A stretch of 64,000 bases of DNA from Alteripontixanthobacter maritimus (GTDB lineage: Bacteria; Pseudomonadota; Alphaproteobacteria; Sphingomonadales; Sphingomonadaceae), in NCBI RefSeq assembly GCF_003340475.1, contig NZ_QBKA01000002.1:1373501-1437500 (forward strand), written 5' to 3'. The position numbers were made by a program, and so were the translations under genes. A model generated the notes under the pieces. The model saw only the letters and a list, made by a program, of their open reading frames with translations. It did not search any database and had not been told where the DNA came from. Shown here piece after piece: positions 1 to 64,000 of this stretch. Position 1 is the stretch's first letter. The number at the start of each line of letters is the position of its first letter.

Positions 1-1
1 C

Positions 2-253
2 GGGTTCGTCGGCATGGCGTGCATCATCGCCGCCTACGCGTATGTTACGGTGAAGAACAAACCCGATCCCTTCATCTTGCACGGCACCAACCTGGCTGGA
101 GCGGTTCTCCTCACCGTATCTTTGGTGGTGCATACCAACCTGCCCTCGTTGGTGCTGGAGGGGTTCTGGGCCGCCATCGCGATCTACGGCCTGGCCAAGG
201 CGTTTCGCGGGCGCGCGGCACACGACAGGTCCGATGCAAAGGACATCTCATGA
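2..253 (+). CDS. CBU_0592-like small membrane protein (5' end outside window)
   Basis: The reading frame is open to the left edge of the window, so the first ATG (position 14) is probably internal and the true start lies outside. The visible part has two hydrophobic segments, a pattern of small residues plus AYxxV near its start, and an N-x-x-GA motif followed by a second helix ending IAIYGL and a basic tail. This resembles the short CBU_0592-type membrane proteins of unknown role; the assignment is by pattern recognition. Its TGA stop overlaps the ATG of cmk by ATGA, so the two are probably translationally coupled. Confidence 0.65.
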   Translation, partial: GFVGMACIIAAYAYVTVKNKPDPFILHGTNLAGAVLLTVSLVVHTNLPSLVLEGFWAAIAIYGLAKAFRGRAAHDRSDAKDIS

Positions 254-870
254 TTATTGCGGTCGATGGCCCCACGGCGTCGGGCAAGGGGACAATTTCC
301 AAGGAACTTGCGCACCGTTTCGGCCTGCCGCATCTCGATACGGGTTTGCTTTACCGCGCTGTCGGGCGCCAAGTGTTCCTCGATGGCGGCGATCCGGAGA
401 ATGCGGGCGATGCGCTGGCTGCGGTGACTTTCCCGGACAGTCTGCTGGGCGATCCCGCCTTGCGAAGCGAAGAAACCGGCGGGCTTGCGAGCCGGGTGTC
501 GGTCCATCCGGCAGTCCGCAAGGCGCTGTTCGATCGGCAGCGCGCCTTCGCCACGCAGGCTGGGGGCGCGGTACTGGACGGGCGCGATATCGGCACAATT
601 ATCGCGCCTGACGCGAATGTGAAACTGTTCGTGACCGCGACGAGCAATGTGCGTGCAAAGCGTCGCTGGGCCGAGATGTGTGGCCGCGGGCTCGAGGTAG
701 ACCTGGCCGACATCCTCGCCCAGATCGAACGCCGCGATGAACGCGATAAGGGCCGTGGTGACGCTCCATTGGCAGTAGCGCCGGACGCCTATGTCCTCGA
801 CACCAGTGGATTGGACCGTGATGCAGCCATTGCAGCGGCTATCGAAGTCGTTGAAGCGGCTTGCAAGTGA
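250..870 (+). CDS. cmk: cytidylate kinase
   Basis: Cytosolic kinase that phosphorylates CMP/dCMP to the diphosphates with ATP, in pyrimidine salvage and nucleotide supply. The 206-residue product starts MIIAVDGPTASGKGT, which holds the P-loop GPTASGKGT near the N-terminus, followed by the LDTGLLYRAV segment, the DGRDIGT motif and an ERRDERD basic-acidic lid typical of Cmk. The ATG overlaps the upstream stop codon. A frame reaching further upstream exists but would overlap the previous gene, so the ATG at 250 is preferred. cmk immediately before rpsA is a widely conserved bacterial arrangement. Confidence 0.95.
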   Translation: MIIAVDGPTASGKGTISKELAHRFGLPHLDTGLLYRAVGRQVFLDGGDPENAGDALAAVTFPDSLLGDPALRSEETGGLASRVSVHPAVRKALFDRQRAFATQAGGAVLDGRDIGTIIAPDANVKLFVTATSNVRAKRRWAEMCGRGLEVDLADILAQIERRDERDKGRGDAPLAVAPDAYVLDTSGLDRDAAIAAAIEVVEAACK

Positions 871-1123
871 CACACGGAAAATCGGGACACAGGCACCTTA
901 CATTTGCCAATTTCGCGCCATAATCCTTGCCAAACCGGCCGCAATCGCATAAGCGCGCGGCCGTTCGAACAGGCTTAATACTTGCAAGAACCCGCAGCAT
1001 GGCATTCGGCCCGCTTGCGGATCGCGGCCTCTTGGCCCGACAATGGCAATTCCGCTGTCGTCGGAGAAAAGACCCCGGGCATAACCGGCGGCCGGTAATA
1101 TCGACCTAGGATACCAACCACTT

Positions 1124-2833
1124 ATGGCAACTTCAGCCAATCCGACGCGCGACGACTTTGAAGCGCTTCTCAATGAACAGCTCGGCGGCGCCGGCGATGG
1201 CGGCTTCGAAGGCCGTGTCGTCAAGGGCACTGTCACCGCTGTCGAAAACGGCAAGGCCGTAATTGATGTCGGCCTCAAATCCGAAGGCCGCGTCGACATT
1301 CATGAATTTACCCGCGGCGAGGGCGACACCGCCCCCGTGGTTGGCGATGAAGTCGAAGTTTATGTCGACCGCGTCGAGAACGCTGACGGCGAAGCAATGC
1401 TCAGCCGCGACCGCGCCCGCCGTGAAGCCGCTTGGGACAAGCTGGAAAACGAATTCGGCGAAGAAAAGCGCGTCGAAGGCCGCATCTTCGGCCGCGTCAA
1501 GGGTGGCTTCACGGTCGATCTGGACGGTGCCGTGGCCTTCCTGCCCGGCTCGCAGGTCGATATCCGCCCCGTGCGCGACGTCACGCCGCTGATGGACATG
1601 CCGCAGCCGTTCCAGATTTTGAAAATGGATCGCAAGCGCGGAAATATCGTGGTCTCGCGCCGTGCCGTGCTGGAAGAAACGCGCGCCGAACAGCGTAGCG
1701 AACTGATCGAAGGTCTGGCCGAAGGTCAGGTTACCGAAGGCGTGGTCAAGAACATCACCGATTACGGTGCGTTCGTCGATCTGGGCGGGATCGACGGCCT
1801 GCTGCACGTGACCGACATGAGCTACAAGCGGGTCAACCACCCCAGCGAAGTGATCGAGATCGGCCAGACCGTCACTGTGCAGATTATTCGCATCAATGCT
1901 GAAACACAGCGTATTTCGCTCGGTATGAAGCAGCTGGAAAGCGATCCGTGGGATGGCGTTGGCGCGAAGTATCCAGTTGGCGCGAAGCTTTCGGGCACTG
2001 TTACGAACATTACCGAATACGGCGCGTTCGTGGAACTGGAAGCCGGCATCGAAGGCCTGGTCCATGTTTCCGAAATGAGCTGGACCAAGAAGAACGTACA
2101 TCCCGGCAAGATCGTTTCGACGAGCCAGGAAGTCGAAGTCATGGTGCTGGAAGTGGACAGCGAGAAGCGACGCATCTCGCTCGGTCTCAAGCAGGCGCAG
2201 CGCAACCCCTGGGAAGAGTTCGCAGATGCGCATCCCGTGGGCGCGAAGGTCACAGGCGAAGTCAAGAACGCCACCGAGTTCGGCCTGTTCATCGGACTGC
2301 CGGGCGACGTCGACGGCATGGTCCACATGTCAGACATCGCATGGGGCATTTCGGGTGAAGACGCGCTGGCTCTGCACCGCAAGGGCGAAGAAGTCGAAGC
2401 CATCGTGCTGGACGTCGACACCGACAAGGAGCGTATCAGCCTCGGCATGAAGCAGCTCGAAAAGGGTGCGCCGACAGCCGAAGGTGCCGCAGAAGGTGGC
2501 TCGCTGCGTCGCGGCGAAACAGTCACCGTTACGGTGCTGGAAGTGCGCGATGGCGGACTGGAAGTGCAGGTCGGCGACGACGGCGCAACTGGCTTCATCA
2601 AACGTTCGGACCTCGGCCGCGACCGCGACGAACAGCGTCCCGATCGATTCCAGGCCGGCCAGAAGGTCGATGCCTCGGTCATCGGCTTCGACCGTTCGAA
2701 GAAGCCCAACTTCTCGATTAAGGCGCGTCAGATTTCCGAAGAGAAGGAAGCGGTACAGCAGTACGGCTCCAGCGACTCGGGCGCATCGCTCGGCGACATT
2801 CTGGGCGCTGCGCTCAAGAAGTCCGACGATTGA
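1124..2833 (+). CDS. rpsA: 30S ribosomal protein S1
   Basis: RNA-binding ribosomal protein that helps the 30S subunit load mRNAs with weak or structured leaders. The 569-residue product is the usual length and consists of consecutive S1 (OB-fold) repeats. The central repeats show the recurring pattern of ITDYGAFVDLGGIDGLLHV, HVSEMSW and RISLGMKQLE-type ends (roughly residues 30-100, 115-185, 200-270, 285-360, 370-445 and 460-540). A short Asp/Ser-rich tail ends the protein. The 253-base gap from cmk and the weak Shine-Dalgarno sequence fit a separately controlled gene; S1 represses its own translation in other bacteria. A strong terminator follows. Confidence 0.97.
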   Translation: MATSANPTRDDFEALLNEQLGGAGDGGFEGRVVKGTVTAVENGKAVIDVGLKSEGRVDIHEFTRGEGDTAPVVGDEVEVYVDRVENADGEAMLSRDRARREAAWDKLENEFGEEKRVEGRIFGRVKGGFTVDLDGAVAFLPGSQVDIRPVRDVTPLMDMPQPFQILKMDRKRGNIVVSRRAVLEETRAEQRSELIEGLAEGQVTEGVVKNITDYGAFVDLGGIDGLLHVTDMSYKRVNHPSEVIEIGQTVTVQIIRINAETQRISLGMKQLESDPWDGVGAKYPVGAKLSGTVTNITEYGAFVELEAGIEGLVHVSEMSWTKKNVHPGKIVSTSQEVEVMVLEVDSEKRRISLGLKQAQRNPWEEFADAHPVGAKVTGEVKNATEFGLFIGLPGDVDGMVHMSDIAWGISGEDALALHRKGEEVEAIVLDVDTDKERISLGMKQLEKGAPTAEGAAEGGSLRRGETVTVTVLEVRDGGLEVQVGDDGATGFIKRSDLGRDRDEQRPDRFQAGQKVDASVIGFDRSKKPNFSIKARQISEEKEAVQQYGSSDSGASLGDILGAALKKSDD

Positions 2834-2881
2834 TCGAACCGGAACTTCCGCCAGGTCGGAAATTCCACCGATAAGACACAC

Positions 2882-2925
2882 AAAGGCCCGCCTACCCATT
2901 ACGGGAAGGCGGGCCTTTCTTATTG
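2882..2925 (+). terminator. Rho-independent terminator of rpsA
   Basis: An 11-12 base perfect inverted repeat (AAAGGCCCGCCT at 2882-2893, AGGCGGGCCTTT at 2907-2918) with a 13-base loop is followed by a T-rich run. It lies 49 bases past the rpsA stop and separates rpsA from gloB. Confidence 0.9.
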
Positions 2926-2950
2926 TAGCCCCCGGCCCTACATTCCGGCC

Positions 2951-3709
2951 ATGCTACAAATTCACCAATTCCCCTGCCTGTCCGACAATTACGGCTTTCT
3001 CGTCCATGACCCGGAGAGCGGTGAGACGGCGTGCATCGATACGCCCGAAGCGCTGGTGATCCTGCGGGAGGCTGCGGCGAAGGGTTGGACCATTACACAG
3101 ATCTGGAACACGCATTGGCACCCCGATCATGCCGGCGGCAACGAGGCGATCAAGGCAGCGACAGGGTGTAGGGTTACCGCTCCGGCCGCCGAAGCGTCTC
3201 GCATTCCTGCCATCGACCGTAGCGTGGGTGCGGGCGACACGGTCACTCTGGGTAACTACGAAGCGGAGGTCATCGATGTGGGCGGTCATACGATGGGGCA
3301 CATCGCCTATCATATGCCGCGAGCAGGTGTGGCGTTCGTTGGTGACAGCGTCTTCGCGCTCGGCTGCGGGCGTATGTTCGAGGGGGATCCGAAGCAGTTC
3401 TGGACCAGCCTGCAGCGTATCAAGGCGCTACCTGAAGAGACGCGGTTATACTGCGCGCACGAATACACTGCTGCGAATGCGAAGTTCGCCCTGCATGCCG
3501 ATCCGGCCAATGACGCCCTGAAACGCTATGCCGCCGAGATTACCGCCAAGCGGGATCGGGATGAACCGACGGTGCCGACCGTCTTATCACGCGAACTGGC
3601 GACGAACCCGTTTTTACGCGCCGACGATCCGGTTTTGATGGAAATCTGGGGTGGCAACACTCCGCATGAGACATTCGCTGCACTAAGGGCCGGTAAAGAC
3701 GGATTCTAG
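2951..3709 (+). CDS. gloB: hydroxyacylglutathione hydrolase (glyoxalase II)
   Basis: Metallo-beta-lactamase-fold hydrolase that converts S-lactoylglutathione to D-lactate and glutathione, the second step of methylglyoxal detoxification. The dinuclear metal motif is THWHPDH at residues 54-60 (Trp in place of the more common His at the third position). The GGHTMGHIAYH and GDSVFALGCGRMFEG segments hold further metal and substrate ligands, and CAHEYT near residue 165 is the glyoxalase II signature. The length of 252 residues is normal, and the C-terminal PTVPTVLSRELATNPF segment is typical of GloB. It is a single gene between the rpsA terminator and the convergent ATP synthase operon. Confidence 0.93.
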   Translation: MLQIHQFPCLSDNYGFLVHDPESGETACIDTPEALVILREAAAKGWTITQIWNTHWHPDHAGGNEAIKAATGCRVTAPAAEASRIPAIDRSVGAGDTVTLGNYEAEVIDVGGHTMGHIAYHMPRAGVAFVGDSVFALGCGRMFEGDPKQFWTSLQRIKALPEETRLYCAHEYTAANAKFALHADPANDALKRYAAEITAKRDRDEPTVPTVLSRELATNPFLRADDPVLMEIWGGNTPHETFAALRAGKDGF

Positions 3710-3825
3710 TGCCGTGAAGGCGGCGCGAGACTGTCGGCTGTAGCCTCCGATAAACGCCGTGACCTCCGCCGACCAAACGTATCTGGCGAATTCCAGGCGA
3801 AGTGTTGGCCCGGAGTTGCGCAGTC

Positions 3826-4413
3826 TCAGATACCGGCGATCAGCGTGTCAGCCAGCTTCCGGTCCGCCTCTGCATCATGCTTCTCCGCGATCAACTTACG
3901 GCTGGCCATGGCGGCTGCGGAGGCAGCGCGGTTGCGGACGTCGTCGATGGCGTCACGTTCGGCAGCGGCGATCTTGTCTTCGGCCATCTGCTTGCGGCGA
4001 GCGACCATGGCCGCGCCATCGGCTTCTGCCTTGGCAAGAATCGCGTCCGCCTCGTGACGGGCGTTTTCCTTCATCGCCTCGGCATCTTTCTCAGCACCGG
4101 CGATCTTGGCGGAGTATTCGTCCCGCAAGGTTTCCGCTTCGGCCCGAAGCTGTTTTGCCTCGTCGAGCTGCTGGCGGATACCTGCAATCCGGTTGTCGAG
4201 CCCGCCGGCAATCATGCCGGGCACCTTCTTCCAGATCATAATTGCAATGAGAAACAGCATCGCGATCGACACCACCTGGTACGGGGCCAGGCCGAACAGT
4301 TCGGGTTCGATATGCTTGCCCGCGCCAATGTCGATCTCGCCATGAATATCGGCAGCGGTCGTGGCGAGGACCTCAGGCGCGTTGCTTGCTGTCATGAGGA
4401 GAAAATCAAGCAT
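3826..4413 (-). CDS. atpF: ATP synthase F0 subunit b
   Basis: Peripheral stalk subunit that joins the membrane F0 motor to F1. The 195-residue product has an N-terminal extension of about 45 residues, one membrane helix (about residues 46-62) and then a long Ala/Glu/Lys-rich amphipathic helix, as expected for subunit b. Its ATG overlaps the end of the b' gene by 8 bases, with AAGGAGG nine bases upstream. It is the last gene of the F0 operon. The divergent second copy next to it marks the b/b' type found in photosynthetic and many alphaproteobacterial ATP synthases. Confidence 0.93.
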   Translation of the reverse strand: MLDFLLMTASNAPEVLATTAADIHGEIDIGAGKHIEPELFGLAPYQVVSIAMLFLIAIMIWKKVPGMIAGGLDNRIAGIRQQLDEAKQLRAEAETLRDEYSAKIAGAEKDAEAMKENARHEADAILAKAEADGAAMVARRKQMAEDKIAAAERDAIDDVRNRAASAAAMASRKLIAEKHDAEADRKLADTLIAGI

Positions 4414-4900
4414 GAGCCATTGCCTCCTTCACGGCGGCCTGTGCCTTGGCCGCAGTCACTTTCGCACCTGCCAGCTTCGCCACGATTTCCTGCGCGGCTT
4501 CTGCGGCGACGCTTTCCACTTCAGTCAGAGCTTCAGCGCGCGATTTCTCGATACGCTGTTCAGCATCGGCCAGTTTCGTATCGAGCCGCTTTTGCGCTGC
4601 AGCGATTTTCTTTTCGTTTTTTGCCGCGGCTTCGGCTTTCGCCTCGGCAACGAGCGCTTGGGCGCCAGCACGGTTTTCATTTTCCCGCACCCGCCAGGCA
4701 TCTTCCTCGGCATCGGCCTGATCGCGGGCGGCACGCGCTGCGGCAAGGTCGCCTTCGATCGTGGTGTCGCGCTGCGCCACCGTGTCCATCACCTTGGGCA
4801 CCATCCCGCGTCCGACGACAAAAAAGACAATGCCGAAAAAGACCAGCAGATAAAATATCTGGCTGGAGTAGGTTTCGGCGATCTGGGCAATCTGTGGCAT
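4406..4900 (-). CDS. atpF': ATP synthase F0 subunit b'
   Basis: Second peripheral-stalk subunit, which pairs with subunit b as a heterodimer in alphaproteobacteria. The 164-residue protein has one N-terminal membrane helix (SSQIFYLLVFFGIVFFVV region) followed by a charged coiled-coil rich in Ala, Glu and Lys. It starts MPQIAQIAETYSSQ, shorter before the membrane helix than subunit b. It follows atpE after an 80-base gap that holds a strong hairpin, and overlaps atpF. Confidence 0.93.
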   Translation of the reverse strand: MPQIAQIAETYSSQIFYLLVFFGIVFFVVGRGMVPKVMDTVAQRDTTIEGDLAAARAARDQADAEEDAWRVRENENRAGAQALVAEAKAEAAAKNEKKIAAAQKRLDTKLADAEQRIEKSRAEALTEVESVAAEAAQEIVAKLAGAKVTAAKAQAAVKEAMAHA

Positions 4901-4935
4901 CGATGCGCGTCCCGTTCTCTGGGCAAAAATTCATG

Positions 4936-4970
4936 GGCGGCGGCGCAGGGATAGTCCCCGCACCGCCGCC
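4936..4970 (-). other. intergenic RNA hairpin between atpE and the b' gene
   Basis: Eight perfect base pairs (GGCGGCGG at 4936-4943 with CCGCCGCC at 4963-4970) enclose a further near-complementary inner stem (GCAGGGA with TCCCCGC). No T-run follows on the minus strand, so it does not look like a simple intrinsic terminator. Its place directly after the gene for the most abundant F0 subunit suggests an mRNA 3'-end stabiliser or partial attenuator; that role is inferred. Confidence 0.55.
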
Positions 4971-4980
4971 AAAAGCGGTC

Positions 4981-5208
4981 TTATGCCACGAAGATCAGGA
5001 TCATCGCGACGACGAATGCCAGCAGGCCAAGAAGCTCGGCAGCGGCAAAGCCGATGAACAAACGTCCCTGCTGGCCGTCTGCGGCACCTGGATTGCGCAG
5101 CGCGCTTTCCAGGAAGGAACCGAACACGTTACCCACGCCGATGGCGGCCATGCCGGCACCGATTGCTGCGAGGCCTGCGCCGATGAGCTTGGCTGCTTCT
5201 GCGTCCAT
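4981..5208 (-). CDS. atpE: ATP synthase F0 subunit c
   Basis: Forms the rotating c-ring and carries protons across the membrane. The 75-residue protein is two hydrophobic helices joined by the polar RNPGAADGQQGR loop, with the ion-binding carboxylate Glu58 in AELLGLLAF. The residues around it lack the Gln/Ser set of sodium-type rings, which suggests a proton ring. The Gly-rich first helix (GAGLAAIGAGMAAIGVG) is typical. AAGGAG stands upstream of the ATG. It lies between atpB and the b' gene. Confidence 0.97.
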   Translation of the reverse strand: MDAEAAKLIGAGLAAIGAGMAAIGVGNVFGSFLESALRNPGAADGQQGRLFIGFAAAELLGLLAFVVAMILIFVA

Positions 5209-5265
5209 TGTAGTACTCCTTGAAAATCAGTTTGGAAAACTTGGTTTGGTGAAAATGAAACTGTC

Positions 5266-6054
5266 TTAGTGAAGGTTTTCGGCGTCGTTGATGTAAAGCG
5301 AGGTCAACAGCGCAAAAACATAGGCCTGGATACCGGCGACGAGAATTTCCAGCGCGCAGATCCCGATCATCAACAGGAAGCTGGGAAGGCCGACCACCCC
5401 GCCCCACAACGCCCCGGCATTGGTTCCGTCGATGACGAAGCTGGAAAGCACTTCCAGCAGGACGTGCCCGGCCATCATCGCAACGAACAGCCGCAGTGCA
5501 AGACTGAAGGGCCGTACGAGGAAGGACACCAGTTCGATAGGGAAGATAATCGGGATCATCACCAGCGGCGTACCGTGCGGCACGAACAGGCTGAAGAATT
5601 TCAGCCCATGCTTCCAGAAACCGACGATCAACACGATGGCGAAGCTGATAATCGCCAGCACGCCGGTGACGGTAAAGTGGCTGGTAAAGGTGAAAGGATG
5701 CACGCCAACAATGCCCAATGGCATCAGGCCAAGCAGGTTGGCGAACAGGATGAACATGAACAGGCTGAATACGTAGGGCACATATTTGCGCCCCGCCTTG
5801 CCAATATTGGCTTCCAGCATATCGTCGATGAAACCGGTGAAGCTTTCGACCGCCATCTGCCAGCGGCCCGGCACCAGTTCGCGTCGCATACCGCCCCACA
5901 CGAATGCCACCAGCACGACCGTGGTGATCAACATCCACAAGGCACTGTTAGTAAAGGCGATGTTGAAACCCGCAAGTTCCCAGCTTTCCGATCCGCCCAG
6001 GGGCTTGATCGTAAATTGGTACATCGGATCGACCTTGGCTTCTTCAGCTGCCAC
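5266..6054 (-). CDS. atpB: ATP synthase F0 subunit a
   Basis: Static membrane subunit that supplies the two proton half-channels next to the c-ring. The 262-residue protein has about five or six membrane helices. The essential arginine is Arg188 in RPFSLALRLF, followed by AMMAGH, and the final helices contain the conserved EILVAGIQAYVFALL segment. It is second in the operon, 54 bases after atpI and 57 bases before atpE. Confidence 0.97.
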   Translation of the reverse strand: MAAEEAKVDPMYQFTIKPLGGSESWELAGFNIAFTNSALWMLITTVVLVAFVWGGMRRELVPGRWQMAVESFTGFIDDMLEANIGKAGRKYVPYVFSLFMFILFANLLGLMPLGIVGVHPFTFTSHFTVTGVLAIISFAIVLIVGFWKHGLKFFSLFVPHGTPLVMIPIIFPIELVSFLVRPFSLALRLFVAMMAGHVLLEVLSSFVIDGTNAGALWGGVVGLPSFLLMIGICALEILVAGIQAYVFALLTSLYINDAENLH

Positions 6055-6108
6055 GTCTGCGAAATCCCTAAACCCGTTGCGCGCCCGAAAGGCGCCTGCT
6101 CCGGCCTC

Positions 6109-6444
6109 TCACGACTGGTCCGATGGATTACCGGATGTCGTTCTGGCCGACCGAAATACGTTTCTGAAAGCGACGATGATTCCAAGGAACAACATCACCA
6201 ACAGGCCCCAGGGCGATGTCCCGGCAAAGTAGTCTATGACCCAGCCAATCACCGCACCGCCGAGAATCCCGCCAAGCAAGTCCGCAAGGACACGGTTCGC
6301 GGCGCGATAATTCGCATCCGTTCCGTGGCCCCGCGGCCGGTTGCGCTGCTCTTCACGCTCGTGGACGGCCTTCAACCGTTCTTCGAGCGCATCGATCCGC
6401 GCATCCTCGGCAATGGGTTCCCGTGCAGGCTTCTCGTCGTTCAT
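6109..6444 (-). CDS. atpI: AtpI / F0F1-ATPase assembly protein
   Basis: Small membrane protein that leads F0 operons and helps c-ring assembly. The start at 6444 (MNDEKPAREP) is preferred over a longer frame beginning at 6507 because GAGGAG lies just upstream. The 111-residue product has a charged N-terminal half (about 1-55) and two membrane helices (LADLLGGILGGAVIGWVID and WGLLVMLFLGIIVAF) with the Gly-rich first helix typical of AtpI. It is the first gene of the F0 operon; the operon promoter should lie between 6445 and 6590. Confidence 0.88.
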   Translation of the reverse strand: MNDEKPAREPIAEDARIDALEERLKAVHEREEQRNRPRGHGTDANYRAANRVLADLLGGILGGAVIGWVIDYFAGTSPWGLLVMLFLGIIVAFRNVFRSARTTSGNPSDQS

Positions 6445-6592
6445 GCCAAGCTCCTCGTAAAAAGGTCTGCGCAGCACGCGCGAAAAGGGCCCGCCAAGGG
6501 CGCGCACCCCTTAGGCGGGGGGCCGAATCGAGTCAACACATGTGGCGGTGTCGGCACAGGTTTTGCACCTCGGGTTCAAGCACCGAAGCTAT

Positions 6593-6636
6593 GAAAAAGG
6601 GTGTCTGCGACATACGCAAACACCCTTTCGTTTTAT
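6593..6636 (-). terminator. bidirectional intrinsic terminator after the ydbH-ynbE-ydbL operon
   Basis: AAAGGGTGT (6596-6604) pairs with ACACCCTTT (6620-6628). The stem is flanked by A-runs on the left and T-runs on the right, so a U-tract follows the hairpin on either strand. On the minus strand it is about 60 bases past the ydbL stop and just before the ATP synthase operon's promoter region. Confidence 0.75.
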
Positions 6637-6698
6637 TGCTATAGGTTGGCTACCCCGCCCGGTCCAAGCAGCTTACCTTACGGCATGGCGCGATTGCG

Positions 6699-7145
6699 TT
6701 ACGGGCAACGACTATCCCGCATCGGCGGGGCAGAAGTGCGATCCTGCCAGGTTCCATCTGGCGCCTGATACTTTTCCCCCGGTACGGTACGCGCAATCGC
6801 CTGACAGCCGGAGGTGAGTGCGTATGCTTCCGGTGTGGAGCCGGTGGCTTTGGCGCGTTCGAAATATACAGAACGACGCTGCGCATTGATATGCTTGACG
6901 ATGCGGCGGAGCTCTTCAGTTTCGGCGCCCACAATTCCGAGATAGCCATCCATCTTTTCGCCGACGAGGCCGGCGGCGCGGGCTTGTGCGTAGGCCGGAT
7001 CACGCTGGGCGCTGGCAGGCACGGAAAGACTGGCCACGAGTAGCGCGCCAGCGATCATGCCCGCGCCAGCGCGGCCAAACCCTCGTGCCGAGCCTGCCTG
7101 AGATTTTGTCGAGCGCAAGATTTGGTCGAACATGTTGGTCTCCAT
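6699..7145 (-). CDS. YdbL family periplasmic protein (DUF1318)
   Basis: The product has a hydrophobic signal sequence (GAGMIAGALLVASLSVPASAQ, cleavage after about residue 47) and a mature domain starting RDPAYAQARAAGLVGEKMDGYLG, which is the YdbL/DUF1318 signature. In E. coli YdbL works with YdbH and YnbE, where it is reported to tune a YdbH-YnbE lipid bridge. The ATG at 7145 overlaps the stop of the ynbE-like gene (TGATG), so coupling is likely; an ATG five codons in is the alternative start. The C-terminal region has two Cys (SGCQAI and the final RCP) that might form a disulfide. Confidence 0.85.
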   Translation of the reverse strand: METNMFDQILRSTKSQAGSARGFGRAGAGMIAGALLVASLSVPASAQRDPAYAQARAAGLVGEKMDGYLGIVGAETEELRRIVKHINAQRRSVYFERAKATGSTPEAYALTSGCQAIARTVPGEKYQAPDGTWQDRTSAPPMRDSRCP

Positions 7146-7414
7146 CAGAAAATATCGGCGTTGTCTTCGATCGTGCGTCCCGCATCCGCAGCCAGCCGAT
7201 AAATGACCTCTTGCTGGATATTGATATTAAGTTCGATCACGATCGCATCCTCCGGCGCGTTCACCGTAACGCAGCCGCTTATTGCCAGACATCCCGCCGC
7301 GACAAGCGCGCTGGTCAGCCATTTCCGCGCAGCGATTGGACTGGTGGAGCCTTGCTCGATCATGGCCATACCAGTCGCATTCCGCCCAAACCGGGTCAAG
7401 TTGGTGGCTATCAT
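7145..7414 (-). CDS. YnbE-like lipoprotein
   Basis: The 89-residue product has a signal peptide with the lipobox LAISGC at about residues 43-48, giving a very short mature lipoprotein (about 42 residues). The mature part starts CVTVNAPEDAIVIELNINI, matching YnbE, whose strands stack in E. coli to meet YdbH at the outer membrane. An N-terminal extension of about 25 residues precedes the signal peptide, so the ATG of MAMIEQ (codon 16) is a possible alternative start. It overlaps both neighbours: the ydbH stop region and the ydbL start. Confidence 0.8.
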   Translation of the reverse strand: MIATNLTRFGRNATGMAMIEQGSTSPIAARKWLTSALVAAGCLAISGCVTVNAPEDAIVIELNINIQQEVIYRLAADAGRTIEDNADIF

Positions 7415-10400
7415 GGCAATATCTCGCTTTCTTCGTCCTGAACGGGCTTGGCAGGTTGTGGTAGTACTGCGCGCGGCGACGTCGGTACCGCCCCCGGCTC
7501 ATCTATCGGCAATTCACTCTCGAGAATGCGCGTTTGCAGGCGATTGCCGTCGGCATCGATCAGCCCCAGCGAACGCGGATCGCGAACCGAAGCCGGATCG
7601 TAAAGCGACTTGAACGATGCGATCAGCTGGTAGAACGGCGCGCGGATATTCACGTTCATGCGGATCGGCAGTGCGCCGATGCGCCTGGTGATGATATTGC
7701 TGCGAGTACCGGCCCCTTGCGAAACGCCGTCGAACCGCACTTTGGTGACGATCTCACCCGTCAGCGGCCCGTCCATTCCGATCGACATAGCCTTGAAATC
7801 CAGCGATTTGAGCGCATCGAAAGCGAAGTTGGCGTAAGGGGTCATATCCTCGTAGGTCAGCGCGCCGACGTAAGACAGGTTGCCGCCCGGCGGCCGTGCA
7901 TCCAGCCTGCCGCCGACGACCGCGCCATTGCCTTCAGGATTGAACACCAGCGGAATTTGCCCATCGAACCGCCCGCTCGCATCGAGATTGGAAAGCTCCA
8001 TACGGCCGATGAACTCCGCTGCATCCAGGCCGGTTATGTCGAGCACGTAGCGCCGCGTTTCCTCCGTCAGCAAATCCAGCGTGACCGGCCGCAGTACCAG
8101 CTCGCCGCCGAGAAATGGCCATTGTCCGCCCTTCACCGCAAGGAACTGTCCATCTCGTAATTCGTACAAGAGCGCGCCGTCGAACACCTCGATACCGGGA
8201 TTGACGACCTTGACCGCCAACCGCTGGTCCGGCGCGGTTGTCATGCCCAGAAGGTCGTCGAACACAATCGTACCTGACGCACCAGTGACCGGCCCGAATG
8301 CAGCGGCAAGATCCAGGCCAGCGGTCGTAAAACGCCCCGAACTCGTCACGGCTTGCGGCGACCAGTCGATCCGCCCCTGCCCGACGACGGAACCCTTCAC
8401 ATCGGCCACGACGCCCAGTGCGAGGCGCGTCAGATCGATCGGTTGCATGGCATCGTCGAACAGTAATTCAGGGACGTTCAGGTCTGCACTACCCGTACTG
8501 TTGCGCAGATCGTGGATAAGGTCGGCCACCAGCACCAGTCGTCCGCTGTCCGGTTCGCGCAGCGGAGCGGACGCGGTGATGACGCTGTCGGCCAATGTGA
8601 GCTTGGCACCCGATGCCAGCAAGGGCTCGAACCGATCTTCGACCTTGCGGTCCAATAGACTGAAAGTGGCGTCCGCGATGTCCAGCCGTCCGCCGCGATA
8701 GGCCCACCGGCCGCTGGCTTGCTCGATATCCAGCGGTACTGCGTCGAGCGTAATAACGGCATCGGCAAACTGTCCCGCAAAGGCGTCGCCGGAAAGATTG
8801 GCAGAGAGGTTGTCGATAGTAAAACGGCTGGCGGACCCTGCCTTGCCAAGCGTTACATCGAGGCTGCGCGCACTCAGCTTACCGGGATAGGCCACGCCCA
8901 TCGGGCCGCTGGCCACTCGGATCGGCGTTCCTGCCAATGTGCCTGACAGGTTGAGCGAGGACGCGCCCGCAGCGAAGGAAAACCCATCTGCACCGGCGCG
9001 TAGGATCGGGCGCCCTCGCGCAGGACACAGGGTGAGCGACTGGCCGTCGAGTGCCCCATCAGCAAACTCAAGCCGCCGGAAAGCGATGCGCGTGCAGCTG
9101 CGCCACAACGCGAGTGTACCATTTCGGTCATAGGTGCCGACGACCGGCAGCCGCATCCCGCGAGCGTATCCGCCCGGCAGCGCGCCGCTCGCTTCGATTG
9201 CGCCGTTGAAGCTCAGCGACCCGTCCCCGCGACGCGACACGACCAGTTCGGGGACTGCCAGAGACGAGTTGGCCGCGCGATACTCGGCCATCCTAACGGC
9301 CAGTACCGGTGTACCGGCCGCACGCTGCTCCATACGGCCGCTAATCTGCGGCATATCTGGACCAGCAATCGCGAAATTGCCGCTGAAGCGCGGAACGCCG
9401 GGTCCCAGCTCGCTCAAGCGAACTTGTGATACGGACAGCAGGGTCGGACCACTACGGTTGCGAACGCGCCCCTCGGGTACCAGCACCGTCAGCGCCGAAC
9501 CTGTTTTGCGAACCGTTAAATCGGCACCAAACGTGCCGCCGGGTAGGTTACTCGCCAGTGCCGACCGGAACTTACCGAGCAGCGGCCGAAGCAGCGTTCC
9601 CTCCGCCGCTGTGGCCAGCTGATCAAGCGCGCTGCCGGTAAGATTGCCGGTGTCGAGACCGCTGCCTTCAACACGTGCGGTCGCCTCGATGCGCCCAAAC
9701 GTTTCCCGGGCGCGCAGTGCTCCTTCAAGGTTGATCCTTCCGGCCGCGATTGCGCCGAACCTGCCGCGGCGACCCGATATATCGTAATCGAGATCAAGAC
9801 CGCCATCGCGCCATGCGAGCTTGAGGTCGCCTAACGCCTGCCCAACCGATGCATCTTGGATCGAAAGAGCGCGCGCTTCGAGCGCGGCGGTACCATCGAT
9901 GCTGGCAAAGTCAGCGCCGCCTGCCAGTTCCGCGTTCAACGCGAGCCCTGCAACCTGCGCTCCAGCGTCCGGACATTTTAGCTTGGCTACCCGGATCGGA
10001 CCCTCGAACAACGGCTTCCCGTCATCGATCCGCAACTTTCCATAAACGGACGAACCCGTGGCCGAACACTGTGCAAACGCAAGGTCCGGCGCTGCAATTG
10101 CGACGATCCCCGCGAACCCGTCTGCCAGCACGCCCTCGCCTTCTGCCTTGATGCCAACCGGGCCGTAATCGGTCTGCAGCAAAGCCCGTCCGTCGCGCAG
10201 AGCAATATCGACATCGGGAAGACCGCCCTCTCCATCCTCGGCAAACAGAACCTTGTCGAGCGTACCGAAGCTAAGCTTGCCGCCGCGATAGCTGCCATAA
10301 AGACGGGGTTCGACAAGCGTGATGCGGCCGATTTCAGGATAGCCGAAGCGGTGCTCCAACATCACTACGATGCGCCTGATAGTAAGGTCGGGGCGTGCCG

Positions 10401-10662
10401 GATCGCCGATCACCACGTTGGTCAGCACTTGCCGGTCCACCCCGGTGCGTTCGATCTGGTAGGTCGCCGGTAGGCCGAGCTCGGCAAGCTGGTCTTCGAT
10501 CAGCCTGTCCGCAATGCTGTCACGGCTGGACCAGCCTATCGCGATCGCGGCAGCCAGTGCGATCACCACCGCCAATAGCGTGCGCTTCACCAACCGGCGT
10601 TTGCGACCGGTCCGGCGCGGCTCCTCGCTGGGCATTTCGGTGTCGTTCGCGCTGGCGGCCAT
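7411..10662 (-). CDS. YdbH family AsmA-like intermembrane transport protein
   Basis: Very large envelope protein of 1083 residues. The start at 10662 (MAASANDTEM) is chosen over a TTG frame seven codons upstream. After a basic stretch (RRTGRKRRLVKRT) comes one membrane helix (about residues 27-45) and then a periplasmic body of repeated beta-strand segments, as in AsmA/TamB/YdbH proteins that carry phospholipid between membranes. The C-terminal IRAPFYQLIASFKSLYDPASVRDPRSLG region is typical of YdbH. It is the first gene of a three-gene operon with ynbE and ydbL, whose reading frames overlap. It diverges from radC. Confidence 0.85.
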   Translation of the reverse strand: MAASANDTEMPSEEPRRTGRKRRLVKRTLLAVVIALAAAIAIGWSSRDSIADRLIEDQLAELGLPATYQIERTGVDRQVLTNVVIGDPARPDLTIRRIVVMLEHRFGYPEIGRITLVEPRLYGSYRGGKLSFGTLDKVLFAEDGEGGLPDVDIALRDGRALLQTDYGPVGIKAEGEGVLADGFAGIVAIAAPDLAFAQCSATGSSVYGKLRIDDGKPLFEGPIRVAKLKCPDAGAQVAGLALNAELAGGADFASIDGTAALEARALSIQDASVGQALGDLKLAWRDGGLDLDYDISGRRGRFGAIAAGRINLEGALRARETFGRIEATARVEGSGLDTGNLTGSALDQLATAAEGTLLRPLLGKFRSALASNLPGGTFGADLTVRKTGSALTVLVPEGRVRNRSGPTLLSVSQVRLSELGPGVPRFSGNFAIAGPDMPQISGRMEQRAAGTPVLAVRMAEYRAANSSLAVPELVVSRRGDGSLSFNGAIEASGALPGGYARGMRLPVVGTYDRNGTLALWRSCTRIAFRRLEFADGALDGQSLTLCPARGRPILRAGADGFSFAAGASSLNLSGTLAGTPIRVASGPMGVAYPGKLSARSLDVTLGKAGSASRFTIDNLSANLSGDAFAGQFADAVITLDAVPLDIEQASGRWAYRGGRLDIADATFSLLDRKVEDRFEPLLASGAKLTLADSVITASAPLREPDSGRLVLVADLIHDLRNSTGSADLNVPELLFDDAMQPIDLTRLALGVVADVKGSVVGQGRIDWSPQAVTSSGRFTTAGLDLAAAFGPVTGASGTIVFDDLLGMTTAPDQRLAVKVVNPGIEVFDGALLYELRDGQFLAVKGGQWPFLGGELVLRPVTLDLLTEETRRYVLDITGLDAAEFIGRMELSNLDASGRFDGQIPLVFNPEGNGAVVGGRLDARPPGGNLSYVGALTYEDMTPYANFAFDALKSLDFKAMSIGMDGPLTGEIVTKVRFDGVSQGAGTRSNIITRRIGALPIRMNVNIRAPFYQLIASFKSLYDPASVRDPRSLGLIDADGNRLQTRILESELPIDEPGAVPTSPRAVLPQPAKPVQDEESEILP

Positions 10663-10724
10663 GGGTCCCCCACTTGCGCGCAACGCCGGTCAAAGGCAAT
10701 GCACGCGGCAAGCAAGGGGTATGC

Positions 10725-11492
10725 ATGGCGGATAACAGATTGCCTGATACTGAAGCGTTGGGAAAACCGACGGAGGATAGTGCCACGCCGGGTGCCAGCG
10801 AGAAGTCGCGCAGTAAGCAGCGTCATGACGGCGACGGGCATCGCGCCCGCCTGCGCCGGCGGTTGCTGGATGGCGGGGCCGAGGCGCTGGCTGATTACGA
10901 AGTGTTGGAATATCTGCTGTTTGCCGCCATGCGGCAAGGAGACACCAAAGGCGTGGCCAAGGCTTTGCTCGCGCATTTCGGATCGCTGCCGGGCGTGCTG
11001 AATGCGGAACCAGGCGCGTTGCAACAGGTGACCGGGGTTGGGGAGACGAGCGCGGCAGCGCTGAAATCCGTTGCACTGGCGGCGCGGCGCATGATGCGAA
11101 GCGACGTCATGGACAAGCCCGTGCTGGGCAGTTGGCAAGCCCTGCTCGATTATCTGTCCGTGGATATGGCGCACCTGACTGCGGAACGCGTCAGGGTCCT
11201 GTATCTCGATACACGCAACCGGCTGATTTCAGACCATCTGGCGCAAGAGGGTACTATCGACGAGGCGGCTATTCACCCGCGCGAAGTGATGAAACGCGCG
11301 CTCGACGTGGGGGCCTCGGCGATGATCCTCGTCCATAATCACCCCAGCGGCAATCCCGAACCCAGCCGCGCGGATATCGCGATCACGCATCGTATTATGG
11401 AAGCCGGCAAACATCTGGGGATCGTGGTGCACGATCACGTCATTATCGGTAAACAAGGCCACGTTTCGTTGAAGGCAAAAGGCGTTATTTGA
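10725..11492 (+). CDS. radC: RadC family JAMM-domain protein
   Basis: The start is MADNRLPDTEALG at 10725, with AAGGGG upstream; a longer frame reaching 10395 would run through the divergent ydbH gene. The 255-residue product has a helix-hairpin-helix region (LQQVTGVGETSAAALK) and a C-terminal JAMM/MPN+ metal motif (HNHPSGNPEPSRAD, around residues 203-216). The family was once tied to DNA repair; its real function is unsettled, so no reaction is assigned. It is a single gene divergent from ydbH and convergent with the DUF3857 gene. Confidence 0.93.
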   Translation: MADNRLPDTEALGKPTEDSATPGASEKSRSKQRHDGDGHRARLRRRLLDGGAEALADYEVLEYLLFAAMRQGDTKGVAKALLAHFGSLPGVLNAEPGALQQVTGVGETSAAALKSVALAARRMMRSDVMDKPVLGSWQALLDYLSVDMAHLTAERVRVLYLDTRNRLISDHLAQEGTIDEAAIHPREVMKRALDVGASAMILVHNHPSGNPEPSRADIAITHRIMEAGKHLGIVVHDHVIIGKQGHVSLKAKGVI

Positions 11493-11527
11493 CGCGGCGA
11501 AGTCGAGGCCGCCTCGTCATCGGAACA

Positions 11528-14320
11528 TTAGTCCGCACCGACACCGTACACCGCATACTCGTCACGCAAGGCAGGGCGGACGGACAGCGCCAATGCGATG
11601 TCTTCACCGCCGCCATCTAGACCAGCCTCCTTCCGGATCACTCCGCGTAAATAGCGCGACGCCATCTGGTCGGGCTTGCGATCCAGCACCTTGTCGAGAT
11701 CGGCCAGAGCGCGGTCGAATTCGCCCAGACGATAATAGGCCAGCGCTCGGCTATCCAGTGCGGCCAGGGATTCCGCGCCTTTCTCGACCGCGTCCGTGCA
11801 ATAAGCGAAATTTTCGCGGGTAACGAGGTCCCACATCGCCGCGTTCCAGCAGACTTCGTTATCCAGCATATCGTTGTCGGGATTGAGCGAATGCTCGTCC
11901 ATCAAGATGGCGAGACCTTCGCTGCCTTTGCCCTGCCAACCGAGGAGCTGCGCTTCGCCAAGGGAGCCGGCAAGGTCCGTTGTAGCGATCAGGCTCGCCT
12001 CGGTAACCAGTGCGCCAATCTCGTCATTACGCCCAAGATAACGAAGCGCCTGAGCCTGCGCGGAGTAAGTTCCGCCTGTCGGCGCAAGCTGTTCCACCTT
12101 GCGGTAGTCCGCCAGTGCCAATTCGTACTCGCCAAGCTGCATCCGGTGCCAGGCGCGCATCAGCAATACCTCAGTGTCTTCTTCGATGGCCAGCGCGCGG
12201 GTGAAATCCTCTACCGCACCCCTGTGGTCCGAAACCCCGCGGCGGAAGTTTGCACGGTTGATGATGTTGATGGTTTCATCTTCGTCATCGCGTTCAAGCA
12301 GCCTTGCATAAGCCGCCTCGATCTTCGCCAGCCGGCTGCGATCCTTGCCAGTGTATTCCCAAACCTGCCGGACATCGCGCGACGCCTCGACAGCGGGCAA
12401 ATCGCGATCGAGCAATCTTGCTGCGCGGCGCTCTGCACCGATCCGGTCGGGAGCGATTTCGTCGGCCACGACGGACACCGTCTGATCGAGCTCCAATCGG
12501 CCACCCGAAAGCTCAGCCTGCGAAACGATCTTGTAGCCTGCCACCAGCCGATCGATCGCCTCTTTCCCGCGGAAGGTGAAACTCCCGCGATCCTGCGGCA
12601 ACAGCACGGACAGTGCCAGTCTTTCGGAACCGGAACCGCGCACCCTGACAGGTATCTCACGCCATTCCTGTTTAGCACGGTCGGGCGAAAAACTGATACT
12701 GTTCGCCGGCTGGATCGAAGCCTTGTATTCCTGCTTTCCGTCGCTTTCGCGGAACAGCGTGGTCATTAAGCCCCTACCCGTCAGGACCGCCCGACCGGTG
12801 ACCTCGTCGAATTCCATGTCGCTTTCGTAAATCTGCGCGGTGCCAACCGCACTCGATAGCGCGCCATCGATGGCGTCTTCCAACTTGTCGGGCGTGAGCT
12901 GTGTATCGGCACTTCGCCACCGGGCTGCCCTATCCCCGTCAAGTTCGATCCGAATATTGACCAGCGCAGGCACCATAACCCCAGCCGTCTGGTCGATAGC
13001 CACTGTTACCTTTTCGCCCGGAACCGACCATGTGTCGCGATTGATCGGCACAAGATCGCTGCCCTCTGCGCGGATTGGCAACGCCCAGACGAAATCTGGC
13101 GCGCGGTCCAGCGTTTGCACGCGCGCATTGCCGCCTGTGCCATCCAGCCAATATTCCTTGCCGCCGATCTCGGCGCGCACGATCATATGGTCGAATGCGC
13201 CCGCGAGCGGCGCCATATGCGGCACGACATCCCCGCGGGAGCTGTGCACTAGCACGACTTCGCTGTCGATGCCCAGTTCCTGCAGGATCGACAGCAACAG
13301 CAGCGACTTCGCCTTGCAGTCGCCGTAGCGCAGTTCCCAGGTTTCGGCAGGCTGCTGCGGGATGTAATTGCCGCCGTTCAGACCGTTAAGGAGATAGCTC
13401 ACTTCTTCCTGCACCAGCTGCAACGCGGCGGCTGTACGGGTAAGGTCGTCGCCCGGCAGCGCGGCGATCTTCGCCACTTCTGCTGCAAGCGGGCTGCCAT
13501 CCGCAATGGCGCCCTCGCTGCTGAACACCGGCGCCATCAATTGCGACAATTCGCTCCAGTTCGCCAGCGTGGTCGCCTGCAGGATCAGCGGTGCGCGGAA
13601 CCGCTGCGGTGCGTCATATGGCATGTCCTCCAGCTCTTCGAGCGGCATGTCCACGCTAAGCCAGTTGTACCCATCCCGCGTTTCCGGCTTGCCAAGGTCC
13701 ACCCCGCGCATTGCCTGGTAATGGACGGTTTCGCCTTCCGGCCAGGACAACGTGACCCGCCCACGCTCCAGCGGAACGGGATCGGTCATAAGCCCGGTGA
13801 GGACCTGCATATCCTCGCCCAGCGCCTGATCGCTCAACGTGGTGCTATACGCAAAGCGAAGCGTATCGCCTACTTCTACGCCCTTGATCGCAATCGTCGC
13901 GGTAAGCTGCCCGTTCAGCAGGCGGCGCTCCAGCCCGGCCTCGCGCCGAAGCACTTCGAAGGTCTGCCCATCGGCCAACACGTCCACGACCCGCCCGTCC
14001 CGGATCAGTTCCACGCGGTGGATCGTCAAATCGCCCTTGTCCGGCATCCAGCCAGCCGTAATCGTGCCCATCTGGGTCAGCGATTGCGGTGTATCCAGCC
14101 GTATCGCGACGTCCTGATACTGCGTAACAACTCCGTCTTCCATGCGGATCTGCTGGTTGGCGAGCGCGAACATCTGCCGTTCATCGGGATCGACGGCCAG
14201 TTCCATCGGCGTGACCCAGGCCGGTACATCGCCATACAGCACTTCCTCACCCGCCATGGCCGGCTGAGCGACAATAAGGGTGACTGCCGCAATGCTGGCG
14301 GCAAATGTGTGACGCATCAT
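11528..14320 (-). CDS. DUF3857 transglutaminase-like protein with TPR region
   Basis: Exported protein of 930 residues with a signal peptide (residues 1-23, ending AMAGEE). An N-terminal DUF3857-like beta domain (about 40-230) is followed by a transglutaminase-like domain. That domain has a candidate triad Cys335 (RYGDCKAKSLLL), His378 (GAFDHMIV) and Asp393 (YWLDGTGG), so it may be active as a protease or transglutaminase. From about residue 670 onward the protein is helical and Ala/Leu-rich with TPR-like repeats. Such proteins are common in Sphingomonadales and Bacteroidetes, but their substrates are unknown. It is a single gene on the minus strand. Confidence 0.85.
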   Translation of the reverse strand: MMRHTFAASIAAVTLIVAQPAMAGEEVLYGDVPAWVTPMELAVDPDERQMFALANQQIRMEDGVVTQYQDVAIRLDTPQSLTQMGTITAGWMPDKGDLTIHRVELIRDGRVVDVLADGQTFEVLRREAGLERRLLNGQLTATIAIKGVEVGDTLRFAYSTTLSDQALGEDMQVLTGLMTDPVPLERGRVTLSWPEGETVHYQAMRGVDLGKPETRDGYNWLSVDMPLEELEDMPYDAPQRFRAPLILQATTLANWSELSQLMAPVFSSEGAIADGSPLAAEVAKIAALPGDDLTRTAAALQLVQEEVSYLLNGLNGGNYIPQQPAETWELRYGDCKAKSLLLLSILQELGIDSEVVLVHSSRGDVVPHMAPLAGAFDHMIVRAEIGGKEYWLDGTGGNARVQTLDRAPDFVWALPIRAEGSDLVPINRDTWSVPGEKVTVAIDQTAGVMVPALVNIRIELDGDRAARWRSADTQLTPDKLEDAIDGALSSAVGTAQIYESDMEFDEVTGRAVLTGRGLMTTLFRESDGKQEYKASIQPANSISFSPDRAKQEWREIPVRVRGSGSERLALSVLLPQDRGSFTFRGKEAIDRLVAGYKIVSQAELSGGRLELDQTVSVVADEIAPDRIGAERRAARLLDRDLPAVEASRDVRQVWEYTGKDRSRLAKIEAAYARLLERDDEDETINIINRANFRRGVSDHRGAVEDFTRALAIEEDTEVLLMRAWHRMQLGEYELALADYRKVEQLAPTGGTYSAQAQALRYLGRNDEIGALVTEASLIATTDLAGSLGEAQLLGWQGKGSEGLAILMDEHSLNPDNDMLDNEVCWNAAMWDLVTRENFAYCTDAVEKGAESLAALDSRALAYYRLGEFDRALADLDKVLDRKPDQMASRYLRGVIRKEAGLDGGGEDIALALSVRPALRDEYAVYGVGAD

Positions 14321-14507
14321 AGTAATTCCCCAAGGGGCTCGTGTACGAAAAACGCCGCCCCATTCTTGTCCACTGCCTGAATTAACAGCAGTTTATATAC
14401 AACTCAATGCCGCCGCCGGCGCACACGACTTGAACACCTGCCGGATGCAGCCTAGCGGCCCTTCCCTGAAAGACTACACCGCAAAACGATCCGATCCGGA
14501 GTAAATC

Positions 14508-15818
14508 ATGGTCCCCCGTTACGCCCGCCCCGAAATGACCGCCATTTGGGAGCCGGAAGCGAAATACCGCATCTGGTTCGAGATCGAGGCCCATGCCACC
14601 GAGAAGCTGGGCAGGCTGGGCGTGGTTCCGGAAAGCGCGGGCAAAGCGTTGTGGGACTGGTGGGCGACAAACCCGAAGGTGGATGTCGAGGCTATCGACG
14701 CGATCGAGGCGGTGACCAAGCACGATGTCATCGCGTTTCTTACTTGGGTGGCGGACAATGTGGGCGATGAGGCTCGCTTCATGCATCAGGGTATGACCAG
14801 CTCCGATGTGCTGGATACCACCCTTGCGGTACAACTAGCCCGCGCATCGGACCTGCTTCTGGCCGATCTCGATGAGCTGCTGGCCGCGATCAAGCGCCGG
14901 GCGATTGAGCACAAATTCACGCCCACGATCGGGCGCAGCCACGGCATTCATGCCGAACCCGTCACTTTCGGATTGAAACTGGCGCAGGCTTACGCCGAAT
15001 TCGACCGCTGCCGTACCCGGCTGGTAGCAGCGCGCGCGGAAATCGCGACCTGCGCCATTTCCGGCGCGGTCGGCACTTTCGCTAATATCGATCCCTCGGT
15101 GGAGGAATATGTCGCCGACAAGCTTGGCCTGACGCCCGAGCCCGTCAGCACACAGGTAATCCCGCGTGACCGGCACGCCATGTTCTTCAGCGTGCTGGCG
15201 GTTATCGCGGGCAGTATCGAGCGGTTGGCCGTGGAAGTGCGCCATTTGCAACGGACGGAAGTGCTGGAAGCGGAGGAATACTTCGCACCCGGGCAGAAGG
15301 GTTCCAGCGCAATGCCGCACAAACGCAACCCGATCCTGACCGAGAACCTGACCGGGCAGGCCCGCATGATCCGCGCCTATGCCCTCCCCGCGCTGGAAAA
15401 CGTGGCGCTGTGGCACGAGCGGGATATCTCGCATTCTTCCGTCGAACGTTTCATCGGTCCTGACGCCACAATCACGCTGGATTTCGCGCTTAAGCGGCTG
15501 ACCGGCGTGATCGACAAGCTGCTGGTCTATCCCGAACGAATGCAGGCGAACATGGACCGCATGGGCGGCTTGATCCATTCGCAGCGCGTCCTGCTGGCGC
15601 TTACCCAGAACGGTGTCAGCCGCGAAGATGCATACCGGTTGGTGCAGCGCAATGCGATGAAGGTCTGGGAATCGGACGGGCGCACATCGCTGCTCGAACT
15701 GCTGAAGCAGGATGACGAGGTCACCGCTGCGCTGACCGACGAACAGTTAGAAGAACGGTTCGACCTCGATTACCACTTCAAACAGATCGACCATATCTTC
15801 GATCGTGTGTTCGGATAA
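14508..15818 (+). CDS. purB: adenylosuccinate lyase
   Basis: Cytosolic lyase acting twice in purine synthesis: it removes fumarate from SAICAR and from adenylosuccinate. The 436-residue protein shows the fumarase/aspartase superfamily signature GSSAMPHKRNP at 265-275, the TSSDVLDT segment near residue 97 and the catalytic-His segment GRSHGIHAEP (His145). A GGAG ribosome site precedes the ATG. It heads a co-directional block that continues through pyrF and the trp genes. Confidence 0.97.
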   Translation: MVPRYARPEMTAIWEPEAKYRIWFEIEAHATEKLGRLGVVPESAGKALWDWWATNPKVDVEAIDAIEAVTKHDVIAFLTWVADNVGDEARFMHQGMTSSDVLDTTLAVQLARASDLLLADLDELLAAIKRRAIEHKFTPTIGRSHGIHAEPVTFGLKLAQAYAEFDRCRTRLVAARAEIATCAISGAVGTFANIDPSVEEYVADKLGLTPEPVSTQVIPRDRHAMFFSVLAVIAGSIERLAVEVRHLQRTEVLEAEEYFAPGQKGSSAMPHKRNPILTENLTGQARMIRAYALPALENVALWHERDISHSSVERFIGPDATITLDFALKRLTGVIDKLLVYPERMQANMDRMGGLIHSQRVLLALTQNGVSREDAYRLVQRNAMKVWESDGRTSLLELLKQDDEVTAALTDEQLEERFDLDYHFKQIDHIFDRVFG

Positions 15819-15912
15819 AAGCGCGCTGCATAACGGCGCTGACTGGTGGATACTGGACTGTATCCCCCACCCCCTCTAGCGTTGGCACAGCACTGGAAAG
15901 AGGAAACGACAA

Positions 15913-16317
15913 ATGCAGGTCATGCGCACGGTTGTCTGGGTCATTTTGCTGGTTGGGCTGCTGCTGTTTTCGTTCTTCAACTGGAAGCCGGTCGAAGTCA
16001 CCATCTGGGACAATCTGGTACTGGAAACCAAGGTTCCGGCGCTTGTCATTGTCGCGTTCCTGCTTGGCCTCGTTCCGATGTGGCTGCTGCATCGCGGTGC
16101 CAAGTGGCGGCTCACGCGGCGCATCGCCGCGCTGGAGGAAGCCCAGCGGACGCAGGCGCGCTACGATCAGCAGAACGTGCAGGATGCTTTGGGCAAACAG
16201 GAAGCTGCCGGGCCGGATGGCAACGCCGCACGAAATCCGCTGACTTCGCAAGACCTGCCGCCGCGCTCGGAAACCATCCGCCCCGAAACCACGCTGGATG
16301 ACGACCGTAATGTCTAA
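15913..16317 (+). CDS. LapA-like (DUF1049) inner-membrane protein
   Basis: A 134-residue protein with two N-terminal membrane helices (about 6-24 and 44-61) separated by the short NWKPVEVTIWDN segment, then a basic, probably coiled cytosolic region and a polar disordered tail. The helix spacing and the NxxxVxxxxW loop are those of the LapA domain, whose E. coli relative takes part in lipopolysaccharide assembly control with LapB/YciM. Its last 8 bases overlap pyrF, so it is probably coupled to that gene, an arrangement seen in other alphaproteobacteria. Confidence 0.8.
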   Translation: MQVMRTVVWVILLVGLLLFSFFNWKPVEVTIWDNLVLETKVPALVIVAFLLGLVPMWLLHRGAKWRLTRRIAALEEAQRTQARYDQQNVQDALGKQEAAGPDGNAARNPLTSQDLPPRSETIRPETTLDDDRNV

Positions 16318-16984
16318 TCCGGTTTATCTGGCGCTGGATGTTCCGCAGCTCGATGCTGCGAAGGCTTTGGTTCGCAAGGTCGCCCCGCATATAGGCGGTG
16401 TGAAACTGGGGCTGGAATTTTTCTGCGCACATGGAATGCATGGCGTGCACGAAATCGCGCATCTTGGTCTGCCGATCTTTTTAGACCTGAAATTTCACGA
16501 CATTCCCAACACTGTCGCGGGCGCGATGCAGGCGATCCATGTGTTGGAACCGGCCATCGTAACCGTCCATGCGAGCGGCGGGCGCGCCATGATGGAAGAC
16601 GCCAAGGCAGCCGCCGGAGAAAACACGCGCGTCGTGGCGGTCACCATGCTCACAAGCCTGGACCAACGTGACATGGAGCGTACCGGGATCACCGGCGGGG
16701 CCCATGATCAGGTCATGCGACTGGCGGAACTGGCCGAAAAGTCCGGCCTCGACGGGATCGTATGTTCGGGCAAGGAAGTGGGCGCCGTTCACAAGCAGTG
16801 GAAGCACGGCTTTTTCGTGGTCCCCGGATTACGCCCCAAAGGCGGGAATTCGGGCGATCAGAAGCGCGTCGTCACCCCGCGCGAAGCGCGCGACGATGGT
16901 GCGGGCGTGCTGGTGATCGGGCGCCCCATCAGCAAGGCCGACGACCCTGCCGAAGCCGCCCGCGCCATCGAAGCGACGCTTTGA
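16310..16984 (+). CDS. pyrF: orotidine 5'-phosphate decarboxylase
   Basis: Makes UMP from OMP, the last step of de novo pyrimidine synthesis. The start at 16310 (MSNPVYLALD) is inside the end of the lapA-like gene; a frame starting 12 bases earlier is less likely. The catalytic Asp-Lys-Asp array is visible as Asp59-x-Lys61-x-x-Asp64 in LDLKFHDIPNT. The phosphate-binding segment is VVPGLRP, and the end LVIGRPISKADDP is typical. The length of 224 residues is normal. Only 39 bases separate it from trpF. Confidence 0.96.
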   Translation: MSNPVYLALDVPQLDAAKALVRKVAPHIGGVKLGLEFFCAHGMHGVHEIAHLGLPIFLDLKFHDIPNTVAGAMQAIHVLEPAIVTVHASGGRAMMEDAKAAAGENTRVVAVTMLTSLDQRDMERTGITGGAHDQVMRLAELAEKSGLDGIVCSGKEVGAVHKQWKHGFFVVPGLRPKGGNSGDQKRVVTPREARDDGAGVLVIGRPISKADDPAEAARAIEATL

Positions 16985-17023
16985 CGCGGCCAATTTCGCC
17001 ACTTCATCTTCGATCCTGCTGAC

Positions 17024-17668
17024 ATGATACCGGACGTCAAAATTTGTGGGATTACCACCGCTGCTGCGCTGGACGCGGCGATCGCGGCGCAGGCGACCCA
17101 TGTCGGGCTTAATTTCTATCCGCCCTCGCCGCGCTTCGTCGATATCGGCACTGCTACCGCTTTAGCCGGTCGCGCGGCGGGCCGTATTACTTTAGTCGGT
17201 GTTTTCGTGGAACCAACCGATCAAGAGCTTGCAGTGGCTATAGAGTCGAAAAAGCTCGATGCGATCCAGTTGCATGGTGAGGAAAGTCCGGGCCGAGTGG
17301 CAGAGATTCGCCGCGGCTTCGGGCTTCCGGTGTGGAAGGCGTTGCCCGTCTCCAATGCGGATGACGTCGCATCAGCCTTGCGCTACGACCAAGTTGCGGA
17401 TTTCCTGCTGTTCGATGCCAAGACGCCCAAAGGTTCTGCGCTTCCGGGCGGCATGGGACTGACCTTCGACTGGTCCCTGCTCCAGAACTATCGCGGCAGT
17501 TTGCCATGGGGGTTGGCCGGCGGATTGACGCCAGCCACGGTGCATGACGCGGTGCGCGAAACGCGGACGTCACTGCTCGACACGTCGAGCGGCGTTGAAA
17601 GCGCGCCGGGCGTGAAGGATGTGGACTTGATACGCGCCTTCTGCGAGGCGGCTCGCACAGCAGGATGA
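17024..17668 (+). CDS. trpF: phosphoribosylanthranilate isomerase
   Basis: Third step of tryptophan synthesis, isomerising phosphoribosylanthranilate to CdRP. The (beta/alpha)8 protein has 214 residues, with catalytic Cys8 in VKICGIT and Asp131 in FDAKTPKG, and the AGGLTP phosphate-binding motif near residue 170. It is followed after 4 bases by trpB, so the two genes are co-translated. trpC, trpD and trpE are not in the window. Confidence 0.96.
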
Positions 17669-17672
17669 CACT

Positions 17673-18884
17673 ATGAACGCCCCAAATTCCTTCCGTAACC
17701 AACCAGATGAGCGAGGCCATTTCGGCCAGTTCGGCGGGCGTTATGTCGCCGAAACGCTGATGCCGCTGGTGCTTGATCTGGAACGCGAATATCGCGCCGC
17801 GCAGGCCGATCCGGCGTTCAAGGCCGAGTTCGACGATCTACTCGAACACTATGTCGGCCGCCCTTCCCCGCTCTATCATGCGGAGCGGTTGACGGAAGCT
17901 GTCGGTGGAGCGCAAATCTGGTTCAAGCGAGACGAGCTCAATCACACCGGCGCGCACAAGATCAACAATTGCATCGGGCAAATCCTGCTCGCGATCCGGA
18001 TGGGCAAGACGCGCATCATCGCGGAAACCGGTGCGGGGCAGCATGGGGTCGCCACTGCGACCGTCTGCGCACGCTTCGGCCTGCCATGCGTGATCTACAT
18101 GGGTGCGACCGACGTGGCCCGGCAGCAACCCAATGTGTTCCGCATGAAGCTATTGGGTGCCGAGGTCATCCCAGTGACCAGCGGCGGTGCCACGCTGAAG
18201 GACGCGATGAACGAGGGGCTGCGCGACTGGGTCGCCAATGTGCACGACACGTTCTACATTATCGGCACGGCTGCCGGCCCGCATCCCTACCCTGAAATGG
18301 TACGCGATTTCCAAAGCGTAATCGGCACTGAAGCACGCGCGCAGATGCTCGACCGGACAGGCCGCCTGCCCGATCTGCTGGTCGCCTGCATCGGCGGCGG
18401 GTCGAACGCGCTGGGGCTGTTCCACCCCTTCCTCGACGATGCGGACGTAAAAATGCTCGGCGTGGAAGCGGCCGGACATGGCCTCAACGGCGACGAACAT
18501 GCCGCCAGCCTGACCGGCGGAGCACCCGGCGTACTGCACGGCAACCGCACCTATCTGCTGCAGGACGAGGACGGCCAGATCACCGATGGCCACTCGATCA
18601 GCGCAGGTCTCGACTACCCTGGCATCGGTCCCGAACACGCTTGGCTGAAAGATTCCGGCCGCGTGGACTACACCAGCGTCACCGACGACGAAGCGCTGGA
18701 CGGTTTTAAACTGCTATGCCGAACCGAGGGCATTATCCCCGCGCTTGAGCCGGCTCACGCAATCGCGGCCGTCTCGAAGATCGCGGGCGATATGCCGGAT
18801 GATGCCATCATCCTGGCGAACCTGTGCGGACGCGGCGACAAGGACATCTTTACCGTGGCCGAGGCGCTAGGGGTGGAGATATGA
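17673..18884 (+). CDS. trpB: tryptophan synthase beta chain
   Basis: PLP enzyme that joins indole and serine to make tryptophan, working in an alpha2-beta2 complex with TrpA. The PLP lysine is Lys96 in HTGAHKINN, the phosphate loop is GGGSNA, and the E-T-GAGQHG substrate segment is present around residue 118. The length of 403 residues is normal. Its stop codon overlaps the ATG of a small membrane ORF (ATGA) that separates it from trpA, which is unusual. Confidence 0.97.
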
Positions 18885-19069
18885 AAAAGTCTGGCTGGCT
18901 CTGGATAAAAGGCGTTTTCATCATCTTAGGGGTGATGCACTTTTTATTACTTGTCCTTGACGAGCGAACTGACCGGTCGTTCTACCCGATATTGGGTGCA
19001 GGTTTGGGCAGCTTGATGGCTGTCCTCTTGCACAATATGAGAAACAGTAAAGTCTCATCGAATGAGTAA
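18881..19069 (+). CDS. small membrane protein embedded between trpB and trpA
   Basis: A 62-residue product starting [13 protein letters not shown] with two predicted membrane helices (about 7-26 and 36-51), a short acidic-basic loop (DERTDRS) between them and a polar tail. Its ATG overlaps the trpB stop, and its own stop lies 8 bases inside trpA. The ribosome can therefore pass trpB-ORF-trpA by coupling at both junctions. The codons are visibly richer in A and T than in the neighbours (aaa, tta, ttt). I do not recognise a family. GGTGGAG lies just upstream as a plausible ribosome site. Confidence 0.75.
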
Positions 19070-19850
19070 CCGCCTCTCCTCGTCATTCGCCACCCCCGCT
19101 CTTGTCACTTTTGTCACCGCTGGTGACGGAGACACAGCCGCCAATCTCGATGCTCTGGTTACAGGCGGTGCGGACGTAATCGAACTCGGAATGCCGTTCA
19201 CCGATCCGATGGCGGACGGCCCCGCTATCCAGCAGGCCAACATCCGCTCGCTCGGCAAGGGCACGACCACGGCCGACATTTTCGCTACGGCAGCTGCTTT
19301 CCGCCAACGTCACTCGGACATCCCGCTAGTGCTGATGGGCTACGCCAATCCGATGGTGCGACGCGGACCGGAATGGTTTGCGGAGGAATGCGCCAAAGCG
19401 GGCGTGGACGGCGTAATCTGCGTGGATATTCCGCCTGAGGAGGACGATGCCCTCGGCCCTGCCCTCCGCGCGAAGGGTATCGCGCCCATTCGCCTCGCCA
19501 CACCGACAACCGATGCAAAGCGTCTGCCGCAGGTGTTGGAGGGGTCCGATGGCTTCGTCTATTACGTTTCCGTTGCGGGCATCACGGGTAAGCAGCAGGC
19601 GGGCACCGCCAGCATTGCTGACGCCGTGGCGCGTCTCAAGGCCTCCACCGACCTGCCGGTCGCGGTCGGTTTCGGCGTGCGCACACCGGAACAGGCTGCT
19701 GCGATCGCGGAAGTTGCCGATGGTGTTGTCGTCGGGTCCGCTCTCGTCGAACTGGTGGGCGAGCATGGCGATAGCGCACCTGAACACTTACGCAAATTGA
19801 CTGCGGCTCTTGCCGAAGCGGTGCATTCTGCGCGAAAGGACACCACATGA
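19062..19850 (+). CDS. trpA: tryptophan synthase alpha chain
   Basis: Releases indole from indole-3-glycerol phosphate and channels it to TrpB. The TIM-barrel protein has 262 residues. The catalytic acids are Glu41 in VIELGMPF and Asp52 in DPMADGP, and the phosphate-binding GFGVRTPEQ and VVGSALVE segments are present. The start overlaps the preceding small ORF by 8 bases, and the stop overlaps the accD start (ATGA). Confidence 0.97.
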
Positions 19851-20695
19851 GCTGGCTCGATCGCGTTCGCAATTCCCTCCCCTTCGTCGCCAAGCGGGAG
19901 ACGCCTGACAACCTATGGGTCAAATGCCCCGGTTGCAGCGAAATGCTGTTCGCCAAGGAGTATGACGCGAACCTGCGCGTCTGCCCGCGCTGCGATCACC
20001 ATGGCCGCATCGGCGCGGATTTGCGCCTGTCGCAACTTCTCGACACCGGGTACGAAATGCTTGAACAGCCCGAGGTCAAGGAAGACCCGCTCAAGTTCAA
20101 GGATACCAAGAAATACACCGAACGCCTGAAACAGGCCCGCGCCAAGAACCCACACCGCGACGCTTTCAGTGTGGGCAGCGGCGCGATTGAGGGGCGTCGG
20201 GCAGTCGTCGGGGTGCAGGACTTTGGCTTCATGGGCGGGTCCATGGGGATGGCTGTCGGCAACGCGTTCTGCGCAGGCGCCCAGCGAGCTCTAGACCGGG
20301 GATGCGCCTATATCGTGGTGACGGCGGCGGGCGGCGCCCGGATGCAGGAAGGTATACTCAGCCTGATGCAAATGCCCAAGGCGACCGTGATGACCCGGCG
20401 CCTGAAACAGGCGGGCCTGCCCTACATCGTAGTGCTGACCGACCCGACGACCGGCGGCGTCACCGCCAGCTACGCCATGCTTGGCGATATTCAAATTGCC
20501 GAACCCGGAGCGCTGATCGGTTTTGCCGGACAGCGGGTGATTCAGGATACCATCCGCGAACAATTGCCCGACGGGTTTCAGCGCGCCGAATATCTGTACA
20601 AGCACGGCATGGTCGATATGGTCGTTCACCGCACCGATCTGCGCGAACGGCTGGCGCTCGTGCTTGATTATCTGACGCCGAAGGCGGCTGCTTGA
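19847..20695 (+). CDS. accD: acetyl-CoA carboxylase carboxyltransferase subunit beta
   Basis: With AccA it transfers the carboxyl group from biotin to acetyl-CoA, the first step of fatty-acid synthesis. The N-terminal zinc ribbon is complete (Cys27, Cys30, Cys46 and Cys49), followed by the crotonase-like carboxyltransferase domain with the [22 protein letters not shown] and IGFAGQRVI segments. The 282-residue length is normal. Its ATG overlaps the trpA stop, and folC follows after 28 bases, the common trpA-accD-folC order. Confidence 0.97.
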
Positions 20696-20723
20696 CCGCG
20701 ACGGATTAAGCAGGACCGGATCG

Positions 20724-22007
20724 ATGGATTTCGCCGTTCATGCAGACCCACGAGTGCAGCGCCAGCTCGACCGGCTGGCAAACCTCTCGCTGCCGCAAGG
20801 CCGCCTTAGCCTCGATACGATTCGCGCTCTGCTGGAACGTCTGGACGATCCGCATCTGCGGCTGCCGCCTGTGTTCCATGTCGCCGGTACCAACGGCAAG
20901 GGCTCCGTTTGCGCCTTTCTGCGCGCAATGCTGGAAGCCGATGGCAAACGTGTGCACGTCACGACCAGCCCGCACCTTGTTCGCTACAACGAGCGTATTC
21001 GGTTGAGCGGCGAGTTGATTGCCGACGGCACGCTCGCCGCGCTTTTGGCCGAGGTCCTGGATGTGGGCGAAGACCTTGCGCCAAGTTTTTTCGAAGTCAC
21101 TATTGCTGCTGCCTTTACCGCGTTTGCACGCGAACCGGCGGATGTCTGTGTGGTCGAAGTGGGCCTTGGCGGACGGTTCGATGCCACCAATGTCCTGCCT
21201 CATCCCGCGGCCTGCGGCGTAGCAGCGCTGGGTATTGATCACGAACAGTTCCTGCTGGCACCGGAGGATGGCGCGCCGACCGATGCGCTGTCTCGAATAG
21301 CGTTCGAGAAGGCGGGGATAACGAAACGCGGCTGTCCGCTGGTCACGCTGTCGTACCCTGAAGGTCCTACATTGGAGATCGAGCGCGCTGCGATGGCGGC
21401 CGGAGCGCCGCTCGCGATGCGCGGGCGAGAATGGCATACCAGTGCCGATACGCTGTTGTATTATGCGGACAGGCATGGCGAGCTTGTGCTGCCCCGGCCA
21501 GCCATGCCCGGCGCGCATCAGGCGGAGAACGCAGCGCTGGCAGTCGCCATGTTACGGCATCAGGATTTCGTGAGCGTATCGGCGGCTGCGCTTGCCGCAG
21601 GGATCCGTTCAGCAAACTGGCCCGCGCGGTTGCAGCGCCTCTCTCGATCTTCGCTGACAGGCGACCGGGAAGTATGGCTGGATGGCGGGCACAATCGATC
21701 CGCTGGTATTGCGCTTGCTCAGCACTTTGCAGGTCGCCGTGTGCATCTTGTTATCGGAATGTTGTCCAGCAAGGACCCAGCGGCATTGATCGAACCCATG
21801 CAAAATAGCTTGCTCAGCATTACTGCCGTGCCGGTGCCGCATCATGACTACCATGCCCACGCGGCGTTCGGTCGAACCGCGGCCAGCGCGAATGACGTTG
21901 CGGACGCCATCGCGAAGTTACCCGCCGATGGTGTGCCGGTGCTAGTCGCAGGATCGCTTTACCTCGCGGGAGAGGTTCTGCGGTTGACCGGCGAGTTGCC
22001 GAACTGA
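20724..22007 (+). CDS. folC: bifunctional dihydrofolate/folylpolyglutamate synthase
   Basis: Adds glutamate to dihydropteroate and to folates in an ATP-dependent Mur-ligase type reaction. The 427-residue protein carries the P-loop GTNGKGS at 55-61, the TSPHLV and RIRL segments of FolC, the EVGLGGRFDATN motif and the Mur-like LDGGHN motif in the C-terminal domain. It ends the trp-accD-folC block and converges on the AmpG-like gene with only 10 bases between stops. Confidence 0.95.
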   Translation: MDFAVHADPRVQRQLDRLANLSLPQGRLSLDTIRALLERLDDPHLRLPPVFHVAGTNGKGSVCAFLRAMLEADGKRVHVTTSPHLVRYNERIRLSGELIADGTLAALLAEVLDVGEDLAPSFFEVTIAAAFTAFAREPADVCVVEVGLGGRFDATNVLPHPAACGVAALGIDHEQFLLAPEDGAPTDALSRIAFEKAGITKRGCPLVTLSYPEGPTLEIERAAMAAGAPLAMRGREWHTSADTLLYYADRHGELVLPRPAMPGAHQAENAALAVAMLRHQDFVSVSAAALAAGIRSANWPARLQRLSRSSLTGDREVWLDGGHNRSAGIALAQHFAGRRVHLVIGMLSSKDPAALIEPMQNSLLSITAVPVPHHDYHAHAAFGRTAASANDVADAIAKLPADGVPVLVAGSLYLAGEVLRLTGELPN

Positions 22008-22017
22008 ACTGCGCGAC

Positions 22018-23724
22018 TTACGCGAGCGCAGGCTCCGGCGGCGGCGCGTTCTGGCTTCGTCCGTTACGCGCAATCCTGATCCATTCGATGATGCACAGCA
22101 CCACGGCGAACATTCCGATGGCCGTGGTCAGCAGGAACACATCGAAATAGCCGCGCTCCTCGATCATCTGGCCCAGCGCACCGCGGCCCAGTGTACCCAC
22201 CAGCAACGTCAGCGAGGACAACAGCGCATATTGCACAGCGCTATACCCGCGCGAGACGATGCTGGAGAGATACGCCACGAACGCGGCCCCGGCGATACCG
22301 ACGGCGATGTTTTCGCCAGCAATCGCCATCATCAGCTTCGCCAGCCTGCCGTCGCCACCCATCTGTGCGACCAGCCAAGAGAAACCACTCACATCACTGA
22401 CAGTCTGCACGACCGCCCCGCCCCGCGCCAGATCGGCGTAAAGGAGGTTGGTGATGGCCGCTAGAAATGCGCCCAGCGTCAGTGTCAGCATCCGGCCGAT
22501 GGAGGTGAGAAGATAGCCGCCCAGTGCCAGCCCGATCAGCAGCGCCCCGACACCGAAGAATTTCGACGCCACTGCGACCTCGTCCTTTGTATATTGCAGC
22601 TCGCCCAGGTAGAACGGATAGGCAAAGCTGCCCCAAATCGCATCCGTGATGCGGTAGGTCAGCACCAGCGCCAGAACGATAATCAATGCCCAGCCCATGC
22701 GGCCGACAAAGTCCGTCAGCGGCAGGACCAGAGCCCGATAGAGATGATCGACCAGCCGGTCGGCCCCCGATTGCGCCGGAGCCTCCTCCGCCAGAAGATA
22801 CTCTCCGCGACGTTCGGTGCGTACCAGCCAGGCCGCAACCAGTGCAGGGATGACAACTGTCGCCACTACGATAAGCGGCCCCATGGTCGAAATGAATGCG
22901 ACGGAATCGGGCCGCGCCTCGGGTGTGCTGGCGAGCGATTGCACCATAAATACGCCGACCGTAGCCAGCGCCCACGCCCATAACGCGCCCACCACGATGA
23001 GCGCCCACATGCGGATGCGCGGCGCGATCTGGCCCGGCTGACGCAGGAAACCAAGCTCGTCCGACGTATCGACTGCACCTTTGCGAGCGTTCGCGTCTGG
23101 TGCCCACAGGCCGGACAGACCGACCAGCAGCATGATCGCACCCATCGTCAGGTACACGGTAGGCCAATCGGTCCGTTCTGCCAGGAACAAAGCCAGCGCG
23201 CCGCCAACCAGCGCCGCGATCCGGTAACCCATCTGATAGACCGTAGACAGGATGTCGATCGTGGCGACTTCATCCGCCACATCCACGCGCCAGGCATCGA
23301 TCACCACGTCCTGAGTTGCACTGGCGAACGCGCCGATACCTGCCAGCAGGCTGAACCAGCCGAGTTGGCCGACCGGATCGAGCATGGACAGAATGACCAG
23401 AATGGCACCCAGCAAGACTTGCGCTGTTACGATCCACTGCTTGCGTTTGCCCAGCTTGCGCAGGACGGGAATATTTAAGCGATCGAGTGCGGGCGACCAC
23501 AGGAACTTGAATGCATATGCCAGCCCGATGAGCGAGAACACGCCCATGGTCTCCAGATCGACTTCCGCATCCGACAGCCACGCATACAACGTGCCCAGCA
23601 ACAATGCGTAGGGAAGCCCGGCCGCAAATCCGAACAACAGCATGTACGCAGTCTTCGCTTGCCCCAAAGCAGTAAGCACCTTGCGCCAGCCCGGTTTCGT
23701 ATTCGCGGTATCGGCTGCGGCCAT
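22018..23724 (-). CDS. ampG: AmpG-like MFS transporter (muropeptide permease family)
   Basis: Polytopic membrane protein of 568 residues with about 12-14 hydrophobic segments. The N-terminal LLFGFAAGLPYALLLGTLYAWLSD and the WSPALDRLNIPVL segment match AmpG, which imports anhydromuropeptides for cell-wall recycling and can influence beta-lactamase induction. The ATQDVVIDAWRVD segment is a further AmpG hallmark. A central hydrophilic loop (about residues 300-325) makes it longer than the E. coli protein. Substrate is inferred from family only. No wall-recycling gene stands next to it. Confidence 0.85.
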   Translation of the reverse strand: MAAADTANTKPGWRKVLTALGQAKTAYMLLFGFAAGLPYALLLGTLYAWLSDAEVDLETMGVFSLIGLAYAFKFLWSPALDRLNIPVLRKLGKRKQWIVTAQVLLGAILVILSMLDPVGQLGWFSLLAGIGAFASATQDVVIDAWRVDVADEVATIDILSTVYQMGYRIAALVGGALALFLAERTDWPTVYLTMGAIMLLVGLSGLWAPDANARKGAVDTSDELGFLRQPGQIAPRIRMWALIVVGALWAWALATVGVFMVQSLASTPEARPDSVAFISTMGPLIVVATVVIPALVAAWLVRTERRGEYLLAEEAPAQSGADRLVDHLYRALVLPLTDFVGRMGWALIIVLALVLTYRITDAIWGSFAYPFYLGELQYTKDEVAVASKFFGVGALLIGLALGGYLLTSIGRMLTLTLGAFLAAITNLLYADLARGGAVVQTVSDVSGFSWLVAQMGGDGRLAKLMMAIAGENIAVGIAGAAFVAYLSSIVSRGYSAVQYALLSSLTLLVGTLGRGALGQMIEERGYFDVFLLTTAIGMFAVVLCIIEWIRIARNGRSQNAPPPEPALA

Positions 23725-23863
23725 AAGTTCGGCATCCTTTGTCGGAAAAATCGTTGCGCGCGACCCTAGCGGAGCGCTCGATTAAGAAAAGGCGAATGTA
23801 TGCCGGATCAGGTGAACCTCACACATCGGTTACTAAAATCACCATGAATGGGGCTTCAAACGC

Positions 23864-23903
23864 AATTCGGCCCGCCAATCCAAGCGGATCGACGGGCCGA
23901 GTT
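23864..23903 (-). terminator. inverted repeat, possible terminator of the four-helix-bundle protein gene
   Basis: AATTCGGCCCG (23864-23874) pairs with CGGGCCGAGTT (23893-23903) apart from one wobble. It lies 19 bases past the stop of the minus-strand gene at 23922-24359. The following bases on that strand (GCGTTTG) are only weakly U-rich, so termination is possible but not certain. Confidence 0.5.
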
Positions 23904-23921
23904 GCTTATTCGTAAGCAGAT

Positions 23922-24359
23922 TTAGTCGAACTGGCGTTCCAACTGATCCGCAAGGCGTTCGCCCTGGCATACCTGCTGATGAGCCTGCTGTACGAGCTGA
24001 CGCGTTTCAGGTTGCAAATCGTCATCCTTCAATGCGGCCTCGAACTTTTCTTCGAGATAGCTTTCGCCTTCCTGTACGCGCTCGACTGCGCTCTCGTTCT
24101 TGTCACCGAATGCAGTCGTGATATCGGTCCAAACGCGGTGCGCTCCACCGGAAAAAGTCCCATCGTCACGCGGCGTACCGCCCAACCGGCTGATTTCCTG
24201 GTTCATCTGACCGACCAGCTTACGCCGTTCTTGACCCTGCTGCTGCAGTGTCTGCTTGAGCCCTGCATGAGTTGCGTTCTGAGACGCCTTTTCATAACCG
24301 ATGCAGCTGTCGATGGTTGTGTCAGTAAGCGTTTCGAGTGTCGAAAGTCCGTTAGTCAT
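23922..24359 (-). CDS. PA2169 family four-helix-bundle protein (DUF2383)
   Basis: A soluble 145-residue protein with a highly helical composition. The opening LSTLETLTDTTIDSCIGYEKASQNA and the later HRVWTDITTAFGDKNESAVERVQEGE and YLEEKFEAAL segments match the DUF2383/PA2169 family, ferritin-like four-helix bundles often linked to stress. No clear set of di-iron ligands can be assigned by eye. It is monocistronic, with a hairpin after the stop; its promoter probably lies in the divergent gap before rluB. Confidence 0.8.
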   Translation of the reverse strand: MTNGLSTLETLTDTTIDSCIGYEKASQNATHAGLKQTLQQQGQERRKLVGQMNQEISRLGGTPRDDGTFSGGAHRVWTDITTAFGDKNESAVERVQEGESYLEEKFEAALKDDDLQPETRQLVQQAHQQVCQGERLADQLERQFD

Positions 24360-24522
24360 ATCAATTCCCCATTATTGTGCGCCCGCCATGGAGCGTATGG
24401 AAGATCAATGACCTACGGCCCGCTTTTGTTCCGATAGTGCGGCAGCCAGCAGCCTGAAAGCGCCGAAGCGATTGGCGCGTTACGAAAAGGCGGCTATCGG
24501 CGCGCAAAGGACAATGCCGACC

Positions 24523-25269
24523 ATGACCGAAGAAACCCACCGTATTGCCAAACTACTGGCCCGCGCCGGCATTGCCAGCCGCCGCGAGGTCGAACGAATG
24601 ATTGGCGACGGGCGCGTGGCGATCGACGGGAAGGTGCTGGAAACGCCCGCTACCATCATCGCGGATTTGAAAGGTGTCACGGTCGACGGGAAACCTGTCG
24701 GCAAACCCGAACCGCCGCGCCTGTTCCGCTTTCATAAACCGCCAGGCCTGTTGACGGCGGAACGGGACTTCTCTGGCCGCCCCACCATTTATTCGGCCCT
24801 GCGTAATGCGCTGCCGCAGGGGACGCCGCGCCTGATGCCCATCGGCAGGCTCGATCTTGCTACCGAGGGTCTGTTGCTGATGACCAATGACGGCGCTTTA
24901 AAACGCGCGATGGAATTGCCCAGCACCGGCATTCCGCGCACCTATCGCGCCCGCGCCTATGGCGATATCTCGCAGTCGCGGTTGGAGGATCTGATCGAAG
25001 GTATCACGATTGATGGCGTGCAATATGGCCGGATCGACGCCAATCTGGAACGTAAGACCGGACGCAACCAGTGGATCGAACTGTCGCTGACGGAAGGCAA
25101 GAACCGCGAAGTGCGCCGCGTACTGGAACATCTTGGGCTTGAAGTGTCACGCCTGATGCGGACCGCCTATGGACCTTTCGAACTCACAGATCTCGCGCGC
25201 GGTCAGGCGGCTGAAGTGAAGCAGAAAGAAGTCGAGTATTTTCGCAAACAATTGATGCGGGTGGGCTGA
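24523..25269 (+). CDS. rluB: 23S rRNA pseudouridine synthase (RluB/RsuA family)
   Basis: Converts a uridine in large-subunit rRNA (or RsuA-type in 16S) to pseudouridine. The start at 24523 (MTEETHRIAK) is chosen because AAAGGA is 11 bases upstream; an ATG nine bases earlier lies too close to that site. The 248-residue product has an N-terminal S4 RNA-binding domain (about 4-60) and the catalytic domain with Asp111 in GRLDLATEGLLLMTNDG and the C-terminal EGKNREVRRV motif. The stop overlaps the rsmD start (TGATG). Confidence 0.9.
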   Translation: MTEETHRIAKLLARAGIASRREVERMIGDGRVAIDGKVLETPATIIADLKGVTVDGKPVGKPEPPRLFRFHKPPGLLTAERDFSGRPTIYSALRNALPQGTPRLMPIGRLDLATEGLLLMTNDGALKRAMELPSTGIPRTYRARAYGDISQSRLEDLIEGITIDGVQYGRIDANLERKTGRNQWIELSLTEGKNREVRRVLEHLGLEVSRLMRTAYGPFELTDLARGQAAEVKQKEVEYFRKQLMRVG

Positions 25270-25820
25270 TGCGAATAATTTCGGGCGAATGGCGCGGCCG
25301 CAAACTGGCAGCGCCGAAGGGCGAGACGACGCGGCCCACAGCGGATCGCACGCGCGAGACGCTATTCAATATGCTCGCCAGCCGTCTTGGCAGTTTTGAA
25401 GATTTGTCGGTTGCCGACCTGTTTTCGGGATCGGGCGCGCTGGGGCTGGAAGCTTTGTCGCGAGGAGCCGCATCTTGCCTGTTCGTCGAGCAGGACCGGG
25501 ATGCGCTCGATGCTATCCGCAAAAATGTGGGTACGTTGGATGCCCGCACGCGAGCAATTGTTCGGGGCGGCTCGGTGCTTGATCTCGGACCGGCCAAAAC
25601 CCCGCATGACCTGATTTTGCTGGATGCGCCTTACGGCACCACGGCAACCACCGTGGCGCTTCAACGGCTGCTGCGGCTGGGGTGGATTGGCGAGGCCACG
25701 TGGGTCGCCTGCGAAACCGGACCCGGCGATACCATCGATGTGAAAGGACTATCGGCGCAAGCGGAACGCAAGGTTGGTAAGGCGCGGCTTACCTTGATGC
25801 GGCTGACTGACGCCGACTGA
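25269..25820 (+). CDS. rsmD: 16S rRNA (guanine(966)-N(2))-methyltransferase
   Basis: Rossmann-fold methyltransferase that modifies G966 in the small subunit rRNA with SAM. The 183-residue product begins MRIISGEWRGRKL and has the TRPTADRTRETLFNML signature, the SAM-binding VADLFSGSGALGLEALSRGA segment and catalytic motif IV as Asp119-Ala-Pro-Tyr122 (DAPYG), where DPPY is usual. It is translationally coupled to rluB and converges on the GFA gene with a 2-base gap. Confidence 0.92.
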   Translation: MRIISGEWRGRKLAAPKGETTRPTADRTRETLFNMLASRLGSFEDLSVADLFSGSGALGLEALSRGAASCLFVEQDRDALDAIRKNVGTLDARTRAIVRGGSVLDLGPAKTPHDLILLDAPYGTTATTVALQRLLRLGWIGEATWVACETGPGDTIDVKGLSAQAERKVGKARLTLMRLTDAD

Positions 25821-25822
25821 AA

Positions 25823-26227
25823 TCACTCGGGCTCCGGGTATCGTTGGTGCTCCGGCAGTTTTTGCACATCGTTCATCCATGCAATCCGGTCAGCGACCTG
25901 GATATGCGCCTCGGGCAGAATGTTCTCTGGCTCGTCCAGAGTGGCGCTTTGTACGTCCACCAGTCCCAGCAACATTTCGGCATTGGAATAGAATAGCCCC
26001 GTTCCGCACTGCACGCAGAAATGGCGCCTGCCGCTTTCGGACGACGCATAGATCGAAGGTTCGCCCTCGATCGTCAGCGCCTTGTCGTCCACCATCAACC
26101 AGCCGACCACCGGCGCGCCTGATGCCCGCCTGCAGTCGCTGCAATGACACAGCATGTGGTTGATCGGGTCGCCCGCGATTTCGTAACGGATCGCGCCGCA
26201 ATGGCAGCTACCTTCCAACATCGGCAT
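25823..26227 (-). CDS. GFA (CENP-V) family zinc-binding protein
   Basis: A 134-residue protein with the three cysteine clusters of the GFA fold: SCHCGAIRY near residue 7, CHCSDCRR near 27 and FCVQCGTGLFY near 70. These bind zinc in glutathione-dependent formaldehyde-activating enzyme relatives. Most members are uncharacterised, and gfa activity cannot be assumed. The ATG is preceded by AAAGGAGAT. It is a single gene between rsmD and uvrD. Confidence 0.85.
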   Translation of the reverse strand: MPMLEGSCHCGAIRYEIAGDPINHMLCHCSDCRRASGAPVVGWLMVDDKALTIEGEPSIYASSESGRRHFCVQCGTGLFYSNAEMLLGLVDVQSATLDEPENILPEAHIQVADRIAWMNDVQKLPEHQRYPEPE

Positions 26228-26342
26228 ATCTCCTTTTACCGCGCATAGTGCGGCGTAAGCGCTGCCCTACGCCGCGTAGCATCGGAGCGAAAGGTCCGTT
26301 GCGCCCTTGCCCGCATCCGCGCCGTTCCCTACCTGTTCACGG

Positions 26343-28658
26343 ATGCCTGAAAACCTATCCATGCCGCCGAACGCTCCTGCCCAGCAGGATGTGCCGCCTT
26401 ATGCGGCGATGCTGAACGCGCCGCAGCGGGAGGCGGTGCTGACCACGGATGGCCCGGTGCTGATGCTGGCGGGAGCGGGTACCGGCAAGACTGCGGCGTT
26501 GACAGCACGGCTTGCGCATCTGGTCGCCATGCGCCTCGCTTGGCCAAGCGAAATCCTGTGTGTCACATTTACCAACAAGGCCGCCCGTGAAATGCGCGAG
26601 CGGGTCGGGCGGCATATCGGCGATGCGGTGGAAGGTATGCCGTGGCTTGGTACGTTCCATTCGATCGGCGCCAAGATGTTGCGCCGCCATGCAGAGCTGG
26701 TGGGTCTGCAGTCGAATTATACCATCATCGACACGGACGATCAGTTGCGTCTGCTCAAACAGATGATCCGCGACAAGGACATCGACGAAAAGCGCTGGCC
26801 ACCGCGCCAGCTGGCTGGCTTGATCGACCGCTGGAAGAACCGCGGCCTAAATCCGCCCGATCTGGGTGAGGTGGAAAACGAAAGTTACGCCAACGGTCTG
26901 GGGCAGGAGATGTACACTGCCTATCAGGACCGGCTGAAGGCCTTGAACGCCTGCGATTTTGGCGACTTACTGCTGCACATGCTGAACATTCTGCGCCGCG
27001 AACCCGAGGTGCTGAAGCAATATCAGAAACGCTTCAAATATATCCTGGTGGACGAGTATCAAGATACCAACCAGGTGCAGTATTTGTGGCTGAGGCTGCT
27101 GGCGCAGGAGCGCAAGAATATCTGCGTGGTGGGTGATGACGACCAGTCCATCTACAGCTGGCGCGGCGCTGAAGTGGCTAATATCCTTAAGTTCGAGAAG
27201 GATTTCCCCGGCGCCAAGGTGGTCAAGCTGGAACAGAATTACCGTTCTACCAAACCAATCCTGGCCGCCGCATCCGGCCTGATCGATGCCAACAGCCAGC
27301 GACTAGGCAAGGAACTGTGGACCGAACAGGAGGGCGGCGACAAGCTACGTGTGATCGGCGTTTGGGACGCGCCTGAAGAAGCCCGCAGGGTTGGCGAGGA
27401 AATCGAGCGTCTGGAACGCGAAGGCGCTTCGTTGGACGAAATCGCAATTCTCGTACGCGCGCAGTACCAAACGCGGGAGTTTGAGGACCGCTTCATCCAG
27501 ATCGGTCTGAACTACCGGATCATCGGTGGCTTCCGCTTTTACGAACGTGCCGAGATCCGCGATGCGCTGGCCTATCTGCGGGTCATCGCCCAGCCGCAGG
27601 ACGATCTTGCGTTCGAACGGATTTACAATCAGCCCAAGCGCGGTCTGGGTGCAAAGACATTGGAGAAGATGCACCAGCACGCCCGCGCCACCGGGTTGCC
27701 GCTCGCGGCGGCTTCGTTGCAACTGGCTGACAGCGACGAACTGCCCAAACGTGCGGCCAACACCATCGGCGGGCTGATGCGGCAATTCCTGCACTGGCGC
27801 GAATTGTCCGAGCAGATGTCGCCTGCCGAACTCCTCCGGACCGTGATGGACGAGAACGGCTATAACGAGATGCTGGAGAAGGAGAAATCCGCCGACAGCG
27901 CCGGACGGCAGGAGAACATTTCCGAACTGGCCCGCGCGATGGAGGAATATCCCACGCTGGGCGATTTCCTCGAACATGTTTCGCTGGTGATGGAAAACGA
28001 CCGCGCCAATGAAGGTGAAAAGGTCACCATCATGACCATGCACGCGGCCAAGGGGCTAGAGTTTGACAACGTATTCCTGCCCGGATGGGAGGAAGGCGTC
28101 TTTCCCAGCCAGCGCGCAATCGACGAAGGCGGGCTCGCCAGTCTGGAAGAAGAACGCAGGCTGGCCTACGTCGCGATCACCCGGGCCAAGCGCAAATGCA
28201 CGATCCTGCATGCGGCAAACCGGCGGATTTACGGGCAGTGGACCAGCTCCATTCCCAGCCGCTTCGTCGACGACCTGCCGGATGAGCATTACGATGCCGA
28301 AACGACCATGAGCGGCGGTGCATCCCTATGGCGTGCCAACTGGTCGGAAAGCGACGATCCGTTCGCCCATGTCAGCGCCGCCCGCCCTGACAAATCAAGC
28401 GCACGCGGTCCGGGGTGGCAGCGCGCCCTTGCTACTGGCTATGAAACAAAGCAACCGCGCATCGCAGAAAGCCGCCGCAGCGCCGCCAGCTTCGCAGCCA
28501 AACCGCGCAGCGATGTCGCCGTCGGCGCAAAGGTGTTTCACGACAAGTTCGGCTACGGGTTTGTAATGGATCAGGACGGCAACAAGCTGGAAATCGAATT
28601 CGAGAACAGCGGTTTGAAGCGCGTCGTGGACAGCTTCGTAACACTGGCTGAAGATTAA
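26343..28658 (+). CDS. uvrD: UvrD/Rep/PcrA family DNA helicase
   Basis: ATP-dependent 3'-5' superfamily 1 helicase for nucleotide excision and mismatch repair. The 771-residue product holds Walker A GAGTGKT (44-50), the FTNKAAREM motif Ia, VDEYQDTN (motif II), GDDDQSIYSWRGA (motif III), the LEQNYRS motif IV, MTMHAAKGLEFDNVF (motif V) and VAITRAK (motif VI). The C-terminal VFHDKFGYGFV segment is the PcrA/UvrD Tudor-like end. The ATG at 26343 is favoured; 26361 is an alternative. Neither has a clear ribosome site. Confidence 0.94.
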   Translation: MPENLSMPPNAPAQQDVPPYAAMLNAPQREAVLTTDGPVLMLAGAGTGKTAALTARLAHLVAMRLAWPSEILCVTFTNKAAREMRERVGRHIGDAVEGMPWLGTFHSIGAKMLRRHAELVGLQSNYTIIDTDDQLRLLKQMIRDKDIDEKRWPPRQLAGLIDRWKNRGLNPPDLGEVENESYANGLGQEMYTAYQDRLKALNACDFGDLLLHMLNILRREPEVLKQYQKRFKYILVDEYQDTNQVQYLWLRLLAQERKNICVVGDDDQSIYSWRGAEVANILKFEKDFPGAKVVKLEQNYRSTKPILAAASGLIDANSQRLGKELWTEQEGGDKLRVIGVWDAPEEARRVGEEIERLEREGASLDEIAILVRAQYQTREFEDRFIQIGLNYRIIGGFRFYERAEIRDALAYLRVIAQPQDDLAFERIYNQPKRGLGAKTLEKMHQHARATGLPLAAASLQLADSDELPKRAANTIGGLMRQFLHWRELSEQMSPAELLRTVMDENGYNEMLEKEKSADSAGRQENISELARAMEEYPTLGDFLEHVSLVMENDRANEGEKVTIMTMHAAKGLEFDNVFLPGWEEGVFPSQRAIDEGGLASLEEERRLAYVAITRAKRKCTILHAANRRIYGQWTSSIPSRFVDDLPDEHYDAETTMSGGASLWRANWSESDDPFAHVSAARPDKSSARGPGWQRALATGYETKQPRIAESRRSAASFAAKPRSDVAVGAKVFHDKFGYGFVMDQDGNKLEIEFENSGLKRVVDSFVTLAED

Positions 28659-28709
28659 AGCGTTTTAGGGCCCCCGGTCGGCGCTTCAGGACCGCCGAAC
28701 CGTATGGTG

Positions 28710-30185
28710 TCAGGTTGCCTTGAAGCCGAGGAAGTCCGGTACCGGGCCGTTCCAGTCGCCAGCTTCGCCTTTGTCGGCGGGAGGCACTGTACCACCACCC
28801 TTGCGCGGCTTTGGCGTTTCATTCCGCTCTGTCCGAGGTTTCCGCTTGGGCTGATCGTCGCGCTTAGGCTGGTCGTCACGCGCCGGCTGCTGCGTAGAGC
28901 TGTCTTCTGCAGGGCGATCCGCTGAGCGGGCGTTGTTTCGGCGAGCACGGCGAGGTTTCTCAGCCCTGTCAGTGTCATCGCCAGCTTTGCTGTCGTGTGG
29001 CTTGCGATCGGCCTTGGGCTTCTCACCCTTGCCGGAGCCCTTTGGACCGTCGGCCAGTTCAACACGGATATCGTCTTTGCCAAACGTGGGAATTGCGCCC
29101 TCGGTCAGCTTTTCGATGTTCTCGATGGCTTCAGCGTCGGCGTCGGTAACTAGTGTGAACGCGCGGCCCGTGGCCCCTGCCCGGCCAGTACGGCCGACCC
29201 GGTGAACATAGTCGTCCGGATGCCAGGGCGCGTCATAATTGAACACGTGGCTCACACCCTTGATGTCCAGCCCGCGCGCGGCCACGTCGCTCGCGACAAG
29301 AATGTTGATCTCGCCGGACTTGAACCGGGCAAGCTCCTGCTGCCGGGTCGCCTGATCGATGTCGCCATGGATTTCGCCGCTCTTGAAACCGTCGCGCTGC
29401 AAGCTTTTGTTGAGGTCGCGCACGGTTGTCTTGCGGTTGGAAAACACAATCGCGGTTTCGACATGGTCGTTGCGCAGCAGCCAGCGCAGAGTGTCCGCCT
29501 TCTGCCGCGGCTTCGTAAGTACCTTGAACGCGGTAATGTTCTTGTTCGTGCTGGCCGCGCGGCTGACTTCGATCTGTTTCGGGTTGGTCAGAAACTTGTC
29601 AGCCAGCTTCTTGATCGGTGGCGGCATGGTGGCGGAAAACAGCATTGTCTGCCGCGCTTCGGGCAGCTTGTCACAGATAAATTCGATGTCCGGGATGAAG
29701 CCCATGTCGAGCATCCGGTCGGCTTCATCGATGACCAGCAATTCGCACCCATTGAGCATGATCTTGCCGCGTTCGAACAAGTCCATCAGGCGGCCCGGCG
29801 TGGCAATTAGCACATCGACACCTTCGTCCAGCGCCTTCACCTGGTCGCCCATCTGCACGCCGCCGATCAGCAGCGCCATCTTCAGATCGTGGTTGCTGCC
29901 GTACTTTTCGAAATTCTCGGCCACCTGAGCAGCCAGTTCGCGGGTCGGTTCCAGGATCAGCGAACGCGGCATCCGTGCCCGGCGGCGGCCGCTGGCCAGC
30001 ACGTCGATCATGGGAAGTACGAAGCTGGCAGTCTTGCCGGTGCCCGTCTGTGCAATCCCGATGAGATCCTTCATCATCAGCACGGCGGGAATGGCTTCGG
30101 CCTGGATCGGCGTAGGCTCGGTATAGCCAGCGGTTTCAACCGCTTGCAGCAATTTGTCGGATAGGCCGAGGTCGGCAAAGTTCAT
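28710..30185 (-). CDS. rhlE: DEAD-box ATP-dependent RNA helicase (RhlE type)
   Basis: RNA helicase that acts on ribosome assembly or RNA decay. The 491-residue product contains the Q motif (YTEPTPIQ), motif I AQTGTGKT (45-52), PTRELAAQV, the DEAD box in LVIDEADRMLDMG, motif III SAT and motif VI HRVGRTGRAG. Beyond about residue 375 there is a long basic, Lys/Arg/Asp-rich low-complexity tail that is probably disordered and binds RNA. RhlE is inferred from the core; other DEAD-box subfamilies with similar tails cannot be excluded. Confidence 0.9.
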   Translation of the reverse strand: MNFADLGLSDKLLQAVETAGYTEPTPIQAEAIPAVLMMKDLIGIAQTGTGKTASFVLPMIDVLASGRRRARMPRSLILEPTRELAAQVAENFEKYGSNHDLKMALLIGGVQMGDQVKALDEGVDVLIATPGRLMDLFERGKIMLNGCELLVIDEADRMLDMGFIPDIEFICDKLPEARQTMLFSATMPPPIKKLADKFLTNPKQIEVSRAASTNKNITAFKVLTKPRQKADTLRWLLRNDHVETAIVFSNRKTTVRDLNKSLQRDGFKSGEIHGDIDQATRQQELARFKSGEINILVASDVAARGLDIKGVSHVFNYDAPWHPDDYVHRVGRTGRAGATGRAFTLVTDADAEAIENIEKLTEGAIPTFGKDDIRVELADGPKGSGKGEKPKADRKPHDSKAGDDTDRAEKPRRARRNNARSADRPAEDSSTQQPARDDQPKRDDQPKRKPRTERNETPKPRKGGGTVPPADKGEAGDWNGPVPDFLGFKAT

Positions 30186-30322
30186 ATGTCGGTAGTGTCC
30201 GGATTGGGGGGCGGAGCATGACGGTATGGAACCATCTGCCGTCCGCCCGGATTCAGGACACGGATTCGCCGCGCCCTATCAGCCCGGCGCGCCTGCGCGC
30301 AAACGTACGCGAAGTCAAGGAA

Positions 30323-30886
30323 TCACTGACGGACAGCCACCAGCCGGACCATTTCCGCCACATCGCATTTGGCCCCGGAACGCGATTGCAACATGTCACG
30401 ACCGGCGCAAACCAGCCCATCGGAATTGCGCTCGACATAAAAGCCGGAATAGAAATCCCTGGCCCGGCAAGCTTTGTCCAGATGCACCCCGACCAGCCCC
30501 CTATTGCGCAGGAACAGCACCAGCTTGTTGTCATTCCCGGGTTGGACACCGGCAATCGAGGTTACCGGCAAGCATTTGCCCATCTTCTGTTGCCGTAAGC
30601 GCGTTTGATTGACGGGTTGGGCCGATTGCGCATCCAAATCGCGTCGACCGGTTGAACGGCGTGGCGAGATGCGCACGATCACACGGCGCTGGATACGTAT
30701 CTGGTACGTCTTCGGCTCTTGCTCCAACGGCACGAGCGACATCATGCCCTTGGGTTTGCCCTGCGCGCGGATCGCTTCTTCCTTCGGGGCAAACTGTCGC
30801 TCCCGCCCGCCATCGGGGGCCGAAACGCCAACCGGCGCCATCAGGGCCACCAGCGGTGCCAGCAAAAGGGATGAGAATGCTATCAT
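30323..30886 (-). CDS. exported hypothetical protein, sphingomonad type
   Basis: The start at 30886 (MIAFSSLLLAPLVALMAPVG) gives a 187-residue product with a signal peptide of about 22 residues. The mature part has a basic middle (ISPRRSTGRRDLD) and a C-terminal domain with CLPVTSIAGVQPGNDNKLVL, then DKACRARDFYSGFY and GLVCAGRD. Its four Cys could form disulfides in the periplasm. I do not recognise a named family. Longer frames reach 30991 but would put the signal sequence inside the protein. It diverges from the FAD oxidase gene. Confidence 0.7.
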   Translation of the reverse strand: MIAFSSLLLAPLVALMAPVGVSAPDGGRERQFAPKEEAIRAQGKPKGMMSLVPLEQEPKTYQIRIQRRVIVRISPRRSTGRRDLDAQSAQPVNQTRLRQQKMGKCLPVTSIAGVQPGNDNKLVLFLRNRGLVGVHLDKACRARDFYSGFYVERNSDGLVCAGRDMLQSRSGAKCDVAEMVRLVAVRQ

Positions 30887-31031
30887 GAAAGGGTCTGAAA
30901 GCCTTTGCCTCGCGTGGGCGCCATTGCCGTGTCCCGCCGCTATAGGCCCGGGCATTGAATGCGGGCTTAACTGACAGTCGGGCCATTGCAAGGCTGGCGT
31001 GAAGACTGCACATCATGGCAAAGGTAGCTGC

Positions 31032-32480
31032 ATGACGAACTCCGACGAATTCCTGCTCGCGGCCAGCGAAATACTGGGACCAAAGGGTCTGACACGCGAC
31101 ACGGCGGCGATGGCTCCATGGCTGACGGATTGGCGCGGGCGTTTCACCGGACGCGCGCTGGCTCTGGCCTCACCAGCGGATACCGGGGAAGTGTCGCAAC
31201 TGGTGCAGCTTTGCGCGCAGCATTGTGTCCCGATCGTCCCACAGGGCGGCAATAGCGGGATGTCAGGCGGTGCCACTCCCGATGAGAATGGCAATGCGGT
31301 GTTGCTGTCCCTTCGCCGAATGAACGCCATTCGCGAATTGGATACGGGCGACATGACCGCGACCTGCGAGGCTGGTGTGATCCTGCAAACCTTGCAGGAG
31401 GCAGCGGCAGACGAGCGGTTGCGCTTTCCCCTGACACTGGGCGGCAAGGGATCGGCCACGATCGGCGGACTGATATCGACCAATGCCGGGGGTACGCAGG
31501 TGCTGCGCCACGGATCGATGCGCGCGCAGGTGCTTGGGCTGGAAGCGGTAATGCCCGACGGCGCCGTGTTCGACGCTTTGACGCCGCTGAAAAAAGACAA
31601 TCGCGGCTTCGATCTGAAACAGCTGTTGATCGGATCGGAAGGCACGCTTGGCATCGTGACCGCCGCAACCTTGCGTCTGCTACCGGAAATTGGTGAGCGC
31701 ACCGTATGCTGGGCGGGATGCGAAACCATTGCGCAGGCTCGCGATTTGCTCGTTCATTGCGAGCGGGAACTGGGCGATCTGATGGAAGGCTTCGAAGTCA
31801 TGCCAGCTCACAGCCTCGCCGCGGTGCTCGATCATTTGCCGGACGCGCGCAACCCGCTTGGCACCAAGCATCCGTGGAACGCGCTCATCGAATGGGTAGT
31901 GCCCCGGTCCGCAGAAACCGGCCTTGCCGCGAAGGTGGAGGCTGTGCTGGAAAGCGCCTTAGACGCAGGGCTGCTGACCGACGCGGCGATCGCCGCAAAT
32001 GAGACGCAGGCCGACAGCTTCTGGCTGCTGCGCGATACGATCGCCCCTGCGGAGCGAGCGATCGGCCCGGCGATGCAGCACGATATTTCCGTCCCCCCAG
32101 CACAGATGGCACGGTTCATCGAGGATGCGGTCCCCCAGGTGGAAGCGCGTTTCCCCGGTACGACGGCAGTGGCATTCGGTCATCTGGGTGATGGCAATGT
32201 CCACTTCCACGTACTGGCCCCGAAAGGCGCGGCGGCAGGGTTGTGGGAACGGACGGAAGGCAAGACAATCAGCATGTTCGTCCACGACCTTGTTACCAGA
32301 TGGCATGGTTCGATCAGCGCCGAACATGGCATCGGCCAGATGAAGCGTGATGAATTGGCGCGTCTGGGCGATCCGGTGGCGCTTGCCCTGATGCGGCGCG
32401 TGAAGAACGCGCTCGATCCGCAAGGGTTGTTCAATCCCGGCAAGCTCGTGCCGGTTGCACCGGGCGCAGGCAGCGACTAA
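31032..32480 (+). CDS. FAD-binding oxidoreductase (GlcD / D-2-hydroxyacid dehydrogenase type)
   Basis: Flavoprotein of the VAO/PCMH fold, 482 residues from the ATG at 31032, which has AAAGG upstream. The FAD domain shows VPQGGNSGMSGG (about residue 78) and GGKGSATIGGLISTNAGG, plus the LLIGSEGTLGIVT motif. The C-terminal FAD-oxidase domain ends with GHLGDGNVHFH, SAEHGIGQMK and NPGKL. These are the marks of D-lactate, glycolate (GlcD) and D-2-hydroxyglutarate dehydrogenases. The exact substrate cannot be told. No glcE or glcF gene accompanies it, which favours a single-subunit D-2-hydroxyacid dehydrogenase. Confidence 0.85.
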   Translation: MTNSDEFLLAASEILGPKGLTRDTAAMAPWLTDWRGRFTGRALALASPADTGEVSQLVQLCAQHCVPIVPQGGNSGMSGGATPDENGNAVLLSLRRMNAIRELDTGDMTATCEAGVILQTLQEAAADERLRFPLTLGGKGSATIGGLISTNAGGTQVLRHGSMRAQVLGLEAVMPDGAVFDALTPLKKDNRGFDLKQLLIGSEGTLGIVTAATLRLLPEIGERTVCWAGCETIAQARDLLVHCERELGDLMEGFEVMPAHSLAAVLDHLPDARNPLGTKHPWNALIEWVVPRSAETGLAAKVEAVLESALDAGLLTDAAIAANETQADSFWLLRDTIAPAERAIGPAMQHDISVPPAQMARFIEDAVPQVEARFPGTTAVAFGHLGDGNVHFHVLAPKGAAAGLWERTEGKTISMFVHDLVTRWHGSISAEHGIGQMKRDELARLGDPVALALMRRVKNALDPQGLFNPGKLVPVAPGAGSD

Positions 32481-32552
32481 AGCGCGCCCTTCCCCGGCAT
32501 CCCGCATCTGCTTCACTGCCACCCATTCACCTCCTGTATGACGGAGACGACC

Positions 32553-33335
32553 ATGGCCAGCGCGCCGCAAACGCAACCGCAACTTCCTTTGTTCTACAAC
32601 GATCTCGTTCCGCTCAACAGCAAGGAACATCGCGGCTTCCATAGCCGAACGGTCGATTCCGCCCCGTGGCTGGCAAAACAGCACGCCATCCCATTGACGG
32701 CCGATGAATTCATTCAGGCGCAGCGTCATTTCCCAATCGTATTTTCTTCGGGCGACAATCCCCTGCCATTGGCTCTGATGGGTCTGAACGAAGGCGTGAA
32801 CACCTTCCTCGACGATAACGGGAAGATTACCGAACCCGTCTATATGCCCGCTTACATTCGCCGCTACCCGTGGCTGCTGGCGAAGCTTACGAACGACACC
32901 GATGAACTTTCGCTTTGCTATGATCCGACCTGCGAAGCGATCGGTGACTTCAAGGAAGGCGAGCCGCTTTTCGATGACAAGGGCGAAGCGTCCGAGGCGA
33001 CCAAGGGCGTGCTCGACTTCTGCGAGAAGTTCGAACAGTCCGGCGCGCGAACCAAGCAATTCATGGAAGAACTGACATCGCGCGAATTGCTGATGGAAGG
33101 CGAAGTTTCAATCCAGGCGGGCGGCGATGACGCCAAGCCGTTCCTCTATCGCGGTTTCCAGATGGTCAATCAGGAAAAACTGAACGAACTGGATGACGAG
33201 ACCATCCTTACCTTCCACAAGAACGGCATTCTGGCGCTTTGCCAAGCGCACCTCATGTCGCTCGACGTGATGCGGAGCATTTTCCAGCGGCAGCTCGATC
33301 AGGGCAAAGGCCCAAAAGCTGACGCCAAGACCTGA
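32553..33335 (+). CDS. SapC family protein
   Basis: A 260-residue cytosolic protein from the ATG at 32553 (MASAPQTQPQ, preceded by GGAG at good distance; an upstream ATG at 32538 lacks one). It has the SapC pattern: LPLFYNDLVPLNSKEH at the start, IVFSSGDNPLPLALMGL in the middle and YIRRYPWLLA. SapC-type proteins are named after a Campylobacter S-layer secretion gene, but the biochemical role is unknown and no S-layer gene is near. It follows the FAD oxidase by 72 bases in the same direction. Confidence 0.85.
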   Translation: MASAPQTQPQLPLFYNDLVPLNSKEHRGFHSRTVDSAPWLAKQHAIPLTADEFIQAQRHFPIVFSSGDNPLPLALMGLNEGVNTFLDDNGKITEPVYMPAYIRRYPWLLAKLTNDTDELSLCYDPTCEAIGDFKEGEPLFDDKGEASEATKGVLDFCEKFEQSGARTKQFMEELTSRELLMEGEVSIQAGGDDAKPFLYRGFQMVNQEKLNELDDETILTFHKNGILALCQAHLMSLDVMRSIFQRQLDQGKGPKADAKT

Positions 33336-33363
33336 TTGTACTGGGATACCAGTCACATAAAAT
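33336..33363 (+). promoter_or_regulatory. candidate sigma-70 promoter of the small RNA
   Basis: TTGTAC (33336-33341) and TAAAAT (33358-33363) are spaced 16 bases apart and match the vegetative -35/-10 consensus at four and five of six positions. Transcription would start near 33370, immediately before the first hairpin of the candidate RNA. The -35 element starts right at the end of the SapC gene. Confidence 0.45.
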
Positions 33364-33369
33364 TGGAAA

Positions 33370-33540
33370 TGTCGGCCCGGCCGCGGACTTGAACCGCGCC
33401 GGGCCGATACTTATATTCATGGTGTCCGGGTGGTACCGCCCTCATGGTCCATCCGGCATGGTGCGCCCTTCCCCCCTTTAGGCGCACCACCTCCCTGAAC
33501 CTTGGCCGCCCTGCGCATTCGCGTAGGGCGGTTTTTTCTT
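33370..33540 (+). ncRNA. candidate structured small RNA with C-rich loops
   Basis: Between a promoter-like sequence and a strong terminator lie about 170 bases that code no convincing protein but fold into four separate hairpins. The stems are 33372-33407 (TCGGCCCGG with CCGGGCCGA), 33426-33456 (CCGGGTGG with CCATCCGG), 33460-33488 (GGTGCGCC with GGCGCACC) and the terminator stem. The loops and linker are C-rich (GCCCTCAT, CTTCCCCCCTTTA, CACCTCCCTG), like anti-Shine-Dalgarno trans-acting RNAs of other alphaproteobacteria. I do not recognise it as SRP RNA, 6S RNA, tmRNA or RNase P RNA. An alternative is a long 3' UTR of the SapC gene. Confidence 0.5.
33506..33540 (+). terminator. strong intrinsic terminator of the candidate small RNA
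   Basis: CCGCCCTGCGC (33506-33516), a four-base loop, GCGTAGGGCGG (33521-33531, one mismatch) and six Ts (33532-33537) make a textbook Rho-independent terminator on the plus strand. It converges with the N-formylglutamate amidohydrolase gene. Confidence 0.85.
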
Positions 33541-33576
33541 TATAGTTCCGCATTTTATGATGCAACTCTCGAACAA

Positions 33577-34590
33577 TTATTCGGCGGCAAGCGGATAGGG
33601 GCGACCAGACATAGCAGCCATCTCGCTGGCCAATTCCCGCACCAGCCCCGCTATGATCCTGGCGACAGAAGACAGGCGTGGTCCGGGTTCGCTCAAACGA
33701 CTGTCCAGGTAAGCGCTCCTGCAGACTTCCAGCTGGATCGCGTGGATATTCCGGCGCGGTGCGGCATGGCGATCCAGTACATATCCGCCAGCATAGGGTC
33801 TGTTGTGTGCTGCCAGACGCTCCTGCCGCGCCAGATATTGCATCGCCTTGGCGACCAGTGCCCCGTCAGCCGATGCTCCGAACCGGTCGCCAACCACCCA
33901 TTCCGCAGCGCTTTGCCCAATATGCGCTGATTTCAGCGGCGGCATGGAATGACAATCGATGAGCAGCGCCCCTCCCCAATGATCGCGGATACGTTCGAGC
34001 GCGCCGGACAAGGCCCGGTGATACGGGCGGTGCGTTTCCGAAACGCGTGCCTCGACTTCTGAAGCGCTCAGCGGTTTGCGCCATATTTCACCGTGCCCGG
34101 CCATACGGCGTGGGATCAACCCCAACCCGCTGCGCGCGCGACGGTTCAGGCCTTCCAACCGGCTTGCGTTGTCGCTCTTCTCCGGCCTGCCACCGCTTAC
34201 CATGCCCCAATCCATATCCTCGACCGCACGGTTCAGATCGATGATTGCTCTGGGTGTATGCGCGATCAGCAACGGCGCCCCGGTAGCTTTGGCGACCTCG
34301 TGTGCAACCAGGTCCATGTACCTATCTTCCAGCCTTAGCTTCGCATCGTCAGGCCGGCGCATATTTGCGGTAATCTGGTCCGGATAAGTGCGGCCGGCAT
34401 GGGGTACCGCCAGCAACACCGGTACAGCGGGAATTGCAGCCATTTCAAGCATGAATGGCTCGGCTGCCAGTCCGGTTCGCACAGAATGCGCAGGAGACTG
34501 CGACTCGTCGTCCAATTTGCCATCATCATTCAACACCCTCCGGTGCTGCCCATACCGGCATGTGATGTCAAAGCGTAGCGACGGGTTCAT
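33577..34590 (-). CDS. N-formylglutamate amidohydrolase family protein
   Basis: Zinc-dependent amidase family that splits N-formyl-L-glutamate to glutamate and formate in one form of histidine breakdown. The 337-residue product has LAVPHAGRTYP, EDRYMDLVAHEVA, DLNRAVEDMDWG and the LLIDCHSMPP metal-ligand segment, matching FGase-like proteins. No hut genes are in the window, so the physiological substrate is uncertain. An in-frame ATG further in (MLEMAAIPAVP) could be the real start; the 46-residue N-terminal extension has no recognisable domain. Confidence 0.82.
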   Translation of the reverse strand: MNPSLRFDITCRYGQHRRVLNDDGKLDDESQSPAHSVRTGLAAEPFMLEMAAIPAVPVLLAVPHAGRTYPDQITANMRRPDDAKLRLEDRYMDLVAHEVAKATGAPLLIAHTPRAIIDLNRAVEDMDWGMVSGGRPEKSDNASRLEGLNRRARSGLGLIPRRMAGHGEIWRKPLSASEVEARVSETHRPYHRALSGALERIRDHWGGALLIDCHSMPPLKSAHIGQSAAEWVVGDRFGASADGALVAKAMQYLARQERLAAHNRPYAGGYVLDRHAAPRRNIHAIQLEVCRSAYLDSRLSEPGPRLSSVARIIAGLVRELASEMAAMSGRPYPLAAE

Positions 34591-34631
34591 TGTCAGCGAC
34601 TTGTTAAATGGTTGGGGGTATAGGCGCGGAC

Positions 34632-35021
34632 ATGACCGAACCTGCCCCCTTACGCATACTCCTTGCCGAAGACGATGAATCCATGCGCATCTATCTTGCG
34701 CGTGCCTTGGAACAGGCGGGCTATGCCGTGCAATCGGTCGATCGCGGGACAGCGGCGATACCGTTGCTGGAAAGCGAAAGTTTCGACCTGCTATTGTCGG
34801 ACATCGTCATGCCGGAAATGGATGGCATCGAACTGGCGCAGAAATGTAACGAGCTGAGCCCGCGCACCAAAGTCATGTTCATTACGGGTTTCGCCGCCGT
34901 CAGTCTGAAAGCGGGGCAGGAACAGCCCAACGCCAAGGTGCTGTCGAAGCCGTTTCACCTGCGCGATCTGGTGGCAGAGGTCGACCAGTTGTTTTCCGAA
35001 CAGCGGCAGGCCACCCTCTGA
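34632..35021 (+). CDS. cpdR: cell-cycle response regulator CpdR
   Basis: Single-domain receiver that, when unphosphorylated, delivers substrates such as CtrA-pathway proteins to the ClpXP protease. The start at 34632 (MTEPAPLRIL) gives 129 residues. The acidic pocket is Glu13-Asp14-Asp15, the phosphorylation site is Asp57 in LLSDIVMPEMDGIEL, and the conserved MFITGFAAV and VLSKPFHLRDLV segments set CpdR apart from general receivers. There is no output domain. Its presumed kinase CckA is also in this window. Confidence 0.9.
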   Translation: MTEPAPLRILLAEDDESMRIYLARALEQAGYAVQSVDRGTAAIPLLESESFDLLLSDIVMPEMDGIELAQKCNELSPRTKVMFITGFAAVSLKAGQEQPNAKVLSKPFHLRDLVAEVDQLFSEQRQATL

Positions 35022-35190
35022 TCCGGTATCACATTATTGCTGACTTTCCTTACGTGCCTGCCCGGCCTCTGACGGCAGGGCTTGCGCAGGTTAGAGCATC
35101 CCGCTAGGTGGCGCGCCTGCCGCGTTTACACCGCAGGCAGAACCGAACCGCCGGCATCAACCGGACCGGTAAGGGTACAAGCGAAAGCGT

Positions 35191-35265
35191 GGGCGTATAG
35201 CTCAGTGGTAGAGCACTGTGTTGACATCGCAGGGGCCGGGAGTTCAACTCTCTCTACGCCCACCA
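35191..35265 (+). tRNA. tRNA-Val (anticodon GAC)
   Basis: The 7-base acceptor stem GGGCGTA pairs with TACGCCC. The D-arm has GCTCAGTGGTAGAGC, the anticodon stem-loop is CTGTG-TTGACAT-CGCAG with anticodon GAC, and the T-arm contains GTTCAAC. The CCA end is encoded (35263-35265). It decodes valine GUC/GUU codons and sits alone between cpdR and icd. Confidence 0.95.
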
Positions 35266-35412
35266 TTCGCATCCGACATCCAGAACTGCGATACGTTGGA
35301 CCTGTATGTTGCTGGGTCGGACGCACACTGCCTGTCCGGCCTGTCTTGCACGTACGCACGCCTCTGCTAAAGCCCGCGCAACCGTTTCAAACTTCAGCAA
35401 CAGGCAGGCATA

Positions 35413-36627
35413 ATGGCGAAAATTCAGGTCAAGAATCCGATTGTCGAAATCGACGGCGACGAGATGACGAGGATCATCTGGCAATGGATTCGCGAACGGT
35501 TGATCCTGCCTTATCTCGATGTCGATCTGCACTATTACGATCTGTCGATCGAAAAGCGTGACGAGACTGAAGACCAGATCACTATCGATGCGGCCAACGC
35601 TATCAAGCAGCACGGTGTCGGCGTAAAATGCGCAACCATCACTCCGGACGAAGCGCGGGTGGAAGAATTTGGCCTCAAGAAGATGTGGGTCAGCCCCAAT
35701 GGCACCATCCGCAACATCTTGGGCGGCGTGGTCTTCCGCGAGCCTATCGTAATCGATAACGTCCCGCGTCTGGTGCCGGGCTGGACGCATCCGATCGTTG
35801 TGGGCCGCCATGCATTCGGTGACCAATACCGCGCGAAGGACACGCTCATCCCCGGCGCGGGCAAGCTGCGCCTTGTATTCGAAGGCGCCGATGGCGAGAA
35901 CATCGATCTCGACGTGTTCGAATTTCAGTCCAGCGGCGTCGCGATGGCGATGTACAATCTGGATGACAGCATCCGCGACTTTGCCCGGGCCAGCATGAAT
36001 TACGGTCTCGATCGTGGGTGGCCGGTGTATCTCTCCACCAAGAACACCATTCTCAAGAAATATGACGGCCGGTTCAAGGATCTGTTCGAAGAAATCTTCG
36101 AAAGCGAATTCAAGGATAAGTTTGCCAAGGCTAACATTACCTACGAACACCGCCTGATCGACGACATGGTCGCCTCCGCTCTTAAATGGAACGGCAAGTT
36201 TGTCTGGGCCTGCAAGAATTATGACGGCGATGTGCAGTCCGATACCGTTGCGCAGGGCTTCGGCTCGCTTGGACTGATGACGTCGGTCCTGATGACGCCA
36301 GAGGGCGACTGTGTGGAAGCAGAAGCGGCGCACGGCACCGTCACTCGCCATTACCGTCAGCATCAGGAAGGCAAGGCCACCAGCACCAACCCGATCGCTT
36401 CCATCTTCGCATGGACCCGCGGTCTGATTTATCGCGGCAAGTTCGACGAAACTCCCGAAGTCGTGGAGTTTGCGCAGACACTGGAACGCGTCTGCATCGA
36501 AACCGTGGAAAATGGCCAGATGACCAAGGATCTGGCGCTGTTGATCGGTCCGCAACAAAATTGGCTCACGACCGAGCAGTTCTTCGAAGCCATCGTGCAG
36601 AACTTGGAAAAGGCCATGACCGCCTGA
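35413..36627 (+). CDS. icd: isocitrate dehydrogenase (NADP+), eukaryotic-like type
   Basis: Oxidises isocitrate to 2-oxoglutarate in the TCA cycle. The 404-residue length and the opening [21 protein letters not shown] match the homodimeric type II enzyme found in alphaproteobacteria and mitochondria, not the E. coli type. The substrate segments [28 protein letters not shown] and the [12 protein letters not shown] nucleotide region are clear. A strong terminator follows, and tRNA-Val lies 147 bases upstream. Confidence 0.96.
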
Positions 36628-36657
36628 AGCCGGTTCTGAACGAGATATAATTGGGAG

Positions 36658-36685
36658 AAGGGGGAGTTCAGCTCCCCCTTTTTCA
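36658..36685 (+). terminator. intrinsic terminator of icd
   Basis: AAGGGGGAG (36658-36666) and CTCCCCCTT (36672-36680) form a perfect nine-pair stem with a five-base loop, followed by a T-run. It ends icd 31 bases past the stop codon. Confidence 0.92.
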
Positions 36686-36773
36686 TTTCTGCCACGAAAA
36701 TGTCACAGCCGGAACAAGGGGGTACTGGCAAACCCTTCGTGACAAGCTCGGCTCATCCCGATAACCGGGCGGC

Positions 36774-38531
36774 ATGGCCGTCGAATTCGAATCCGAAATG
36801 CTGTCCGACGCGCTGGTTATCCTTGGCGCGGCGGGTCTGGTGATCCCGGTTTTTACGCGGTTCCGCATCACTCCGGTGATCGGGTTCATCCTGATCGGTA
36901 TTGCAGTCGGCCCGTTCGGCCTTGGCGATTGGGTCTTTCGATACCCATGGCTGACCCACATAACCATCAGTGACCCCGAAGCGCTGGAGCCGTTTGCCGA
37001 ATTCGGCATCATCCTTTTGCTGTTCACCATCGGCCTGGAATTAAGCTTCAAGCGGCTATGGCAAATGCGCAAACTGGTGTTCGGACTGGGCGCGATGGAA
37101 CTGCTGATCATCGGCACATCGCTGGCGGTCGTCCTGTCGATGATGGGCCAATACTGGACCGGCGCAATCGGCCTCGGCCTGGCGCTGGCCCTGTCCTCTA
37201 CTGCAATTGTGCTTCCGATTTCGGGCACACAGTCGCCGGTCGGCCGCGCTGCTTTGTCCATGCTGCTGTTCGAGGATATCGCGATCGTGCCGATCATCTT
37301 CATGCTGGGGGCCATGGCGCCGTCCGCACAGGGCGATGGCTGGGGCAATCTGGTCGATACGCTGTGGCTGGGGGGGGTGGTGGTCGCCGGGTTGCTGGTG
37401 CTCGGCCGTGTCGCCCTACCCCGCCTGTTCGCGCAAGCTGCGCGCACTAAGTCGCCAGAGCTGTTTCTCGCTGCCAGTCTGCTGGTCGTGATCGGGGCGA
37501 GCCTGGCCACCGCTGCCGTCGGCTTATCGCCCATCGTCGGTGCTTTGATCGCTGGACTGCTAATCGCCGAAACCGAATATCACGGGGAGGTCGAGGCGAT
37601 CATGGAGCCATTTAAAGGCCTCGCTCTCGGGGTGTTCCTGATCACGGTCGGCATGAGCATCGATCTTGCTACGATCTGGGATAATTTCGGCTCGATCATG
37701 CTGGCCGTGGCGCTGGTACTGGTGTTCAAGGCACTGGTGACCGGGCTGCTCCTGCGCATGATGGGGGCGCGGCGCAGCACGGCTGCCGAGACCGGTATCC
37801 TGATGGCTAGCCCGTCCGAGACAACGTTGATCGTGCTGGCTGCGGCAGGCTCTGCGTTGCTTATCCAGCCTGGAACCGCCCAGTTCTGGCAGATCGTAAC
37901 CGCCATCGGCCTTACCATCACGCCGGTTCTCGCGCGTGTTGGGCGCGTTATCGCGCGGCGCATCGAGCCCGCCCCTCAACTCGACGAAGAAGACCGCGGC
38001 AAACCGCGCGTTATCATTATTGGGGCCGGCCGTGTGGGTCGTTTGGTCGCGCAAATGCTCGACATTCATGACAAGCCCTACGTTGCCATCGACAGCGACG
38101 CCGACCTTATCGAGAGCGCGCGTCGCAAGGGGTACAAGGCGACTTTCGGTGATGCGGCACGTACGGATTCAATGACCAAGCTGGGTATCGATATTGCCCC
38201 TGCGGTCATCCTGACTATGGACGAGCCGGTGCTGGCCCAGCGACTTGTGACGAAGTTGCGCAAGGCCCACCCGGACCTGCCGATTATCGCTCGCGCGCGC
38301 GATACGACGCACGCGGCGGAACTCTATCGCAGCGGGGCAAGCCACGCCGTCCCCGAAACGCTGGAAAGCTCGCTGCAATTATCGGAAGCGGTACTTGTCG
38401 ATCTGGGGGTCGCTGTGGGGCCGGTCATCGCGTCCATCCATGAAAAGCGCGACGAGTTTCGTCATCGTATCAAAGACGATGCAGCACTCGATCATACCCC
38501 GCAACTGCGGACCCGCACCGTAAAAAGCTGA
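36774..38531 (+). CDS. CPA2 family cation/proton antiporter with RCK domain (KefB/YbaL-like)
   Basis: Inner-membrane transporter of 585 residues. The first 390 residues hold about 12-13 membrane helices with the Na+/H+ exchanger-type segments FILIGIAVGPFG, FAEFGIILLLFTIGLELS and ALSSTAIVLP. A cytosolic NAD-binding RCK_N domain follows from about residue 405 (VIIIGAGRVGRLVAQML, then the acidic VAIDSDADL). That layout is of KefB/KefC/YbaL-type potassium or sodium efflux proteins. The exported ion is not determined. No KefF/KefG-type regulator gene lies beside it. Confidence 0.88.
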   Translation: MAVEFESEMLSDALVILGAAGLVIPVFTRFRITPVIGFILIGIAVGPFGLGDWVFRYPWLTHITISDPEALEPFAEFGIILLLFTIGLELSFKRLWQMRKLVFGLGAMELLIIGTSLAVVLSMMGQYWTGAIGLGLALALSSTAIVLPISGTQSPVGRAALSMLLFEDIAIVPIIFMLGAMAPSAQGDGWGNLVDTLWLGGVVVAGLLVLGRVALPRLFAQAARTKSPELFLAASLLVVIGASLATAAVGLSPIVGALIAGLLIAETEYHGEVEAIMEPFKGLALGVFLITVGMSIDLATIWDNFGSIMLAVALVLVFKALVTGLLLRMMGARRSTAAETGILMASPSETTLIVLAAAGSALLIQPGTAQFWQIVTAIGLTITPVLARVGRVIARRIEPAPQLDEEDRGKPRVIIIGAGRVGRLVAQMLDIHDKPYVAIDSDADLIESARRKGYKATFGDAARTDSMTKLGIDIAPAVILTMDEPVLAQRLVTKLRKAHPDLPIIARARDTTHAAELYRSGASHAVPETLESSLQLSEAVLVDLGVAVGPVIASIHEKRDEFRHRIKDDAALDHTPQLRTRTVKS

Positions 38532-38588
38532 ATGCTGGCGCGGAACGAGTCCGGTCCCCCACAACTTGTAGGATCGAGGAGACACTTC

Positions 38589-38768
38589 ATGTCCAAGAAA
38601 ACCGATCCGACCAAACCGACGCCGAACAAGGAAAAATTCGCCCCGCAGAATGTTGCCGACGTACAAAGCGGCAGCGCGAAGAACGGCGCGCAGGGCCACC
38701 CCGCAGATACCGACGGGAAAAACATCCCGATGGGCAGCCAGCCAGGGGCCACTCGGCACGGCAACTGA
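38589..38768 (+). CDS. small polar hypothetical protein
   Basis: A 59-residue product from ATG 38589 (MSKKTDPTKPTPNKEKFAPQ), with GAGGAG at good spacing; longer upstream frames lack support. It is rich in Lys, Pro, Gly, Asn and Gln, without hydrophobic segments or Cys, and is probably disordered. It lies 57 bases after the antiporter gene and may share its transcript. No family is recognised. The good ribosome site and the terminator that follows support it as a real gene. Confidence 0.6.
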   Translation: MSKKTDPTKPTPNKEKFAPQNVADVQSGSAKNGAQGHPADTDGKNIPMGSQPGATRHGN

Positions 38769-38787
38769 ACTACGTTCACATTGAATC

Positions 38788-38822
38788 AGGGGAACGGCCG
38801 CATCGCAGTCGTTCCCCTATTA

Positions 38823-38825
<3 letters not shown>
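38788..38825 (+). terminator. intrinsic terminator between the small ORF and alaS
   Basis: AGGGGAACG (38788-38796) and CGTTCCCCT (38810-38818) form a perfect nine-pair stem, followed by ATTATTATC on the plus strand. The U-run is interrupted, and it lies between two converging genes, so it may act on both strands. Confidence 0.7.
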
Positions 38826-41477
<2,652 letters not shown>

Positions 41478-41634
41478 GGCGTTCAATTAGGGAAACCACC
41501 AGCTAGCGACAAGTCGCGATTGCGCGCAGGCTTGCCGTAAGAGGGGCGATCCGGAAACTGCCGCTTGGCTGCGCGTTAGTCGGACCTTGGTAAATTCGGG
41601 AACGGTGGTTTGGACGGTCTGAGGATTGCCGACA

Positions 41635-42459
41635 CTAACCCTTGCGCGCGCGCACCAACCAGGCCGCGCCTTTCATGGCCACCAATTCTCCGTCCTGATA
41701 GTTGCGCAGGAAAGCCCGGAGCCGCCCTGCAAAAGCTTCGCGATCCGTGTCAGGTAATTCGGCTGCGGCCGCGGCAGCGGGTCCGATACGCTGGAAGTAC
41801 GATACGGCGTCATCCAGGGCATTCTCGCCTGCTCCGGCAATGTATGCAAAATCCGCCGGTTCGATGACGACGTCGGTCCAACCGGACCGGGCCAGTGTCG
41901 ATTCGACATATGCTGGATCGGCAAATGCGAACGGACCTGCCGCGTATGGATCGCCGACAGGCGAGGGATCGGCCGGAAGCAGTTCTCTCACCCTTTGCGC
42001 CCAAGGATTCTCAGACGGGCTACGGAAGCAAGAGAAGATCAGCCTCGCATCTTCCGCTGCTTGAGCTGCGAGATTTGCAAATGCGTCCACAGGGTTCGCG
42101 AAGAACATGACACCGTGGCGTGAAATAAGAAGGTCGGGTTGCCATGCGTCGGGAGACCAGCCTGCCGCGTCGTCCGTTGCGAATTGCAAATTGGGAAGTC
42201 GGACGCCGCGATTTCGTGCGACGTCGATCAATCGCTTGCTAACATCGATACCTGTGATTTCGGCCCGTGTATGTTCGCGTGCCAACGCCAAAGAGATCTC
42301 GCCAGCACCACAGCCGATGTCGAGCGCACGGGTAAACGAAGCCGCTCTGGCCGCCCCGAGGATCGTGTCCGTCAGTCCGTTGAAGCTGCGATCGGTGCGG
42401 CGCCATTCCTGGGCCCAGCTGGCGCCAACACGCCCTTCCCACAATACCTGATCCGTCAT
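41635..42459 (-). CDS. class I SAM-dependent methyltransferase
   Basis: A 274-residue protein from the ATG at 42459 (MTDQVLWEGRVG, with AAGGTGGG upstream). The SAM-binding motif I is ALDIGCGAGEISLALA near residue 45, followed by an acidic residue in ITGIDVSKRL (motif II). The LISRHGVMFFANP segment is motif IV. The substrate is unknown; the WxxxWxxTDRSF opening is shared with methyltransferases of small molecules. It stands between recA and alaS on the same strand and is not obviously linked to either. Confidence 0.85.
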   Translation of the reverse strand: MTDQVLWEGRVGASWAQEWRRTDRSFNGLTDTILGAARAASFTRALDIGCGAGEISLALAREHTRAEITGIDVSKRLIDVARNRGVRLPNLQFATDDAAGWSPDAWQPDLLISRHGVMFFANPVDAFANLAAQAAEDARLIFSCFRSPSENPWAQRVRELLPADPSPVGDPYAAGPFAFADPAYVESTLARSGWTDVVIEPADFAYIAGAGENALDDAVSYFQRIGPAAAAAAELPDTDREAFAGRLRAFLRNYQDGELVAMKGAAWLVRARKG

Positions 42460-42644
42460 CGTTCCCACCTTGCGCCCGACCAGCTGAGGTTGTCGGAAAA
42501 CCTGTGAATAGTCAGTTAGCTGATCCAAAACTGCCGGGTAACCGTATTCAGAGAAGCCGAATCGCGTGTTCTTCTCACTCGTCGTATTGACAAGCCGCCT
42601 CGCGATACAAGAAATTATTTAACATTTGTGTATAATAAACACAC

Positions 42645-42682
42645 GAAAAACCGGCGCCAATCCGTCAGGAGGAGCGCCGGTT
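42645..42682 (-). terminator. intrinsic terminator of recA
   Basis: On the minus strand AACCGGCGC (42682-42674) and GCGCCGGTT (42657-42649) form a nine-pair stem with a 16-base loop, followed directly by TTTTT. It is 83 bases past the recA stop. Confidence 0.88.
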
Positions 42683-42764
42683 ATCCGTGTTTCCGAAAGG
42701 CCGATCCTTAAAAAGAACCCGAGAGCATCGGTTAGGGATGCCACCTTCCGCGTGAGGAGCAGTG

Positions 42765-43826
<1,062 letters not shown>

Positions 43827-43904
43827 GACATTGCCTCCATCAGTTGCCTAGGGCAGATGCCCCGCTCTTCAACTGTTGCAGTATGTATCGGCTTTGTTCC
43901 GCAG

Positions 43905-43919
43905 GAACAAGAGGGGAAC
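43905..43919 (-). promoter_or_regulatory. SOS box (LexA operator) upstream of recA
   Basis: On the minus strand the sequence is GTTCCCCTCTTGTTC: GTTC, seven bases, GTTC. This direct repeat is the established LexA operator of alphaproteobacteria. It is about 80 bases upstream of the recA start codon, in the only non-coding stretch before the gene, so it most likely controls recA during the SOS response. Confidence 0.85.
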
Positions 43920-43980
43920 GCAAAATTATTGCATCGGCTAAAAACCGGGCTAATCCGGGATTTTAGGCCGAAAGTTCGCT

Positions 43981-45633
43981 TTAGTCGAAATCAGTGCGGC
44001 GAATTTTCCATTTGAATGTTCGGGACGTCTTCGCCGGGACAGCGGTTTCGTAAATGCGCATTCCGTCATTGATCTCCACCTTGCGCAATCCTCGAACAGA
44101 CCATTGCGAGGATGCCCCCAGGACGAACCGCATGGTAACAGGATGAGGATTGGCGTTGGAAACCTTTGCTTCCATCCGGGTCCATTTCCGACCGTTATCG
44201 TCTGGAGTGCCGCGTCCTGCATTGCTGCATGAGGCAAACACCGCTGAGCTATCCCCTACCGGTAGTTCGATATCTTGCCCCACGGCGAAATCACGCAAAC
44301 CCTGTTCTGCGACGAGCTGATCGCCGTAGGGGCCTGGCTCGAAAAGGGTGAAGCCGCCGCTGGGCATCGCTACGCCGAGTCCCATAGCTTCCTCGTTCTT
44401 TGTTACCAGCAACCGGCCCGCGCCCACCAGGCCCGACTTTTCATTCCATGGCTCGCAGATCGTCCGGTAGATTTGACGTGCGATAACCGCTTCCTTGTCG
44501 AGGAAGGCGACCTGTTTCAAACCCTTCGATGAAACGGTAACGGGTTGTGGCACGCGGTAGAGCTTGAGATCCCCCAAATCCTCTTGCGTGGCCTGCGATA
44601 TGCGTGAGCCGGTAACGACTATTTTCTGATCCGAAGTTGCCGAAACAGGCGCTGGCGGCGGAGGGGGAGGCGGCGCCATCATAGGGGCCGGGGAGTTGAA
44701 GGTGCGCCCTGACCGCTCCATACGCGGCATGGGAGATCCTCGGGCCGTGCTGCCAATGGGGTAGCAAAGCAGACGCAACGGCGTTGCCTCGGGTGCGTCG
44801 GCCAGTTCCTCGAAATCGCTTTCCACATTCAACGTGCCGGCCACCGCCAGCAAGTCTGCATTGGCAAAGCTCTGGCCATTATCATTCAGGATCGTCAGCC
44901 AGCTCAGCAAGTCGAGCACCATTTCGGGCGAGCCACCTTTCGGTGCGGGCCGCGTTTCCAGGATCGTACCCACATAATGCGCTTGCCAATCGAAACCCCA
45001 TGACAGGTAAGTCAGAGTCACCGTGTAAGTGCCGCCCGCCGGGTCCTGCGTATCGATCGAGAACACCGGCTTTGCCGAAAGCCCCTCCGGCACGCGGTCG
45101 AAAGACAATCGCTCCGGAAGACCGGAGCAGCGCACCGCCTCGAACCCTTCATCCGTTTCCACGACCAACCCGCCATCGGCGCGTGTGCGGATGATGGCCC
45201 GCTGGCTTTGTTCGATGCCGGTTGCGGGATCGGTCCTTGTTATCCTCACCCGATTACCAAGCGTGCCGTCGACCAAAGCACCCGGGCTGAGCAGATCGGC
45301 ATTACGGTTTTTCTCGATCGTGCCACCCGGAAGGCCTGTGACGATGGCGCTCACGGCAACCATGCCTTCGGATACGCCTTCGAACCGGATGCGGGACTGG
45401 CCTGGCGGCAGCGTGACGGTGCGCGTCTCGCTGATCATGGCGAACCCCTCAGGCCAGCGAAGATCCATCTCTTCCTGCGGACCGCGCGCCGGATCGCGAT
45501 AGACGGTGACCGACAGCCCGTCGGGCTCGCTTGCATCGACTATAGAGCGCGCGGGTTCCTGCGCCATGGCTGCCGAGACGACAGCGATGGCCCAAAGCAA
45601 GGTAGCCGCAAGCAAGGATGCCACGGTACGCAT
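43981..45633 (-). CDS. DUF4139 domain-containing exported protein (first paralog)
   Basis: A 550-residue protein with a signal peptide (about 1-24, cleaved after AMA). It has the family's outer beta-rich domain including VTLPPGQSRIRFEGVSEGM near residue 75 and the YTVTLTYLSWGFDWQAHY segment near 215. A Pro-rich linker (PPPPPPPAPVSAT) lies around 330, before a second beta region ending KVEINDGMRIYETAVPAKTSRTFKW. DUF4139 proteins are widespread but of unknown function. It lies 8 bases downstream of a second, diverged copy; the pair was probably made by duplication. Confidence 0.85.
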   Translation of the reverse strand: MRTVASLLAATLLWAIAVVSAAMAQEPARSIVDASEPDGLSVTVYRDPARGPQEEMDLRWPEGFAMISETRTVTLPPGQSRIRFEGVSEGMVAVSAIVTGLPGGTIEKNRNADLLSPGALVDGTLGNRVRITRTDPATGIEQSQRAIIRTRADGGLVVETDEGFEAVRCSGLPERLSFDRVPEGLSAKPVFSIDTQDPAGGTYTVTLTYLSWGFDWQAHYVGTILETRPAPKGGSPEMVLDLLSWLTILNDNGQSFANADLLAVAGTLNVESDFEELADAPEATPLRLLCYPIGSTARGSPMPRMERSGRTFNSPAPMMAPPPPPPPAPVSATSDQKIVVTGSRISQATQEDLGDLKLYRVPQPVTVSSKGLKQVAFLDKEAVIARQIYRTICEPWNEKSGLVGAGRLLVTKNEEAMGLGVAMPSGGFTLFEPGPYGDQLVAEQGLRDFAVGQDIELPVGDSSAVFASCSNAGRGTPDDNGRKWTRMEAKVSNANPHPVTMRFVLGASSQWSVRGLRKVEINDGMRIYETAVPAKTSRTFKWKIRRTDFD

Positions 45634-45641
45634 GGCGCGCC

Positions 45642-47168
45642 TTAATACCGGGTTTCGTAGGTAACCCGGACTTCGCGGCGACCATTGGCGGGGACCCGCA
45701 CGACATATTTGCGGCTACCGCTATTGATCTGTTCGCCTTCCACGTCCTCGCTTACGATACGGTAGTCGCGCGACCACCAGCCGCGGTCGAGCCCGGCCTG
45801 GGTCAGTTCGACATCGACCGGCTGCGGCTTGGCATTGGTGAAGGTGTAGCGCATCGTGGTACGGTAGTAATCGACCGGACGCTCGACCATGCCTTCCTCG
45901 ACGATCTCACCGTCCTTCACCACCCGGTATCGCGCGCTTTTGCGCCACTCGGCCGCGCTGATCTCTTCGCGCTTTTCCACTTCGGCCTGCACCAGCACAT
46001 CGAATGCATCGCCCGTTTTCAGGGAAAGCGTACTGCCCATCGGGGTGTGACCGATTGTATTCTCGCCGATGAATTGCGGATTGCCCTGCACGTCCCGCTG
46101 GTAGAAGCGCACCGCTCCGGCAGGAAGCGCATCGCCCAATCCGCCTTGCGCCGATGAGCTGAAAGCGATCTCGCTCGCCACATTCACCGGGCGCGGATCG
46201 CTGGTTAGCCAACCGACTGAGCGCGCGTAGACTTTTGCAGCAGGGACCGCCTGCATGTCGAGGAAGCTGACTTGCTTCGTCTGCGCGTTGGCAATCGTCG
46301 TGCGTCCGGCGATCGGATAGAGGTAGAACTCGCCCAGCCGTTCCCGATCGGCTGTCTCGGTGCCAGCACGCCGCATATTGCGGTTGTTATCGCGGCGTGT
46401 GTTGTTCCCGACGCTGCCTGCGACCAGCAACGTGTCGGCGCGGTGGAAAGTGGTTCCGGTGTTGTTGGTCAGCGTAACCCAGCCCTGCATATCGACCACA
46501 CCGCGAACCTCGTCATATAGCGCGACGTAATCGGCGCCCCAGCCCAGACCTGGGGTGAGATAGCGGATGGATGCCGGGCGGGTGCCGGCGGCGTCGCTCT
46601 GCAAGGTGACCGACAGCGTTGGCCGCGCGCGCAGATTGCGTGGCACCTGATCGAATATAACGCGCGTCGGCAGGCCGTCATCGCGCAACACCTCGATACG
46701 GTCGCCGATTTTCACAATCGTCCCGCCCGCGGTGGAAAGTACGGTGGCTCGCTCGCGCCGTTCCTCGCCAGTGGCCACATTGGTGCGGACCAGCGTCACG
46801 GTTTGGCCGATAGCCTTTTCGATCAGCTTGGCCGGGGTCAGCAGGTCGAAATCGAAATTCTGTTCGATGATGGTCGTGCCGTCGGCATTGAAGCTGAGCG
46901 TTTCGGGCCGGATCTGGGCCGAGACATCGGGGAACGCCACGGAATGGGTGCCGCGCCGGATCGGCAATTGCCGGATGTCCTGCACCAGTGCCAGATTGTT
47001 GTTGTAGATCGTGACGCTCACGTCACCTTGGGCGGTGGCGTCCGGATCGGCTAATATTTCCGCACTCGGAGCTGGCTGCGCGTTGGCGGTCCCTGCAAGA
47101 AGCATGGTCGCGGAGGCTGCAGAGCAGACGATGATGTCGCGGGCCAGCGTCGTGAAGTTGCGCTTCAT
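45642..47168 (-). CDS. DUF4139 domain-containing exported protein (second paralog)
   Basis: A 508-residue product from ATG 47168 (MKRNFTTLARD, with GGAGGGAAG upstream); a longer frame to 47210 lacks a ribosome site. It has a signal peptide (cleaved near AGTANAQ, residue 30). It shares the family landmarks with its neighbour: QDIRQLPIRRGTHSVAFPDVSAQI near the start, TPGLGWGADYVALYDE in the middle and YVVRVPANGRREVRVTYETRY at the end. Here the Pro-rich linker is absent, and an Asn/Arg-rich stretch (TRRDNNRNMRRAG) takes its place. No biochemical role is known. Confidence 0.85.
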   Translation of the reverse strand: MKRNFTTLARDIIVCSAASATMLLAGTANAQPAPSAEILADPDATAQGDVSVTIYNNNLALVQDIRQLPIRRGTHSVAFPDVSAQIRPETLSFNADGTTIIEQNFDFDLLTPAKLIEKAIGQTVTLVRTNVATGEERRERATVLSTAGGTIVKIGDRIEVLRDDGLPTRVIFDQVPRNLRARPTLSVTLQSDAAGTRPASIRYLTPGLGWGADYVALYDEVRGVVDMQGWVTLTNNTGTTFHRADTLLVAGSVGNNTRRDNNRNMRRAGTETADRERLGEFYLYPIAGRTTIANAQTKQVSFLDMQAVPAAKVYARSVGWLTSDPRPVNVASEIAFSSSAQGGLGDALPAGAVRFYQRDVQGNPQFIGENTIGHTPMGSTLSLKTGDAFDVLVQAEVEKREEISAAEWRKSARYRVVKDGEIVEEGMVERPVDYYRTTMRYTFTNAKPQPVDVELTQAGLDRGWWSRDYRIVSEDVEGEQINSGSRKYVVRVPANGRREVRVTYETRY

Positions 47169-47257
47169 ACTGTTTCTTCCCTCCGGCCTGTGCCTTCCTG
47201 TCCAACACAAAGCTTACTAGCAAACGCCCCTGCAAGACACTTCAGTGATACAAAGCA

Positions 47258-49735
47258 TCATGGATTTTGCAACGCCTCGTTGGAGGTGCGCGTCCGGCTC
47301 ATTATATCGCCGACCTTGTCGCTGATTTGCTGCACGCTGAAAGGTTTTGGCATGAAGTGCATATTGTCGATGTCAATATCGCGGCGCAGCTGCTCCTCGG
47401 CATAGCCCGACATGAAGAGGAACGGCATCTTCGGGGCGAGAGTACGAATACCGCGCGCCATGGCCGGTCCATCCATGCCCGGCATGACCACGTCCGAAAC
47501 GACCATGTCGAATTTGCGATCATTCCGGAAAGTAGCCAGCCCTTCCTCACCATCGGCGCAGCTTGTTACTTCATAGCCCGCCCGGACCAGCGCCCGCTCG
47601 GCAACGGCGCGGACCATATCCTCATCCTCGACCAGCAACAGCCGCCCGCCGCCTGACCACTCACTGGCGGGTGACGCGCTTGTTTCGGGCGCCGCCTCAG
47701 GCGCTTCGCCAAGATGAACCGGCAGATAGACAGTGAACCGTGCGCCCTTGACTGTCGGCCGCGAAGCATCGCCGCCTTCGACGTTTTCGGCAAAGATAAA
47801 CCCACCGGATTGCTTGACGATACCGTAGACTGTGGACAGCCCCAGCCCGGTGCCCTTACCCAGATCCTTGGTCGTGAAGAACGGCTCGAAAATCTTGCCG
47901 AGGTTTTCCTGCGGAATACCGCGTCCGGTGTCCTGCACCACCAGCACGGTGTAATCCCCGACGGGAATGATTTCGGAGCCCATCTGGCGGACATCCTTCG
48001 CATCAACCCGCCGCGTCAGCATCTCCAGCCGGCGGGGGCCATCACCGCTTTCCAGCATGGCATCGCGGGCATTGACGGCGAGATTGACGATGACCTGTTC
48101 CAGCTGCTGCGGGTCGGCGCGCACCGGGCCCAGATCGCGATCGTGTCGGACGGAGAACTGCACTTTCTCACCCATCAACCGTTTCAACAGCTGGCTGACT
48201 TCGCTCATGACGTCGGGCAATTGCAGGACTTCCGGACGAAGCGTCTGCTGGCGGGAGAAGGCGAGCAATTGGCGCGTCAAACTGGCCGCGCGATTGGAAT
48301 TGGCGCGGATTTGCTGGATATCGTCATAATCGCTGTCGCCCGGCGTGTGGCGGAGCAGCATGAGGTCGCACGTGCCGATAATTGCCGTCAGCACATTGTT
48401 GAAATCATGCGCCACACCGCCGGCCAGTTGGCCAACCGCCTGCATTTTCGTGGCCTGCGCCACCTGCCGCTTCAGCCGCGTTTCCTCAGTAGAGTCCGCG
48501 ATTGATAACAGCACTGCCGCATCGCCCAGACCGCGCACGCCAGCAAGACCCAGTGAAACCGGTTCGTCCGGAGTATCGCGCAGCCGCACCGCCATATCGC
48601 CGGTCGAGGCCGGACCCTTGCCGAACCGGCGGACGGCATCGGCCAGGGCGCCCTTATCTTCGCGCACGGTCAAATCCGACGGATATTGCGGCAGCCCGCG
48701 ATCATACCGCCCGACTGCCCGGAGGAATGACGGATTTGCAAACAGGAAGCGCCCATCGCGATCCGTCATGGCGAGGCCCAGCGGCAGCGCACCCAGCAGC
48801 GATTCCAGCTGCGGCATGTTACCGGCAGCCGCACCTTCCCAGCCGCCACCGATGCCAACGCCGCTATCGATCATCAACATCAACGCCGGCCCGCTACGTC
48901 CTTGCGGACCGGCGACCGTGGCAGTGGACTCGTCCAGCGCCACCTCGATCAGGGTCTGCGGACTGCCCCGGCGTCCCTCTCGCGCGAAATAAATGCGGTC
49001 ACGTTCGTCCGAGCGCAGGAAACCAACGAAGTCCTGACCAGCAAGCGTTGCGTTCGCATCGCCGGAAGCGCGCTCGGCAAAACCGGGGGAAACGGCGCGT
49101 ACTATACCATCCACGCCGACCACTGCCGCTTCTATTCCCGATGCTGTGAGGAGGCGTCCGAACGTGCCGGTTATGCGCGCACCCATCGTTTGCGCTACAT
49201 CTTCCTCCGCCAACTCGCAGAAGCGCCACAGGAGATAGTCTTCGCCCCGACCTGCCCGTTTAGCCTCGACCCGCCAGACATCCGGTGTGCCACTGATGTT
49301 TGACAGCTTCTCGACTTCAGCCGAGCCATCGCGCCATGCCGCCCGGGCGAGGCTGACCAGCCGTTCGACGGCGGGACGCTGCAAATCGAGATTGGGTGGT
49401 GCGGCATCGATCCCGAACGCATCGCGATAGGCGCGGTTTGCACAGACCAGCCGGTTGGCGCGGTCCGTGATAGCGATGGCTTCCTGCGCATGTTCGATGG
49501 CAGCCACTGTAACCGACCAGTCCGGCATGAGCTCGCCCCGCAGTGCTACATCACTGCGAGGTTTGACCAACACAATCAGTGCGCCGAGCAGTACGCCAAG
49601 CGCCGTACCAAATCCTGCGGCAAGCAGGACGCTATCAGATACGAGCCATAATAAAGCGGCGCTGACCAGAACGGCGACCGCGAGACCAGCGTAAAGCGAA
49701 ACGGGGCGAATATCCCGCTCGTCCGGGTGGATCAT
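47258..49735 (-). CDS. cckA: hybrid sensor histidine kinase CckA
   Basis: Master cell-cycle kinase that feeds phosphate through ChpT to CtrA and CpdR. The 825-residue protein has two membrane helices (about 12-33 and 37-57), two PAS-like regions (about 70-190 and 310-420), a HisKA domain with His443 in [14 protein letters not shown], an ATPase domain ([23 protein letters not shown]) and a C-terminal receiver with Asp748 in [13 protein letters not shown]. This domain order and the GGVAHDFNN box are the marks of CckA. Its ATG overlaps the stop of the DUF2062 gene (ATGA), so the two are coupled. Confidence 0.95.
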
Positions 49736-50346
49736 GCGCCGTTACCCTCGACCCCTGCCTGCGACGCAGAGGCTGCCGATTGCGCCGCCAGCCGCTCATC
49801 CAGCCGCCGTTGTAATCGCCGTAATCTGCGCGCACGCCGCCGCGATACGAGAAACCGCCACACGACACTTGATCCAAGGTACCCCACCGCCGACGAGACC
49901 ACGGCCATGACGATGAAACCGAACACGGTAACCCCGGCCACTTCGAACCAGCCGACCAGGGCCTCCCACGAAGCGCCGGACATTTGCGCCTGCGCGTTAC
50001 CACCTGTTGCGGCATCGAACTTCAGCACGAACGCACCCGTGCGGTTCGCGGCCCACAGCCAGAACGGCACGGTGAACGGGTTGGTGACGAAGGTGACGAG
50101 CGCCGCCAGCGGCACGTTCGCGCGCGCTGGCAAGGCAAGGAATGCCGCCAGGAAGATCTGGCCCAGCGGAACGATGAAAGCGGCGAAAAGCCCCAGCGCC
50201 ACACCGCGCGGTACGGAGCGGCGGGTAAAGCGCCACAATTCCGGGCTAAGGAACCGGTGGGCAATCGGCGCGAGAAAGCGGTTTTTCGCCATCTCGTCGC
50301 GCGTAGGCATCTTGTTGCCCGCCCAGTTTGTGAAGCGCTGTCCCAT
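49732..50346 (-). CDS. DUF2062 domain-containing membrane protein
   Basis: A 204-residue protein with the DUF2062 opening FTRRSVPRGVALGLFAAFIVPLGQIFLAAFLA and the VTNPFTVPFWLWAANRTGAF segment. Three or four membrane helices are followed by a basic tail (VSRRRARRLRRLQRRL) on the cytosolic side and an Ala/Ser-rich end. The function of the family is unknown. Overlap with cckA suggests co-expression with the cell-cycle kinase; a functional link is inferred only. Confidence 0.8.
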   Translation of the reverse strand: MGQRFTNWAGNKMPTRDEMAKNRFLAPIAHRFLSPELWRFTRRSVPRGVALGLFAAFIVPLGQIFLAAFLALPARANVPLAALVTFVTNPFTVPFWLWAANRTGAFVLKFDAATGGNAQAQMSGASWEALVGWFEVAGVTVFGFIVMAVVSSAVGYLGSSVVWRFLVSRRRARRLRRLQRRLDERLAAQSAASASQAGVEGNGA

Positions 50347-50495
50347 CTGCCCAAGCCTTACAGTCAGTGGCCTGCAATCGAAAGGCCCGCGTCAGACAAA
50401 GTGGGTAGACCATGGTTAATATTTAAGGGGCAGAAGGATCGCTGCCAACGATTGACCGAAGCGCCGGCCAAACCGACCGAGCCCGACATCAGGCT

Positions 50496-50978
50496 CTAAC
50501 CCTTATCGCGCATGATCCGCGCCTTGTCCCGCTGCCAATCGCGGTCCTTCTGGTATTCGCGTTTGTCCTGCGCCTTACGCCCCTTGGCCAAACCCAGCTC
50601 GACCTTCGCCCGGCCTTTCCCGTTAAAATAGACAGAGAGCGGCACCAACGTCATGCCTTTCCGCTCTACCGCGCCGGTCATACGGGCGATCTCGCGCTCC
50701 TTCAGCAGCAACTTGCGGGGCCGTTTGGGTTCGTGGTTCAGGCGGTTGCCGTGGCTGTATTCCGGGATGTTTGCATTCACCAACCAGACCTCCCCGCCAC
50801 GCACCTCGGCATAGGCTTCCGCGATGGAAGCCTCGCCAGCACGCAGGGCCTTCACCTCGGTGCCTTGCAGCATCAGGCCGCACTCGTATTTATCCTCGAC
50901 CGCATAATCGAACCGCGCACGGCGATTTTCCGCGACGGTTTTTTGTTTGTCGAATTCTACAGGTTTGGGGCGTGCCAT
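50496..50978 (-). CDS. smpB: SsrA-binding protein SmpB
   Basis: Binds tmRNA and brings it to stalled ribosomes in trans-translation. The 160-residue product starts [19 protein letters not shown]. The core [33 protein letters not shown], the [12 protein letters not shown] strand, and the tail [16 protein letters not shown]-x-x-K-D are diagnostic. Its ATG overlaps the dapA stop (TAATG). A frame extending to 51038 would run into dapA. The tmRNA gene itself is not visible here. Confidence 0.96.
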
Positions 50979-51871
50979 TACAGAAGCCCGGCATGTTCCA
51001 GCGCGGCGTCCACTTTGGCGCGGGCTGCCTCGCTGCAATTGACCAGTGGCAAACGTACGTCTTCGGGAAACCAGTCATGGACCCGGCTCAGCGCGTATTT
51101 CACAGGAGCGGGGCTGGCATCTTCGAACATCGCGTAATGTAACGGGTAAAGCCGGTCGTTAAGCTTCCGGGCCAGCACCAGATCATTATCCGCGCAAGCT
51201 TGCTGGAACTCCGCACACATGGCCGGCGCGACATTGGCCGTGACCGAAATGCAGCCCTTCCCGCCAGCCGCGTTGAACGGCAACGCCAACTCGTCATTGC
51301 CGGACAGCTGGCAGAAATCGCGCCCAATCCCCATCCGGTGATCGGCCACCCGCGACAGGTCCTCGCTCGCATCCTTGATGGCGATGATCCGGTCAGGGAA
51401 ACGGTTCGCCAGCTCGATTGTCGTCTCGGGCTCGATATCGGTCACCGTGCGGCCCGGGACGTTATACAGCACCATGGGCAAGTCGCCATGCTCCGCCAAA
51501 TGGCTAAAATGCGCAATCAGGCCAGCCTGGCTCGGGCGGTTGTAATAAGGGGCAACGCAAAGCCCGGCGGCCGCGCCAGCCTTTTGCGCGAACTTCATGT
51601 GCAGCAGGGCATTGCGGGTATCGTTACTGCCGCAGCCTGCAATAACCGGGACGCGCCCGGCGGCCTGTTCCACGCACAGCTCCACCACCCGGTGATGTTC
51701 GGCGTTGGAGATGGTCGATGCCTCGCCCGTGGTTCCGCAGGGAACCAGCGCCTGTGAACCGCTTTCGATCTGCCAATCGATCAGCTTGCGAAAGGCGTTT
51801 TCATCGATCCCGCCATCCTTGAACGGCGTGGCAAGCGCGGGAATGGAACCCTGGAAGATGGGAGCGGGCAT
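50978..51871 (-). CDS. dapA: 4-hydroxy-tetrahydrodipicolinate synthase
   Basis: First committed step of lysine and diaminopimelate synthesis, joining pyruvate and aspartate semialdehyde. From the ATG at 51871 the product has 297 residues, the usual length. The Schiff-base Lys166 (IAIKDASED), Tyr136 (VLYNVPGRT) and the Thr47-Thr48 pair (GTTGE) are all in place. An upstream ATG at 51910 would add 13 residues and cannot be ruled out. It is first in a dapA-smpB operon and diverges from the lytic transglycosylase gene. Confidence 0.94.
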
Positions 51872-52007
51872 TTGCTTGAAATCCTCGGTAGCTGTTTGCG
51901 TTTGCGACATCACTGGATCGTCACTGCGACACAATCATTCGCAATGCGTCAAATAAAGCGCATGGCGGGTGTTTCGTTCATCGCGCAATAAGGACGCCGC
52001 GCCCATT

Positions 52008-53945
52008 ATGTCCAGCATGGCTCGCAAACATCTGACATTCATCGCACTACTGACCACCCCGATCATGACCGCCTCGGCGCAGGCGCAACCAGCCTGGAAC
52101 CAGGCGCGCGCGGATCTGGTGGCCAGCCAACCCAACCGTACCGCTCAGGTGGTCGATACATGGCAGTTGCTGGTCGACAACCAGAACCTCGGTTTCGACC
52201 GCTATGCCGGGTTCCTCGTGGCTTATCCCGGTTTCCCGCAGGAAGACCGTCTGCGTACGAGAGCGGAAGGCGCGCTGGATAGCGAACCTGTTTCACCCGA
52301 GCGTGTTGTGGCCTATTTCGATACGCACCCGCCACTGACCAATTCCGGCCGCGCACGCTATGCGCTGGCGCTGGCTGCGATGGGCCGGGCGGAAGCCGCC
52401 AAGGTGGCGCTGGAGGCATGGCGCGGCGGCGAAATGAGCAGCCCGTCGGAGGCGTATCTGGTCAGCCAGTTCGGCAGCCGGTTCGGTCCGGAAGATCACG
52501 ACGCCCGGATCGATGCGCTGCTATGGCAGGGTGAGGTCGAGGCGGCAGCGCGCCAAATTGCGAATGTCAGCCCCGCATATCGCGATGTCGCGATGGCGCG
52601 TCTCGCTATGCTGCAGGGTAATGCCCCGTCCATGACACTACCTGCATCGGCACGCAGCGATCCCGGTTATGTCTACAACACCGCGCGCTATTACCGGATG
52701 CAGCGGCAGCTTCCCCAGGCTATCAACCTGCTTTCGTCGCGCCCGGCATTCACTGGCTTACCGCTCGATCCGGAAGCATTCGTCACAGAAATGCTACGCG
52801 TAGCACGCGGCGCGGACGCGCGGTCGGCGCAGCGTATTGCGGCCAAGGTCGACGATCTGTTTGCACCCAATACCGATATTAGCCGCGAGGCGTACAAGCT
52901 GCGCGACGACTATACGTCGCTGATGTGGCTTGGCGGTACGAAGGCATCTTGGGAGCTTGGCGACCACGCGACTGCCGCCCCTCTGTTCTACCGTTATGGT
53001 GCTGCCGCGCAAACGCCGCAGACACGTTCTAAGGGTTTCTATTGGGCCGGACTTGCCTCCGAACGCGCAGGCAACCGTGCCGAGGCGGATCGCTATTACC
53101 GCATGGCGGGCGAATATTCCGATCGCTTCTATGGTATGCTGGCCTTGGAGAAACTTGGTAGCGAAGTGCCCTTCCCGGGCGCACGCAACGCCCAGCAACC
53201 CTCGCCCGAACAAGTCACCGCATTCAATGCCGCTCCCCTCACGGAAGCAGTACGCCATGTGGCCAGAGGCGCTCCGTGGCGCACAGGTATCCAGTTCTAC
53301 CGCACTATCGCGCAGAACGCCGATACGCAAGCGGAACACATGCTGACAACCGAGCTGGCCCGCCAGACCGGACGGCGCGACTTGTCCGTAAATGTCGCAG
53401 AAGCGGCAGGAGCGGACGGCTTCAACCAGTTCGTCGCGCAGGGATTTCCGACGATGGATACCCCGCCGGGTAGCAACTGGACCATGATCCACGCCATCTC
53501 CCGCCAGGAAAGCCAGTTTGCCGAAAATGCGATCAGCCACGCCGGTGCACGCGGTCTGATGCAACTTATGCCGGGGACTGCGCGCGAACAGGCGGGCAAG
53601 CTCGGCATGAATTACATGCAGTCACGGTTGATCGACGATCCGGTTTACAACGTGCAGCTCGGCAATGGCTATTTCGCGCGTATGATGGACTATTACGGCG
53701 GCGCATATCCGCTTGCTATCGCCGCTTATAATGCCGGGCCGGGCAATGTTAACAAATGGCTGCGCCGCAATGGCGATCCCCGCAAAGGCAGCATAGATTG
53801 GGTCACCTGGATCGAGCGGATCCCGATTTTCGAAACCAAGAACTATGTCCAACGCGTGATCGAGAATGCGGCGGTTTACGAGCAGCTCAATCCCGATCGC
53901 GCCCCCGGTGGGCGTGGCCGCGTCGCTGGGGACTTCCTGCGCTGA
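52008..53945 (+). CDS. slt: soluble lytic murein transglycosylase (Slt family)
   Basis: Periplasmic enzyme that cuts peptidoglycan glycan strands. The 645-residue product from ATG 52008 (52017 is an alternative) has a signal peptide (about 1-25, ending TASAQAQ). A long superhelical, Ala/Arg-rich region follows, and the C-terminal SLT domain carries the catalytic Glu501 in ISRQESQF, the GARGLMQLMPGTA motif and IAAYNAGPGNVNKWL. The doughnut-plus-SLT layout matches Slt70-type enzymes. The next gene starts 2 bases after its stop. Confidence 0.92.
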   Translation: MSSMARKHLTFIALLTTPIMTASAQAQPAWNQARADLVASQPNRTAQVVDTWQLLVDNQNLGFDRYAGFLVAYPGFPQEDRLRTRAEGALDSEPVSPERVVAYFDTHPPLTNSGRARYALALAAMGRAEAAKVALEAWRGGEMSSPSEAYLVSQFGSRFGPEDHDARIDALLWQGEVEAAARQIANVSPAYRDVAMARLAMLQGNAPSMTLPASARSDPGYVYNTARYYRMQRQLPQAINLLSSRPAFTGLPLDPEAFVTEMLRVARGADARSAQRIAAKVDDLFAPNTDISREAYKLRDDYTSLMWLGGTKASWELGDHATAAPLFYRYGAAAQTPQTRSKGFYWAGLASERAGNRAEADRYYRMAGEYSDRFYGMLALEKLGSEVPFPGARNAQQPSPEQVTAFNAAPLTEAVRHVARGAPWRTGIQFYRTIAQNADTQAEHMLTTELARQTGRRDLSVNVAEAAGADGFNQFVAQGFPTMDTPPGSNWTMIHAISRQESQFAENAISHAGARGLMQLMPGTAREQAGKLGMNYMQSRLIDDPVYNVQLGNGYFARMMDYYGGAYPLAIAAYNAGPGNVNKWLRRNGDPRKGSIDWVTWIERIPIFETKNYVQRVIENAAVYEQLNPDRAPGGRGRVAGDFLR

Positions 53946-53947
53946 AC

Positions 53948-54472
53948 ATGCGAGCTGCGGGGGCACGTTTCGATAGGTGGGTAGTCGTCGGCGCCGCAGC
54001 CGCGCTTGCTTTGAGTTCAGCCCTGTCCGTACCGGCGTTCGCGAAGGATAGTCTGGGCATATTCGGGAAATGGGCTGCATTCCGTGATGCGGATACGCCG
54101 CGATGCTATGCTATTGCGCGCGCCCGTCCAAGTGGCGTGAGCCGTGCGAATGAGCCCTATGCTTCTGTTGGAAACTGGCCCACGCGTAAAATTCGTGGGC
54201 AGGTGTATTTCAGGCTGTCACACGATGTAGCCGCGAATGGCAAAGTTACTTTGTCTGTTAGCGATAAGACTATCGCGCTCAGCGCCAACGGTGCGAATGC
54301 CTGGGCGCAGAACCGGTCCGGCGACGCTGCCATCGTGGCGGCGATGCGATCCGCAAGTCGCATGACGGTGCGGGGCACACGCGCTAATGGGCGGCGCTTC
54401 AGCGATATTTACGATCTGTCCGGCGCGGCGACCGCGATGGACGCAGCAACTGTCGCCTGCGCCCGGCGCTAG
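53948..54472 (+). CDS. exported hypothetical protein with possible IalB-like fold
   Basis: A 174-residue protein from ATG 53948 (MRAAGARFDRWV) with an N-terminal hydrophobic signal (VVVGAAAALALSSALSVPAFA, cleaved near residue 32). The mature region has FGKWAAFRDADTPRCYAIAR, RGQVYFRLSHDV and a final Cys (VACARR). The FGxWxxFRD...C opening and strand pattern recall invasion-associated locus B type proteins, but the similarity is judged by eye. Its position 2 bases after slt suggests one operon. Confidence 0.65.
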   Translation: MRAAGARFDRWVVVGAAAALALSSALSVPAFAKDSLGIFGKWAAFRDADTPRCYAIARARPSGVSRANEPYASVGNWPTRKIRGQVYFRLSHDVAANGKVTLSVSDKTIALSANGANAWAQNRSGDAAIVAAMRSASRMTVRGTRANGRRFSDIYDLSGAATAMDAATVACARR

Positions 54473-54475
54473 ATA

Positions 54476-54506
54476 CAAAACGGGCCGGAGCAATGCTCCA
54501 GCCCGC
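54476..54506 (-). terminator. intrinsic terminator of the outer-membrane protein gene
   Basis: On the minus strand GGGCTGGAGC and GCTCCGGCCC form a ten-pair stem (one G-T pair) with a three-base loop, followed by GTTTTG. It lies just past the stop codon of the gene at 54527. Confidence 0.85.
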
Positions 54507-54526
54507 CTCGTTGTTTCAGTTCCGAA

Positions 54527-55192
54527 TTAAAACCGGAAGCCGTAACCCACGACGACCTGATGACGGTCGGTGTCAAGGTCGATCCGGTCGCTATCGGGGA
54601 AATCATCCGGGAAGTCGATTTCACCTTCGCTGTAGTTCGAATAGCGGTACTCCAGCTTGATGAAGCTGTTTTCCGACATCGCATATTCCGCGCCGGCACC
54701 AAGACGGTAACCATCGGCATCGAGATCGGTAACGAACTCGGTCGTGCCGGTCGCTGAACGCAGATTGTACTTGGTGTTGGTATAACCACCCTTCACGTAC
54801 ACAAGCGCGCTCTCGCCCGCCAGCACGCCAGCACGCAGGCCGACATAAAGGTCACGGCCCGTGTCTACGTTGCCCAGACCGAAGTTTTCGACGTCGCCGT
54901 CTTCAACGTCGACATCAGCGGTAGAACGCGAATATTCACCTTCAACACCGATCAGAGCGCCGCCGGCAGCAAAGTCGTAACCAACAGCAACACCATAGAG
55001 CAGACCTTCGATGGACTGATCGTTATCTTCGTTGAACTCGTCGTCGATGGAACTGCCTGCACGCGAGACGTCGTAACCCACGATCCCCTCAACGCGTGGC
55101 CCGGTGAAAGTGGAGTCGGTATCCTGCGCTGCGGCAGGGACTGCCAGGCCGAGTGTGGACGCCGAGATGATGAGTGCGAGACTCTTTTTCAT
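54527..55192 (-). CDS. outer-membrane beta-barrel porin-like protein
   Basis: A 221-residue protein with a signal peptide (MKKSLALIISASTLGLAVPAAAQ). Alternating hydrophobic strands such as GLLYGVAVGYDF, LYVGLRAGV, YRLGAGAEYAM and IKLEYRYSNY end in a C-terminal aromatic (VVVGYGFRF). This is the small eight-strand OmpA-like/Omp25 pattern common in alphaproteobacteria. The loops are rich in Asp and Glu. It is a single gene with its own terminator; the promoter should lie in the 258-base gap before rlmN. Confidence 0.88.
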   Translation of the reverse strand: MKKSLALIISASTLGLAVPAAAQDTDSTFTGPRVEGIVGYDVSRAGSSIDDEFNEDNDQSIEGLLYGVAVGYDFAAGGALIGVEGEYSRSTADVDVEDGDVENFGLGNVDTGRDLYVGLRAGVLAGESALVYVKGGYTNTKYNLRSATGTTEFVTDLDADGYRLGAGAEYAMSENSFIKLEYRYSNYSEGEIDFPDDFPDSDRIDLDTDRHQVVVGYGFRF

Positions 55193-55450
55193 TATCTGTA
55201 TCCTGTATTCGTCGCGCACCGAAATTGGCCGCGTCGACATTCATAACCATGCTTTTACTGCTCGGTTTCATGAACCTAAAACAACAAAATATCTGTTGTA
55301 TTTTAGTGACAGAATTAAGGACGAACTGCACTCTCCAATCGACAAGTTGCTAAAGCTTTCCAATCTATGAACGACAAATAACGGATTTCCCCGGCCTTGC
55401 GATCATAGGGAACGCTTTCCCAAACCTCTCTAACCTCTTATACAACCGGT

Positions 55451-56716
55451 ATGGCTGACACAGCATTGATGACGATCCCCGGGCAGGTTGATCCGGTTGC
55501 GGTTCCGCGCGGCATAACGCCGCGCGATGATGGGCGGCTTGACCTGATTGGCCTTCCCAAAGCGCGTATTCGCGAGTTGCTGGCCGAAGCCGGGCTTGAA
55601 GCGAAGCAGGCCAAGCTGCGGGCCAAGCAGGTTTACCACTGGCTATACCACCGCGGCGTGACCGATTTCGCCGATATGACCGACATCGCCAAAACGATGC
55701 GCCCATGGCTGGCGGAGCGCTTCGTTATCGGGCGCCCTAAAGTTGTGGAGGCTCAGCACAGCACGGATGGCACGCGCAAATGGCTGCTGCAAACCGAAGA
55801 TGGCCATGATTTCGAAATGGTCTTCATTCCGGACGACGTACGCGGAACCTTGTGCGTATCGAGCCAGGTCGGCTGCACGCTGAACTGCACATTCTGCCAT
55901 ACTGGCACCATGAGACTGGTCCGCAACCTGACGCCGGGTGAAATCCTCGGTCAGGTCATGCTGGCACGCGACGCGCTGGGAGAGTGGCCGCAGGGTGGCG
56001 CACCCAAAGCGCCGGTTGCCGCGCCTGCGATCGACGACGATGAGGACGAAAACACGGGCTATTCCGCAGACGGGCGTCTCCTTACGAATATCGTAATGAT
56101 GGGCATGGGCGAGCCGCTGTATAATTTCGATCATGTGCGCGATGCGTTGCACATGGTGATGGATGGCGAAGGTTTGGCGCTGTCGAAACGCCGGATCACC
56201 CTTTCTACCAGTGGCGTAGTGCCGATGATGGAACGGTGCGGCGAAGAAATCGGCGTAAATCTGGCTGTCAGTCTGCACGCTGTAACCAAGGAAGTTCGTG
56301 ACGAAATCGTCCCGCTCAACCGTAAATATGGCATCGACGAGCTGTTGGCAGCTTGCAAAGACTACCCCGCCAGCTCCAACGCCCGGCGGATAACGTTCGA
56401 ATACGTCATGCTGAAAGGCAAGAACGACAGCGACGAGGATGCGCGCGAGCTCGTGCGGCTGATTCACAAATACGAACTGCCGGCCAAGGTGAACCTGATC
56501 CCCTTCAACCCGTGGCCGGGCGCGAATTACGAATGTTCCGACCCGGACCGCATTCGCAAGTTCTCGGCCATAGTGTTCGATGCCGGGATCAGCGCCCCGA
56601 TACGGACCCCTCGCGGACGGGATATCGATGCGGCTTGCGGACAACTGAAGACTTCAGCGGCAAAGAAAACGCGGGCCGAGCGGGACCGCGAAGCTGCCCT
56701 GGAGGCAGAAGCCTAA
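55451..56716 (+). CDS. rlmN: 23S rRNA/tRNA (adenine-C2)-methyltransferase RlmN
   Basis: Radical SAM enzyme that adds a methyl group at C2 of adenosine in 23S rRNA and some tRNAs. The 421-residue protein has the Cx3Cx2C cluster motif in [14 protein letters not shown], the [11 protein letters not shown] segment, NLAVSLHAV, and a near-terminal Cys (AACGQLK) that matches the catalytic partner cysteine. Around residues 183-207 it contains an Ala/Pro and Asp/Glu-rich insertion ([13 protein letters not shown]) that most homologues keep shorter. It is monocistronic, 91 bases ahead of the SDR operon. Confidence 0.93.
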
Positions 56717-56807
56717 GAACTGTAACGCGGCGTATCTTTCTTTCCCTGAGGCACCCTTTCTGCTTTGAACGGATCATGATCGCCGACAATTCCGATATCG
56801 CACTCTG

Positions 56808-57575
56808 GTGACCTTACCAACGGCCCTCGTCACCGGCGGTGCCAAGCGGATTGGAGCCGCAATATCGCGTGCTTTCGCCGATGCCGGTTATCATGTCGTC
56901 ATCCATTATAATCGCAGCCACACGGAAGCTGACGCGCTGGCTGCCACCCTTCCCAGTGCGCAGACCATCGGCTGCGATCTGCTCGATGCCGAGGCAGCAG
57001 CGGCTATGGTTCGGCAATTGGCCGATACACTTCCAGATTGGCGGGTGCTGGTAAACAATGCAGGTATCTTTGCTGCCGACGCTGTAACCGCGCTCGATCC
57101 GGAAACGAACCAGGAAGCCATGCAGATCAACGCTGCCACTCCGGCCCTGATGGCGCAGACGTTCCTTACGGCAGCGAAGTCGGCTGCGGGGCGGCGCGTT
57201 ATACACTTGACTGACCAGAAGCTGGCGAATTCAAACCCCGATTTTTTCAGCTACACTATGTCGAAACACGCTTTATCAGCGACTATTGCGATGCTGGCGA
57301 AAGGCGCATGCGGTCCGCACGACCGAGTCTACGGCTTGGCCCCCGGCGCCATCCTGCCAAGCCACGATCAAACTCCTGCCGAAACCGAAAAATCCCATCG
57401 TATGAACCTGCTTCAGCGTAAAACCGGTCCAAGCGAGGTCGCAGCAGCAGCGGTGTTCCTTGCCGATGGTTGGCTTGCCAATGGTGAAACGCTGTTTGTC
57501 GATAGCGGGCAACATTTGCTGCAACAGGATCGCGACGTTATCTATCTTGCCCGGCAGGATGGAACTTCGACATGA
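56808..57575 (+). CDS. SDR family oxidoreductase, pteridine reductase-like
   Basis: Starts at a GTG at 56808 (product MTLPTALVTGGAKRIG, 255 residues). It has the TGGAKRIG nucleotide-binding motif, VLVNNAGIFA, and the Ser/Tyr/Lys region with YTMSK near residue 151. The ADGWLANGETLFVDSGQH end is typical of classical SDRs. The TGGAKRIG and NPDFFSYTMSK features recall the FolM/pteridine-reductase group, but the substrate is not proven. The stop overlaps the cytochrome gene start by ATGA. Confidence 0.85.
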   Translation: MTLPTALVTGGAKRIGAAISRAFADAGYHVVIHYNRSHTEADALAATLPSAQTIGCDLLDAEAAAAMVRQLADTLPDWRVLVNNAGIFAADAVTALDPETNQEAMQINAATPALMAQTFLTAAKSAAGRRVIHLTDQKLANSNPDFFSYTMSKHALSATIAMLAKGACGPHDRVYGLAPGAILPSHDQTPAETEKSHRMNLLQRKTGPSEVAAAAVFLADGWLANGETLFVDSGQHLLQQDRDVIYLARQDGTST

Positions 57576-58315
57576 CGGGAACGACGATCGACACGCCTTT
57601 GCGAGACGAAGAACCCACAATCACGGCGGAACCCTCAGTCGCGGTTACGCCTGCGAAACGTCATCGGGTCTCCACCCGCATCTGGCATTGGGTAAACCTG
57701 TTTGCTGTGGTCATGTTGTTCATGTCCGGCCTCAACATCTCCAACGCGCATCGTTATCTCTATTGGGGTGACTGGGGCTTCTCGCCGGAGCAGGCTTGGC
57801 TTGCCGTACCGCGCTTTCCCGGCTGGGCGACGATACCTGGCCACTACAGTCTGGCAGAGGCACGCGACTGGCATCTGTTGGGCGCGTGGATTTTTGGGGT
57901 CGCCCTCTTATTCATGTGGCTTGCCATGCTGGTGAACCGTCATTTCTCCCGCGATATTGCCACATCGCGCAAGGAATGGCGCTGGCCGAACGTCCGGAAC
58001 GACATCGTGCAGCATCTGCGGCTCAATTTCGATTCCGGCGTCGGCAAATACAATTTTCTGCAGAAAGTAACTTACGGGCTGGTCCTCGGTGTTATTCTGC
58101 CCCTGCTGGTGTTTACAGGTATGGGTATCAGCCCGGGCCTTGAACCTTCGTTCAGCTGGATGATCGATGCGATGGGCGGACGCCAGAGCGTGCGATCGAT
58201 CCATTTCATAACCAGCTGGGCATTGTTCGCGTTCTTCGTGTTGCACGTCGCGCTCGTCCTCCTGTCCGGACCGATCCGGCAAATCCGTTCGATGATTACG
58301 GGAGTTCTCAGATGA
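57572..58315 (+). CDS. cytochrome b/b6-type membrane subunit for a molybdoenzyme
   Basis: A 247-residue membrane protein with about four helices. Conserved His pairs sit in RIWHWVNLFAVVMLFMSGLNISN (helix 1), ARDWHLLGAWIFGVALL, and SIHFITSWALFAFFVLHVAL (last helix), as in di-heme cytochrome b561-type electron carriers. The first gene product starts with an acidic, non-membrane segment. Overlap on both sides (ATGA with the SDR gene and with the next gene) links it to the molybdopterin protein, which it probably reduces or oxidises. Confidence 0.87.
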   Translation: MTGTTIDTPLRDEEPTITAEPSVAVTPAKRHRVSTRIWHWVNLFAVVMLFMSGLNISNAHRYLYWGDWGFSPEQAWLAVPRFPGWATIPGHYSLAEARDWHLLGAWIFGVALLFMWLAMLVNRHFSRDIATSRKEWRWPNVRNDIVQHLRLNFDSGVGKYNFLQKVTYGLVLGVILPLLVFTGMGISPGLEPSFSWMIDAMGGRQSVRSIHFITSWALFAFFVLHVALVLLSGPIRQIRSMITGVLR

Positions 58316-59112
58316 CGCGCGCTTCCCATCAAGATCGGCCCGATCACTCGCCACCATCCACCCCGCAACATATGCACCGCAGATCCGTACTGGCCGGCAT
58401 GTCGGCGCTGTTCCTCGGGGCATGTTCCAAAATTGCAGATAGTAATGCCGGTTCATCCGTACTGACAGCCGCGCAGAAATGGCACCAGGCGGCCCACCGC
58501 ACGCTGACGGGCAGACATGCCCTGGCAAAAGAATATAACCGGGCGGACGTCTCGCCCTTCTTTCGCGGCAATGGCTCGACCGACCCGCAAAACGGCAACT
58601 ATCCCGCTCAAGCGGCAGCGAATTTCGCCGACTGGCGGCTGGAAGTACGCGGGCTGGTCGACAAACCGCTGTCGCTCTCGCTCGACAACATACGGCGCCT
58701 GCCACAGCGCACCCAGATCACTCGCCACGATTGCGTCGAAGGCTGGAGCGCAATCGGTGAATGGACCGGCCCCCAGCTCTCTGTCCTGCTGGATGCCGCT
58801 GGCTTGCGCGAGGAAGCAAAGTACATCGTGTTCCGCTGCGCCGATAACCTCAACGGGCAGGACTATTACGAAAGCGTCGACATGATGGATGCCTTCCACC
58901 CGCAAACCATCGTTGCCCACGCCCTCAATGGCGACCCCCTCCCCATCCGCAATGGCGCGCCGCTGCGGATGCGGATTGAGCGGCAACTTGGCTACAAACA
59001 CGCTAAATACCTTACCGCTATAGATGCCGTCGCCAGCCTGGACGATATCGCTGGCGGCAAAGGTGGCTATTGGGAAGATCGCGCTGGTTATCAATGGTAC
59101 GCAGGTATCTGA
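58312..59112 (+). CDS. molybdopterin-dependent oxidoreductase (sulfite oxidase/MsrP superfamily)
   Basis: A 266-residue exported protein. A twin-arginine-like segment HRRSVLAGMSALFLGAC (Arg23, Arg24) fits Tat export, and the LFLGAC end may act as a lipobox. The mature domain shows WRLEVRGLVDKPLSLSLDNIRRLP and the presumed Mo-binding Cys141 in ITRHDCVEGWSAIGEW, as in the sulfite oxidase/YedY fold. The RIERQLGYKHAKYLTAI segment completes the domain. Substrate unknown; MsrP repairs periplasmic methionine sulfoxide. The neighbouring membrane cytochrome stands where MsrQ would. Confidence 0.88.
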   Translation: MTRASHQDRPDHSPPSTPQHMHRRSVLAGMSALFLGACSKIADSNAGSSVLTAAQKWHQAAHRTLTGRHALAKEYNRADVSPFFRGNGSTDPQNGNYPAQAAANFADWRLEVRGLVDKPLSLSLDNIRRLPQRTQITRHDCVEGWSAIGEWTGPQLSVLLDAAGLREEAKYIVFRCADNLNGQDYYESVDMMDAFHPQTIVAHALNGDPLPIRNGAPLRMRIERQLGYKHAKYLTAIDAVASLDDIAGGKGGYWEDRAGYQWYAGI

Positions 59113-59244
59113 CCGGCCACCCGGGAATGAAGTGCGGCGCCGGATAGCTTTGCCCCGCCATAGCCAAGCCTGTTTGCCTACTTCAGCAGCCTTTGATACC
59201 GGCCAAGCCTTCTTGTCTGCCACCTCTTCCGGAGCTTTGCCCGC

Positions 59245-60462
59245 ATGTCCGATATCAAACGCGTCGTTCTCGCCTATTCTGGCGGCCTTGATACCAGTGT
59301 CATCGCCAAGTGGCTGGAAGTGGAACGCGGGCTGGAAGTAGTCACGTTCACCGCCGATCTCGGTCAGGGCGACGAAATCGAACCTGCGCGCGAGAAAGCC
59401 CGCGCCATGGGCATTCCCGACAAGCATATCTTTATCGAGGACCTGCGCGAGGAATTCGTGCGCGATTTCGTTTTCCCGATGATGCGCGCCAACGCCCGGT
59501 ACGAAGGGGACTATCTGCTCGGAACGTCCATCGCCCGCCCCCTTATTTCCAAGCGGTTGGTCGATATTGCCCGCAAGACAAATGCAGATGCCATTGCGCA
59601 CGGTGCCACGGGCAAGGGCAACGACCAGGTTCGCTTCGAACTTAGCGCCTACGCCCTTGCCCCCGACATTGCGGTAATTGCACCGTGGCGCGAATGGGAC
59701 CTTACCAGCCGCACCGCGCTCATTGCCTGGGCGGAAGAGCACCAGATCGCCGTGCCGAAGGACAAGCGCGGCGAAAGCCCTTTCTCCACCGATGCCAACC
59801 TCCTGCACACCTCCTCCGAAGGCAAGGTGCTGGAGGATCCGTGGGAGGAAACGCCGGACTACGTCTACTCCCGCACCGCCAATCCCGAAGACGCGCCGGA
59901 TACGCCCGAATACATCACCATCGATTTCGAAACCGGCGACGGTACCGCGCTGAATGGCGAGGCGATGAGCCCTGCCACATTGCTCGCCGCGTTGAACGAC
60001 CTTGGCCGCAAGCACGGGATCGGCCGGCTCGACCTCGTAGAAAACCGCTTCGTCGGCATGAAGAGCCGCGGCATGTACGAGACGCCTGGCGGTGAAATCT
60101 ACGCCCAGGCGCATCGCGGTATCGAACAGCTCACGCTGGATCGCGGCGCCGCGCATCTGAAAGACGAGCTGATGCCGCGCTATGCCGAGCTGGTCTATAA
60201 CGGCCTGTGGTTCAGCCCGGAACGCGAGATGCTGCAGGCGGCGATCGACCATAGCCAGCAGGATGTCACCGGCACGGTCCGCCTCAAACTGTACAAGGGC
60301 CGCGCGGATGTGGTCGGGCGCAAGTCTCCCAAATCCCTGTATTCCGAGGCGCACGTCACGTTCGAGGACGATGCCGGGGCTTACGACCAGAAGGACGCCG
60401 AGGGCTTCATCAAACTCAACGCCCTGCGGCTGCGGCTATTGGCGAAGCGCCGGGGGACCTGA
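59245..60462 (+). CDS. argG: argininosuccinate synthase
   Basis: ATP-dependent joining of citrulline and aspartate in arginine synthesis. The 405-residue product starts [18 protein letters not shown] with the PP-loop SGGLDTS at 12-18. The [15 protein letters not shown] and [10 protein letters not shown] segments, [17 protein letters not shown] and [13 protein letters not shown] are standard. It follows the molybdoenzyme operon by 132 bases without overlap and is probably transcribed separately. Confidence 0.97.
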
Positions 60463-60639
60463 AACCTAACGGAACACCCGCCCCCGATTCCTTTGCCGCC
60501 AGTTTGCGACGAACCGAGTGACAAAAATCGGAACCTTTTCCTCCGTTAAGCATATTGCCCGCGACGGATTGTGACTGGAACAAGGCAGCCCGACTGTCGT
60601 CCACTCCCTCCGGCAATCTTGGTCCTGTACAAGCGGGCC

Positions 60640-61230
60640 ATGGAAAACATCCGCACTCCGTTCGTCGCAGCCATCGCTGCAGCACGCCCTCGCAAGCGTC
60701 ACAGCTTCGCCTTCCTGGCCGCTGCGATCGCTCTGCCTGCCATCGCCAACGCCCCTGCGCTGGCCGAGACGGGAACGTCGGTGCCGGTGGTCCAGCCCCT
60801 TCCCGAACAGTCGGACTTCACGGCCGAATTCCGCGCCATCCCGAACCCGACACGCAATTTCAAAACGCCGCCGGGCGCGGTCGATATCACCGCGATCGAG
60901 CCGCCTATCGAGGTCGAGGCCCCCACCCCCTCTCCCAGCGCCACGATGAGCGGCCATGCATCCTATTACGGCCGCAAGTTCCATGGCCGCCGCACCGCCA
61001 ATGGCGAGCGGTTCGACATGAACGCCATGACCGCGGCCCACAAAACCCTGCCCTTCGGTACCAAGGTGCGGGTGATCAACCCGGCCAATGGCAAGGAAGT
61101 GACCGTCCGCATCAACGATCGCGGGCCGTTCATCCGGGGCCGCACCATCGACCTGAGCAAGGCCGCGGCGAAGAAGATCGGCATTATCAGCCGGGGCCAT
61201 GGCAGCGTGGAAATGGATATCCTCGACTGA
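60640..61230 (+). CDS. rlpA: septal ring lytic transglycosylase RlpA family protein
   Basis: Envelope protein of 196 residues from ATG 60640 ([17 protein letters not shown]), with a signal sequence (about 18-43). After a polar Pro-rich region a double-psi beta-barrel domain follows: [37 protein letters not shown], then [26 protein letters not shown]. The RlpA catalytic His and Asp fall in AAHKTLPF and VRINDRGPF. No SPOR domain is present, so septal targeting is not shown. A longer upstream frame is not supported. Confidence 0.88.
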
Positions 61231-61279
61231 TACCGGCCCTCTGCCAATCGGTTTACGCTCCGGGCGTTTTCAAAGCCGA

Positions 61280-61318
61280 GGGTGACACAAGCGACACGCG
61301 GCTCATGCCGTGTCACCC
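61280..61318. repeat. inverted repeat with 9-base arms between rlpA and the HTH gene
   Basis: GGGTGACAC (61280-61288) and GTGTCACCC (61310-61318) are perfect inverted copies 21 bases apart; the inner GACACG and CGTGTC could pair instead. There is no T-run, so it is not an obvious terminator. It lies between two converging genes. Confidence 0.6.
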
Positions 61319-61434
61319 CGCCGATGGTTCAGCCAAATCCGCAGTCCAGGCGCGTTAGCGGTACCCCCGACCGCTCCCCCAGCCCCTCGTCCAGCCAGAC
61401 CCACAAATAAAATATTGTTGCGCCGCCGCGACAC

Positions 61435-62109
61435 TTAACGCCTGCCCGAGCGCGATCCGCCGGCAGCCTGTTCGCGCATGGCGGCAGCGTACCAGCTCGT
61501 TTCGGTGAGGAAGCGCCGCTCGCCGCGTTCGGCCTCGCTGCCATCCGCACCCAGATCGACCACGCGTCCGGGCAAGGGCTCGCCGTCTTCCCAGTCGAGC
61601 GAGGCGAATTCGATCCGTTCGAGCAGCCGGTCCAGCGCCTCGCCCGAATATTCGCGCGCGATGGGGTGGCGGCCGATGCGCGCCGGGTTGTCGAGGATCC
61701 AGGTGGCCAGTCGCTCGTCGTAATGGCGGTGCGACCCGACCTGCTCGCCGTGATAGTAATCCGGCACTTCCACCCCGTTCACCGCGCGGTCCAGCACCGC
61801 ATGGGCCAGCTGCTGCAACCCCGCCTCCAGCGCGACCTCCCACCCAAGGGCAAAGGGCGTGCCCTCCAGCCGGTTGCGAAGCTTGTAAGCGGACTGCCGG
61901 GACATGCCCACGCTACGCGCCGCCTCCTTCACCGACTGACACGCCGCCAGCTCCCGCAAAAACGCCACCATCTTCGCTCGCGTCCACTCATTATGGCGCG
62001 CCTTGCGCGCGGAGCCGGGATGCTTGGGCGACCCCCGCCCACCCCGAGCGGACGGGTCGGCAGAAGCGTTGTCGGAGGATCGGGCGGAAGAGGAGTCGCT
62101 GGACGGCAT
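61435..62109 (-). CDS. HTH protein resembling phage terminase small subunits
   Basis: A 224-residue protein. A Ser/Ala/Gly-rich N-terminus (about 1-38) precedes a homeodomain-like helix-turn-helix: EWTRAKMVAFLRELAACQSVKEAARSVGMSRQSAYKLRNRL (about 41-81). The rest is helical (QLAHAVLDRAVNG) with an Asp/Glu-rich middle and a basic Arg end. The helix-turn-helix and WExAL region recall terminase small subunits, but no large terminase or other phage gene is nearby. Such stand-alone proteins are common in Sphingomonadales. DNA-binding role is inferred. Confidence 0.7.
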   Translation of the reverse strand: MPSSDSSSARSSDNASADPSARGGRGSPKHPGSARKARHNEWTRAKMVAFLRELAACQSVKEAARSVGMSRQSAYKLRNRLEGTPFALGWEVALEAGLQQLAHAVLDRAVNGVEVPDYYHGEQVGSHRHYDERLATWILDNPARIGRHPIAREYSGEALDRLLERIEFASLDWEDGEPLPGRVVDLGADGSEAERGERRFLTETSWYAAAMREQAAGGSRSGRR

Positions 62110-62186
62110 CGCGGTTCACCTGTGCGTGTGCGGAGGGGAACCGGGTGCGGTAATGTGTGCGGGGCGTGTAGGACAGGGGTGATTCG

Positions 62187-62597
62187 ATGGCGACTTTGGG
62201 CCGATTGACGGACACAGTAACCGAATACTGCGCACGGTATAACATGGACGGATGCCCAATCAGCGAGCCGTATCTCCTGTATGAGCATTGGCAAACTATG
62301 TCATTTCCCTACGCCGCGAAACCAGGGTGCTACGCATTTTTCGACCAGGACGGGATATTGCTCTATATTGGCAAGGCATCGTGCGGAAGCACTATTGGAA
62401 GGCGGGTCGACACTTATTTCAGGTGGGGCATCAATAAACCGGCAAAACTTGGTCGTACCGGCTCTGCATCTTGGGCGGGAGAGCCAAGAACCCTTCATAC
62501 CATACCCGTCGAGCAGGCTCACCAAGCCCCATCGCTGGAAGAATACTTAATCGAACATCTGCGGCCACCCGAGAACCAAGCCGGTCGCGCGGGTTAG
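62187..62597 (+). CDS. GIY-YIG domain protein
   Basis: A 136-residue protein with the GIY-YIG nuclease core: GCYAFFDQDGILLYIGKAS (about 47-65), the following IGRRVDTYF helix with a conserved Arg, and a C-terminal Glu in SLEEYLIEHLRPPEN. These match the metal-dependent nuclease fold of UvrC, homing endonucleases and some restriction enzymes. No DNA-binding extension is visible, so the target is unknown. AGGGG lies upstream of the ATG. It diverges from the HTH gene and starts the AT-richer edge of the window. Confidence 0.85.
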   Translation: MATLGRLTDTVTEYCARYNMDGCPISEPYLLYEHWQTMSFPYAAKPGCYAFFDQDGILLYIGKASCGSTIGRRVDTYFRWGINKPAKLGRTGSASWAGEPRTLHTIPVEQAHQAPSLEEYLIEHLRPPENQAGRAG

Positions 62598-62928
62598 CCG
62601 AGCCTGTTGGGGAGGATTATGCCTGGGTACAGTTATTTCCCTGCCGAGCGGGCCACATCTGTCACCGGCCGACGGGTTTTCGATTCGGGCAGAGCCTGAA
62701 CTATACTGCTCCCAGTCGCCTATTGTAGCACAACAAACGGGCGGGCTTGCCCTGTTCGGGCTGGTGCTCGGAAGATTTCGCGCACGAATTAGCGGAGGAG
62801 TTGACGCGTGTTCAAAGGTTGGACAGTAGCTAGACTCACTTGTGCTTCTGCGGTCGAGCATCGGACATATTAATGAAATGTGCCTGTAGCCAGAAGTGGT
62901 AGTTGATAAGAGAAACATTCTTTTCCGA
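62598..62928. other. gene-free gap in the accessory edge
   Basis: About 330 bases with no convincing gene on either strand. A 123-codon minus-strand frame (62547-62918) overlaps the GIY-YIG gene, has no ribosome site and an atypical composition, so it is not called. The base composition shifts here from GC-rich on the left to AT-rich on the right. No att-like repeat, tRNA or terminator is evident. Confidence 0.6.
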
Positions 62929-64000
62929 CTAGGTCGATTGATTTGTTAATCGATCCCATTCCGCGGAAAATGTTACAGGAGTAAATTCTTGAAGTTCACT
63001 GCCGAACTCACTGTATATGAAATTAGCTAGGGACCATTGCGGGTATTCTCCTTCAGACTTTCGTTGAAAGATTTCTGCTATCGTCTTTTTGTTAGCAACA
63101 TACAATGCGGCTTCAAAATCTGCCACGGGACAGAATGTCATAGGTATTTTATTAGGAAGTTTTGGATCAACGCCAACTCGTTGCAGGTCACGCGCTAAAG
63201 GCTCCAAAACCTCTCGCTCAACATGTACACCGAAAGATTGCCAGTCTTCCAATGTAACGACGGTCAGAAATACATCTTTACCATCCGGTTGCCAATGAGA
63301 ATATCGACCGCATAACGCATCGGACAAAGTTTGATAAGCTTGCAGCGCGAAACCTCTAATTCGATCAAACTCTTTACGAATTTGCTCGCGATCCATCAGA
63401 TCACTTATGCCTCGAAACCTTATCTGTGCCGCTTTAGCTTCTACAAAAAGGTGGCCTGTTTCGTCTGATACAATCCAATCTATAGAGTCCTTTCGACTTT
63501 TTTTAGCGCCATACTTTTGCTCAGGAAGTACTCGTAAATTCTCGCGACCAGCGGTATGCGCAACCTTTCCGATTAGGCCCTGAACTGCTGGACCAAGAAA
63601 TTTTGAACCAGTATCTCCTAATTTTATAATGTCGAAATAGAGCCCGCTGGTAATTCTACGTAAAAGAAAATTTGTAATGGGGCAGAAGATTTTGCTATCT
63701 GATAGCCTTATAAGTGGATGACCTCTAAGAGGATTGAACGTGTAAGCCCAATTTACATTGTGCGATTCAAGCTCTTTATACTTTTCTCGAAGCGTAGCTA
63801 TAGTATAGCTAAGCTCATTAATGTAATTGTTCATTTGTAAGTTCGACACGGAATTCAAACTATTTGACACTGGAACGTTCATGACTGGGCTATTGGTGAA
63901 ATGGCCCGACAGCGCTACAGATATCTGAAATAGTTCAGTTACCGACATTCCAAATGTATCGCGGACTGCCGTAATCAAGCCCACCTGACGATAAAGCCAG
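62929..64000 (-). CDS. PD-(D/E)XK-like nuclease domain protein (5' end outside window)
   Basis: The frame is open to the right edge, so the gene is truncated at its 5' end; the first in-window GTG (63984) is probably internal. Counting from that codon, a PD-(D/E)XK-like site is visible as Asp166/Asp169 (DSIDWIVSDETG) and Glu182-x-Lys184 in FVEAKA, followed by helices. The upstream part is hydrophilic and helical, with NLQMNNYINELSY and REKYKELESH. The gene is markedly richer in A and T than the rest of the window, which suggests horizontal acquisition. It may be a restriction or defence protein; no partner is visible. Confidence 0.65.
   Translation of the reverse strand, partial: WLYRQVGLITAVRDTFGMSVTELFQISVALSGHFTNSPVMNVPVSNSLNSVSNLQMNNYINELSYTIATLREKYKELESHNVNWAYTFNPLRGHPLIRLSDSKIFCPITNFLLRRITSGLYFDIIKLGDTGSKFLGPAVQGLIGKVAHTAGRENLRVLPEQKYGAKKSRKDSIDWIVSDETGHLFVEAKAAQIRFRGISDLMDREQIRKEFDRIRGFALQAYQTLSDALCGRYSHWQPDGKDVFLTVVTLEDWQSFGVHVEREVLEPLARDLQRVGVDPKLPNKIPMTFCPVADFEAALYVANKKTIAEIFQRKSEGEYPQWSLANFIYSEFGSELQEFTPVTFSAEWDRLTNQST

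Follow-up and report, generated by a model that had tools for sequence, protein, structure and literature searches.

The 64,000-nucleotide stretch of the Alteripontixanthobacter maritimus genome analyzed here (the window) carries a segment, at 33336-33540 between sapC and a convergent N-formylglutamate amidohydrolase (FGase) gene, that, judging from sequence comparison, very probably contains a real small regulatory RNA gene of about 115 bases. The features of this locus are:

32538-33335, + strand: sapC (PF07277), upstream neighbor
33370-33409, + strand: hairpin enclosing the -35 box, from the fold; probably the 3' end of the sapC mRNA
33389-33417, + strand: predicted promoter, -35 TTGAAC, 17 bases, -10 TATATT (consensus scan; aligned block in 17 relatives)
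33424-33538, + strand: predicted sRNA, about 115 nt (match of 101.3 bits to covariance model R1, fold, covariation; 5' end placed from the -10 box, 3' end from the T run)
33423-33458, + strand: hairpin 1 of the RNA, with a C-rich loop at about 33436-33444 (fold; covariation)
33459-33489, + strand: hairpin 2 of the RNA, counterpart of the hairpin before the core in αR8 RNAs (fold; covariation)
33487-33503, + strand: linker, consisting of the αR8-like core CCACCUCCCU (33487-33496) and then GAACCUUG, unpaired from 33490 (sequence; conservation)
33504-33537, + strand: intrinsic terminator with six Ts at 33532-33537 (terminator/promoter scan and fold; 99.1% of cells paired in relatives)
33577-34590, - strand: FGase gene (PF05013), convergent neighbor and landmark of αR8 genes
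34608-35021, + strand: receiver-domain response regulator gene (PF00072, domain match), next gene, which we take to be CpdR

The original prediction placed four consecutive hairpins and a terminator behind a TTGTAC-16-TAAAAT promoter, in an RNA of about 170 bases starting near 33370. All four hairpins are present and strong, and the terminator is near-perfect, with 33366-33540 folding at -96.1 kcal/mol (z -7.5; none of 200 shuffles as good), as are the C-rich loops and linker that it described. The promoter and the extent of the RNA had to be revised. Of 156 relatives, 109 have a promoter pattern at the place of TTGAAC-17-TATATT, compared with 14.7% of shuffles, whereas only 11 have the same pattern at the place of TTGTAC-16-TAAAAT, which is the shuffle level (7.8%); we therefore take the former as the conserved promoter and reject the pair at 33336, for which relatives show the pattern no more than chance. 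Since the conserved promoter zone is 33389-33417 and its -10 box ends at 33417, the RNA would start near 33424 and comprise three hairpins (the second and third of the four first proposed, and the terminator), ending at about 33538. The three-hairpin fold of 33423-33539 reaches -62.3 kcal/mol, with a z of -6.4 relative to shuffles.

The first of the four hairpins thus lies upstream of the inferred start, with the conserved promoter falling inside it. Although very strong in the window and some relatives, it is not a family-wide feature: at least six pairs enclosing the -35 box are found in 52 of 71 relatives but also in 58.5% of shuffles, and its mean z is -0.64 against -0.12 in an upstream control that comprises only 17 usable sequences. 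Of 42 relatives with an adjacent sapC, 10 have a strong hairpin here (z < -2), against 1 of 29 others, and for this reason we read it as probably the 3' end of the sapC mRNA rather than as part of the sRNA; both its inclusion in the sRNA and its interpretation as a conserved dyad were rejected. The -35 box also sits in the loop of long hairpins with unrelated stem sequences at eight other loci (L003, L004, L006, L007, L009, L170, L253, and L255), and these too are probably sapC 3' ends, though a promoter within a hairpin loop is odd.

The association with sapC raises the alternative that all four hairpins simply form a structured 3' UTR of the sapC mRNA, without a separate sRNA function, or yield a sapC-derived RNA. 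Indeed, sapC lies directly upstream in 87 of the 100 named loci with enough flank, and an adjacent sapC goes with a stronger first hairpin. We consider this reading improbable, as the other 13 loci keep the RNA without sapC directly upstream, locus L008 has the FGase gene and no sapC match, and a conserved promoter stands just 5' of the RNA.

Conservation points to an RNA rather than a peptide. In 100 relatives, complete + strand ORFs within the RNA encode at most 34 amino acids (median of the longest, 12); a single stop-free frame runs right through in 40 to 59 of these relatives, but none is open in all 100, and RNA lengths differ modulo 3, in agreement with the original prediction that no protein frame is convincing. 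Covariation in the stems, proposed as a check on that prediction, is strong. Across the 17 sequences found by blastn, 22 of 30 predicted pairs have changed on both sides with pairing preserved, and in a 100-locus alignment that was itself fitted to the model, 95.6% of cells pair and the covariation score is 0.644, compared with 0.195 in shuffles and 0.04-0.13 when the partner is slid. In these 100 relatives, nine of nine pairs of hairpin 1 and seven of eight of hairpin 2 have changes on both sides. The hairpin 1 loop contains a run of at least three Cs in 99 of 99 relatives, of the CCCUCAU type in 51 and the CCCCUUU type in 41 of 100. The hairpin 2 loop in the window (33468-33480) is also C-rich and spans 13 nt; it is 3-6 nt long in 88 of 100 relatives.

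Conservation across Sphingomonadales was likewise borne out. By blastn, the site is present in 17 of 59 genomes, the source genome included, all of them Sphingomonadaceae; their alignment contains the blocks CTTGAA and TATCTT/TAGATT, then two stems, the first with a C-rich loop and the second short, and finally CUCCCUGAACCUUGGCC and the terminator. The covariance model R1, built from the same 17 sequences, matches 318 of 396 Sphingomonadales genomes (by hand count, 257 Sphingomonadaceae and 61 from other families), so the predicted sRNA is present in a large share of sphingomonad genomes; the 78 genomes with no R1 match include several complete Sphingomonadaceae genomes. In wider samples, R1 matches 58 of 289 genomes of the class and 19 of 200 of the phylum, 18 of the latter within the class and one outside. 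Separately, a record titled Actinobacteria bacterium 21-64-8 (L142) carries the exact core pattern and is probably a mislabelled or mixed metagenome assembly. The loci of alignment A3 were chosen by that exact pattern, which makes the core invariant there by construction, and this invariance is not counted as evidence.

The original prediction could not match the RNA to SRP, 6S, tmRNA, or RNase P RNA. No Rfam family reaches its gathering score at this site, and the same holds for 16 homologous loci. The ar7 family (RF02342), which likewise has three hairpins with C-rich loops, scores 30.5 bits in a 181-base search; this is half of its gathering score of 60 bits, the site is absent from the three matches of a whole-genome ar7 search and from the Rfam search with longer flanks, and none of the 16 homologous loci reaches the cut-off, leaving membership in ar7 very improbable. 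CrfA, at 12.9 bits on the other strand, was taken as a chance match, and EcpR1 was dropped since, in the text available to us (PMC4414408), it sits downstream of divK-pleD and has a different loop. None of the RNAs among the literature matches listed is identifiable with the window sRNA; neither suhB nor MmgR was found among the Zymomonas sRNAs in the available portion of PMC7064620, and suhB is not named in the corresponding portion of a Sphingopyxis genome paper (PMC4741004).

Instead, several observations connect the RNA to the αR8 sRNAs (suhB, RF00519; MmgR of Sinorhizobium; SisA of Caulobacter), with which it shares the FGase neighbor, a hairpin before an unpaired CCUCCCU core, and an intrinsic terminator after it. 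Available excerpts of PMC12559287 describe a single αR8 copy adjoining the FGase gene in most species and an unpaired UUUCCUCCCU common to the family. By that positional criterion the window RNA occupies the usual αR8 location, and the FGase gene is the convergent neighbor in 90 of the 96 named loci with enough flank. Its core CCACCUCCCU keeps 7 of the 10 letters of its αR8 counterpart UUUCCUCCCU, the CCUCCCU part included. In the blastn-found set, CUCCCUGAACC is present in 17 of 17 sequences and CCUCCCU in 16, and the linker CCUCCCUGAACC, unpaired in the fold, is kept in 16; the exact UUUCCUCCCU is found in only 2 of these 17 close relatives, compared with 15 of 15 copies from other families, having been lost in the window and the remaining relatives. 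In four Sphingobium loci (L111, L146, L163, and L172), sapC and the sRNA are kept with no FGase gene directly downstream, and FGase is absent from the 1.5-kb flank of 6 of 18 R1 loci from other Sphingomonadales families, some of which lie near contig ends.

Model searches in both directions point the same way. The suhB model gives 25 bits at the window site, below the Rfam gathering score of 41, and similarly finds the FGase-site RNA at 25-30 bits, below the cut-off, in the source genome and at least five relatives. Model R3, built with a hand-written secondary structure from 15 other-family αR8-type copies that are linked to FGase (14 score above the suhB cut-off; L079 was not scored), produces one match in each of 56 of 56 Sphingomonadaceae loci tested (E 1e-10 to 0.013) and nothing further at E <= 1 in the 172,670 bases searched; in the 64-kb window, its sole match is the sRNA site (22.7 bits, E 1.9e-4). 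The core and terminator account for most of the R3 score, which is low at some loci (L003, E 0.013). Conversely, of 10 class-level R1 loci that were fetched, seven come from outside Sphingomonadaceae, and six of these seven are suhB RNAs above cut-off; in all 14 other-family Sphingomonadales genomes searched both ways, the best R1 match overlaps a suhB-model match (12 above cut-off, 2 below).

The source genome also carries a canonical suhB copy (L018, 52.2 bits), with no FGase gene in its flank and adjoining a CoA transferase gene. All 14 canonical suhB loci examined in Sphingomonadaceae lie away from FGase, and among the fetched suhB loci above cut-off, FGase is in the flank of 12 of 16 from other Sphingomonadales families but 0 of 13 from Sphingomonadaceae.

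On the basis of the shared position, the R3 matches at 56 of 56 loci, and the sole R3 match in the window, we propose that the αR8 gene at the FGase locus is the ancestor of this RNA, which would be a remodelled Sphingomonadaceae orthologue of αR8, encoded as a stand-alone sRNA with its own intrinsic terminator; to this reading we assign a probability of roughly 80%. Shared ancestry with the canonical copies is the conclusion to which the comparison leads, with orthology resting on position and model scores. Being below the Rfam cut-off and without the exact 10-mer, the predicted RNA is a diverged variant rather than a standard member. Several features count against the αR8 reading, namely the 25 vs 41 bits, the 7 of 10 core letters, a length greater than that of SuhB and MmgR (61-77 nt in the portions of PMC6563040 and PMC8401924 available), the 78 Sphingomonadales genomes with no R1 match, the 6 of 18 other-family R1 loci with no FGase in the flank, the low R3 scores at some loci, and the lack of enrichment for core complements near start codons in the source genome. 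The suhB score below cut-off, the extra hairpin, and the coexistence of a canonical copy elsewhere in the genome could indicate a new sphingomonad family with no relation to αR8, which acquired its CCUCCC linker by convergence and lies beside FGase by chance. We regard this as unlikely given the complete R3 recovery, the identical genomic place, the retention of the exact 10-mer in 2 of 17 relatives, and the ability of R1 to match suhB RNAs of other families. The suggestion of a sphingomonad-specific regulator has to be revised, as the RNA does not represent a new class: it is homologous to αR8 and sits in the FGase-convergent position already known for that family. By comparison alone, then, the locus shows conserved structure with covariation, a conserved promoter, a conserved position, and αR8 homology.

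Relative to αR8 RNAs, the major addition is hairpin 1, which is extra with respect to the 77-position suhB model and whose C-rich loop is kept across Sphingomonadaceae. Hairpin-like sequence 5' of the core is also found in several other-family αR8 copies, so the extra hairpin may predate Sphingomonadaceae. SuhB of Sphingopyxis granuli TFA, likewise a sphingomonad RNA with an αR8 name, is, at 61 nt, far shorter than the window RNA and may correspond to a relocated canonical copy.

What is reported for αR8 RNAs offers a guide to possible function. In the portions of the sources available, SuhB of strain TFA acts with Hfq on the thnR 5' UTR, lowers thnR translation, and has a role in catabolite repression of a pollutant-degradation pathway (PMC6563040); SisA is a repressor of many mRNAs, likely by means of the 10-mer, and affects carbon-starvation responses (PMC12559287); and MmgR is Hfq-dependent, lowers PHB accumulation, and affects carbon storage (PMC8401924), with no direct pairing reported for it in those same portions (PMC8401924; PMC12559287). 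The window sRNA would be transcribed from TTGAAC-17-TATATT and, as its αR8 relatives suggest, bound by Hfq, and its unpaired CCUCCCUGAACC linker would pair in trans with GGGAGG-like Shine-Dalgarno regions, blocking translation; the extra 5' hairpin may provide a second pairing site in its C-rich loop. The RNA is probably an anti-Shine-Dalgarno sRNA that depends on Hfq, carries two C-rich sites, and helps to switch off translation of other genes. The original prediction of an RNA of this type is well matched by a conserved, structured, noncoding RNA with C-rich single-stranded sites, while the notion that it may repress many mRNAs is borrowed from what αR8 RNAs do in other species.

The source genome encodes Hfq; the protein has two tandem Hfq domains in one ORF, 187 amino acids from the ATG (G000:C2:1143061-1143477, - strand; L247/L248). 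Perfect complements of the core before ATG start codons show no enrichment in this genome (3 vs 4 in the control). Summed over 36 genomes, they number 35 vs 10 in the control, of which five fall on the antisense strand of αR8-type sRNA genes (G004, G012, G017, G039, and G046), and ordinary Shine-Dalgarno sites could be the source of the rest. We claim no target from these pattern searches in the source genome or the 36 genomes.

A tentative scenario, which we consider possible rather than probable, is that in Sphingomonadaceae the ancestral αR8 gene beside FGase evolved to encode an sRNA with two pairing sites. Its old CCUCCC linker would be joined by a separately conserved C-rich 5' loop that recognizes a second group of mRNAs, perhaps by pairing across the start codon, and relocated canonical copies would continue to perform the original αR8 functions. 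The start-codon idea derives from the complementarity of CCCUCAUGG to CCAUGAGGG. The locus would provide a clear case of an sRNA changing its pairing sites yet keeping its genomic place. At its Rfam cut-off, the suhB model picks up canonical copies elsewhere in the source genome and the listed relatives but overlooks the RNA that occupies the usual αR8 position there. Since αR8 RNAs elsewhere affect carbon storage, carbon-starvation responses, and catabolite repression, the remodelled orthologue is also a promising candidate for a post-transcriptional regulator with broad effects in bacteria that are used for biodegradation. Finally, some Sphingomonadales genomes have many suhB-model matches (10 in G010 and 13 in G057 at E <= 0.05, some of them below cut-off), which suggests that αR8 RNAs have been duplicated repeatedly.
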